37,138 nt of DNA from Victivallales bacterium (GTDB taxonomy: Bacteria > Verrucomicrobiota > Lentisphaeria > Victivallales > Victivallaceae): the NCBI GenBank assembly GCA_031261965.1, contig JAISIP010000068.1:1-37138 (forward strand). The letters run 5' to 3'. Positions 1 through 37,138 of the stretch are shown here, piece after piece (within the stretch, counting starts at the first letter, position 1; every line of letters starts with the position of its first letter). The notes below the pieces were generated by a model, which saw nothing but the letters and a program-made list of their open reading frames with translations, was not told the DNA's origin and did not search any database. A program made the position numbers and the translations under genes.

Positions 1-2
1 TG

Positions 3-1079
3 GTCAACTTAAATATCGTCAAGCGGAAATATCAGGAATTGCTTTCGCTCTTTCCGTTTGCAAAGATCTATTATGCGGTTAAGGCGAATCCCGCAGTTGA
101 AGTAATTGACCTGTTGCGCGATCTCGGCGCATCTTTTGATATCGCCTCGCGTTATGAACTTGACCGGGTGTTGTCGCGGGGAATCTCACCCGACCGAATC
201 AGCTATGGCAATACCATCAAAAAAAGTGACGATATTCGTTACTTTCACGAAAAAGGCGTAACGCTTTTTGCCACCGACAGCGAAGCGGATTTGCGCAATA
301 TCGCCAAGGAAGCACCAGGGGCGCGGGTCTTTTGCCGAATCCTCACCGAGGGTAGCGAAACGGCGGACTGGCCGCTGTCACGCAAATTCGGCAGCCACCC
401 CGACATGGCGATTGATCTTATGCTTTTAGCGCGTGAGATCGGGCTTAAACCGTGCGGAGTGAGCTTTCACGTCGGCTCGCAACAGCGTGACATCGGTGCA
501 TGGGACTCGGCGATCGCCAAGGTTCGCTATATTTTTGACTACCTTGAAAACGAGGGGCTCAAACTCAATTTGATCAATATGGGCGGCGGATTCCCGGCGA
601 ATTACATCTCTAAAACCAACGAAATGACCGTCTATTCCGAAGAGATCACCCGCTATCTTGAGGAGGATTTCGGCGAAGACGCGCCGGAGATTATTCTTGA
701 GCCGGGGCGTTCTTTGGTCGCCGAGTCCGGAGTTTTGGTCAGCGAAGTGGTTTTAGTCAGTCAAAAATCGTCGATGGGGGTGGACAAGTGGCTTTACCTG
801 GATACCGGCAAATTCAACGGGCTGATTGAAACCTGGGACGAGTCGATCAAATACCCGCTTTATTGCGAGGCCCGCGGTGAAGCGTGCGAAGACTTCATTA
901 TCGCCGGTCCGACCTGCGACAGCCAAGATGTGATGTACGAGTACTTCCGCAATCCGTTGCCGGCATATATCAAGACCGGCGACCGGGTTTATTGGCTTAC
1001 TACCGGGGCGTATACCTCAAGTTATTGTTCGGTGGAGTTCAACGGCTTTCCTCCCTTGCCGGTTTACTTTGTCAAATAG
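3..1079 (+). CDS. Ornithine decarboxylase-type PLP enzyme (fold III), 5' end outside window
   Basis: The frame is open from base 3 with no stop, and the residues before the first in-window TTG (39) look like family sequence, so the true start lies left of the window; 358 codons are visible. Alanine-racemase-fold decarboxylase: YYAVKANP carries the PLP lysine (codon 81-83), followed by FHVGSQ, the phosphate-binding GGGFP loop, EPGR, and late catalytic GPTCDSQD with a YCSVEFNGF C-terminus. This pattern fits eukaryotic-type ornithine or lysine/ornithine decarboxylases that make putrescine or cadaverine for polyamines. LysA is less likely because the C-terminal half differs from the lysA at 33143. 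Substrate is inferred, not seen. The TAG stop is the first three bases of a repeat-end relic (TAGAGGTAGCC), so the present C-terminus may have been set by a repeat insertion. Confidence 0.85.
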   Translation, partial: VNLNIVKRKYQELLSLFPFAKIYYAVKANPAVEVIDLLRDLGASFDIASRYELDRVLSRGISPDRISYGNTIKKSDDIRYFHEKGVTLFATDSEADLRNIAKEAPGARVFCRILTEGSETADWPLSRKFGSHPDMAIDLMLLAREIGLKPCGVSFHVGSQQRDIGAWDSAIAKVRYIFDYLENEGLKLNLINMGGGFPANYISKTNEMTVYSEEITRYLEEDFGEDAPEIILEPGRSLVAESGVLVSEVVLVSQKSSMGVDKWLYLDTGKFNGLIETWDESIKYPLYCEARGEACEDFIIAGPTCDSQDVMYEYFRNPLPAYIKTGDRVYWLTTGAYTSSYCSVEFNGFPPLPVYFVK

Positions 1080-1087
1080 AGGTAGCC
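1077..1087 (+). repeat. Solo right end of palindromic repeat family A
   Basis: TAGAGGTAGCC matches the outer right end of repeat family A and directly abuts a complete copy starting at 1092. It includes the stop codon of the decarboxylase gene. Probably a relic of an earlier insertion. Confidence 0.6.
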
Positions 1088-1091
1088 TTAA

Positions 1092-1258
1092 GGGTATCTC
1101 TAAAAACTGGCTTGAGGCAACAAATCAGCATATTCGCAATTTGAAGGTGATATTTTACAAGTATCGGGCTAACATAGAGTTAACCAGATACGAGCAAGGT
1201 CGCGCATACAAATGCGAGATGCGATTTTTAGCCAAGTTTCCAGTTTTTAGAGGTAGCC
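1092..1258 (+). repeat. Family A palindromic repeat, full copy 1 (167 bp)
   Basis: Left end GGGTATCTCTAAAAACTGG and right end CCAGTTTTTAGAGGTAGCC are inverted repeats of about 19 bp. The centre holds a smaller hairpin (GTATCGGGCTAAC / GTTAACCAGATAC). Flanks are TTAA (1088-1091) and TTAG (1259-1262), an imperfect 4-bp duplication. The interior matches the copies at 32950 and 35032 along its whole length. It has no coding capacity, so it is MITE-like and non-autonomous. Confidence 0.85.
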
Positions 1259-1262
1259 TTAG

Positions 1263-1290
1263 TTGAAAAGCTATTGAAAGATGCTATTGT
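1263..1290 (+). promoter_or_regulatory. Candidate promoter of the FkbM-led operon
   Basis: TTGAAA (1263-1268) lies 16 bases before TATTGT (1285-1290), in the short unique stretch between the repeat and the FkbM gene. The match is moderate and the only support is position; a second TTGAAA at 1274 has no well-spaced partner. Confidence 0.25.
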
Positions 1291-1353
1291 AATGTAGCAC
1301 AATTCCGATAATTCGTATCGAATAGTAGTAAGTACCCAATGAGGTAAATAATC

Positions 1354-2439
1354 ATGCAAATACCTGAGCTGAAAGTTCCGATGTTCGACCCTGCTTCGGG
1401 GATTGTGATTTACGGTGCCGGGCGAACCGGAAAATTTGTGCTGCAACAATGCTCCAACGCCGGAATCCCGGTTCGGGCGATGATCGACCGCAATCCCGGC
1501 AACGGCTCAAATGGAGTGGCGTTTTTTCAGTTCCCCGATGTCCCGGCGGAGTTAAAAAGCCTGCCCACGGTTGTGGCAGTGCACGGAGAAGTCCTCAATG
1601 CGTGGTCATCGCTGGTCGATGCCGGGTTTACTAATATGTACACCATGAGCCAATTTTATCTATTATTGGAACACAAATATGGTCGCAAACTGCCCAACTA
1701 CGCCTGTCTGGGCAACAGTTGCGGCATGGATCAAGCTCAAAATGAGATACTTTCCGCCTATGACTTGTGGGAAGACGAGATCTCCCGTCAGAACTTTTTA
1801 AATCAGTTGCAGTACCGCCGAAACGGCGATATACAATATATCCAGGCACCCGACCCCGGGCTGGAATACTATCCGCTCAACCGTCCGTTCCAATTTTGTT
1901 GCCCGGTCAACTTTATCGATTGCGGTGCGTTCACCGGGGATACCATCGGCGAACTGGTCAAAGAAATGGAGTTTGAGTCGATTGCCGCATTTGAACCCGA
2001 CCCCGAAACCTTTAAGTTGCTCCGAGATTTTCTTGCCGTGAAGAAAATTCCGGGCAAAATTCTGACCATTCAAGCCGGAGTGGGCGAAAGTAATCAAATT
2101 CTCTCTTTCAGTTCGGCTCAAGACGGTTCCGCCTTTGGGTCGGGGGAATTAAATATCCCGGTGTTTTCGCTTGATTCGCTTTTTTTCGCCTATCGGGTTG
2201 ACTTTATAAAAATGGATATAGAAGGCAGCGAATCCGCCGCGTTAAAAGGAGCTGCCGAACTCATTAAACGCGAAAACCCGGTATTGGCGATTTCGGTTTA
2301 TCACAAGCCGGAGGATCTTTGGGAACTCCCGCTGCTGATCAAAAAACTCTATCCGGCAAGCCATCTCTTTTTGAGAACTCCGCGCGGAAGTTATCACGAC
2401 ACCGTCTGTTACGCCGTTCCCGACCGATTTTTAAAATAG
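1354..2439 (+). CDS. FkbM-family SAM-dependent methyltransferase
   Basis: 361 aa. The N-terminal 110 residues form a Rossmann-like module (IVIYGAGRTGKFVLQQ, a nucleotide-binding glycine motif) seen in some sugar-modifying proteins. The C-terminal half is an FkbM-type methyltransferase: FIDCGAFTGDT is the SAM loop, then AAFEPDPETF, and FIKMDIEGSE, the hallmark of FkbM proteins. FkbM enzymes O-methylate hydroxyls on sugars or natural products. Together with the GT2 and SDR genes that follow at 10 bp and by overlap, a role in modifying a surface glycan is the best inference. The start is supported by GAGG nine bases before the ATG. The acceptor cannot be told from sequence. Confidence 0.85.
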   Translation: MQIPELKVPMFDPASGIVIYGAGRTGKFVLQQCSNAGIPVRAMIDRNPGNGSNGVAFFQFPDVPAELKSLPTVVAVHGEVLNAWSSLVDAGFTNMYTMSQFYLLLEHKYGRKLPNYACLGNSCGMDQAQNEILSAYDLWEDEISRQNFLNQLQYRRNGDIQYIQAPDPGLEYYPLNRPFQFCCPVNFIDCGAFTGDTIGELVKEMEFESIAAFEPDPETFKLLRDFLAVKKIPGKILTIQAGVGESNQILSFSSAQDGSAFGSGELNIPVFSLDSLFFAYRVDFIKMDIEGSESAALKGAAELIKRENPVLAISVYHKPEDLWELPLLIKKLYPASHLFLRTPRGSYHDTVCYAVPDRFLK

Positions 2440-2449
2440 GCATAACTCT

Positions 2450-3391
2450 ATGGATAAAAAACTGATCAGTATCGCCACCGGGTGTTTGAACGAGGAGCAG
2501 AATCTGCCGGAGCTTTACTCCCGTCTCATCGCCGTCTGGGAGCAGTTGCCGCAATACGATTGGGAGATGGTCATCGCCGACAACTGTTCCTGCGATCGGA
2601 GTCGGGAGATTTTGCGCGAAATCGCCCAAAAAGACAAACGCGTCAAAGTTATTTTTAACTCTAACAACTTTGGTGTCATCCGTTCCGGGTTCAACGTGCT
2701 TACCAGAACCTCCGGCGACGCGGTTATTATGATGTGTTCGGATTTGCAAGACCCGCCCGAAATGATCCCGGAATTCCTTAAACATTGGGAAGAGGGATAC
2801 CGGGTGGTCTGCGCGGTGCGAAAAGGCAGCGAAGAACCGTTCATAATGCGGACAATTCGCAAATTTTACTACTATTTGTTGCGCCAAAGCTCGGAAGGCA
2901 GCATGATCTCCGGCTTTTACGGGTTCGGACTTTACGACCGCCGTTTTGTCGATGCGCTCAAACTGTTTCACGACCCATACCCCTATTTTCGCGGTCTGGT
3001 CAGTGAAATCGGCATGAAGCGAATCGAAATTCCGTTCGTTCAAAAGAAACGCAAAGGCGGGAAAAGCAGCTACAATTTCTTCAGCTACTACGACACCGCC
3101 ATGACCGGTTTTGTCAACCACACCAAACTGCCGTTGCGTCTATCGGTTTTTTGCGGATTTGCCTTGGCGTTTCTGAGTCTTTTGACCGCAATCGGTTATC
3201 TCGTCTACAAATTGCTGTATTGGGACACCTTTCAATTGGGACTGGCACCGCTGGTTATCGGGTTGTTCTTCTTCTCCGCCGTGCAACTGATTTTTATCGG
3301 AGTAATCGGCGAATATATCGGTGCGATCTGGACGCAAGTCAAAAACAAGCCTTTGGCGATAGAAGAAGAGAAAATCAACTTCGATGAGTAA
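2450..3391 (+). CDS. GT2 polyprenyl-phosphate glycosyltransferase (GtrB/ArnC/DPM1-like)
   Basis: 313 aa. An N-terminal GT-A catalytic domain starts with ISIATGCLNEEQNLPELY; ADNCSCDRS binds the nucleotide, and CSDLQDPPEM is the metal-binding DxD-type region typical of polyprenyl-phosphate sugar transferases. The C-terminal part has two strongly hydrophobic segments (about residues 227-250 and 262-285), the usual membrane anchor of GtrB/ArnC-like enzymes. Such enzymes load a sugar from a nucleotide donor onto undecaprenyl or dolichyl phosphate at the inner membrane face. It is 10 bp after the methyltransferase and overlaps the SDR gene by 8 bp (ATGAGTAA), so the three are very likely co-translated. 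Confidence 0.88.
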   Translation: MDKKLISIATGCLNEEQNLPELYSRLIAVWEQLPQYDWEMVIADNCSCDRSREILREIAQKDKRVKVIFNSNNFGVIRSGFNVLTRTSGDAVIMMCSDLQDPPEMIPEFLKHWEEGYRVVCAVRKGSEEPFIMRTIRKFYYYLLRQSSEGSMISGFYGFGLYDRRFVDALKLFHDPYPYFRGLVSEIGMKRIEIPFVQKKRKGGKSSYNFFSYYDTAMTGFVNHTKLPLRLSVFCGFALAFLSLLTAIGYLVYKLLYWDTFQLGLAPLVIGLFFFSAVQLIFIGVIGEYIGAIWTQVKNKPLAIEEEKINFDE

Positions 3392-4325
3392 AAGGCGGAT
3401 TCTCATCACCGGGGGAACCGGGTTCTTTGGCAAAAGTTTGCTCCACGACTTTAAGCAGCACGGGGCGGACAATACCGAAATAGTAATACTCTCTCGGAAT
3501 CCGGCGCGATTTACTGGGCAAAACCCGGATTTTGCAAACATTCCCGGCGTTGAGTTTATCGCGGGCGATGTTCGCAACTTTCCCTTCCCTGAGGAGACAT
3601 TTGACGCGGTAATCCACGCGGCCTCGCCCACCGGGGCAGAACTTGAACGCAATGACCCGGTGGAACTTCGCTCTATTATCGTGGACGGAACGCGGCACAT
3701 ACTGGACTTCTGCCAAGATCGCCAAGTAAAAAAGCTGCTTTTTATCAGCTCCGGGGCGGTTTACGGTGTGCAAAGACCGGATTGCGAACGCATGGCGGAA
3801 AATTCCCCCTGCAACCCGGTAACGGCGTACGGCAAAGCCAAGCTTGAATCGGAGGAACTCTGCTCCTCCTCTCAAGTGCCTACTGTAATCGCCCGCTGTT
3901 TCGCCTTTATCGGTCCATATCTGCCGCTTGACGGACACTTCGCGGCGGGGAACTTTATAGCCGACGCGCTAAAGGCTCGCGCCATCACGATTCAAGGCGA
4001 CGGGCGACCGTTACGAAGCTATCTTTACGCTGACGACTTGGTGCGTTATTTGTGGACGCTGCTTGAATCGGACAAAGTCGGCGAAGTGTACAATATCGGT
4101 GGCGAACGCGCCGTGTCGATTTCCGAGCTTGCCCAACTTTGCTCGAAATTAGTTTCGCCGCCGTTGCCGGTAAAAATCTTTGGGAAGTCCGACAATTCGC
4201 CCGCCCCGCGTTACGTTCCCGACGTCGAAAAAATCAAGCGTGAACTTGGGCTTACCCCCGCTGTCGATCTTGAAATTGCATTGCAAAAAACCATTAACTT
4301 TCATTTAAAGGATTTGGAAAAATGA
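3384..4325 (+). CDS. Extended SDR-type NAD-dependent epimerase/dehydratase
   Basis: 313 aa. [15 protein letters not shown] is the Rossmann GxxGxxG motif, FISSGAVYG carries the catalytic Ser region, and YGKAKLESE is the YxxxK active site. DDLVRYLW and [11 protein letters not shown] are typical of nucleotide-sugar epimerases such as UDP-glucose 4-epimerase relatives. It probably makes or modifies the nucleotide sugar used by the adjacent GT2 enzyme. The exact sugar is unknown. It overlaps both neighbours (8 bp with GT2, ATGA with the cyclophilin gene), a strong operon sign. Confidence 0.85.
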
Positions 4326-4813
4326 TTACACTAAAGACCAACAAAGGCGACATCAAAATCAAACTGTTTGAGGAGGAAGCCCCGATCACCACTCGGAATT
4401 TTCTCGACTACATCGACTCCGGGTTCTACAAGGGTACGATTTTTCACCGGGTGATTCCCGGCTTTATGGTGCAAGGTGGAGGATTTTCGGAGGATTTCAA
4501 CCAAAAACCGACCAATGAACCAATCAAAAACGAGGCGGACAACCAACTCTCCAACAAGCGCGGCACACTCGCCATGGCGCGTACCAACGTGGTTGACTCG
4601 GCGACCGCGCAATTCTTTATCAACCTTGTGGACAACGATTTCCTCGACTTTAAGGCACCGACCCCGCAACACTTCGGGTATTGTGTTTTCGGGGAAGTGA
4701 CAGACGGCATGGACGTGGTCGATCAGATCGCCGCAGTCGCCACCGGGTCACGCGGAATGCACCGCGATGTGCCGACCGAAAACATCGTAATTTTGGATGC
4801 CGTCCGAGATTGA
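4322..4813 (+). CDS. ppiB: Peptidyl-prolyl cis-trans isomerase, cyclophilin type
   Basis: 163 aa, normal length for a cytoplasmic bacterial cyclophilin, with no signal peptide. [13 protein letters not shown] holds the catalytic Arg, followed by [21 protein letters not shown] and [16 protein letters not shown], the standard cyclophilin core. It accelerates proline isomerisation in protein folding. Its ATG overlaps the SDR stop (ATGA), and its TGA overlaps the TTG of the next gene (TTGA), placing it inside the surface-glycan operon although its function is probably general. Confidence 0.93.
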
Positions 4814-5424
4814 GCCGGGTTTTCAATTCCGGGATTCCCGGCGATACAACGCGTGAACTCTTAGCACGTTTCAATCGCGATGTTGCGTCAAAGGCGCCGA
4901 CTCTGGTTATTCTTTGGGTCGGCATCAATGATCGTCTTTACCCCGGTCACACCGTTGAGCTTGCGGAGCTAAAAAACAACTATGTTGATTTGCTTGAACG
5001 CATTGAGTCTATCGGGGCAAAAGTGCTGATTGGTACGTTGCCGGGGCAGTATTTGCCCTATCTTTTTGAGCAATTCCCCGAAATTGCGAAATTTCCGGAA
5101 TCTCCGGCAAAGCGAATCGCCCCGGTAAACGCGTTTTTACATGACCTGAATCTTCCGCTTGCCGATTTTGAAGCAACCATAAACCATCGCCCGATCGATG
5201 AAGTGCCGGAGTCGTATTTGCAAAATCTATCCAACAGCGGTGTTCGCGACGGGATACACCTCACAGCGGCGGGGGCGATCGCCGTGGCGCAATGCGCCGC
5301 CGACGCGGTTGCCTATTACAAACTGCCGACCGAACGGATCGTCTGCTTTGGCGACAGCCTGACTTACGGACACGGACTTAAACGCATAGACACCTACCCA
5401 TACCGCCTGTCGGAATTGCTGTAG
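4810..5424 (+). CDS. SGNH/GDSL hydrolase with permuted order (block I at the C-terminus)
   Basis: 204 aa from a TTG start overlapping the cyclophilin TGA, so probably translationally coupled; there is no clear Shine-Dalgarno site. Read from the N-terminus: NSGIPGDTT (block II Gly8), WVGIND (block III Asn40), DGIHLT (block V Asp147/His150), then FGDSLTYG (block I, Ser183) and the sequence ends after YPYRLSELL. Family members have block I first. Joining the C-terminus to the N-terminus recreates the normal linear order almost exactly, so every catalytic block is present once but circularly permuted. Alternatively this is the fused remnant of two tandem hydrolase copies, the first lacking its start and the second cut by the repeat that begins right after the TAG. 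Could be a working lipase/esterase/acetylhydrolase or a decaying gene. The family is clear; activity is uncertain. Confidence 0.75.
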
Positions 5425-5520
5425 AGCCACCTCTAAAAAACCGGATTGAGACAAAGAAACGGCAACAAAATGTTGCAATGCTCCCCGTTTACCAAGAGCG
5501 ACATTACACAATTCCAACCT
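5425..5520 (-). repeat. Degenerate family A repeat, copy 2
   Basis: AGCCACCTCTAAAAAACCGG resembles the outer end of family A in inverted orientation. The rest is diverged but contains GCAACA-AAA-TGTTGC inside a longer imperfect hairpin. It starts directly after the stop of the SGNH gene. The far boundary is approximate. Confidence 0.5.
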
Positions 5521-5525
5521 CAGTA

Positions 5526-6128
5526 TTACCGTTTTTTCCGTTGTTTGGAGTCACTATATATCTTTTCTATATTTGCATTATAAATGGAAGAGTCTACTTG
5601 AATGGAAATGCTTGGAAGTTTCAAGTTTAAAATTTTGCGGTCCGAGTCCTTGAAATCCTTATTGTTACTTGTCGTAAAATAACCACACGACACCATAATT
5701 TGAGCCATATATTCCCCTGGCGGAATTGGTTGTAAATTATCTTCATTGCCTCCCAAAGTATTTTTACGAATTTTATTAGGAACGGGAATAAACCAAACAG
5801 TATTGTCTTGAGTGGAGATTATGTGATATTTCAGTCTATTTGATTCACTTGCAGTTAACAATTCCTGCCTCGGAGAAATATTGATTCCTCTTTTATTTAA
5901 GATGGCAACAGTTATTTGATGTGCACAATTGTCGCTCACCATGAGTACAAGCCTGTTGTTTTTGGAAGAATTAACCAGTTCGATACGAAACCCGACTGTC
6001 TTCCCAGTGTCATTTTTTACCGCTTCAGCTTTTACCGCCACATCTTTATTTTCTCCCACAACTATTTCTTTGTCATTTTCGTTAGTTGCATCGGCGAAAC
6101 AACACATCATCGTTATGCTTAAAGACAT
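5526..6128 (-). CDS. Unknown secreted or lipid-exposed protein, A+T-rich
   Basis: 200 aa from the ATG at 6128, chosen because AAGG sits six bases upstream in the same context (AGGATAGTTATG) as the neighbouring sigma factor start. The N-terminus MSLSITMMCCFADA is a short hydrophobic segment ending in a plausible signal-peptidase site, but it lacks the usual basic n-region. The upstream codons (IEKIARIV) would supply one, so the original start may have been upstream and lost when repeat copy 3 inserted. A frame-open alternative start at 6200 would put repeat-encoded residues at the N-terminus. The body is rich in beta-prone sequence with a PPGEY turn. I do not recognise a family. Base composition is visibly more A+T-rich than the neighbours, and repeats flank it on both sides, suggesting acquisition. 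Confidence 0.6.
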   Translation of the reverse strand: MSLSITMMCCFADATNENDKEIVVGENKDVAVKAEAVKNDTGKTVGFRIELVNSSKNNRLVLMVSDNCAHQITVAILNKRGINISPRQELLTASESNRLKYHIISTQDNTVWFIPVPNKIRKNTLGGNEDNLQPIPPGEYMAQIMVSCGYFTTSNNKDFKDSDRKILNLKLPSISIQVDSSIYNANIEKIYSDSKQRKKR

Positions 6129-6239
6129 AACTATCCTTGCGATTTTTTCTATAAAGGGTATCTCTAAAAACTGGATTGCGCTGAAAATTAGCAGATTCAT
6201 GATTTGGAGGCGCGATTTTGCAAAATATCTCATACCCAT

Positions 6240-6269
6240 ACTATACAATCCCGATTTATAGTAATGCAA
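6240..6269 (-). promoter_or_regulatory. Candidate sigma70 promoter for the unknown gene at 5526-6128
   Basis: On the minus strand TTGCAT (6269-6264) is separated by 18 bases from TATAGT (6245-6240). A transcript from here would run through the left half of repeat copy 3 before reaching the ATG at 6128. The same hexamers with 17-base spacing precede the U32 gene. Confidence 0.4.
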
Positions 6270-6356
6270 GCCCGTTTTAAGAAAAATACAATAATTTTTT
6301 GACGGGTAAAAGCTAAGAAAAAATTTTGCGCTTTTCGCGGTTATTATACAAGAAAC

Positions 6357-6377
6357 GGGCGACCGCAATGGTCGCCC
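6357..6377 (-). terminator. Hairpin, possible terminator downstream of the sigma factor
   Basis: Perfect 8-bp stem GGGCGACC / GGTCGCCC with a 5-base loop, 48 bases past the sigma factor stop. On the minus strand the following bases are GTTTCTTG, a weak U-tract; on the plus strand ATTTTTT follows about seven bases later. It could act in either direction or be only a palindrome. Confidence 0.4.
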
Positions 6378-6424
6378 TATCCAATTTTTTGTAAATTTTT
6401 AGAGGTAGCCATTAAAAGGCAGGT

Positions 6425-7651
6425 TCAATCCGCAGCGAAGCCGGACTCGTCCACTAAAAGCTGTTTAAGCTTGGACAACGCCTGATTTTGAATCTGACGG
6501 ACACGTTCACGGGTTCGCCCGATCTCCTGACTGACCTCTTCGAGTGTAAGGGGGCGATTGCCGCGCAAACCGAAGCGCATTTCCAAAATACGCCGTTCGC
6601 GTTCTTCAAGCCGTTCCAAAAGATCCATCAAACGAAACACCGATTCGACATCGCCGAGAATTTGATCCGGGGTCATGGCGTGACGATCCGGGATAATATC
6701 CTGAAACTCCCCCTCTTCCCCTTGCTGGATCGGATCGTGCAAAGAGAACGTACGCAAATCCGCCAGGCGCAACCCGGCGACCGTGCGTTCGCTGAATTTG
6801 AGCAATTCGGCAATTTCGGCATCGGAGGGTTCGCGTCCGAGTTCTTCGGTCAACTGCATACGAACCGACTTGATTTTATTGATTTTACCGGCGGATTGCA
6901 CCGGGATACGGATAGTACGACTCTGATTTGCCAAAGCGCGGCGCATCGACTGCTTGATCCACCAGGCGGCATAGCTGGAGAATTTCGCCCCTTTGGCAGG
7001 GTCGAATTTTTCCACGGCACGCATCAAGCCGATATTTCCCTCACTGATAAGATCGAGCAAAGGCAATCCCAACCCCTTGAAGTCATGGGCGATTTTCACC
7101 ACGAGCCTGAGGTTCGCTTTAATCAGTGTAGAGCGGGCGTCTTCGTGTCGAATTTCGTCGTCGCTGTGAATAGCATCGGAGAGTTCGGCCTCTTCTTTTT
7201 TGTTCACCAGCGGAATCCGGGCAATTTCGCCCATGTACACTTTCATCGTGTCGTTTTTGGTTCCGGCGATGATTTTAGAATCAAGCGCGATCTTGCGGGC
7301 GGACTCCTTTTCCTGCTTGGTTCGCGGGCGGGCTGTGGTCGCCTCGACTGCGGTTTTGCGGGTCTTGGATTTCCCGGCATCGTCGGAGTCTTCGGCTTTG
7401 TCGATTACCGCGTTTTCCGGTTCGGATAAAGTCTTTTTGGGCAAAAATTTGGTCGATGTCGCGGTGACTTTTTTGATTTTCAGATTTCGCTTCGGTGCAG
7501 AATCCGCCGTCGCTTCTTCGCTGTCCTGGGGAGGAGCATTCAATGTCGCAACCCGACCGGATTTGCTCGGACTCTTTTTCTCTTCGACCTCAGTGGCATT
7601 CACTTCAGCCACACTCATTTCGGCACTTGCCACAACTTTCTTTGCAGACAT
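6425..7651 (-). CDS. rpoD: RNA polymerase sigma-70 factor, primary (RpoD-like) type
   Basis: 408 aa. Residues 1-115 are a low-complexity Ala/Ser/Lys/Glu-rich tail with no recognisable region 1.1. Region 1.2 starts near [18 protein letters not shown]. Region 2 contains [37 protein letters not shown] split across 2.1-2.2, and [17 protein letters not shown] is the -10 recognition helix. Region 3 is [11 protein letters not shown] onwards. Region 4 has ILEMRFGL and the helix-turn-helix [21 protein letters not shown] that reads the -35. This is group 1 or 2 sigma70; only the full genome would tell whether it is the housekeeping factor. ATG start with GAGG six bases upstream. Transcribed divergently from mfd. 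Confidence 0.88.
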
Positions 7652-7719
7652 AACTATCCTCGATTTTCACAAACACGCAAAACGATTTCGCCGATACGCT
7701 CTGCATCGCGAAACCTTGA

Positions 7720-7781
7720 TGCTACCTCTAAAAACTGGAAGCTCGGTTAAAAATTGCAGCTCCCTGTTTTTAGAGATACCC
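7720..7781 (-). repeat. Short family A repeat, copy 6 (internal deletion)
   Basis: GCTACCTCTAAAAACTGG at the left and CTGTTTTTAGAGATACCC at the right, with only about 25 bases between, which match the right-hand subterminal part of full copies. It is an internally deleted derivative in reverse orientation. Flanks TTGA and TTTA are a near match. Immediately right, TTAGAGTTACC (7783-7793) is another end-like relic. Confidence 0.7.
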
Positions 7782-7823
7782 TTTAGAGTTACCTTTGAAC
7801 CCGACTTCGATGTTTCTTCTTTA

Positions 7824-7988
7824 AGAGCTTATCAACTAATAAACACAAACGCTCTGACTTGCTCCGATTAGCCATTCACTTGTCGAAAAAATCGTAGATA
7901 TTTCTTCCAATATCCCCGATTTTTTTCAACTGCGCGACTGGTTCCCGGTGCTTCATCATAACATTTCCATTATTAGTTGATAAGCTCT
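7824..7988. repeat. Family B inverted-repeat unit, complete copy (165 bp)
   Basis: Perfect 19-bp terminal inverted repeats: AGAGCTTATCAACTAATAA (7824-7842) and its exact complement at 7970-7988. The centre contains a hairpin AAAAAATCG...CGATTTTTT with an inner GATATT/AATATC stem (about 7886-7925). The left 36 bases recur with four mismatches at 25697-25732. A 27-codon minus-strand frame (7959-7876, MMKHREPV...FFDK) lies inside. MITE-like or a decayed insertion-sequence remnant. Confidence 0.65.
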
Positions 7989-8035
7989 AAATCAGGTCAA
8001 AAAATGATTTTTTTTATAAAAACAGTACTTTAATA

Positions 8036-8064
8036 CTGTAAAAATAAACTTTCCGGCTTATAAT
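8036..8064 (+). promoter_or_regulatory. mfd: Candidate mfd promoter
   Basis: A perfect TATAAT (8059-8064) lies 118 bases before the mfd ATG, preceded at 17-base spacing by a poor -35 (CTGTAA, 8036-8041). Support is mostly the -10 box. Confidence 0.3.
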
Positions 8065-8181
8065 AAGAACAAGTACACAAAGAAACCGCCGGAAATTTTA
8101 TGGGTTCAGAAAACACTAAAATCAGCTTTTCTACAGGATTATCAGTATAAAACGTTCGCGTCGAAAATCAAGCGTCAGCAA

Positions 8182-11100
8182 ATGATAAATTGGCAAAAAA
8201 TTTTAAAAAAGTATCTCACTACTCCCGTCGCCGGCACGTTGAGCCGTTCCGGAGTGGAATTCGACTGCGCTGCATTTTTCCTTTTGCGTGCCGTTCTGAC
8301 CGGCGATAAACCGATTGTAGCCCTGTTCCCCGATCTTAATTCGTCCGAACGCGTCGCTGCGGAATGCGTGGCGATAACCACGCTAATTGACGCGCCGACG
8401 CGCATCCTTGAGCTACCCGAATGTGGACGGGGCAAATTGCTGTTTCCCGGCGGTGAATCGCAACGCGCCCGCGCTTTGAACGCCGCGTTGACCGAACACT
8501 TTGACCTCTATATCGGCAGTGTTCATTCCTTTACCGCCCCCGCGCCCAAGCCGACCGAAACGCTTGATTCGACTTTGACTTTGCGAGCCGGAATTCAGCT
8601 TTCCCCCGCCGAACTTTGCGAAAAACTCTTGCACCTCGATTACGATGACGAGTACGAATCAACGGTTTCCGGCGAATTCGCCCGGCGCGGCGGCATTGTT
8701 GACGTGTACAGCCCCGCCCACGATTTTCCGTGCCGGGTGGAATTCTTCGGCGATGAAATCGATTCGCTTCGCGCCTACGCCCCCGATACCCAGCGTTCGA
8801 CGCAGGAATTGACCGAATATCGGCTCATCGGTCGGGCGGGAATCACAGCGGGCGGAAACGGCAAAGCCGACTTTTTTGACTATATCGACGCAATTGATTA
8901 TCGTTTGGTTGTTGTCCACCCCGAATCAAGCCGGGAACGGCTGAAAAATTATTCGGGTGAAGTTGCCGTTGAGCGTCTGAATCAGATTGAACGCCGCTGC
9001 GCGGCTCGCGGCGATGCTTACGCCTTTTACGACACGGTAGAGTCGGCGTCGCACCCCGACGCGATCCCGGCTGAAATAGCCCCGCCCTTGGTTGCTCCCG
9101 ATGCAGAAACAAAAGGGGATTTTGCGCCGGAATCGCGACAAACTGCCTACGCGTTGAGCCGCCGATTGCTGGAACAGCATTTACAACGCGTACTTTTGGC
9201 GGGATTCGAGGTCGTACTGATTGCTCCACACCCCGAAAACATTCCGGCACTTCGCGATTATTGCCGTCGATTGAAGCTTGAAAACCCCAAACTCGGCTTT
9301 GACTCGGCGCGGCTCGGACACGGCTTCGCGTTGCCGAACGAAAAGCTTGTGGTCATTACCGAACGCGAATTTGTCGCGTGCATCCGTAAGAGCGACCAAA
9401 GTGAATTGGATTTGGAAGAGGAACCCCCGAAAACGTCAAAAGAAGTTGACGTTTCGCCCATATCAATTCCCGAGTTTTCGCTGGCAGATCTCGACTACGG
9501 CGATTACGCCGTGCATCTTGACCACGGTATCGGTATTTTCCGCGGATTTAAAACCCTCGAAACCCGGGGAGTTACCCGCGAAGTGCTGGTGCTGGAATAT
9601 CGCGACGGACAACAACTCTATGTGCCGCTTTTGCAAGCACACAAAGTCAATCGCTATTTAGGCAGCCCCGGCAAGGTGCATTTGCACGCGCTGGGCGGGT
9701 CAAAATGGAGCAAGGACAAAGACTCGGCAAGGCACGCTGTTCGCTCTTATGCCTCCGATATGCTCCGCTTGCAGGCGATGCGCCAGTCGGCTCCCGGAAT
9801 CGTTTTCCCGAAAGACAACGGAGAATGCCGGGCGTTCGTCAAGGCATTCCCTTTTTCCGACACGCCGGATCAACGCCGATCCACCGCTGAAATCTACTCC
9901 GACATGGAGTCGTCACGCCCGATGGATCGACTGCTTTGCGGTGACGTCGGGTACGGCAAAACCGAAATCGCCATGCGTGCGGTGTTCAAAGCCGTAAATG
10001 CCGGTTATCAGGCGGCGATTCTGGCACCTACCACGGTTTTGGCGCAACAACATTATAACAGTTTTCAGGAAAGATTTGCGCAATATCCGTTTACCATTGA
10101 GATGTTGAGCCGATTTCGTACCGCCGCCGAGCAAAGCGATATTTTACGACGCTTAAAATCCGGCGGAATTGACATTATCATTGGCACGCACCGGCTTTGC
10201 ACCCCGGAGCTGCGCTTTGCCAATCTCGGCATTGTGGTGATCGACGAAGAGCAACGCTTCGGGGTGAAACACAAAGATCGTCTGCGCCGATTCCGTGCCG
10301 AGGTTGATGTGCTTACCATGTCCGCCACGCCGATTCCCCGCACGCTCTATCTTGCAATGGCCGGAGCGCGGGATCTCTCCACGCTTATGACCGCGCCGAA
10401 ACAACGTTTGCCGGTCAAAACAGTCATCGCCCCGGAAGAGGAAGGTTTGATAGTTCAGGCGATCAAAGCCGAGCTTGCCCGTGGCGGTCAGGTGTATTTT
10501 TTGCATAATCGAGTTCGTTCCATTGCGGAAAAAGCCAATTGGTTGCAAGCGTTGATCCCGGAGGCACGTATCGCGGTGGCTCACGGGAGAATGCATGAAC
10601 ATGAGCTGGAAGAAGTCATGACTCGCTTTTTGCAGGGCGAGGTGGACTGCTTGGTTTGTAGCACAATCATCGAATCCGGGCTGGACGTACCCAATGCGAA
10701 CACGATTTTAATTGAGCGGGCCGACCGCTTCGGACTTGCCGAACTTTATCAATTGCGCGGGCGGGTCGGACGCTGGAAACATCAGGCTTACTCCTATATG
10801 TTGCTCCCCAAAAATCAGTTGGTCAGCTCCGATGCCAGAAAGCGTCTCGCGGCGATCCGGCGTTGCTCGAATTTGGGCGCGGGGTTTCAGCTGGCATTGC
10901 GCGATCTTGAAATTCGCGGCTCCGGCAATCTTCTGGGCAGCGAACAATCCGGGCATCTCGACACGATCGGCTTTGACCTTTACTGCCAGTTGCTCAAGCA
11001 CGAGATCGCCCTGCTTCGCGGCGAACGCCACGAACTGTTGCCGGAAGTCGAAATCGGAATCGATTTTGTGAGTTTCAGCTTGACCGCTTCAGCCGGTTCG

Positions 11101-11478
11101 CTTGCGGCGGCGATTCCGCCGGATTACATCGGCGGCGACCGCTTGCGCCTTGAGGCGTATCGCAAACTTTCGGCTCTTGAGAACGAAGCACAACTTGCCG
11201 CTTATCAGGAGGAGTTGCGCGATCGTTTCGGTCCTTTGCCGGAATCGGTGGAAAATTTGCTTGCAGTTACCCGGCTGCGCATTCTTGCCGCGCAGGCAAA
11301 ATATGAAATCCTTACGGTAATTGACGGCAAAGTCACGCTCAAAAATCCGGGCGGAACAATCTATCGCGTCGCAGGGAAGCAGCCCCAAATCAGTTATTTG
11401 AATCCTCCCAAGCTAAGGTTGAAACACTTGCTTGAACTTTTGCGCAAAGTCGTATCCTTCCAAAAGGACTTGTGTTAA
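8182..11478 (+). CDS. mfd: Transcription-repair coupling factor Mfd
   Basis: 1098 aa, close to the usual 1150. Mfd is a DNA translocase that removes RNA polymerase stalled at lesions and recruits UvrA. Domains in order: UvrB-like module with FARRGGIVDVYSP and PDTQRSTQE (about 165-200); CarD-like RNA-polymerase interaction domain, DYAVHLDHGIGIFRG to VNRYLG (about 438-495); RecG-like helicase with GDVGYGKTEIAMRA (motif I, near 590), VIDEEQRFGVKHK (motif II), MSATPIPRTLYLA (motif III), IIESGLDVPNANTIL and QLRGRVGRWKHQAYSYML (motifs V-VI); C-terminal TRCF domain from about 1000. All helicase motifs are intact. The start has only a weak Shine-Dalgarno site. Divergent from rpoD and probably monocistronic, or followed by the genes after the repeat relic. 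Confidence 0.97.
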   Translation: MINWQKILKKYLTTPVAGTLSRSGVEFDCAAFFLLRAVLTGDKPIVALFPDLNSSERVAAECVAITTLIDAPTRILELPECGRGKLLFPGGESQRARALNAALTEHFDLYIGSVHSFTAPAPKPTETLDSTLTLRAGIQLSPAELCEKLLHLDYDDEYESTVSGEFARRGGIVDVYSPAHDFPCRVEFFGDEIDSLRAYAPDTQRSTQELTEYRLIGRAGITAGGNGKADFFDYIDAIDYRLVVVHPESSRERLKNYSGEVAVERLNQIERRCAARGDAYAFYDTVESASHPDAIPAEIAPPLVAPDAETKGDFAPESRQTAYALSRRLLEQHLQRVLLAGFEVVLIAPHPENIPALRDYCRRLKLENPKLGFDSARLGHGFALPNEKLVVITEREFVACIRKSDQSELDLEEEPPKTSKEVDVSPISIPEFSLADLDYGDYAVHLDHGIGIFRGFKTLETRGVTREVLVLEYRDGQQLYVPLLQAHKVNRYLGSPGKVHLHALGGSKWSKDKDSARHAVRSYASDMLRLQAMRQSAPGIVFPKDNGECRAFVKAFPFSDTPDQRRSTAEIYSDMESSRPMDRLLCGDVGYGKTEIAMRAVFKAVNAGYQAAILAPTTVLAQQHYNSFQERFAQYPFTIEMLSRFRTAAEQSDILRRLKSGGIDIIIGTHRLCTPELRFANLGIVVIDEEQRFGVKHKDRLRRFRAEVDVLTMSATPIPRTLYLAMAGARDLSTLMTAPKQRLPVKTVIAPEEEGLIVQAIKAELARGGQVYFLHNRVRSIAEKANWLQALIPEARIAVAHGRMHEHELEEVMTRFLQGEVDCLVCSTIIESGLDVPNANTILIERADRFGLAELYQLRGRVGRWKHQAYSYMLLPKNQLVSSDARKRLAAIRRCSNLGAGFQLALRDLEIRGSGNLLGSEQSGHLDTIGFDLYCQLLKHEIALLRGERHELLPEVEIGIDFVSFSLTASAGSLAAAIPPDYIGGDRLRLEAYRKLSALENEAQLAAYQEELRDRFGPLPESVENLLAVTRLRILAAQAKYEILTVIDGKVTLKNPGGTIYRVAGKQPQISYLNPPKLRLKHLLELLRKVVSFQKDLC

Positions 11479-11482
11479 AGAA

Positions 11483-11507
11483 TAACTCTAAAGGCTACCT
11501 CTAAATT
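11483..11507 (-). repeat. Tandem family A repeat-end relic
   Basis: AACTCTAAA followed by GGCTACCTCTAAA: two repeat ends head-to-tail with no interior, the same arrangement as at 22360-22386. It lies just after the mfd stop. Confidence 0.5.
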
Positions 11508-11582
11508 TATTTACGGAATCAGGGGTTTGATGATTGAAAAAGTCCTTGAGGGAGGCTATCTTAGAAAGAGTGAGGTATAACG

Positions 11583-12218
11583 ATGATAAAAGAAGTAGAA
11601 CAACTCTTAGAGCGACATCCCGAGCTGTCGGTTTGCAAAGAATCCATCACTGATATGATCGAAACGATTTCCGCCTCATTTGAGCGGGGCGGGACTTTGT
11701 TTACCTGCGGCAACGGCGGCAGCGCGTCCGATGCTGAGCATATTTGCGGAGAGTTTTTGAAGGGCTTTTTGATGCTTCGCCCCCTCTCACTCGATGATCG
11801 CACTCGCTTTGAGGAACTGTTTGACGATGAGGGTGTATCGGTCGGGAAAAAACTTCAAAACGGGTTGCGTGCGGTTTCACTTTTGAGTCATCCGAGTTAT
11901 TCGAGCGCGTTCGCCAACGATGTCGATGCCGAGTTGGTTTTCGGGCAACAACTTTGGGTGCTGGGGCAAAAAAACGATGTTTTGCTCGCCATTTCGACCG
12001 GGGGATGCGCCACGAATGTAAAAAAGGCATTGATGGTGGCAAAAGTCAAAGAAATGAAATCCATTTTATTGACCGGCAATCGCGGGGGTTGTTGCGAAGC
12101 TTATGCGGATTGCGTCGTCCCTGTGCCGTATTCTGAAACCTATCGGATTCAGGAATTGCATCTGCCGATTTACCACACCTTGTGTATGGCAATAGAATCT
12201 CGTTTTTTTGGAAAATAG
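11583..12218 (+). CDS. SIS-domain phosphosugar isomerase, GmhA-like
   Basis: 211 aa. GGTLFTCGNGGSASDAEHICGEFLKGF is the phosphosugar-binding start of GmhA-type proteins (seen around residues 38-63), and LLAISTGGCATNVKKAL plus ILLTGNRGG complete the SIS fold. QELHLPIYHTLC matches the GmhA C-terminal helix with its catalytic Glu/His region. GmhA converts sedoheptulose 7-phosphate to D-glycero-D-manno-heptose 7-phosphate for LPS core, so this supports an outer membrane. An insertion (about 66-95, LSLDDRTRFEELFDDEG) is also found in GmhA relatives of other lineages. A different phosphosugar role cannot be excluded. GAGG precedes the ATG. Confidence 0.8.
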   Translation: MIKEVEQLLERHPELSVCKESITDMIETISASFERGGTLFTCGNGGSASDAEHICGEFLKGFLMLRPLSLDDRTRFEELFDDEGVSVGKKLQNGLRAVSLLSHPSYSSAFANDVDAELVFGQQLWVLGQKNDVLLAISTGGCATNVKKALMVAKVKEMKSILLTGNRGGCCEAYADCVVPVPYSETYRIQELHLPIYHTLCMAIESRFFGK

Positions 12219-12224
12219 AGCAAT

Positions 12225-12932
12225 ATGAACGAAAAACCGATTCGCCATGTGGCGATTATCATGGATGGCAACGGACGTTGGGCAACTCAGCGCAACTTGC
12301 CTAAAATCGAGGGGCATCGGCAGGGGGCGAATCAAGTTTCGGTCGTGCTTGAAGCGGCAAAAGAGGCGAAAATCGAGTTCCTGACACTCTATGCCTTTAG
12401 CACCGAAAATTGGAAACGTTCGATCGAAGAAGTTTCAGCTTTAATGAAACTTATGGAAGAGTTTTTAGATAAAAAGATTCCTGAGCTGATGGAAAAGCAA
12501 GTGCGGTTGCGTACCATTGGACGTACCGACGATTTACCGTTAAGTGTCCGAAAAAAGCTAAAAAAAGCGATCGAAGATTCGGCACAAAACCGGGCGGGAA
12601 CGTTGAATCTTGCCCTCAGTTACGGCGGGAGAGCGGAAATTGTGGACGGAGTCAATTGTTATATACAAAATATTAAAAAAAGCGGAAAAAATCCGTCAAA
12701 ATTAACCGAGGAATCGTTTAGAAACTATTTGTATGCCCCGGATATTCCCGACCCTGATTTGCTGATTAGAACCAGCGGTGAAATGCGCATAAGCAACTTT
12801 TTGCTGTGGCAACTTGCCTATACGGAATTTTATGTAACCGACAAGCTTTGGCCGGATTTCGGCAAGGAAGACTTTTTTGAGGCACTCGCCGCATTTCAGC
12901 GGCGCGAGCGTCGGTTTGGCGGACGAAAATAA
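12225..12932 (+). CDS. uppS: Undecaprenyl diphosphate synthase (isoprenyl transferase)
   Basis: 235 aa, usual length. HVAIIMDGNGRWA holds the catalytic Asp14 and the phosphate loop, GHRQGA follows, LYAFSTENWKRS is the substrate-binding segment, and RTSGEMRISNFLLWQLAYTEF plus WPDF form the C-terminal signature. It condenses IPP units onto FPP to make the C55 carrier lipid for peptidoglycan and surface glycans. It follows the SIS gene by six bases. uppS next to cdsA is a widespread arrangement; here a short repeat has inserted between them. Confidence 0.96.
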   Translation: MNEKPIRHVAIIMDGNGRWATQRNLPKIEGHRQGANQVSVVLEAAKEAKIEFLTLYAFSTENWKRSIEEVSALMKLMEEFLDKKIPELMEKQVRLRTIGRTDDLPLSVRKKLKKAIEDSAQNRAGTLNLALSYGGRAEIVDGVNCYIQNIKKSGKNPSKLTEESFRNYLYAPDIPDPDLLIRTSGEMRISNFLLWQLAYTEFYVTDKLWPDFGKEDFFEALAAFQRRERRFGGRK

Positions 12933-12937
12933 CATAA

Positions 12938-12992
12938 GGCTACCTCTAAAAACTGGAAATTTGGCTAAAAATTGCAGTTTTTAGAGATACCC
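12938..12992 (-). repeat. Short family A repeat, copy 7 (55 bp) with perfect target duplication
   Basis: GGCTACCTCTAAAAACTGG at the left, GTTTTTAGAGATACCC at the right, internal deletion derivative. It is flanked by ATAA on both sides (12934-12937 and 12993-12996). Removing it restores a short gap between uppS and the AAGGAG site of cdsA. Confidence 0.8.
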
Positions 12993-13012
12993 ATAAACTA
13001 AGGAGTGCAGTC

Positions 13013-13927
13013 GTGTTTAAATATCGGGCGATCAGCTTTCCCTTGCTTATTGCGTTTTTGGCGGTGATGGTTTTTTATCCGCAATGGGGGAAATATCTTT
13101 TCTCGGTCGCGGCGGGAGCCGCACTGGGGATGTTGCTCTATGAAATGGGAACTATGCTGCAAAAGATCGGCTTGGACTCCTTCGTAAAGGAGACGGCGAT
13201 AATCGGTGCGATTTTTTTGACCTCGCTACTGCTGGGGTTTGCCTTTTTTCAGGAAAGCATCAATTCTATTTGCGAAACCGGGCAAGATTGCGCCAAAAGC
13301 GGCATAGAGCTTTGTTTTTTATTGGCTCTGCTGGCATTTTTGGCGATGATTTTCATTGGCTGGATTATGCTTTTGCTGGGCAAGGACAAACTTAACGCGC
13401 TAAAACGCACTATCAATTCGGCTGGACTTTTTTGGCTGGGGGTGATCCCGATTGTGGCACTTTCCGGTTTGTATTTTGTCGATTCAATCGGTCCGGTCGG
13501 ACTCTTTTTTGTGATTATGGTGACTAAATCGATGGACACCGGCGGATATATCGCCGGAATGCTCACCGGAAAATATTTGCCGGGCGGAAACCACAAAATC
13601 GTCCCGTCCATCAGCCCGAAAAAATCGTGGGAAGGTGCGATCGGGGGGTTGCTTTTGTCCATCGGGGTAAGTTTGCTGTTTTTTGAGGCTTTTCGCCAAT
13701 ACCGCGTCGGGATCGACGCTTCGTTAAGCTGGTATATCTTTTGCGGCATAATTTTGGCGATCGGCAGTTTTGCCGGAGATTTGACCGAATCCGCCTTTAA
13801 ACGGGCTTGCGGGGTCAAAGACTCCGGGCATTGGATTCCGGGAATGGGCGGAGTATTTGATGTGTTGGACAGCTTTATTTACAACGGAGTTCTTTTTTGG
13901 TTGATGAAAAATATAGGACAAGTGTAA
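13013..13927 (+). CDS. cdsA: Phosphatidate cytidylyltransferase
   Basis: 304 aa integral membrane enzyme that makes CDP-diacylglycerol from phosphatidate and CTP. GTG start with AAGGAG ten bases upstream. About eight hydrophobic segments run through the protein. The conserved C-terminal region is present (KSWEGAIGG, then ESAFKRACGVKDSG and IPGMGGVFDVLDS). In the standard signature the last part reads GHGG-x-x-DR-x-D; here His is Met and Arg is Val. I believe this variant occurs in some planctomycete/verrucomicrobial CdsA proteins. Follows uppS, the usual partner, after a repeat insertion, and overlaps no other gene. Confidence 0.92.
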   Translation: MFKYRAISFPLLIAFLAVMVFYPQWGKYLFSVAAGAALGMLLYEMGTMLQKIGLDSFVKETAIIGAIFLTSLLLGFAFFQESINSICETGQDCAKSGIELCFLLALLAFLAMIFIGWIMLLLGKDKLNALKRTINSAGLFWLGVIPIVALSGLYFVDSIGPVGLFFVIMVTKSMDTGGYIAGMLTGKYLPGGNHKIVPSISPKKSWEGAIGGLLLSIGVSLLFFEAFRQYRVGIDASLSWYIFCGIILAIGSFAGDLTESAFKRACGVKDSGHWIPGMGGVFDVLDSFIYNGVLFWLMKNIGQV

Positions 13928-13929
13928 AG

Positions 13930-14412
13930 ATGAAAACAAAAATTTTAAATTTGCTTGCGGAAAATGCGCGTATGAGCCTATCCGATATTGCCCAGCGCGT
14001 GGGAGTGACCCCGGAAGAGGCAAAAAAAGAGATCATCGCGCTGGAAAAAACCGGTGTTATACGCGGATACAAGGTCATTCTCAACGAGAGCGATCTCGGT
14101 GTCAGTCGGGTTCGGGCGTTGATCGAAGTAAAGGTTACACCGCAGCGCGAAGGCGGGTTCGATCAGGTGGCACAGCGCATTGCGCGATACCCGGAGGTCA
14201 CAGATTTATATCTGATCTCCGGGGGGTTCGATTTGCTTTTGATGGTTGAGGGCGACTCACTTCAAGACGTGGCAGCTTTTGTTTCGGCGAAATTGTCCAC
14301 CATCGAGGGGGTTATTTCGACTTCAACCGGGTTTATGCTGAAAAAATATAAAGAGTCCGGCAGGATTATGCAGAATGACGAAGAATATGAAAGACTCAAA
14401 GTTTGCCCGTAG
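13930..14412 (+). CDS. Lrp/AsnC-family transcriptional regulator
   Basis: 160 aa from the ATG at 13930, two bases after cdsA, with AGGA about ten bases upstream; an upstream in-frame TTG inside cdsA is unlikely. N-terminal winged helix-turn-helix: ILNLLAENARMSLSDIAQRVG (about 5-25) and IRGYKVILN. C-terminal RAM ligand-binding domain: RALIEVKVTP, VTDLYLISGGFDLLLMVEG and GVISTSTGFMLKKYK. Lrp/AsnC proteins sense amino acids. It overlaps the aminotransferase gene by 38 bases, so it probably controls or senses that enzyme's substrate or product. Confidence 0.9.
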   Translation: MKTKILNLLAENARMSLSDIAQRVGVTPEEAKKEIIALEKTGVIRGYKVILNESDLGVSRVRALIEVKVTPQREGGFDQVAQRIARYPEVTDLYLISGGFDLLLMVEGDSLQDVAAFVSAKLSTIEGVISTSTGFMLKKYKESGRIMQNDEEYERLKVCP

Positions 14413-15571
14413 GGATTTTGTCGCTGAACACTTAAAAACACTTCCGAAGAGCGGAATCCGGCGATTTTTTGATTTGGTCAACACCATGGACGATGTGATC
14501 AGCCTTGGCGTTGGCGAACCGGATTTTGTGACTCCGTGGACGATTCGCGAAAGCGGAATATTTTCACTGGAAAAGGGACATACGAGTTACACCTCCAATC
14601 TCGGAACACCGGCTTTACGGCAGGAAATTTGCAAATATGTGCAAAAAAATTATCACGTCTCGTACGATCCTGTCGATGAGTGTCTGGTCACAATAGGGGT
14701 AAGCGAGGCACTGGACATCGCCATGCGTGCGATATTGAACCCCGGCGATGAAGTGCTGTACACAGAGCCGTGCTTTGTCTCTTATCCCGCCGAAGTAAAA
14801 ATGGCACACGGAGTACCAGTCCCGATTGAAACTAAATTTGAGGATGATTTCGCGCTCGACCCCGAAGCTTTGCGGGCAAAAATCACCCCCAAAAGCAAGG
14901 TGTTGCTTTTGAATTTTCCCTGCAACCCGACCGGGGCGGTTATGCCGGAAAAGAGCCTCAGGGAAGTTGCACGTATCGCACAGGAAAACGATCTTTTGGT
15001 GATCACCGATGAAATATATTCCGAGCTGCTTTACGAGGGAGAACACGTTTCGATTGCAGCGTTGCCGGGTATGCGGGAGCGGACGCTCTTTTTGCACGGA
15101 TTTTCCAAGGCGTTTGCCATGACCGGCTGGCGAATCGGCTACGCCTGCGGGCCGAGGGAGATTCTCGACGCGATGATGAAAATTCACCAATACTCGATTA
15201 TGTGTGCCTCGACGATGGCGCAAGAAGCCGCGCTTGAGGCGTTGCGCAACGGCGAAAAAGCGGTAAAAAGAATGCGTGATTCCTACTTGGAACGGCGCGA
15301 TTTAATGGTCAATGGTCTGAATCGCATCGGTTTGGAGTGTCATTTGCCCAAGGGGGCGTTTTATGCGTTTCCTTCAATTCACTCTACCGGGTTGAGCTCT
15401 ACGGAATTTGCCGAAGAGTTGCTAAAAGCTAAACGCGTAGCGGTCGTGCCGGGGGTGGCGTTTGGGGCTTGTGGCGAAGGATTTGTCCGTTGTTGTTACG
15501 CCACCGCCGCGACAGATTTGATTGAGGCTCTGGATAGAATGGGCAGTTTTATTGCAACACTAAAGGGATAG
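14375..15571 (+). CDS. Class I/II PLP aminotransferase
   Basis: 398 aa, fold type I. ISLGVGEPDF starts the conserved part, NFPCNPTGAV is the NPTG segment, ITDEIYSEL carries the cofactor Asp/Tyr, SKAFAMTGWRIGY has the PLP lysine (Lys245), and FVRCCYATA holds the carboxylate-binding Arg. It is closest in pattern to the aspartate/aromatic aminotransferases often called AspC/PatA-like. Amino-acid specificity is not readable. AGGA lies nine bases upstream of the chosen ATG; ATG 14387 is an alternative. The long overlap with the Lrp regulator gene means coupled translation. Confidence 0.92.
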   Translation: MTKNMKDSKFARRDFVAEHLKTLPKSGIRRFFDLVNTMDDVISLGVGEPDFVTPWTIRESGIFSLEKGHTSYTSNLGTPALRQEICKYVQKNYHVSYDPVDECLVTIGVSEALDIAMRAILNPGDEVLYTEPCFVSYPAEVKMAHGVPVPIETKFEDDFALDPEALRAKITPKSKVLLLNFPCNPTGAVMPEKSLREVARIAQENDLLVITDEIYSELLYEGEHVSIAALPGMRERTLFLHGFSKAFAMTGWRIGYACGPREILDAMMKIHQYSIMCASTMAQEAALEALRNGEKAVKRMRDSYLERRDLMVNGLNRIGLECHLPKGAFYAFPSIHSTGLSSTEFAEELLKAKRVAVVPGVAFGACGEGFVRCCYATAATDLIEALDRMGSFIATLKG

Positions 15572-15585
15572 CCGCAGGGTCAACG

Positions 15586-16284
15586 ATGAAAATATTGGGT
15601 CTTTTGCTGAGCTTGGCGTTGACGTTGCCGCTTTACGGCGAAGTTTTTACGCTTTGGCCGCTGAAGCCAAATGGCGCGACCTCGGAGAAATCTTTGATCA
15701 ACGAGATTCCGGCGTTGGGCAAAGTTCTTCATACCGAGCGTATGGTGGTCAACGGGGTTGATTTGAGCATGGTGACCAGGTCGAGCGATGCCGACTTTGC
15801 CACGATATTGGAGTTTTTGTATAGGAGCTTTCGACCCGAAAATTTGACGCTTGGCAGCGACAGTGCGAAAGTTGCGTACAAGATAGGCGAAAATCAAACG
15901 GAACGTTGGCTGATTGTGGATGGGGGACTCGGCAAAGCGGTGACGATTTTTCAAATTTCAGCCCCGGCAACTTTGCCCAAGGCGACCGATTGGCCAGGAG
16001 AGTTGCCACATTTGCCTATAGGAGCAAATGTCGGGCAAATTATTCATTTTCCCGACCGCAAGGCGATTTACGGTTCGTTCAGCAACGGGGGGAGCGACAC
16101 GGCGATGTTGTTGCGAAACGTTGTCGGCGAGTTAAAGAGTTCCGGCTGGATTCCGCTGGGAAATGAAGCGGAAACCTCATCCGGCGGCAGAGGCGAAATA
16201 TTTTTGCACAATAATCCGCGTCGGATTATGTGGGTTAATTTTGGGCAAAACGGCACAGGTGTCGCCTACACGCGACCATACTAA
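15586..16284 (+). CDS. Secreted protein of unknown function
   Basis: 232 aa. Residues 1-18 are a clear signal peptide (MKILGLLLSLALTLPLYG, cut before EVF). The mature part has alternating beta-like and amphipathic segments and no motif I recognise. AGGG is seven bases before the ATG, and the gene starts 14 bases after the aminotransferase, so it is probably co-transcribed. The TAA stop is the first three bases of a tandem heptamer array, so its 3' end may be slippage-prone. Confidence 0.7.
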   Translation: MKILGLLLSLALTLPLYGEVFTLWPLKPNGATSEKSLINEIPALGKVLHTERMVVNGVDLSMVTRSSDADFATILEFLYRSFRPENLTLGSDSAKVAYKIGENQTERWLIVDGGLGKAVTIFQISAPATLPKATDWPGELPHLPIGANVGQIIHFPDRKAIYGSFSNGGSDTAMLLRNVVGELKSSGWIPLGNEAETSSGGRGEIFLHNNPRRIMWVNFGQNGTGVAYTRPY

Positions 16285-16309
16285 TGGATAATGGATAATG
16301 GATAATGGA
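16282..16309 (+). repeat. Tandem heptamer array, TAATGGA x4
   Basis: Four exact copies of TAATGGA, beginning with the stop codon of the preceding gene and running into a family A end. Likely formed by replication slippage. Confidence 0.9.
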
Positions 16310-16320
16310 TACCTCTAAAT
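16307..16320 (-). repeat. Family A repeat-end relic
   Basis: GGATACCTCTAAAT resembles the terminal sequence (GGCTACCTCTAAAA) of family A, fused to the heptamer array. Only the end is present. Confidence 0.4.
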
Positions 16321-16342
16321 AACGAAAGGAGTTATATAAAAG

Positions 16343-16912
16343 ATGAAAAAGCTGTACTTTTGCGCCTTGCTTCTGCCATTGCTGGCGGGATGTGCGTTTA
16401 TGAGTGTCTCGTATATCGAGCCGACGGAACACGATCTGAAAATCGCGGAGAATCCGCTCTCTGAAATCCGTTTTGAAATCGGCACATTTAGAAACCTCTC
16501 CGGCTCGGATCGCCGTTTCCTCTATCAAGAGAAAAACGGTCAAATGGTTTCCGACGATTACAATCGATGGCTGCTCACTCCCGATTTGATGATGGAGAGG
16601 TCATTGCACAGCGCGCTTTCGCCCTCGACGATGCGCCAAGGCGGGCGTGACGGCACTTTTGCCCGAATCAGCGGTACGATCTATCGGTTTGATTTCGATC
16701 GCCAACGCCGTATGGCGGTGCTTTTTATCGATTACAACGTTCGGGTTTTTGTCGATCGCAAACCGATTAAAAGCGAAAGTTTGAATGTAAAAATCGAAGA
16801 ACCGATCAACGGAAATACATCGGATGCCGCCACTGCGGCGATGTCCGTTTGCATGGATAAATCCGTCGCTGCCGTACGCCAAATGTTAATTAACGTCAAA
16901 GACGCCAAATAA
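16343..16912 (+). CDS. Lipoprotein, possibly PqiC/LptE-like
   Basis: 189 aa. Signal peptide with lipobox LLAGC (Cys17), so lipid-anchored after signal peptidase II; the residue after Cys is Ala, consistent with outer-membrane sorting. The body (RFEIGTFRNLSGSDRRFLYQ, DDYNRWLLTPDLMM, then a basic beta-rich stretch) has the look of ABC-transport auxiliary lipoproteins, which carry lipids or LPS across the periplasm. That is a weak resemblance only. AGGAG is upstream with wide spacing (11). Followed at 18 bases by thyX, so it may lead a lipoprotein-thyX-pdxA-surA-like unit. Confidence 0.65.
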   Translation: MKKLYFCALLLPLLAGCAFMSVSYIEPTEHDLKIAENPLSEIRFEIGTFRNLSGSDRRFLYQEKNGQMVSDDYNRWLLTPDLMMERSLHSALSPSTMRQGGRDGTFARISGTIYRFDFDRQRRMAVLFIDYNVRVFVDRKPIKSESLNVKIEEPINGNTSDAATAAMSVCMDKSVAAVRQMLINVKDAK

Positions 16913-16930
16913 ATATATTTAGGAGAGAAT

Positions 16931-17626
16931 ATGGAACACCTTAATGTGCCGCCATCCAACCACGTGAAAGTTCTCGACGGGCAAGGTTGGGTAGGGTTGA
17001 TCGATCACCTCGGAACTGAGGCGACTATCGTAAACGCCGCCCGCGTTTCATTCGGCAAGCTCAAAAGCAAAATGGATCAAAATGACGTCGGATTGCTCTC
17101 ATATCTGATTGCCAATCGGCACACCAGCCCGCTGGAACATATGGTTTTTACCTTTAGCGTTCACTGTCCGCTGTTTATCCGGGGGCAGTGGCATCGGCAT
17201 CGGACTTGGAGCTACAACGAAATTTCCCGCCGTTATACCGAAATCGACATCGAGTTTTATACCCCTTCAGTATTGCGGCGGCAGTCGGAAAATAATCGGC
17301 AGGCATCCTACCTTGACCCCGATTTCGATGGTAAAGCGTTGCGTGAAGAGATTTACAACCACAATCAAACCAGCCTGAAGCTTTATGAGCATTTGATCAC
17401 CTCCGGGGTGTGCCGGGAGCAGGCGCGTGGAGTGTTGCCGCAAAATATGATGGTGACATTTTGGGGAACGGTAGATCTCGCCAATTTGTTGCACTTTTTG
17501 GAACTCCGCGACAGCGACCATGCCCAGGCGGAAATTCAAGAGTACGCAAAAGCGATCAAACAACTGATTAAGCCGTTGATTCCCAATGTGGCGACCTACT
17601 ATTCCAAGCAAGGACAGGAGTGGTAG
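16931..17626 (+). CDS. thyX: Flavin-dependent thymidylate synthase
   Basis: 231 aa, standard size. The diagnostic ThyX motif RHRxxSxNExSxRY is complete at residues 89-102 (RHRTWSYNEISRRY). TSPLEHMVFTF and CREQARGVLPQNMM, with the FAD- and dUMP-binding residues, are also present. It makes dTMP from dUMP with methylene-THF and FADH2, without the ThyA enzyme. AGGAG lies six bases upstream of the ATG. pdxA begins one base after its stop. Confidence 0.97.
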   Translation: MEHLNVPPSNHVKVLDGQGWVGLIDHLGTEATIVNAARVSFGKLKSKMDQNDVGLLSYLIANRHTSPLEHMVFTFSVHCPLFIRGQWHRHRTWSYNEISRRYTEIDIEFYTPSVLRRQSENNRQASYLDPDFDGKALREEIYNHNQTSLKLYEHLITSGVCREQARGVLPQNMMVTFWGTVDLANLLHFLELRDSDHAQAEIQEYAKAIKQLIKPLIPNVATYYSKQGQEW

Positions 17627-17627
17627 A

Positions 17628-18596
17628 ATGTCCGAACGAGTTTTGACCATCGCGCTTACTGCCGGAGATCCTGCCGGAATAGGTCCGGAAATCGCGGTAA
17701 AAGTCGCCGCCTCCCCCCGGTGGCGCAATCGGGCAAAATTCGTTATTTACGGAGAAATAACGGTGATTCGCGAGGCGGCGCGACGCTGGAGTAACGGCGA
17801 AATGCCGGAAGTCCGCTCGTCCGGAGATTTACCTTTCGGAAGCTTTCCGATCGGTTGTGCCGAGGCACGTTGCGGAAAAATCGCCTATGACAACTTGACC
17901 ATGGCGGTCGAAGACGCGTTATCTGAAAAAGTCGATGCGATCGTCACAGCTCCGATGAATAAATATGCCGTTAATCTTGCCGGAATTCCTTTCACCGGGC
18001 ATACCGAACGCATCGCCGAATTGTGCGGCATCAAAGATTATGTAATGATGCAGTCAGCCGGGAATCTCAGAATGGTTTTTGTCACTTGTCATGTCCCGCT
18101 TGCCGAGGTAACGCACTTGGCGGTGAAGCCCAAAATTGTGCAAGTCGCCCGTCTGTTGAACCACGCGATTCAAGCCGAGGGGATTGAATCGCCTAAATTA
18201 GCGATGGCGGCGATCAACCCTCACGCCGGTGAAAACGGTTGCATGGGCATGGAAGATGAACTCCAGACCAAACCGGCAATTGCGGAACTCCGCAATAGTG
18301 GAATCGACATCGACGGTCCGTTCCCCCCCGACACTTTGTTTATTGAGGACATTCGCCGCAACTATGACGGAATTGTGGCGATGTATCACGATCAGGGGCA
18401 TATCCCGTTTAAGATGCTGGCGTTTCATAACGGGGTAAATTCCACGCTGGGGTTGCCGATAATTCGGTGCAGCCCGGATCACGGAACGGCGTTTGATATT
18501 GCGTGGAAAGGAGTTGCCAATATCGGGAGCTTTCAAGCCGCAGTAGAGTTGGCGATTTGTCGTGCCGAACGCAAAAACGCGGGAGGCAATCGATGA
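17628..18596 (+). CDS. pdxA: 4-hydroxythreonine-4-phosphate dehydrogenase
   Basis: 322 aa from ATG 17628 (GGAG seven bases upstream); an in-frame upstream start inside thyX is rejected because conserved sequence begins with LTAGDPAGIGPEI. Other family landmarks: TAPMNKYAV, FTGHTERIAEL, metal-binding HAGENG, DTLF, YHDQGHIPFKM and GLPIIRCSPDHGTAFDIA. The enzyme acts in the DXP-dependent pyridoxal phosphate pathway. It overlaps the next gene by ATGA. The standard sequence has ITAPxxKxA, here VTAPMNKYA, so the active site looks intact. Confidence 0.96.
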   Translation: MSERVLTIALTAGDPAGIGPEIAVKVAASPRWRNRAKFVIYGEITVIREAARRWSNGEMPEVRSSGDLPFGSFPIGCAEARCGKIAYDNLTMAVEDALSEKVDAIVTAPMNKYAVNLAGIPFTGHTERIAELCGIKDYVMMQSAGNLRMVFVTCHVPLAEVTHLAVKPKIVQVARLLNHAIQAEGIESPKLAMAAINPHAGENGCMGMEDELQTKPAIAELRNSGIDIDGPFPPDTLFIEDIRRNYDGIVAMYHDQGHIPFKMLAFHNGVNSTLGLPIIRCSPDHGTAFDIAWKGVANIGSFQAAVELAICRAERKNAGGNR

Positions 18597-19540
18597 AAGC
18601 GCGATTGTTGATTTTTTTGTCGCTGTTATGCGGAGTGTTAGGCGGAGCGGAAACTCCCCAGATTAACTCTATTTTAGCCTCGGTCAACGGCGAGCCGATC
18701 AGTCTGGTGGATATTCTCGGCGATACGCGCAACGGCGAATATCAAGCCATGGCGATCTATTCCGGGGAGCGCTTGGCCGAAGAGATCAAAAAAATTCGGC
18801 TAAAAGCGGTTAATGACCACATCGATAAGATGCTGTTGCTGGAGGCATATCGCGAACGTCCGTTTGACATACCCAATCAAAGCGTCGAAGAAGAACTCGA
18901 TAATATTGCCGAACGCATGGGGGTGCGTTCACGCAGTGAATTCACCCGAAAATTGCGGGAGTCGGGTACTACCATTGAAGCGGTACGCAAAAACGTCGAA
19001 GAGTACATCATTGCCCATATGATGATTTACGATCAGATTAGAATCGAAGAAAACATCACTCCCCGCGAAGTTTATGATTACTATGAACAACACAAAAATG
19101 AGTTTATCACGCCGGAAAAAGTGGCACTCGCAATGATAATGCTCGATTTGAAAGACCCGGAATTGGAAGAGAAAATTCGCATTATCTCCGACACGCTTGC
19201 CGCTTCTCCCGACGCGTTTGCCGATTTGGCGAAACGATATAGCACCGGCCCGGATTCGCAGGAGGGAGGAAACCTCGGCGAAATTGAACGCAAGCGAATT
19301 CGTGCGGAATTCGCAGCGGCGATGCCGGAGTTGACAATCGGCAAAATATACGGACCGATACGAACGCAAGACGGGGTCACGTTTTTGCGACTTTTGGCGC
19401 ATACCAAGGCAAGTAAAGGCGAATTTCGGGCGTTGAGTGCTGAAATTCGGCGCAAGATTGACCTTGAACGGCGCGAAAAAATCCGGGACGCATATTTGCA
19501 ACGTTTGCGCGAAAAAGCCCTTATCCGCTATTTCTTTTAA
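18593..19540 (+). CDS. Periplasmic parvulin-type peptidyl-prolyl isomerase, SurA-like
   Basis: 315 aa from ATG 18593, overlapping the pdxA stop, with GGAGG seven bases upstream. Residues 1-20 are a signal peptide (RLLIFLSLLCGVLGGAE). An N-terminal SurA-type chaperone segment contains ILASVNGEPISLVDI and DKMLLLEAY. A rotamase domain follows (about 175-275) with FADLAKRYSTGP, GGNLGEI and GPIRTQDGVTFLRL. It has one PPIase domain rather than the two of E. coli SurA. pdxA next to surA is a known arrangement in other Gram-negatives. Its end lies nine bases from the convergent 2-oxoacid oxidoreductase gene. Confidence 0.85.
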   Translation: MKARLLIFLSLLCGVLGGAETPQINSILASVNGEPISLVDILGDTRNGEYQAMAIYSGERLAEEIKKIRLKAVNDHIDKMLLLEAYRERPFDIPNQSVEEELDNIAERMGVRSRSEFTRKLRESGTTIEAVRKNVEEYIIAHMMIYDQIRIEENITPREVYDYYEQHKNEFITPEKVALAMIMLDLKDPELEEKIRIISDTLAASPDAFADLAKRYSTGPDSQEGGNLGEIERKRIRAEFAAAMPELTIGKIYGPIRTQDGVTFLRLLAHTKASKGEFRALSAEIRRKIDLERREKIRDAYLQRLREKALIRYFF

Positions 19541-19549
19541 ATACTACCC

Positions 19550-21028
19550 TTAGTTGCGGATTCTTTTGGCTTTAGCCTTGCCGATGTAAAACGCCTTGAT
19601 GTTGTTTTTGACCACATGCTCTTTTTCGTGGAAGCAATCCATAATCGCCTCTTCAAACACCCGGTCAAAATCAGCCTTATCTTCTTCATCAAGAAAGAGA
19701 TCGCACATCATGACCGCCACCGCTCCAAGCATCATGGAGTTGGCGTATTTCAAATCGCCGAGCTGTTTGGCCAGATCCGAAGCCGGCAGCGTGTAAATGA
19801 CTCGCTCAAGCACCTCGTCCGGGCATTTGCCGTTCGACTCGTCGTAGAGCAAGATTCCGTTGCTTTTTAAGGTCGGCAAATACTTCTCAAGGGCGGGCTG
19901 ATTTAAAGCAAGCAGCAAATTGCACTCTTTGTCCACCACCGGAGACCCGATCGGGTCACGGCTTAGCACCACCGAACAATTCGCCGTCCCTCCCCGCATT
20001 TCCGGCCCGTAACTCGGCAACCACGAGACGTTGAAATTGCGCAACTTGCCCATGGTTGCGAGCATATAGCCCAAACTCAGCACCCCTTGACCGCCGGAAC
20101 CGCAGAGCTTGATTCGCCGCTCCGACTGAAAAATGCGTGACGGGTTGCGAAAAGATTCACTGACCCCGTCGGCAACCCGAACCGGGTAGAGCAGTTCGCG
20201 TACCGCCTCCGGCTGATAAATACCGACCGGGCGATTGATCGGGTCGCGGCTGTCGGCGATGTCTTTGTAAACCCCGAGCGGGAAATAACGGCTCATCTGG
20301 TTGTCGAGAAATTCGTTCATATCTTGCGCGTTCATTTTTAAATTGACCGGGCAACCCGAGAGCAATTCCACCAAAGAGAACCCTTTTCGCTCGATGCTGT
20401 TAGTCAACGCTTTGCGAATTGCAAGCCGCGCTTTGCGAATCTTTTGCACGGTTGAAAGCGCGCAACGTTCGACGTACACGGGGGCATCGAGCGCAGCGAC
20501 GGTTTCGGATACTTTTAACGGGTACCCCTCACTGCTGACACTTCGTCCCAACGGAGTGGTTTGAGTCTTTTGCCCCGGCAATGTGGTCGGCGCCATCTGA
20601 CCGCCGGTCATGCCGTAAATCGCATTGTTAACAAAAAACACCGCCAGATTTTCCCCTCGGTTCGCCGCCTGCAAAATGTGGTTGAAACCGATCGACGCCA
20701 AATCGCCGTCACCCTGGTACGAAATCACCAAGTTATCGGGATTCGCCCGCGCCAGCCCGGTGCCGACCGCCGGAGCGCGTCCGTGCGGGGCGGAAATACC
20801 GAAACAGTCGAAGTAGTAGTAGCTGAACACCGCGCAACCCACCGGAGCGATAATGATCGTTTTATCCTGAATCCCAAAATCGGCTATCGCCTCGGCGATG
20901 AGCTTGTGCAAAATACCGTGTCCGCAACCGGGGCAGTAGTGCATATTGCTTTTAATCGGGCCGGGGCGACGCTCAAAAACCGGGAAAAATCCGCCGGAGC
21001 GACCAAAAATTACTTTCTCTTCACTCAT
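19550..21028 (-). CDS. 2-oxoacid:ferredoxin oxidoreductase, fused beta (TPP) and gamma subunits
   Basis: 492 aa, a single chain of what are usually two subunits. Residues 1-240: thiamine-diphosphate beta subunit with HYCPGCGHG (31-38), the TPP motif YQGDGDLASIGFNH (104-117) and AIYGMTGGQMAPTT. Residues about 305-485: gamma subunit beginning RIKLCGSGGQGVLSLG, with PSYGPEMRGGTANC. The complex oxidatively decarboxylates a 2-oxoacid to acyl-CoA and reduces ferredoxin, an anaerobe trait. Alpha and ferredoxin subunits are encoded directly upstream (gap five bases to alpha). Substrate could be 2-oxoglutarate or branched-chain oxoacids; the alpha subunit looks VorB-like. Confidence 0.9.
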   Translation of the reverse strand: MSEEKVIFGRSGGFFPVFERRPGPIKSNMHYCPGCGHGILHKLIAEAIADFGIQDKTIIIAPVGCAVFSYYYFDCFGISAPHGRAPAVGTGLARANPDNLVISYQGDGDLASIGFNHILQAANRGENLAVFFVNNAIYGMTGGQMAPTTLPGQKTQTTPLGRSVSSEGYPLKVSETVAALDAPVYVERCALSTVQKIRKARLAIRKALTNSIERKGFSLVELLSGCPVNLKMNAQDMNEFLDNQMSRYFPLGVYKDIADSRDPINRPVGIYQPEAVRELLYPVRVADGVSESFRNPSRIFQSERRIKLCGSGGQGVLSLGYMLATMGKLRNFNVSWLPSYGPEMRGGTANCSVVLSRDPIGSPVVDKECNLLLALNQPALEKYLPTLKSNGILLYDESNGKCPDEVLERVIYTLPASDLAKQLGDLKYANSMMLGAVAVMMCDLFLDEEDKADFDRVFEEAIMDCFHEKEHVVKNNIKAFYIGKAKAKRIRN

Positions 21029-21033
21029 AAAAC

Positions 21034-22098
21034 TTATGCCTCCTTCGCACCGACAATCTCGGTGACACGCTTGACGATTTCATCGATAGTGGTGATATTC
21101 CCGCCCATACGGTTGATTAAATGCACCGGGCGGTCGCAGTTGATCGCCAATTTGACGTCATCGATCATCTGACCGTCGCTCATTTCCACAGCGATGAACT
21201 CCTTTGCCTGACCAAGTGCGCGAATTGCATCAACCGGGAACGGCCAAAGCGTGATCGGACGCAAGAGTCCGGCTTTTATGCCTTTGGCGCGAAGCTCGTC
21301 CACCGCCGAACGACAAAGTCGCCCGGAGATCCCGTATCCGACCAGAACAATGTCGGCATCTTGGGTTTTGTACTCTTCGCAACGCTGTTCGTTAGCGCGA
21401 ATTTCGGCGTATTTACTTTGCAGTTTTTTGTTTAACGCCTCAAGGTCGTCATGTTCAAGGTAAATCGAGCTGATTAAGTTCGTGCGGGGGCGACTTACAT
21501 CAAGCGCCCACGCCGGAACTTCGGCGCGTTTGCTCAACGGTTCCGGCAATGTGACCGTCTCCATGGTTTGTCCGATCACTCCGTCGGTCAGCAAATATAC
21601 GACAATGCGGTATTTTTCGGCAAGCTCAAACGCAAGAAGCGGAAAATCGCACATCTCCTGCGCCGATGCCGGCGACAGGACAATGCAGTGATAACTGCCG
21701 TGACCGCCGCCTTTGACAACTTGATTGTAGTCGGACTGCTCCGGACCGATGTTCCCAAGCCCCGGACCTGCCCGCATAATATCGACCACCAAAGCGGGCA
21801 ATTCTTCGCCCGAGAGATAGCTGATTCCCTCCTGCTTGAGGCTGATCCCCAGCCCCGAACTCGCGGTCATGGCTCGCCGACCGTTTGCGGCGGCACCCAT
21901 AACCATATTGATGGCGGCAATCTCACATTCCGCCTGAAGAAAGGTTCTCCCGAGTTTGGGAAAACAGCGTGCCGCGGTATGGGCGATTTCGCTGGCGGGG
22001 GTGATCGGGTAGCCAAAAAAACATTCGCACCCGGCTAACAACGCGCCGTAAATCACCGCTTCGTTGCCTTTAAGTAAAATTCGATTGGTATATTCCAT
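21034..22098 (-). CDS. vorB: 2-oxoacid:ferredoxin oxidoreductase alpha subunit, VorB-like
   Basis: 354 aa, the length of the VorB/KorA alpha subunits. LLKGNEAVIYGALLAGCECFFGYPITPASEI is the pyrimidine-binding N-terminus, LQAECEIAAINMVMGAAANG and TASSGLGISLKQEGI follow, and IMRAGPGLGNIGPEQSDYN is characteristic. The C-terminal transketolase-type domain is VLVGYGISGRLCRSAVDEL and PITLWPFP. The symbol follows its resemblance to 3-methyl-2-oxobutanoate oxidoreductase subunits; 2-oxoglutarate specificity is possible. Seven bases after the ferredoxin gene, five before the beta-gamma fusion. Confidence 0.85.
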   Translation of the reverse strand: MEYTNRILLKGNEAVIYGALLAGCECFFGYPITPASEIAHTAARCFPKLGRTFLQAECEIAAINMVMGAAANGRRAMTASSGLGISLKQEGISYLSGEELPALVVDIMRAGPGLGNIGPEQSDYNQVVKGGGHGSYHCIVLSPASAQEMCDFPLLAFELAEKYRIVVYLLTDGVIGQTMETVTLPEPLSKRAEVPAWALDVSRPRTNLISSIYLEHDDLEALNKKLQSKYAEIRANEQRCEEYKTQDADIVLVGYGISGRLCRSAVDELRAKGIKAGLLRPITLWPFPVDAIRALGQAKEFIAVEMSDGQMIDDVKLAINCDRPVHLINRMGGNITTIDEIVKRVTEIVGAKEA

Positions 22099-22105
22099 AA
22101 TGCGC

Positions 22106-22330
22106 CTATTCGCTTAGTTGAATCACAGTAATAGCACCCGGTTCCGGGCAGGTGAGGAAACAGCCGCCGCAACCGATGCACTCTTGCCTGACCGGGACGG
22201 CAAAGGGAACTCCCAGCTTATTGAGCCGTGTCCCCATTTTCAGCACATGGCGCGGACAGGCGATAACGCATCGCTCGCAACCTTTACACTCATCTGGTGC
22301 GATTTGCACCGTGAATTTCTTTTTGTTCAT
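22106..22330 (-). CDS. 2x[4Fe-4S] ferredoxin subunit of the 2-oxoacid oxidoreductase
   Basis: 74 aa. Two complete cluster motifs: Cys15/18/21/25 (CKGCERCVIACP) and Cys51/54/57/61 (CIGCGGCFLTCPEPGAI). It is the delta subunit that takes electrons from the TPP enzyme. AGGGAG lies nine bases upstream of the ATG. First gene of the delta-alpha-betagamma cluster. Confidence 0.93.
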   Translation of the reverse strand: MNKKKFTVQIAPDECKGCERCVIACPRHVLKMGTRLNKLGVPFAVPVRQECIGCGGCFLTCPEPGAITVIQLSE

Positions 22331-22359
22331 TATATTATCTCCCTAACTTCACAACTAAT

Positions 22360-22386
22360 GGTTACCTCTAAAGGCTGCCTCTAAAG
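22360..22386 (-). repeat. Tandem family A repeat-end relic
   Basis: GTTACCTCTAAAG followed by GGCTGCCTCTAAAG, two repeat ends head-to-tail and no interior. The second supplies the TAG stop (minus strand, TAGAGGCAGCC) of the MoxR gene. Confidence 0.55.
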
Positions 22387-23316
22387 CGGTATTTTAATAC
22401 TTTTGACTATATCACCGATGATTTCTTGCGCGGTTATTCCGGCGTAACGGGTTTTCGCCTCGACGACAACCCGGTGAGATAAGACTATTACGGCTAATTC
22501 GCGGACATCGTCCGGCAACACAAAATTGCGGCCTCGAATCAGTGACAACGCTCTGGCGCAGTCGGCCAGGCGGATCGCGGCACGCGGACTTGCTCCAAGG
22601 ATAAGCCGCGTATCGTTGCGGGTTGCCCTGATAATAGACAAAAGATACATCGATACGGACTTTTCTATACCGACTTTCTTCATCTCTTCCTGGAGCGAAA
22701 GAATTTCCGCACGGCTGATTCGGGGTACGAGCGACTCAATCGGTTCACTATCTTGACGGTCAAAGAGCATTTCGCACTCGGCTTCCTCGTCAGGATAGCC
22801 CAGTATCAAACGCATATCAAAGCGGTCAAGCTGCGCCTCCGGCAACGGATACGTACCCTGATATTCGATGGGGTTTTGAGTTGCGATAACCATAAACGGT
22901 GCTTCGAGAATCCGACTGTTGCCGTCAGGAGAAACCTGATGTTCACACATGCACTCCAAGAGTGCGGATTGGGTACGCGGTGAGGCGCGGTTAATTTCGT
23001 CCGCCAAAAGAATATTGGTAAAAACCGGTCCGGGGCGAAATTGAAATTGCCCGGTGCTGGGGTTGTAAATTGATATTCCGGTGATGTCCGCCGGGAGCAA
23101 ATCCGGCGTAAATTGAATTCGGCTGAACTTGGCATCAATCAGATACGCCAACGCCTTGGCAAGGGTGGTTTTCCCCACGCCGGGTACATCGTCCAGCAAG
23201 ATATTGCCACCGGCGACGAATGCGGTGAGCAAATATCTGATCACATCGGATTTGCCGCGAATAATCCGATTCAGTTCGGATTCGACTACGGCTAATTTTT
23301 CGATTGGAGTAGGCAT
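22381..23316 (-). CDS. MoxR-family AAA+ ATPase
   Basis: 311 aa. Walker A is DVPGVGKTTLAKA (43-55), Walker B is ILLADEINRA (102-111), then the MoxR-typical ATQNPIEYQGTYPLPEAQLDRFDM and the sensor 2 region GASPRAAIRLADCARA. MoxR ATPases act as chaperones, usually with a DUF58/von Willebrand-type partner encoded next door. No such partner is in the window, so its client is unknown. It is 38 bases after the U32 gene and probably co-transcribed. The last codons run into a repeat relic that provides the stop. Confidence 0.92.
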   Translation of the reverse strand: MPTPIEKLAVVESELNRIIRGKSDVIRYLLTAFVAGGNILLDDVPGVGKTTLAKALAYLIDAKFSRIQFTPDLLPADITGISIYNPSTGQFQFRPGPVFTNILLADEINRASPRTQSALLECMCEHQVSPDGNSRILEAPFMVIATQNPIEYQGTYPLPEAQLDRFDMRLILGYPDEEAECEMLFDRQDSEPIESLVPRISRAEILSLQEEMKKVGIEKSVSMYLLSIIRATRNDTRLILGASPRAAIRLADCARALSLIRGRNFVLPDDVRELAVIVLSHRVVVEAKTRYAGITAQEIIGDIVKSIKIPL

Positions 23317-23354
23317 ATTATCATCTTTCTATAAATAATCAACCGCATAAGTGA

Positions 23355-25601
23355 TCAGAACCAATCACCGTCGAAATTGAATGTCCCGGTCTCCCGGCTG
23401 TTCCAATGCGCGTTCTGCAAATCGTAAAAATCGTACAATCCCGGCAATCTCGGAATCGAATGCACCTTTTGCGGATAAAGTCGGGTCAAACCGTCACGCC
23501 GGTCAAAACGGACGACAAATCCGTTGCCGCGGTCATCGCGAAATTCTCCATCCATCGGAATTTTTGCGCGGGTAATCAGCAGAGCCGGACGACCGTAACG
23601 GTAGAGTTCAAGGACCAGCACTGATTTATCGCGCAGTGCTTCAATCGATTCTTTTTCCAACTCAATATGCGCGGTTACTCTGCTTACGCCCAAGCGGGAT
23701 AACTCCAGCGCTGTCATCGAATTCGCCACCGGCAATGGCGTTGAGGCGATTATCTCTATTTTTTGATGCGGCTTTAGCAGCGTTAATGCGTAAAGCGAAC
23801 CTATTCTGAAACGCTTGATTCCCGAAGCAACCGCGCTTTGAATCGCTCTTTTTACCGATTCAAGCTTTCCTTCCGGGCAAAATTCCGGGAGAATCACCTC
23901 CCCGGTGAGCTTATTAAAATCGAATATGGAACAGGCGCGAATCGCCTTGCGGTTGCCCGGCTCCGCGCCGTTAGGCTTCATCGCCACGGTCTCTTGCAGA
24001 TGCTCCGGCAAACTTCCGGCGGGTTTGAGCGACTGATACGCTTTGCGAAATCTTTCCAACCCGACGGCGGAATCGCGAAATACACTTTCAGGACTCAAAT
24101 TCTCTTTTACTTCATTCCAAAATTCGCGGCGCAAAGACTTCAGCTCACTACTCGGCAGGAAAAAGTTTCCCCCGATTTCGCATTTGAATTCCCCCAGCGC
24201 AAACACATCGGAATCCGCCGCCGAGAATTCCTTGTGCAACGTCTCCGCCGTGACCGGGCGGGAATCGGCACTTTGCAGCGCGACTTTGCGTTTCCAGTTT
24301 GGGAATATGCCGTTTTCGACTTTTACTTCAATTTGCGAAGAGGTGAGCTTCAGCGCAAGATTCAGCTTTTTGCGCGGAATCGGCAAGGCGGCAAGCTCTT
24401 TGGCGTAGTCGGAAAAGCTTTCGCCGATTTTAAACACCAATCCGCCCGCGGCAACGGGTTTGTCACAAAGTACAAACAGCTGTTGCCCAGGCAACGCTTT
24501 GCGTGTCGGTGCATTATCGATAAACATTTTTGTAACCGTCAGTGCCGAACCCTCGTCACCGGATTGAGGCTGAACCCGAAGCCGATCGCCGAGAAACAGC
24601 CGTTTTGAAGTGACAAACCCGAAGCCGTTGTCGCGCAAATCGTTTACATTGCCGCATAATTGCCCGGCGGCTCCGAGCGAATCGTGCGAAATTAAAGTGG
24701 ATGCGGACTCTGTGGTGTAAAATCCGAGCGACCATTTGCGACCGCATCCCTTGGACAGCATATTACGGGCCTCTCCGAGATGTTCGCGAAATTCCGCCGC
24801 CGGAGCATCGAGCAACATGCGGTATGCTCCGACCGTCTGCCTGACAAAATCCGGTTGCTTCAGCCGTCCTTCGATTTTCAGCGAGTCAATTCCCAGTTCG
24901 CGCAATTGCGGTAAAAGCTCAATCGTGCAAAGATCCTGTGGAGAAAAAAAGAACCCGTTGCCGTTTTTACTGAAGTAACGGCGGCGACACGGCTGTTTGC
25001 ATTTGCCGCGGTTGCCGCTGTAACCACCTAAATACGATGAAAAGAAGCACGCTCCCGACAGCGAGGCGCAGAGAGCTCCGTGAATAAACACCTCAAGTTC
25101 AAGCTTTGTCGATTTACGCACCAAAGCGATCTCTTCAAGCGTCATTTGCCGCTCCAGTACCACCCGGCTTATACCCAACTTCTCGGCGATTTCAAGTCCG
25201 GCAGAGTTATGAAAACCCATTTGAGTGGAGGCGTGCAACGCCAATTTCGGGAAATACTCCCGCGCCATACGGATGATGCCGAGATCTTGCACCAACAGCG
25301 CGTCCGGTTGCATTTCTTCGAGCAACGCGAGTGTTTCGGCGACTTCGGCAAGTTCGGATTCTTTGACCAGAGTATTTAGCGTGATATAGACCTTGCGTTT
25401 GAGCTTATGGGCATATTCGATGATTTGCGCCATATTTTCGGGAGTAAAGTTTTCGCCGCGCTCACGGGCGTTGAATTTCGACAATCCGGCGTAAATCGCA
25501 TCTGCCCCCGCTTCAAATGCGGCAAGTGCGCAACCGGGACTTCCTGCCGGGGAGAGTAGCTCGGGATTAGGTCGAACTCCGGAAACAATATGGTTATTCA
25601 T
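23355..25601 (-). CDS. Peptidase U32-family protein (RlhA/TrhP-like RNA hydroxylase type)
   Basis: 748 aa. The N-terminal U32 domain starts PELLSPAGSPGCALAAFEAGADAIYAG. The signature E170-x-F-x-x-G-A-L-C178 is followed by C185, C201 and C205, the four cysteines thought to hold an Fe-S cluster in U32 enzymes. A long C-terminal extension from about 310 contains a second U32-like half. Although named collagenase-like peptidases, characterised bacterial members hydroxylate rRNA C2501 (RlhA), tRNA wobble uridine (TrhP) or ubiquinone (UbiUV). Size and domain layout suit RlhA best. A good promoter sits just upstream (25634-25662). Confidence 0.85.
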   Translation of the reverse strand: MNNHIVSGVRPNPELLSPAGSPGCALAAFEAGADAIYAGLSKFNARERGENFTPENMAQIIEYAHKLKRKVYITLNTLVKESELAEVAETLALLEEMQPDALLVQDLGIIRMAREYFPKLALHASTQMGFHNSAGLEIAEKLGISRVVLERQMTLEEIALVRKSTKLELEVFIHGALCASLSGACFFSSYLGGYSGNRGKCKQPCRRRYFSKNGNGFFFSPQDLCTIELLPQLRELGIDSLKIEGRLKQPDFVRQTVGAYRMLLDAPAAEFREHLGEARNMLSKGCGRKWSLGFYTTESASTLISHDSLGAAGQLCGNVNDLRDNGFGFVTSKRLFLGDRLRVQPQSGDEGSALTVTKMFIDNAPTRKALPGQQLFVLCDKPVAAGGLVFKIGESFSDYAKELAALPIPRKKLNLALKLTSSQIEVKVENGIFPNWKRKVALQSADSRPVTAETLHKEFSAADSDVFALGEFKCEIGGNFFLPSSELKSLRREFWNEVKENLSPESVFRDSAVGLERFRKAYQSLKPAGSLPEHLQETVAMKPNGAEPGNRKAIRACSIFDFNKLTGEVILPEFCPEGKLESVKRAIQSAVASGIKRFRIGSLYALTLLKPHQKIEIIASTPLPVANSMTALELSRLGVSRVTAHIELEKESIEALRDKSVLVLELYRYGRPALLITRAKIPMDGEFRDDRGNGFVVRFDRRDGLTRLYPQKVHSIPRLPGLYDFYDLQNAHWNSRETGTFNFDGDWF

Positions 25602-25633
25602 CTGTATTTTTAAGTCTTTCTTTTTCCGTTGTT

Positions 25634-25662
25634 ACTATATGACAATTTCCCCTAAAATGCAA
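25634..25662 (-). promoter_or_regulatory. Sigma70 promoter for the U32-moxR unit
   Basis: Minus-strand TTGCAT (25662-25657), exactly 17 bases, TATAGT (25639-25634). It predicts a leader of about 25 bases before the ATG at 25601. It is the best-formed promoter I found in the window. Confidence 0.5.
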
Positions 25663-25696
25663 TGGCGCAAGCGTAAAATTCATAATAAAAAAGTTA

Positions 25697-25732
25697 AGAG
25701 TTTATCAACTAATAAACGAAAACACTCTGACT
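25697..25732 (-). repeat. Family B repeat end, possible terminator of the permease gene
   Basis: 36 bases matching 7824-7859 with four mismatches (AGAGTTTATCAACTAATAA...). It touches the permease stop codon. Read on the minus strand it forms AGAGT...ACTCT followed by TAACTTTTTT, which could terminate transcription. No second inverted end is nearby. Confidence 0.55.
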
Positions 25733-26957
25733 ATTTCAGGCGGATACGCGGGTCGGCCCAGGCATATGCAAGATCGGCAAGCAAATTCATAACGATAAAC
25801 AGCAATGCACTGACAATAACCAACGCTTTTATCAGTTGCAAATCCGAATTGTACAGTGCGTCCACCCCGGCGAAGCCCAGACCCGGGATTCCGAAAAACG
25901 ATTCGAGCAACAAACTGCCGGTAAATAAAAACGGCAACGCGGCACTCGCTCTGGTGATGATCTGAATCGCCGCATTGCGCAGCAGGTGTTTGCCGTACAC
26001 CTTTATGGGCGATAACCCTTTTGCCGTTGCCGTACGCAAATATTCCCGGTTTAATTCGTTGACAAAGACGGTTCGATAAAAGCGAACATTTCCTCCGATA
26101 CCGCAAAAAATCCCCACGATAATCGGCAAACAAAGATAACTGAAACTTTCAAACCCCCAAACCGGGAAAAGGTCGTAGTAGTATCCGAGAAACCATTGCG
26201 CGAAAATAATAACCACCAAATAAGAGACGCTTATCCCGGCAACTGAGACAATCACCAACGATCGGTCAAGCCACGTGTCTTTGAACGCCGCCGCAATCAG
26301 TGAGAGCAATAGCCCGATTATGAGTTCTCCCAGGAAAATCGGAATCATCAAACACAGCGACGGCCAAACTCCACGCCAAAGAATCGTCGAAATCGGTTCG
26401 CGAGTGGTTATCGTTTTGCCGAAATTCAGCACGCTTATATAAGGAAATTGGGGTTTGAAACTCACAATTTCCCGGAGTGAACGCAAAAATTGCGAATTCC
26501 ACGGCGACTCTTGAATGCGAAAAAAGCGAATCTCATCGACACGTTCCGCCGGGACGATCACCTCGGAATCATCGCTTTCTACATAAGCAGCGTGACTTTC
26601 TTTGACCAGACAATAGGCGTAACGTCCAACGGGAAATTGCCGTCTAAAACGCAAATACTTTTTTTTGCCCGGCGATGCACCGCTTGATTCTTCAATGAGT
26701 GACACGCCGGGACGGAGCGTTTCGCCTTGTTTGTATGCGCCAAATGCTTCGGTTTTGCAATATCGGCCGTAAAACAACGGCAGGTCCGCACCGAGTTCAC
26801 GGCGCAAAGCATCGATCTCTTCGGCGCGGGCGTTTTTACCGAGAACTGCGGCGGCGGGATCTCCCGCCGCGACGTTGAACAAAACGAACGTCAGGAGCAT
26901 CACGCCCAGCAGAATTAGCACGGAATAAAAAGTTCTGCGAATGATGAAACTGAACAT
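25731..26957 (-). CDS. ABC transporter permease, DppB/OppB/YejB type, orphan
   Basis: 408 aa. A first membrane helix (FYSVLILLGVMLLTFVLFNVAAGDPA) is typical of peptide ABC permeases. The C-terminal region has five further helices, with the EYLRTATAKGLSPIKVYGKHLLRNA loop that contacts the ATPase and LLESFFGIPGLG. Between them, about residues 55-185, is a long soluble insert (CKTEAFGAYKQ to FGKTITTREP) longer than in ordinary OppB. No second permease, binding protein or ATPase is in the window, so a partner set must be elsewhere or lost. No clear Shine-Dalgarno site. Confidence 0.87.
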   Translation of the reverse strand: MFSFIIRRTFYSVLILLGVMLLTFVLFNVAAGDPAAAVLGKNARAEEIDALRRELGADLPLFYGRYCKTEAFGAYKQGETLRPGVSLIEESSGASPGKKKYLRFRRQFPVGRYAYCLVKESHAAYVESDDSEVIVPAERVDEIRFFRIQESPWNSQFLRSLREIVSFKPQFPYISVLNFGKTITTREPISTILWRGVWPSLCLMIPIFLGELIIGLLLSLIAAAFKDTWLDRSLVIVSVAGISVSYLVVIIFAQWFLGYYYDLFPVWGFESFSYLCLPIIVGIFCGIGGNVRFYRTVFVNELNREYLRTATAKGLSPIKVYGKHLLRNAAIQIITRASAALPFLFTGSLLLESFFGIPGLGFAGVDALYNSDLQLIKALVIVSALLFIVMNLLADLAYAWADPRIRLK

Positions 26958-27031
26958 GCAAATAAAATACCGCCCAAAATTCGTTTTTGCAAGAGCGCCT
27001 TGTCGAGATAGTCGGTTGTGCGATGTGTTTA

Positions 27032-27141
27032 GGGTGTCTCTAAAAACTCACCTTGAGACGAAAAATCGGCATATTCGCAAAGTAGCACATGCAATTGTGA
27101 GATGCGATTTTTAACCAAGCTTCCAGTTTTTATAGGTAGCC
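27032..27141 (+). repeat. Family A repeat, copy 8 (110 bp)
   Basis: GGGTGTCTCTAAAAACT at the left, CCAGTTTTTATAGGTAGCC at the right, interior matching both flanks of full copies but lacking the central hairpin. Flanks TTTA and TTTT are near-identical. It lies between the permease and SNF2 genes. Confidence 0.75.
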
Positions 27142-27175
27142 TTTTTTTGCTGCGCCAGACGGGAAAAATCACACT

Positions 27176-30100
27176 TCAGGCATCAAGCAAAAAGCGGAGT
27201 TCCTCCATCGAGAACGCTCCGGCGATAGCCTCGGGAGAATCGACCACCGAGTCGAAAATCTCCTGCTTTTTACTTTGCAACTCAAGAATTTTCTCTTCGA
27301 TCGAATCTTTGACCACCAACTTCAAACTGTTCACCGGGCGGGTCTGCCCGATACGATGGGTGCGATCCGCCGCCTGAAGTTCGACTGCGGGATTCCACCA
27401 CGGATCGTAAATAATAACCGTATCCGCCCCGGTAAGGTTAAGCCCCGTCCCTCCTGCCTTTAAACTCAGCAAAAAGAGCGGAATCGCCGGGTCATGGTTG
27501 AAGTGATCCACCCGTTGTTGCCGGTTGCGGGTTGCTCCGTCCAAATATTCAAAGGCAATGCCGGATTGCTTCAGCTCAGGTATCGCCAACGCCAACAAAC
27601 TGGTGAACTGGCTGAACAGCAAAACTTTGTGATTACTGTCAAAATGCTCGTGCAACAGCTCAAGCAACAATTCCATTTTAGCCGAAGGGACACCTTTGCC
27701 CTCGTCGTCGGGAAGCAAAGCCGGGTGGCAGCAGATCTGACGCAAACGCAACAGCGTGCTGAATATCGTCGCATTGCCACGGGTATCGCCTTGCTTCAAC
27801 GAGCGAAGCGCGTTGCGGCCTTTAGCCAACACCTCATCGTAAAGTCGGCGTTGCTTTGAGTCCATTTCGCAATAAATCGTGTGTTCAAATTTAGGCGGCA
27901 AATCCGGTGCAACCATCGCTTTGGTACGTCTTTTGACAAAGGGGGCGATGCGGGCGGCAAGATCGCGTTGCAACGCAGAATCGCTTTTTATGTCGGCATA
28001 ATAACGGCGAAACGCCGCCAATGTTCCCAACATACCGGGTTGCAAAAAGTCGAAGATGCTCCAAAGGTCTTCCGGGGAATTTTCCAATGGTGTGCCGGTC
28101 AAAACAATGCGGTGTACCGCATCAATGCTTTTGCAGTTTTTCGCATTGGATGAACCCGGATTTTTGATATGTTGCGCCTCGTCCAGCACCAAGAAACTGA
28201 AACTGTAATGTTTCAGCTTATCGATCGATAATCTGGCGGCGGCGTAAGAGAGAATTACTAAATCGAAGTTTGTCAAAGACTTCCAGATCGCGCCGCGTTC
28301 GACTCCATCGTGCGGCGCGGCGATTTTGAATTCCGGCACGAAACGCGCCGCTTCACGCGCCCAGTTGTCAATCAACGACGCGGGGCAGACGATGAGTGCC
28401 GGAGCCATCCCCCGCTTTTTTCGCGATGCGAGCAACGCCAAAAGCTGGACGGTTTTGCCCAACCCCATTTCATCGGCTAAAATCACGTTGTAATTGCGGT
28501 CGGTCATATACTGCAAAAAGCGAACCCCTTCTTGCTGATACTTACGCAACTCGCCGGCAAATTGATAGTCGGGTTGCAAATCGTATACCGCGATTTGTTC
28601 GCCGACTTCGTTTCCTGTCAATTCGGGCACTATCGCGCCAGGAATATCGCGAACTAAAAAGGTAAAATACTCCGCCGCAAACGAGGCGATTTCAAATGTT
28701 CGCCCGACCGGGTCAAGTTTTCGCACCACTCCCGAAGCCGCCAAAAAGAAACGTTGCTGAGCCGAAGATAGTTTGACTATTCCGACCCCCGGCAACGCCA
28801 GAAATCCGCTACCGCTCTTCGCCGCCGACAGACAGCTCTTCCAGTCGGCGATGACATTCGCGCTTTTGAGTGTGTACTCTATAAGCCAACCGTCGGCAAG
28901 TTTGGCGGACATGCGACAGTTAAATTCAAGCTCCGGCACCCCGGTATTGCCGCGCAACATCCCCGCCAATCGCCCGGAAAGTGCCAAATTGTCGCGAACT
29001 GCGAGGAATTCCGGCAACGCCCGGTCAAGAAACGTGCCGATTTGTTCAACCCCCGAAAGGAGATAATTTTCGTTTGACTTGACAAACCCGAACATGGACA
29101 GCTCGTTTTCAAACGCCAACTCTCCATTTTCGTCGCGTCGCCAAAAGTGGTCGTTTTCGCGGACAAGTCGCCCCGATTCAGGCCGCAAACAAACTTGCAA
29201 CCCGTCGGAGTCGTACAAATAGCGCAAAGACAGCATAAACTCCCCGCTGTGAGAAATTTCACCGTCGAGCAGAATTTCAAGCGTCCGATTATCAAGCTCA
29301 ATACCGTCGGCGCAAACCACCGGCAATGGAAAATCCGACAAAAACTCCTCAAGCTTCACACCCGCCGGAGGCGCTTGTACTCCGACCCGGAAAAAGTTGC
29401 GCAACCAACTAATCTCGCAAGTCGCACCGACAAAGAAGTATTCCCCTTCGCGACCGATCCAGCACCCGGATCTCCCGGTGATGACCTTTGCACTCGCGAT
29501 CGGTAAAATTGCGCCGTTTACTCTAATCCCCGGCGACATGACGCTCTTTGACCCTGCATTTGAAATCAACAAAACCGCCTCGGCGAATCCGCCGCGCACA
29601 TGCAATTTACGCCCGTTTCGGGTAAAACGGGGGAAATTTACCAAGCTGTGAAAGAATTCGGCGGTCATCTCTGAATTTAACAGAATTTGAGAATTCTCCG
29701 CTTCGCCGTTGATCGCCAAAAAACGGATAATTTGCTGTTCGTGCAACGAAAAATGGTCCAGTTTTAACGAGACGGTCAGAGATTTATCGAAATAAAGTTG
29801 GCGTAAATTGTTTAAGTTGCCGATATAATCACGACCGGCGGTTTTGAGTTTAATTGCCAGCGTGGCGTTTTCCCACTTGCTCGGCACGTGCGGAAATGCC
29901 GAAACCGCGTCGATATAAAGCTCCGCCTGAGGCGGACGCGCCCGCTCAAGTAACTTGGGTAAACTCTCCTGCTTCAGTCCGCCGTAATAGGCTGGCGCCT
30001 CTTCTTGAACCGCCGTTTTTCCGCTGAAATTATACCGCCCGGCATATAAGATCAGCGCAACGGCATGCTCGCAAAGTCTGCCGGGAGTTACGGTTGCACA

Positions 30101-30301
30101 GTTACAACTCCCCGCCGGGTGTTCCCCGGTACGGACACAAGTCTCGACGACGCTTTCATTCAGATGGAAACGCCCGCAAAGTCTGCCCTCCCGGTCGCGC
30201 CAAACGCCGATAAGCCGACCGTTTTTCAGCATGGCTTTTGCTGCTTTGAGTTCCGCCTCTCCTGAAATCTCCAGCAATCTCTCTTCAAAGCTCTTCTTCA
30301 T
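27176..30301 (-). CDS. SNF2-family helicase with N-terminal SWIM zinc finger
   Basis: 1041 aa from ATG 30301, chosen because AGGGGA lies five bases upstream; an upstream in-frame start at 30340 has none. N-terminus: SWIM zinc finger CNCATVTPGRLCEHAVAL (CxC...CxH, about 67-85). A long divergent middle follows. C-terminal Swi2/Snf2 ATPase: YQQEGVRFLQY, ILADEMGLGKTVQLLAL (motif I, near 607), LDEAQHIKN (motif II), VLTGTPLENSPEDLW (motif III), then HELICc with LFSQFTSLL, LSLKAGGTGLNLTGADTVI and QAADRTHRIGQTRPV. Such proteins translocate on DNA and may remodel nucleoprotein; their bacterial role is unsettled. No partner genes are adjacent. Confidence 0.93.
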   Translation of the reverse strand: MKKSFEERLLEISGEAELKAAKAMLKNGRLIGVWRDREGRLCGRFHLNESVVETCVRTGEHPAGSCNCATVTPGRLCEHAVALILYAGRYNFSGKTAVQEEAPAYYGGLKQESLPKLLERARPPQAELYIDAVSAFPHVPSKWENATLAIKLKTAGRDYIGNLNNLRQLYFDKSLTVSLKLDHFSLHEQQIIRFLAINGEAENSQILLNSEMTAEFFHSLVNFPRFTRNGRKLHVRGGFAEAVLLISNAGSKSVMSPGIRVNGAILPIASAKVITGRSGCWIGREGEYFFVGATCEISWLRNFFRVGVQAPPAGVKLEEFLSDFPLPVVCADGIELDNRTLEILLDGEISHSGEFMLSLRYLYDSDGLQVCLRPESGRLVRENDHFWRRDENGELAFENELSMFGFVKSNENYLLSGVEQIGTFLDRALPEFLAVRDNLALSGRLAGMLRGNTGVPELEFNCRMSAKLADGWLIEYTLKSANVIADWKSCLSAAKSGSGFLALPGVGIVKLSSAQQRFFLAASGVVRKLDPVGRTFEIASFAAEYFTFLVRDIPGAIVPELTGNEVGEQIAVYDLQPDYQFAGELRKYQQEGVRFLQYMTDRNYNVILADEMGLGKTVQLLALLASRKKRGMAPALIVCPASLIDNWAREAARFVPEFKIAAPHDGVERGAIWKSLTNFDLVILSYAAARLSIDKLKHYSFSFLVLDEAQHIKNPGSSNAKNCKSIDAVHRIVLTGTPLENSPEDLWSIFDFLQPGMLGTLAAFRRYYADIKSDSALQRDLAARIAPFVKRRTKAMVAPDLPPKFEHTIYCEMDSKQRRLYDEVLAKGRNALRSLKQGDTRGNATIFSTLLRLRQICCHPALLPDDEGKGVPSAKMELLLELLHEHFDSNHKVLLFSQFTSLLALAIPELKQSGIAFEYLDGATRNRQQRVDHFNHDPAIPLFLLSLKAGGTGLNLTGADTVIIYDPWWNPAVELQAADRTHRIGQTRPVNSLKLVVKDSIEEKILELQSKKQEIFDSVVDSPEAIAGAFSMEELRFLLDA

Positions 30302-30382
30302 CAAATCCCCTGTTATATAAAAACATGAATCTATTAACATAGACTCAGTTACGCACTTTTTCCAGTTTATTCTGTTGTGAAA

Positions 30383-30412
30383 TTGGAAAAAAGCGCAAGA
30401 ATGGTGTATAGT
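30383..30412 (+). promoter_or_regulatory. Candidate promoter of the dehydratase-fusion gene
   Basis: TTGGAA (30383-30388), 18 bases, TATAGT (30407-30412). The predicted start point falls at the left arm of the perfect palindrome at 30416-30439. Confidence 0.4.
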
Positions 30413-30415
30413 AAC

Positions 30416-30439
30416 AGAGCTAATCGCAGGATTAGCTCT
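30416..30439 (+). promoter_or_regulatory. Perfect 10-bp inverted repeat, possible operator or leader hairpin
   Basis: AGAGCTAATC, GCAG, GATTAGCTCT. It sits at the predicted transcription start upstream of the fusion gene. No U-tract follows, so a terminator is unlikely. A dimeric repressor site or an mRNA 5' hairpin are the simplest readings. Confidence 0.45.
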
Positions 30440-30511
30440 AATAATCGCAAAAATATTTTATGGCAAACTCAGGATCGCCACCCCTGACATCAACGGCGGA
30501 ATAGTTGTTTT

Positions 30512-32596
30512 ATGGAAAATCTCTATCTCGGGATCGATATCGGCTCGACTACGTTTAAAGCCGTCCTCTTGAATGAAAAAGGTCAAGTTCGCCAAGCACT
30601 GTATCGACGCACGCGACCGGTGGACACCGGGCGGGTTCGCTGCTCCGGCGTATGCGCAAAATGCGGAGCGTGTAACTTTGGTCAATTGCGCCAAACCGTC
30701 GATAAATTTTTGATGGATGCCGGAATTAAGGGGTTGGGCGAAATCACCTGCACCGCCGTCACCGGCAGCCAGATTGTGGAGGATACCCACGACTTTTTGC
30801 CGTACGATTTTCAGGTCAGCGAAGTCACCGCCCACGTTGCCGGTGCGCGTCATTATTACCCCGACTGCAAAGCGATTCTCGATGTCGGCGGGCAAGACAG
30901 CAAGGCGATGGTCTTCAACGATAAGATGAATATGTGGAACTACAAGATGAGCGGCATTTGCGCCGCCGGTACCGGTGCGTTTCTCGACAGCGTCGCGATT
31001 AAGCTCAATGTCCCGGTCGAAGAGATGGCCGACCGCGCCAACTACGGCAGCGATCTGGAGTTTTCCAGCGTCTGCGCGGTACTATCCGCCACGAGCATCA
31101 ACAAATTCAAAAACCGTTTCCCGATGGGTGATATTATCGGCGGAGCGTGCCGCGCTCAAGCCCGCACCATCATGTCCGGGGTGGGCGAACTCTTTTTGGA
31201 CTACAAAGGCGATATTGTCTTCCAAGGCGGCGTGGCATACAATCAGGCGGTCGCGCATTATCTCAAGGAGATCACCGGCAACAATATCGTTACGCCGGAG
31301 CTTCACGGGGTAATGGGTGCACTCGGTTCGGCTTGTCTGGCGCGTCAATTTTACCATCTTAAAGGGAAATTCAACCCCGAGATCGGGCTTCCGCCCGTGG
31401 AGCGTCATCTCGAATCGGTCAATTTGCGTGCCCGCGCCACGCGCAAAGATTTTCTCGGAAGGGGCGATGAGCCGCTGGTGTGGCGCAATTTGTTTTTCCC
31501 CACCGAAATCTTAAACGCGATCGGGGCGCGGGCACTGACGCTCGAAACCTATGCCGCGCTTTTTGCCCGCAGTCGGCACAAGGTCAAGCGGGCGTTTGAC
31601 CGGGCGGCGTGCAAGGGATTTTCCGGCGAAACGTGTTCTTTTTTGCGGGTGCTTGAGGGGTCGGACCTGCCCCGCCCGGCGTTTGGGGTTTCCACCTCGC
31701 AACCCTGCCAGCAGGGCGAACGTATTTTTCGCGATCTCGGACGCAATTACGGTTTGTCGGACCGTTTCTTTTCGCTGCAAACTCCGGCTACCGGGGCGGA
31801 CGACGCGCTGGCGGTGGAGCATTTGGCGGAGGAGTTGGAGCGTTCGGTCCGTCAGATGGAAAAGGCGTTGAATTTGACGCTCAAGCCCCAGCGACTGAAA
31901 GAAGCGTGCGAACACTCCAACAACGCAAGACACTATTCTTTGCTGGCAAATGAGTTGCGTTTTAACAGCCCGCCTCTTATCCGCGGGACGCAAGCAATTT
32001 ACTTTGCCTCGATTTTCAGCCAGCTTTGGGGTCGCCCCGAGTTGACCGAGATTCAACAAAAACTCTATGAAGAACTCAAAAATATTCGCGAAGAAATCGC
32101 CGACTCGGTCAAAATTGAAGATACTCATCGGTTGCTTTGGCTGCATTTGCCCCCGTTTTACGACACATCGTTGTTGGACTATATCGAAATAAAGCGCCGG
32201 GCACCGATTGTTTTTGAAGAGGTAAACTATATCGGCTGGAAGCCGCTCGATGTTTCCGACCCCTACCGCTCATTGGCAAAAAAGGTTCTCAGTACCGGGT
32301 TTATGGATCCGGCGCAAAGGGTAAAGACCATTCTCGAACAGGCTCCTGTTATTCACTACAACGGTTGCATCCTCTACAACCACGGTTTCGGGCGTTGTTC
32401 GATGGCGGACAGTTCATTTGTCAAGCATTTGCGCGAAGAGTTAAACCAGGCGGCGATTCCGCTGCTGGTTCTCGACGGTGATTGTGTTGACCCGACTATC
32501 GACCCGTGCAGCACCGAAACCAAGATTTCCGCATATATCGAAGCTTTGAACGAACGGAAATACGGCAATATCTTTGGCGCATTGAGGAAAAAATAA
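30512..32596 (+). CDS. Fused 2-hydroxyacyl-CoA dehydratase activator (BadF/HgdC) and HgdB-like protein
   Basis: 694 aa. Residues 1-275: ASKHA ATPase of the BadF/BadG/HgdC family, with LGIDIGSTTFKAV (phosphate loop), DVGGQDSK, ICAAGTGAFLD (Cys150) and FSSVCAVLSA (Cys188); the two cysteines correspond to those holding the [4Fe-4S] cluster in the HgdC dimer. An extra CxxxCxxCxxC motif (Cys44/48/51/54) lies after strand 2. Residues about 315-694: HgdB/BcrB-type dehydratase or double-cubane-cluster fold with HYNGCILYNHGFGRC, LDGDCVDPTIDPCS and STSQPCQQGERIF. The first part normally pumps electrons into the second at the cost of ATP. Substrate is unknown. A promoter and palindrome precede it; the cupin gene follows by one base. 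Confidence 0.85.
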   Translation: MENLYLGIDIGSTTFKAVLLNEKGQVRQALYRRTRPVDTGRVRCSGVCAKCGACNFGQLRQTVDKFLMDAGIKGLGEITCTAVTGSQIVEDTHDFLPYDFQVSEVTAHVAGARHYYPDCKAILDVGGQDSKAMVFNDKMNMWNYKMSGICAAGTGAFLDSVAIKLNVPVEEMADRANYGSDLEFSSVCAVLSATSINKFKNRFPMGDIIGGACRAQARTIMSGVGELFLDYKGDIVFQGGVAYNQAVAHYLKEITGNNIVTPELHGVMGALGSACLARQFYHLKGKFNPEIGLPPVERHLESVNLRARATRKDFLGRGDEPLVWRNLFFPTEILNAIGARALTLETYAALFARSRHKVKRAFDRAACKGFSGETCSFLRVLEGSDLPRPAFGVSTSQPCQQGERIFRDLGRNYGLSDRFFSLQTPATGADDALAVEHLAEELERSVRQMEKALNLTLKPQRLKEACEHSNNARHYSLLANELRFNSPPLIRGTQAIYFASIFSQLWGRPELTEIQQKLYEELKNIREEIADSVKIEDTHRLLWLHLPPFYDTSLLDYIEIKRRAPIVFEEVNYIGWKPLDVSDPYRSLAKKVLSTGFMDPAQRVKTILEQAPVIHYNGCILYNHGFGRCSMADSSFVKHLREELNQAAIPLLVLDGDCVDPTIDPCSTETKISAYIEALNERKYGNIFGALRKK

Positions 32597-32597
32597 A

Positions 32598-32948
32598 ATG
32601 ATTCGCAAAAACGGGGAATACAAAGTTGAAATTCGCGAAGCGATGCGCGGCGGCGACGGGTCGGTCAAGATTGAAGAGTTTTGGGCACCGGAAGTTGAAA
32701 TGCGTTCAAAAAACCGAATGTTTTCGCGCCTGACATTAAATCCGGGTTGCTCGATCGGGTTTCACACCCATGATAATGAAGATGAAATTTTTGTGGTAAT
32801 TCGCGGTCGCGCTGAAGCCGACGACAACGGCAAAACCGTGTCGCTTGAGCCGGGCGACACCATTTTAACCGGCAACGGTGACGGTCATGCGATTCGTTGC
32901 GTCGGGAATGAACCGCTCGAACTTGTGGCGGTGATTTCGCGCTACTAA
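32598..32948 (+). CDS. Small cupin-domain protein
   Basis: 116 aa single cupin. Motif 1 GFHTHDNEDEIFVVIRG has the metal-binding His-x-His-(x)4-Glu pattern, and motif 2 LEPGDTILTGNGDGHAIRC has the final His. Single-domain cupins bind metal and act as isomerases, dioxygenases or sensors; the substrate cannot be told. It begins one base after the dehydratase fusion, so they are co-transcribed and may share a pathway. Its TAA is part of the 4-bp target duplication of the repeat that follows. Confidence 0.85.
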   Translation: MIRKNGEYKVEIREAMRGGDGSVKIEEFWAPEVEMRSKNRMFSRLTLNPGCSIGFHTHDNEDEIFVVIRGRAEADDNGKTVSLEPGDTILTGNGDGHAIRCVGNEPLELVAVISRY

Positions 32949-32949
32949 A

Positions 32950-33117
32950 GGGTATCTCTAAAGACTGGCTTGAGTTAAAAAATCGATAGAGTCGTAATTT
33001 GGAGGCGAGATTTTGCGCGTATCTGGCTAACATAGAGTTAACCAGATACGCGCAAGCAATGCACATACGAATACGAGATGCGATTTTTAGCCAATCTTCC
33101 AGTTTTTAGAGGTAGCC
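32950..33117 (+). repeat. Family A palindromic repeat, full copy 4 (168 bp), perfect target duplication
   Basis: Ends GGGTATCTCTAAAGACTGG and CCAGTTTTTAGAGGTAGCC; TAAA duplicated on both sides (32946-32949 and 33118-33121). The central hairpin (33013-33055, TTGCGCGTATCTGG... / CCAGATACGCGCAA) is the best preserved in the window. Excising it puts lysA about 20 bases after the cupin gene, so the insertion split an operon. Confidence 0.9.
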
Positions 33118-33142
33118 TAAATATTTACGGAGATAAGCAGAA

Positions 33143-34363
33143 GTGTTAAGTAGAGATTTTTTATTGAATTTGGCAAAAGAATACGGCACGCCGCTGTACG
33201 TTTACGATGGCGATATGGTAGTGGCGCGTTATCGCGATTTATTCGGATTCATCCCGTATTCCAAGCTCAAAGTATGTTGCGCGATGAAGGCGAACTACAA
33301 CCCCGGGTTGCTTGCGCTGCTCCGCGATGCGGGTGCGAGCCTGGATACGGTCAGCCCCGGTGAAGTTATTATGGCACTCAAACTCGGATTCCCCAAAGAA
33401 AAAATCATCTACACCGCCAACAATATGACCGATGCGGAGTTTGAGCAAGTTTTAGCCACCGGCGTAACCATGAACATCGGGTCGCTTTCGCGGCTTAAGA
33501 AAATCTCCGTATCCCACCCCGGAATCTCGTTGTGCTTGCGGTTTAATCCAGATGTTTGTGACGGCGACCACGCCAAGACCATGACCGGCGGCGATCTTAC
33601 CAAATTCGGCATTTTGCTTGAAGCTGTTGAGGAAGTAAAGTCTATTGTCCGCGCCGGAAAGCTCAAGATTATCGGGCTGCATGAACACACCGGCAGCGGG
33701 TTGCAACGGGCTGAGTCGGTCTACCAGTCGATGGAAAATCTTATGAATATCGCCACGCCGGAGAATTTCCCGGATCTTGAATTCCTCGATTTCGGAGGGG
33801 GCTTTAAAGTTCCCTATAAGCCGGATGAGGCGCGAATTGATTATGTCGCTATGGGCAAAGAAATTACGCGCCGATTTGAGGCGTTTACCGCACGTTACGG
33901 ACGCAAGCTCGATATGCTTTTTGAGCCGGGCAAATATATTTTCGCCGAAGCCGGGTATCTTTTAACCGAAGTCAATACGATAAAACATAACCGTAGTCGG
34001 GTGATTGTCGGGTGCAACTCCGGGTTTCCGCAACTGATTCGCCCGGTGCTGTACGATGCGTATCACAATATCGAAAACCTCAGCAACCCGAACGGAGCTG
34101 GCAAAATCTACGATGTTTGCGGCAATATTTGCGAGACCGGCGACCGTTTTGCCGAGCAGCGACTTTTACCTGAAATTCGGGAATACGATATTTTGTCTAT
34201 TCAAAATGCCGGGGCTTACTGCTACAGCATGGGGGGTGTTTACAACCTCCGCGCCATGCCGACCGAAGTTGTCGTTTCGGGCAAAAAGGTAACTTATTTG
34301 CGCAAAGGACTTACCTCCGAAGAGCTTTGCAATCAGATACTGAGCGAGGGTAAGTTGCTATGA
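33143..34363 (+). CDS. lysA: Diaminopimelate decarboxylase
   Basis: 406 aa, GTG start with GGAG ten bases upstream. Fold-III PLP enzyme: CCAMKANYN holds the PLP lysine (Lys49), FGGGFKVPYKP the phosphate loop, FEPGKYIFAEAG replaces the common EPGR, CGNICETGD carries the catalytic Cys, and NAGAYCYSMGGVYN is the C-terminal LysA signature. It makes L-lysine from meso-diaminopimelate. The usual HIGSQ segment reads HEHTGSG, a variant I associate with some non-proteobacterial LysA proteins. It overlaps tsaB by ATGA. Confidence 0.92.
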   Translation: MLSRDFLLNLAKEYGTPLYVYDGDMVVARYRDLFGFIPYSKLKVCCAMKANYNPGLLALLRDAGASLDTVSPGEVIMALKLGFPKEKIIYTANNMTDAEFEQVLATGVTMNIGSLSRLKKISVSHPGISLCLRFNPDVCDGDHAKTMTGGDLTKFGILLEAVEEVKSIVRAGKLKIIGLHEHTGSGLQRAESVYQSMENLMNIATPENFPDLEFLDFGGGFKVPYKPDEARIDYVAMGKEITRRFEAFTARYGRKLDMLFEPGKYIFAEAGYLLTEVNTIKHNRSRVIVGCNSGFPQLIRPVLYDAYHNIENLSNPNGAGKIYDVCGNICETGDRFAEQRLLPEIREYDILSIQNAGAYCYSMGGVYNLRAMPTEVVVSGKKVTYLRKGLTSEELCNQILSEGKLL

Positions 34364-35043
34364 GCTGCAACTATTCGGCTGCACTTGATCTCTCGGGTCG
34401 GGAAGCCGGGTTTGCTCTGTTGAACGGGGCAAAAATCGTACTCTCCGAAATTCTTCCTATGTATGGACGCGACTCGGCGCAACTTGCAAAATGGGTTGAA
34501 TCGAAGTTGAAAACAGTCGGAGCTCCATTTGATTCGATCGTCAAATGGAGCGTGGGTTCAGGACCGGGAAGTTTCACCGGGATGCGGCTTGCGGCGGCGT
34601 TGATTAGCGGATTGACCTTTGACAAACCGGGAGTTCTGACCCGCTGCGTCCCGACGGCGGTGGCGTTGGCGGCGAATTGTTCCGCTCCCCAGGAGGGTGA
34701 ACGCATCGGGGCGTTGTTCGACGGACGGAATCGCGAATTGATTTTTTTTGAAATGCAAATCCGCGCCGGGGAAGCAGTTCCGACCGGAGAAGAACAGGTG
34801 TTGAATTCCGAACAAGCTACGAAGTTTTTCACGGCATATACGGTAGAACGCCTGATCGGGTTTGAGTCCGAATTCCCCGCGCTGGAGAAGTTGCTTGACC
34901 CGGCTGTTGCGGCGAAAATCGAACGCTTTACTTCAATCAAACCCGAGGCACTCGCCTTGTCGCGCTACAAGCCGTTCGACAACAATCTATCGGATTTAGT
35001 TTACATTCGCCCCGCCGTATTTGCTTCTCAAGGGTCTCTCTAA
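34360..35043 (+). CDS. tsaB: tRNA N6-threonylcarbamoyladenosine factor TsaB
   Basis: 227 aa. ALDLSGREAGFALL begins the ASKHA fold and SGPGSFTGMRLAAA (67-80) is the TsaB signature; LFDGRNRELIFFEM follows. It partners TsaD in making t6A on tRNAs that read ANN codons. Its ATG overlaps the lysA stop. The last codons GGG TCT CTC TAA come from repeat copy 5: the protein now ends SQGSL. Removing the repeat and one TCAA restores CAA CGG TAA, so the original end was SQR. The change is at the extreme C-terminus and probably harmless. Confidence 0.9.
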   Translation: MSCNYSAALDLSGREAGFALLNGAKIVLSEILPMYGRDSAQLAKWVESKLKTVGAPFDSIVKWSVGSGPGSFTGMRLAAALISGLTFDKPGVLTRCVPTAVALAANCSAPQEGERIGALFDGRNRELIFFEMQIRAGEAVPTGEEQVLNSEQATKFFTAYTVERLIGFESEFPALEKLLDPAVAAKIERFTSIKPEALALSRYKPFDNNLSDLVYIRPAVFASQGSL

Positions 35044-35198
35044 AAACTATGTTGAGGTAAAAATCAGCAGATTTGTAATTTGGATGTGAGATTTTGCAAA
35101 TATCTGGCCAACATAGAGTTAACCAGATATAAGCAAACAGCGGGCATACGAATATGAGCCGCAATTTTCAATCAAGCTTCCAGTTTTCAGGGATACCC
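35032..35198 (+). repeat. Family A palindromic repeat, full copy 5 (167 bp), perfect target duplication
   Basis: Ends GGGTCTCTCTAAAAACT and AGTTTTCAGGGATACCC; TCAA on both sides (35028-35031 and 35199-35202). The central hairpin ATATCTGGCCAAC / GTTAACCAGATAT is present. It inserted at the junction of convergent tsaB and the lipoprotein gene and now encodes the end of TsaB. Confidence 0.9.
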
Positions 35199-35978
35199 TC
35201 AACGGTAAATCGGGGGATAAAACTCCGTAAGCGGAATAGTAACATCAAGCTGATAATCAACTACGGTCACTTTGGTTTTTACCCCTTGACTCTCGGTGGC
35301 GATTTCGACCGGGATTTTTACCCCCTCATGCATACCGTACCGGACGATTTTTGAGACGCTCTCGCCAACCCGATACGCTTTAATGAGGTAGTCTTCTTTG
35401 TCGATGTAGATGTAGAATAGCGGAATATTGGGGTTTTCATCGTTGATTTTGCACGAAAGCCGATAATAATCTTCATCGCCCATAATACAGCCAGAGATAG
35501 AAATTTCGTCGAATACCGATGAGAGACTGCTTTCGGGGTTCGCAATTAAGATCAGGTTTTTGACCTGCTTCATCTGGTCTTCGTCGAGCTTGTTGTTTCG
35601 CTTGTTCGCGTAATCGCACTGCCAACCATTTTTGCCGTTGATGACAATGCCGCTGACCGGCTTATTATCGATGTTGCTGACCATTTTAAGTTTGTCCGGT
35701 TCGACGAACCAAACGTCGGTGAGCATCTCTTCGGGGTCTTCGGCAAAGCCGCGTTCGGTGACGGAGATTTGGCGTTGGAAGTAACTTTTCGCCTTGACAT
35801 ATCGACCTTCGGGGTCAAGAGCTTTTTGCATGTTCTTTTCGATGGTTTCAAGCTTGACGTCCACCGGGTACAGCTCCTCTTCGGGCAGCGAATTGCAGCC
35901 GCTCAAAACGAGAGACCCCAACGCGAACAAACACGCCGCCCCAAACCGAAACGCCAATTTCAACTGACTCTTTTGCAT
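35199..35978 (-). CDS. LolA-like outer-membrane lipoprotein
   Basis: 259 aa. Signal peptide with lipobox LVLSGC (Cys28), so signal peptidase II substrate; Asn after Cys allows outer-membrane sorting. The body looks like the LolA/LolB or outer-membrane lipoprotein-sorting fold: PDKLKMVSNIDNKPVSGIVINGKNGWQCDY, then IPLFYIYIDKEDYLIKAYR and VTIPLTEFYPP. A strong AGGAGG lies four bases before the ATG, the clearest Shine-Dalgarno in the window. It starts 22 bases after darG, so it may be read through from darTG. Its TGA lies in the target duplication of repeat copy 5. Exact cargo unknown. Confidence 0.75.
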   Translation of the reverse strand: MQKSQLKLAFRFGAACLFALGSLVLSGCNSLPEEELYPVDVKLETIEKNMQKALDPEGRYVKAKSYFQRQISVTERGFAEDPEEMLTDVWFVEPDKLKMVSNIDNKPVSGIVINGKNGWQCDYANKRNNKLDEDQMKQVKNLILIANPESSLSSVFDEISISGCIMGDEDYYRLSCKINDENPNIPLFYIYIDKEDYLIKAYRVGESVSKIVRYGMHEGVKIPVEIATESQGVKTKVTVVDYQLDVTIPLTEFYPPIYR

Positions 35979-36000
35979 AAAACCTCCTGTTTATATGTTT

Positions 36001-37047
36001 TTATTCGATAGTGCTAAACCAATTATTTTCTTTTAATCTAACTAAAGCCAATTCAATTTGCCGGGGGCTGAATTGTTTTTTGCTCTCATTCCACGCATAA
36101 GTATGTTCAATTACCTCTTTTAGTGAGCTGACATTCTCTTTTTGTACAATCCAATGAACTGTAGATAGTAATTCAAGTCCAAAAGAAGTTTCATAGCCGC
36201 TGACAAGCTCTTCAACTCGTTTCATCCTATTACAAGTATCGCGATGTTGCTCCAAAAAATCAGTAACTTCTTCTTCCGCGCCGGGTACGATTTTTAATTG
36301 TTTTTGCGGATTATCTCCCCAATCGGCAAAGCCGAAAAGCAAATGTCCTTCCACTGCATTAAGAACATGGCGCAGATTTTCAGCATATGGTCCATGTTGA
36401 GCTTTGACATAATTTAAACGCAATTCTTCCCCGCTAATTTGAAGAAAATACAATAATTTATGCACCTCCAGCAAAGTTATAAACGGGTCGAGAAGCCCAT
36501 CAAGATAATGTTTAATCAGCCCGACCAGCGCGGCACGCCCCTGTGTCATTTTCGGAATTTTGCGGTTATGAACCATTTTTTCCGCATGCGGAGCTCCGGC
36601 GGGTTGATAAATATCAATACGAACATCGCTTAAGGTTCTTAATATAATATCCATTTTACTTTTGACCAGATTCCAGTCGAGACCGCCAAGCCCACTGCCC
36701 AGCGGAGGGATTGCAATAGATGTAATGTTTTTATCTTTGATGACTTTTACCAGATCTATCAAGCCGGATTCAATATCCTCAATACGACTGACTCCGCGCC
36801 AATGTCGTTTGGTCGGAAAATTTATGATATATTTGTGGTTTATCATATCGTTGGTTTCATACACGAACATTTTTCCGGGCATAACGGCTTTGCGTTTGCA
36901 CAAAGATTCGTAAGCGGCAAAATTATCGGGGAAACGGTTTTTGAATTGAAGAGCGAGCCCGCGTCCCATAACGCCGACGCAATTTACCGTGTTGACAATC
37001 GCCTCGGTGTCGGCATCGAATATATCTCCGGATTTGTATTCAATCAT
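36001..37047 (-). CDS. darG: DarG antitoxin: macro-domain DNA ADP-ribosylglycohydrolase
   Basis: 348 aa from ATG 37047, with GAGG six bases upstream; the longer in-frame start at 37107 lies inside the upstream darT gene. N-terminal macro domain (1-150): VNCVGVMGRGLALQFKNRFP (21-40) and IPPLGSGLGGLDW (113-125), the ADP-ribose-binding pattern of DarG. The C-terminal half (about 160-348) is the DarT-binding domain (GLIKHYLDGLLDPFITLLEVHKLLYFLQ split over two helices, then AQHGPYAENLRHVLNAVEGH). It removes ADP-ribose from thymidine in DNA and neutralises DarT, which is encoded 13 bases upstream. DarTG systems are toxin-antitoxin and phage-defence modules. A+T-richer than most neighbours, so probably horizontally acquired. 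Confidence 0.9.
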   Translation of the reverse strand: MIEYKSGDIFDADTEAIVNTVNCVGVMGRGLALQFKNRFPDNFAAYESLCKRKAVMPGKMFVYETNDMINHKYIINFPTKRHWRGVSRIEDIESGLIDLVKVIKDKNITSIAIPPLGSGLGGLDWNLVKSKMDIILRTLSDVRIDIYQPAGAPHAEKMVHNRKIPKMTQGRAALVGLIKHYLDGLLDPFITLLEVHKLLYFLQISGEELRLNYVKAQHGPYAENLRHVLNAVEGHLLFGFADWGDNPQKQLKIVPGAEEEVTDFLEQHRDTCNRMKRVEELVSGYETSFGLELLSTVHWIVQKENVSSLKEVIEHTYAWNESKKQFSPRQIELALVRLKENNWFSTIE

Positions 37048-37060
37048 TATTGCCTCTTTG

Positions 37061-37138
37061 TCAGTAGTACCATTCTGGTTTAATCGCAATTGGCGGTCGA
37101 TGTTCAACTCCGCGAAGAAGTGAATCTACCTGTCTATA
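37061..37138 (-). CDS. darT: DarT toxin, C-terminal 25 residues only (continues past window)
   Basis: The minus-strand frame is open from the window edge to TGA at 37063-37061. It ends RPPIAIKPEWYY, matching the conserved basic-hydrophobic-PDWY(F/Y) end of DarT, the ADP-ribosyltransferase that modifies thymidine in single-stranded DNA. The order darT then darG, 13 bases apart, is the usual one. Only the last residues are visible, so activity cannot be judged. Confidence 0.8.
   Translation of the reverse strand, partial: YRQVDSLLRGVEHRPPIAIKPEWYY

Follow-up and report, generated by a model that had tools for sequence, protein, structure and literature searches.

The activase-dehydratase fusion and its distribution

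The window, i.e. the whole stretch of 37,138 nucleotides of Victivallales DNA that was analysed, comes from a gut bacterium and encodes an HgdC-type activase domain and an HGD-D (dehydratase) domain within one polypeptide, with a small cupin gene whose ATG follows the TAA of the fusion after a single base (Table 1). An earlier note on this DNA had proposed such a combination of activator and dehydratase in 694 residues, together with a Cys44/48/51/54 motif and the activator cysteines Cys150 and Cys188; both domains lie over their Pfam cut-offs (PF01869, BcrAD_BadFG, 106.9 bits against a gathering score of 31.5; PF06050, HGD-D, 142.3 bits against 28.4), and translation places all six cysteines where the note had them. 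The predicted structure of the chain has a mean pLDDT of 86 and a pTM of 0.87, with pLDDT values below 50 at residues 40-44 and 151-153 alone.

Table 1. Positions in the window of the fusion, its domains and candidate ligands, and of the neighbouring genes discussed
Feature	Position	Strand	Basis
Single-chain activase-dehydratase fusion, 694 aa	30512..32596	+	ORF without internal stop; Pfam domains; ~80 orthologues
BcrAD_BadFG / HgdC-type ASKHA activase domain (aa 6-271)	30527..31324	+	Pfam E 1.7e-30
Family-specific insert, Cys44-x3-Cys48-x2-Cys51-x2-Cys54 (aa 36-54)	30617..30673	+	four Cys invariant, 78/78 rows
Cys150, putative inter-subunit [4Fe-4S] ligand of activase	30959..30961	+	invariant, 81/81; aligns with CAAGTG Cys of HgdC/HadI
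Cys188, putative second cluster ligand of activase	31073..31075	+	invariant, 81/81; aligns with SSTC Cys of HgdC/HadI
Cys213, activase half	31148..31150	+	invariant, 81/81; without counterpart in HgdC/HadI
HGD-D domain, HadB/BzdO-like (aa 327-679)	31490..32548	+	Pfam E 3.5e-41
Glu345, counterpart of BzdO Glu65 (acid beside cluster-bound water)	31544..31546	+	invariant; alignment
Cys375, equivalent of HadB Cys84 / BzdO Cys95, putative cluster ligand	31634..31636	+	invariant, 81/81
Cys399, equivalent of HadB Cys117 / BzdO Cys128, putative cluster ligand	31706..31708	+	invariant, 81/81
Cys629, equivalent of HadB Cys346 / BzdO Cys380, putative cluster ligand	32396..32398	+	invariant, 78/78
Cys658 and Cys666, family-specific GDCxDxxxDPC loop	32483..32509	+	invariant, 78/78
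Small cupin, 116 aa	32598..32948	+	Cupin_2 E 2e-16
Two adjoining genes, 2-oxoacid:ferredoxin oxidoreductase	19550-22098	-	POR domains
U32-family protein	23355-25601	-	Peptidase_U32 + DUF3656

A scan of GTDB genomes for orthologues gave 80 loci, the majority with the whole chain, at 52-90% identity. The hosts include Lentisphaerota, two Kiritimatiellae and metagenome-assembled genomes (MAGs) named as Chlamydiota, Verrucomicrobia or Bacteroidaceae, the spread beyond Lentisphaerota being judged from the MAG names. The isolate Victivallis vadensis DSM 14823 (locus L017) carries the fusion at 83% identity. As the single reading frame recurs in about 80 other genomes, including that of this isolate, a MAG artefact is ruled out and the fusion is genuine. 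It occurs in 80 of the 137 genomes of the window's order, in a few cases as fragments at contig ends, and its presence is scattered, many genomes of the same family being without it. In a clade from other lineages (loci L050, L063, L064, L068, L071, L074 and L075) an insert of 75-80 residues, at a point corresponding to window residue 293, forms a longer linker between the halves. No account of this particular fusion was found in the literature searched, a set to which the main papers on the double-cubane protein DCCP did not belong.

The activase half and its four-cysteine insert

The predicted model of the N-terminal half matches the activators HgdC (1hux; VIA-align Z 30.5, rmsd 2.1, 255 residues aligned) and HadI (4ehu; Z 30.5). 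Each monomer has two cysteines, Cys150 and Cys188, at the positions appropriate to a putative [4Fe-4S] cluster shared between two activases. In the fusion, LSATS takes the place of the FAESE motif that is canonical for activases, and the NCBIfam acyl-CoA dehydratase activase model (TIGR00241) gives the window protein 117.6 bits, below its curated cut-off of 125.4. A further cysteine of this half, Cys213, is likewise conserved.

An element specific to the family is the insert bearing Cys44, 48, 51 and 54, which was not found in the six other activases aligned, i.e. those of Klebsiella (YjiL), Monoglobus, Sulfurovum and Rhizobium, and two from Azoarcus. Among 12 family members less than 70% identical pairwise, 179 of the 694 positions are invariant, all four insert cysteines included; since these are surrounded by variable residues, their conservation, on which the note's proposal of a functional motif depended, is not merely a by-product of overall similarity or chance. 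One locus, L048, has a 22-residue insert in its activase domain after the position of window residue 72, just behind the four-cysteine region; its close relatives, being similar in length, probably have this insert too.

Cys44-54 may bind an additional cluster for electron entry. That the motif instead binds a structural zinc ion seems somewhat unlikely: four closely spaced cysteines are able to bind zinc, and the model, which gives no cofactor, is of low confidence at the motif, but the other cysteine sets of the fusion, in the activase and the dehydratase, match Fe-S ligand sites, and DUF2229-type and Monoglobus activases carry a different four-cysteine motif behind the activase domain, although neither observation is proof of iron.

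The dehydratase half: putative cluster ligands and active site

Comparison of the predicted model of the C-terminal half with solved structures gives HadB (3o3m_A; VIA-align Z 36.6, rmsd 2.6, 375 residues aligned) and BzdO (8s02_C; Z 36.6) as equal best matches, with DCCP (7yzm; Z 31.2) behind them. By sequence profile the closest solved relative is HadB (E 2.8e-17). In a tree of dehydratase-type sequences, the C-terminal half groups with HadB and a Rhizobium subunit (support 93/92), apart from DCCP, BzdN-type proteins and a fusion from Azoarcus; the tree has long branches and indicates the side of the family to which the half belongs, not its sister group.

BzdO binds one [4Fe-4S]-OH2 cluster through three cysteines (95, 128 and 380), and its Glu65 lies at the water on that cluster, whereas BzdN carries an [8Fe-9S] double cubane on six (36, 73, 100, 263, 293 and 327), the cluster type also found in DCCP (PMC11971306). 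In alignment with HadB, DCCP, MbdN and other relatives, all three BzdO ligands have equivalents in the fusion (Cys375, Cys399 and Cys629, the last falling one or two columns out of register in certain alignments), as does the glutamate (Glu345). As aligned, the C-terminal half is thus of the HadB/BzdO type in its three cysteine ligands and active-site glutamate, and is not a double-cubane domain. The suggestion of the earlier note that the C-terminal cysteines include cluster ligands therefore stands, being borne out by the alignment to HadB, but its double-cubane model does not, since these cysteines fit a single HadB/BzdO cluster and the three distal-cubane ligands are missing.

It is accordingly very improbable that the fusion is a single-chain [8Fe-9S] reductase of the DCCP type, acting on small molecules such as acetylene, azide or hydrazine. 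Points in favour of that reading are the match of the HGD-D fold to DCCP (6eno/7yzm, Z ~31), a hit to the NCBIfam double_cubane model, the homodimeric arrangement of DCCP with its 2:2 stoichiometry, and the two extra invariant cysteines, Cys658 and Cys666. However, at the sites of the three distal-cubane cysteines of DCCP and BzdN, each of the 11 aligned family members has either another residue or a deletion (from DCCP to the fusion, FCVYVP becomes VWRNLFFP, EETCIG becomes FEEVNYIGW and NCACFTP becomes GFMDP), and it is on this absence that the double-cubane assignment was rejected. Furthermore, the hit (NF040772) scores 40.1 bits, far under the equivalog cut-off of 350, and the tree places the half with HadB, not DCCP. 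The fusion also falls well short of the equivalog models on the other side of the family, with 39.8 bits for HadB (NF052455; curated cut-off 750) and 24.4 bits for BzdO (cut-off 448.6).

The GDCxDxxxDPC loop bearing Cys658 and Cys666 has no counterpart to either cysteine in HadB, DCCP, BzdN-type proteins or the other relatives aligned. In the secondary structure of the model, the loop follows strand 651-656, which is the next strand after that preceding Cys629, and the pair may thus lie near the predicted Cys375/Cys399/Cys629 cluster. With these two, every covering row of the orthologue alignment retains twelve cysteines (44, 48, 51, 54, 150, 188, 213, 375, 399, 629, 658 and 666). At two positions the fusion differs from its solved relatives: alignment places Leu327 at HadB Ser37, which we take to be a catalytic residue, and Gly402 at BzdO His131. 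These substitutions imply an altered active site.

Other subunits and CoA-transferases in the genome

The fusion is the sole HGD-D match, and the sole BcrAD_BadFG match above the Pfam cut-off, in all nine genomes of the genus Victivallis, six of which are near complete. Most genomes of the order that carry the fusion, and 9 of 10 genomes sampled more widely, likewise have no other HGD-D protein. In the nine Victivallis genomes the HGD-D search revealed neither a second HadC/HgdB-like subunit nor a BzdN-type subunit, and neither the class III (PF02515) nor the class I (PF01144) CoA-transferase family gave a match, although searches for both did so in control genomes. The note had reported neither a second subunit nor a CoA-transferase nearby, a picture that now extends to the genomes of the genus.

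Fermentation dehydratases of the HadABC type require a second subunit and a CoA-transferase. With a sole HGD-D protein, a sole activase and no CoA-transferase of class I or III, the fusion appears to be self-contained, and probably is not a dehydratase of the Stickland type, a candidate that was disfavoured because neither a second subunit nor a member of the two transferase families was found. More broadly, a fermentative 2-hydroxyacyl-CoA dehydratase in which activator and dehydratase have merged is consistent with the position of HadB as nearest solved relative by profile, with retention of the cluster ligands and the Glu55/Glu65 equivalent, and with the presence of one acyl-CoA dehydrogenase in each Victivallis genome; a CoA ligase is a possible route to its substrate. 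We regard this reading as quite improbable, given the nine genomes without a partner subunit or transferase, the leucine in place of Ser37, the low HadB score and the lack of pathway genes adjoining the fusion. A 2-hydroxyacyl-CoA made by a CoA-transferase is, likewise, probably not the substrate.

The cupin and the gene neighbourhood

The cupin, which the earlier note had proposed as a possible partner, adjoins the fusion in 44 of the 80 fusion-bearing genomes of the order, and its metal-ligand positions (H56, H58, E61, E63 and H97) are invariant among 35 such neighbours. In one case (L038, positions 5959-8448, probably the same genome as G267) it is joined in frame to the C terminus of the fusion with no stop between, and in one group both genes are present on different contigs. 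The association is positive (Fisher p 6e-4, relatedness ignored). However, within the order the cupin occurs without the fusion in 36 genomes, and the fusion without the cupin in 9, and an obligate partnership was rejected on these counts; because the cupin stands alone in 36 genomes, it is a facultative partner at most, so that the proposed link holds for proximity and a single case of fusion but not for dependence. The cupin is likely a helper or sensor and not a required part. On a plasmid of Cetobacterium somerae, a cupin relative of 33% identity (L136:5001-5354) lies beside genes for formyl-CoA transferase and oxalyl-CoA decarboxylase, i.e. for oxalate breakdown.

Across the 80 loci, gene context gave no hint of a substrate. 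The cupin (in Victivallales) and lysA/tsaB (in Victivallaceae) are the only recurrent neighbours, the rest being lineage-specific. The window itself also encodes a 2-oxoacid:ferredoxin oxidoreductase and a U32-family protein. At L043 and L046, the gene directly upstream of the fusion, in the same orientation, encodes a Rex-like (NADH-sensing) repressor, as identified by eye, which hints at redox control. A defence-system reading was dropped, PADLOC having returned no match.

A context tied to no pathway, with a single-copy gene of scattered presence, would suit a protein that uses ATP to activate another metalloprotein reductively or to aid its maturation, by analogy with the activation of methyl-CoM reductase, and the activase half matches methanogenesis marker 15 in all 34 members. 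Such a role is nevertheless improbable, in that no conserved client gene adjoins the fusion, the fusion is missing from many genomes of the same family, and retention of the active-site glutamate, together with an open site on the cluster, points to chemistry on small molecules.

Proposed mechanism and significance

The reading that we favour, and consider probable, is that the fusion is a self-contained, ATP-driven, homodimeric and ferredoxin-fed low-potential electron-transfer enzyme, with clusters at Cys44-54, Cys150/Cys188 and Cys375/Cys399/Cys629. Sequence supplies the fusion, its conservation, the ligand set and the lack of another detectable subunit in the genus, and prediction the fold; from these we infer the clusters, the homodimer, the electron route and the ferredoxin donor. 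Two copies of the chain would form a homodimer, with one [4Fe-4S] cluster bound jointly by Cys150 and Cys188 of both activase halves. Reduced ferredoxin, which may be made by the 2-oxoacid:ferredoxin oxidoreductase encoded in the same window, would probably donate electrons via a second cluster on Cys44/48/51/54, from which they would pass to the shared cluster and on to that at Cys375/Cys399/Cys629. ATP hydrolysis in the activase halves would drive single electrons onto this last, site-differentiated [4Fe-4S] cluster, whose open iron, beside Glu345, may reduce or radicalise a small substrate.

Two considerations count against the homodimer: in solved relatives a HadB/BzdO-type subunit pairs with a different partner (HadC or BzdN), and we know of dehydratase-fold homodimers for DCCP only. 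It is possible that there is a partner subunit too divergent for Pfam. The altered active site, the LSATS motif and the low-confidence stretches of the model, around residues 40-44 and 151-153, also weigh against the favoured reading. More tentatively, the fusion may represent a new subfamily of ATP-driven reductases, radical or low-potential, of anaerobic Lentisphaerota and their relatives. Its members would be HadB/BzdO-type homodimers that incorporate an activase and an electron-entry cluster and act on a non-CoA substrate, and the GDCxDxxxDPC cysteines unique to the family may modify or enlarge their catalytic cluster.

Activases and dehydratases of the HgdC/HGD-D kind carry out reactions that are among the most strongly reducing in biology, and a one-chain version would offer a compact system for studying ATP-gated electron transfer without complex assembly. 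The fusion also raises the question of what such reductases do outside amino-acid fermentation, the native roles of DCCP and YjiM/YjiL being likewise unsettled; because the cultured type strain of V. vadensis carries it, this question is testable.

Comparison with known systems

The fusion shares with the (R)-2-hydroxyisocaproyl-CoA dehydratase and its activator from Clostridioides difficile (HadI + HadBC; PDB 4eht, 3o3m) the activase fold and its two cluster cysteines and, with HadB, the dehydratase fold, three cluster cysteines and active-site glutamate. By contrast, HadI/HadBC comprises three chains, where the fusion is one and lacks a HadC-type subunit, has the additional Cys44-54 and Cys658/Cys666 sites and has leucine for Ser37. 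Similarly, the class I benzoyl-CoA reductases BzdNOPQ/MbdONPQ (PDB 8s02, 9gai) have, like the fusion, an ATP-driven activase, the [4Fe-4S]-OH2 ligand set and the Glu65 equivalent; the fusion differs from BzdNOPQ in having no BzdN-type double-cubane subunit, in the change of His131 to Gly402, and in carrying everything in one chain. DCCP:DCCP-R (PDB 6eno, 7yyl; YjiM/YjiL in E. coli) resembles the fusion in pairing an activase with a single type of dehydratase-fold subunit, but its parts are separate proteins, the fusion lacks the distal-cubane cysteines, and its C-terminal half falls on the HadB side of the tree.

The joining of activase and dehydratase is not new in itself, as there is a precedent on plasmid pAZKH of Azoarcus sp. 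KH32C (L103:5908-7965; WP_156822349.1), a compact fusion of 685 residues in which one activase domain likewise precedes one HGD-D domain. Unlike the Victivallis fusion, the Azoarcus protein lacks Cys44-54, has a BzdN/DCCP-like C-terminal half with extra cysteines, and has its gene flanked by those for a separate activase and a second dehydratase subunit, i.e. it is not self-contained. The C-terminal halves of the two fusions belong to different sides of the family, which makes independent origins most likely. Relative to this precedent, what appears new in the Victivallis protein, as read from sequence, is the HadB/BzdO-type C-terminal half, the Cys44-54 insert and the lack of any other detectable subunit.

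DUF2229-type large chains (1282-1479 residues; Paraclostridium, Collinsella, Haliovirga) also combine activase and dehydratase-like parts, but have two activase domains together with DUF2229-type parts and are twice the length of the fusion. Two of the three chains read have an extra four-cysteine motif, which follows their second activase domain, whereas that of the fusion is inside its activase. The DUF2229-type activases at L104:4992-5984, L111:2996-7435 and L114:3005-7354 have a four-cysteine motif (CX2CX3C, then a distant cysteine) behind the activase domain, and a four-cysteine motif also lies at the C-terminal end of the Monoglobus activase. From these examples it follows that accessory cysteine sites recur in the family.
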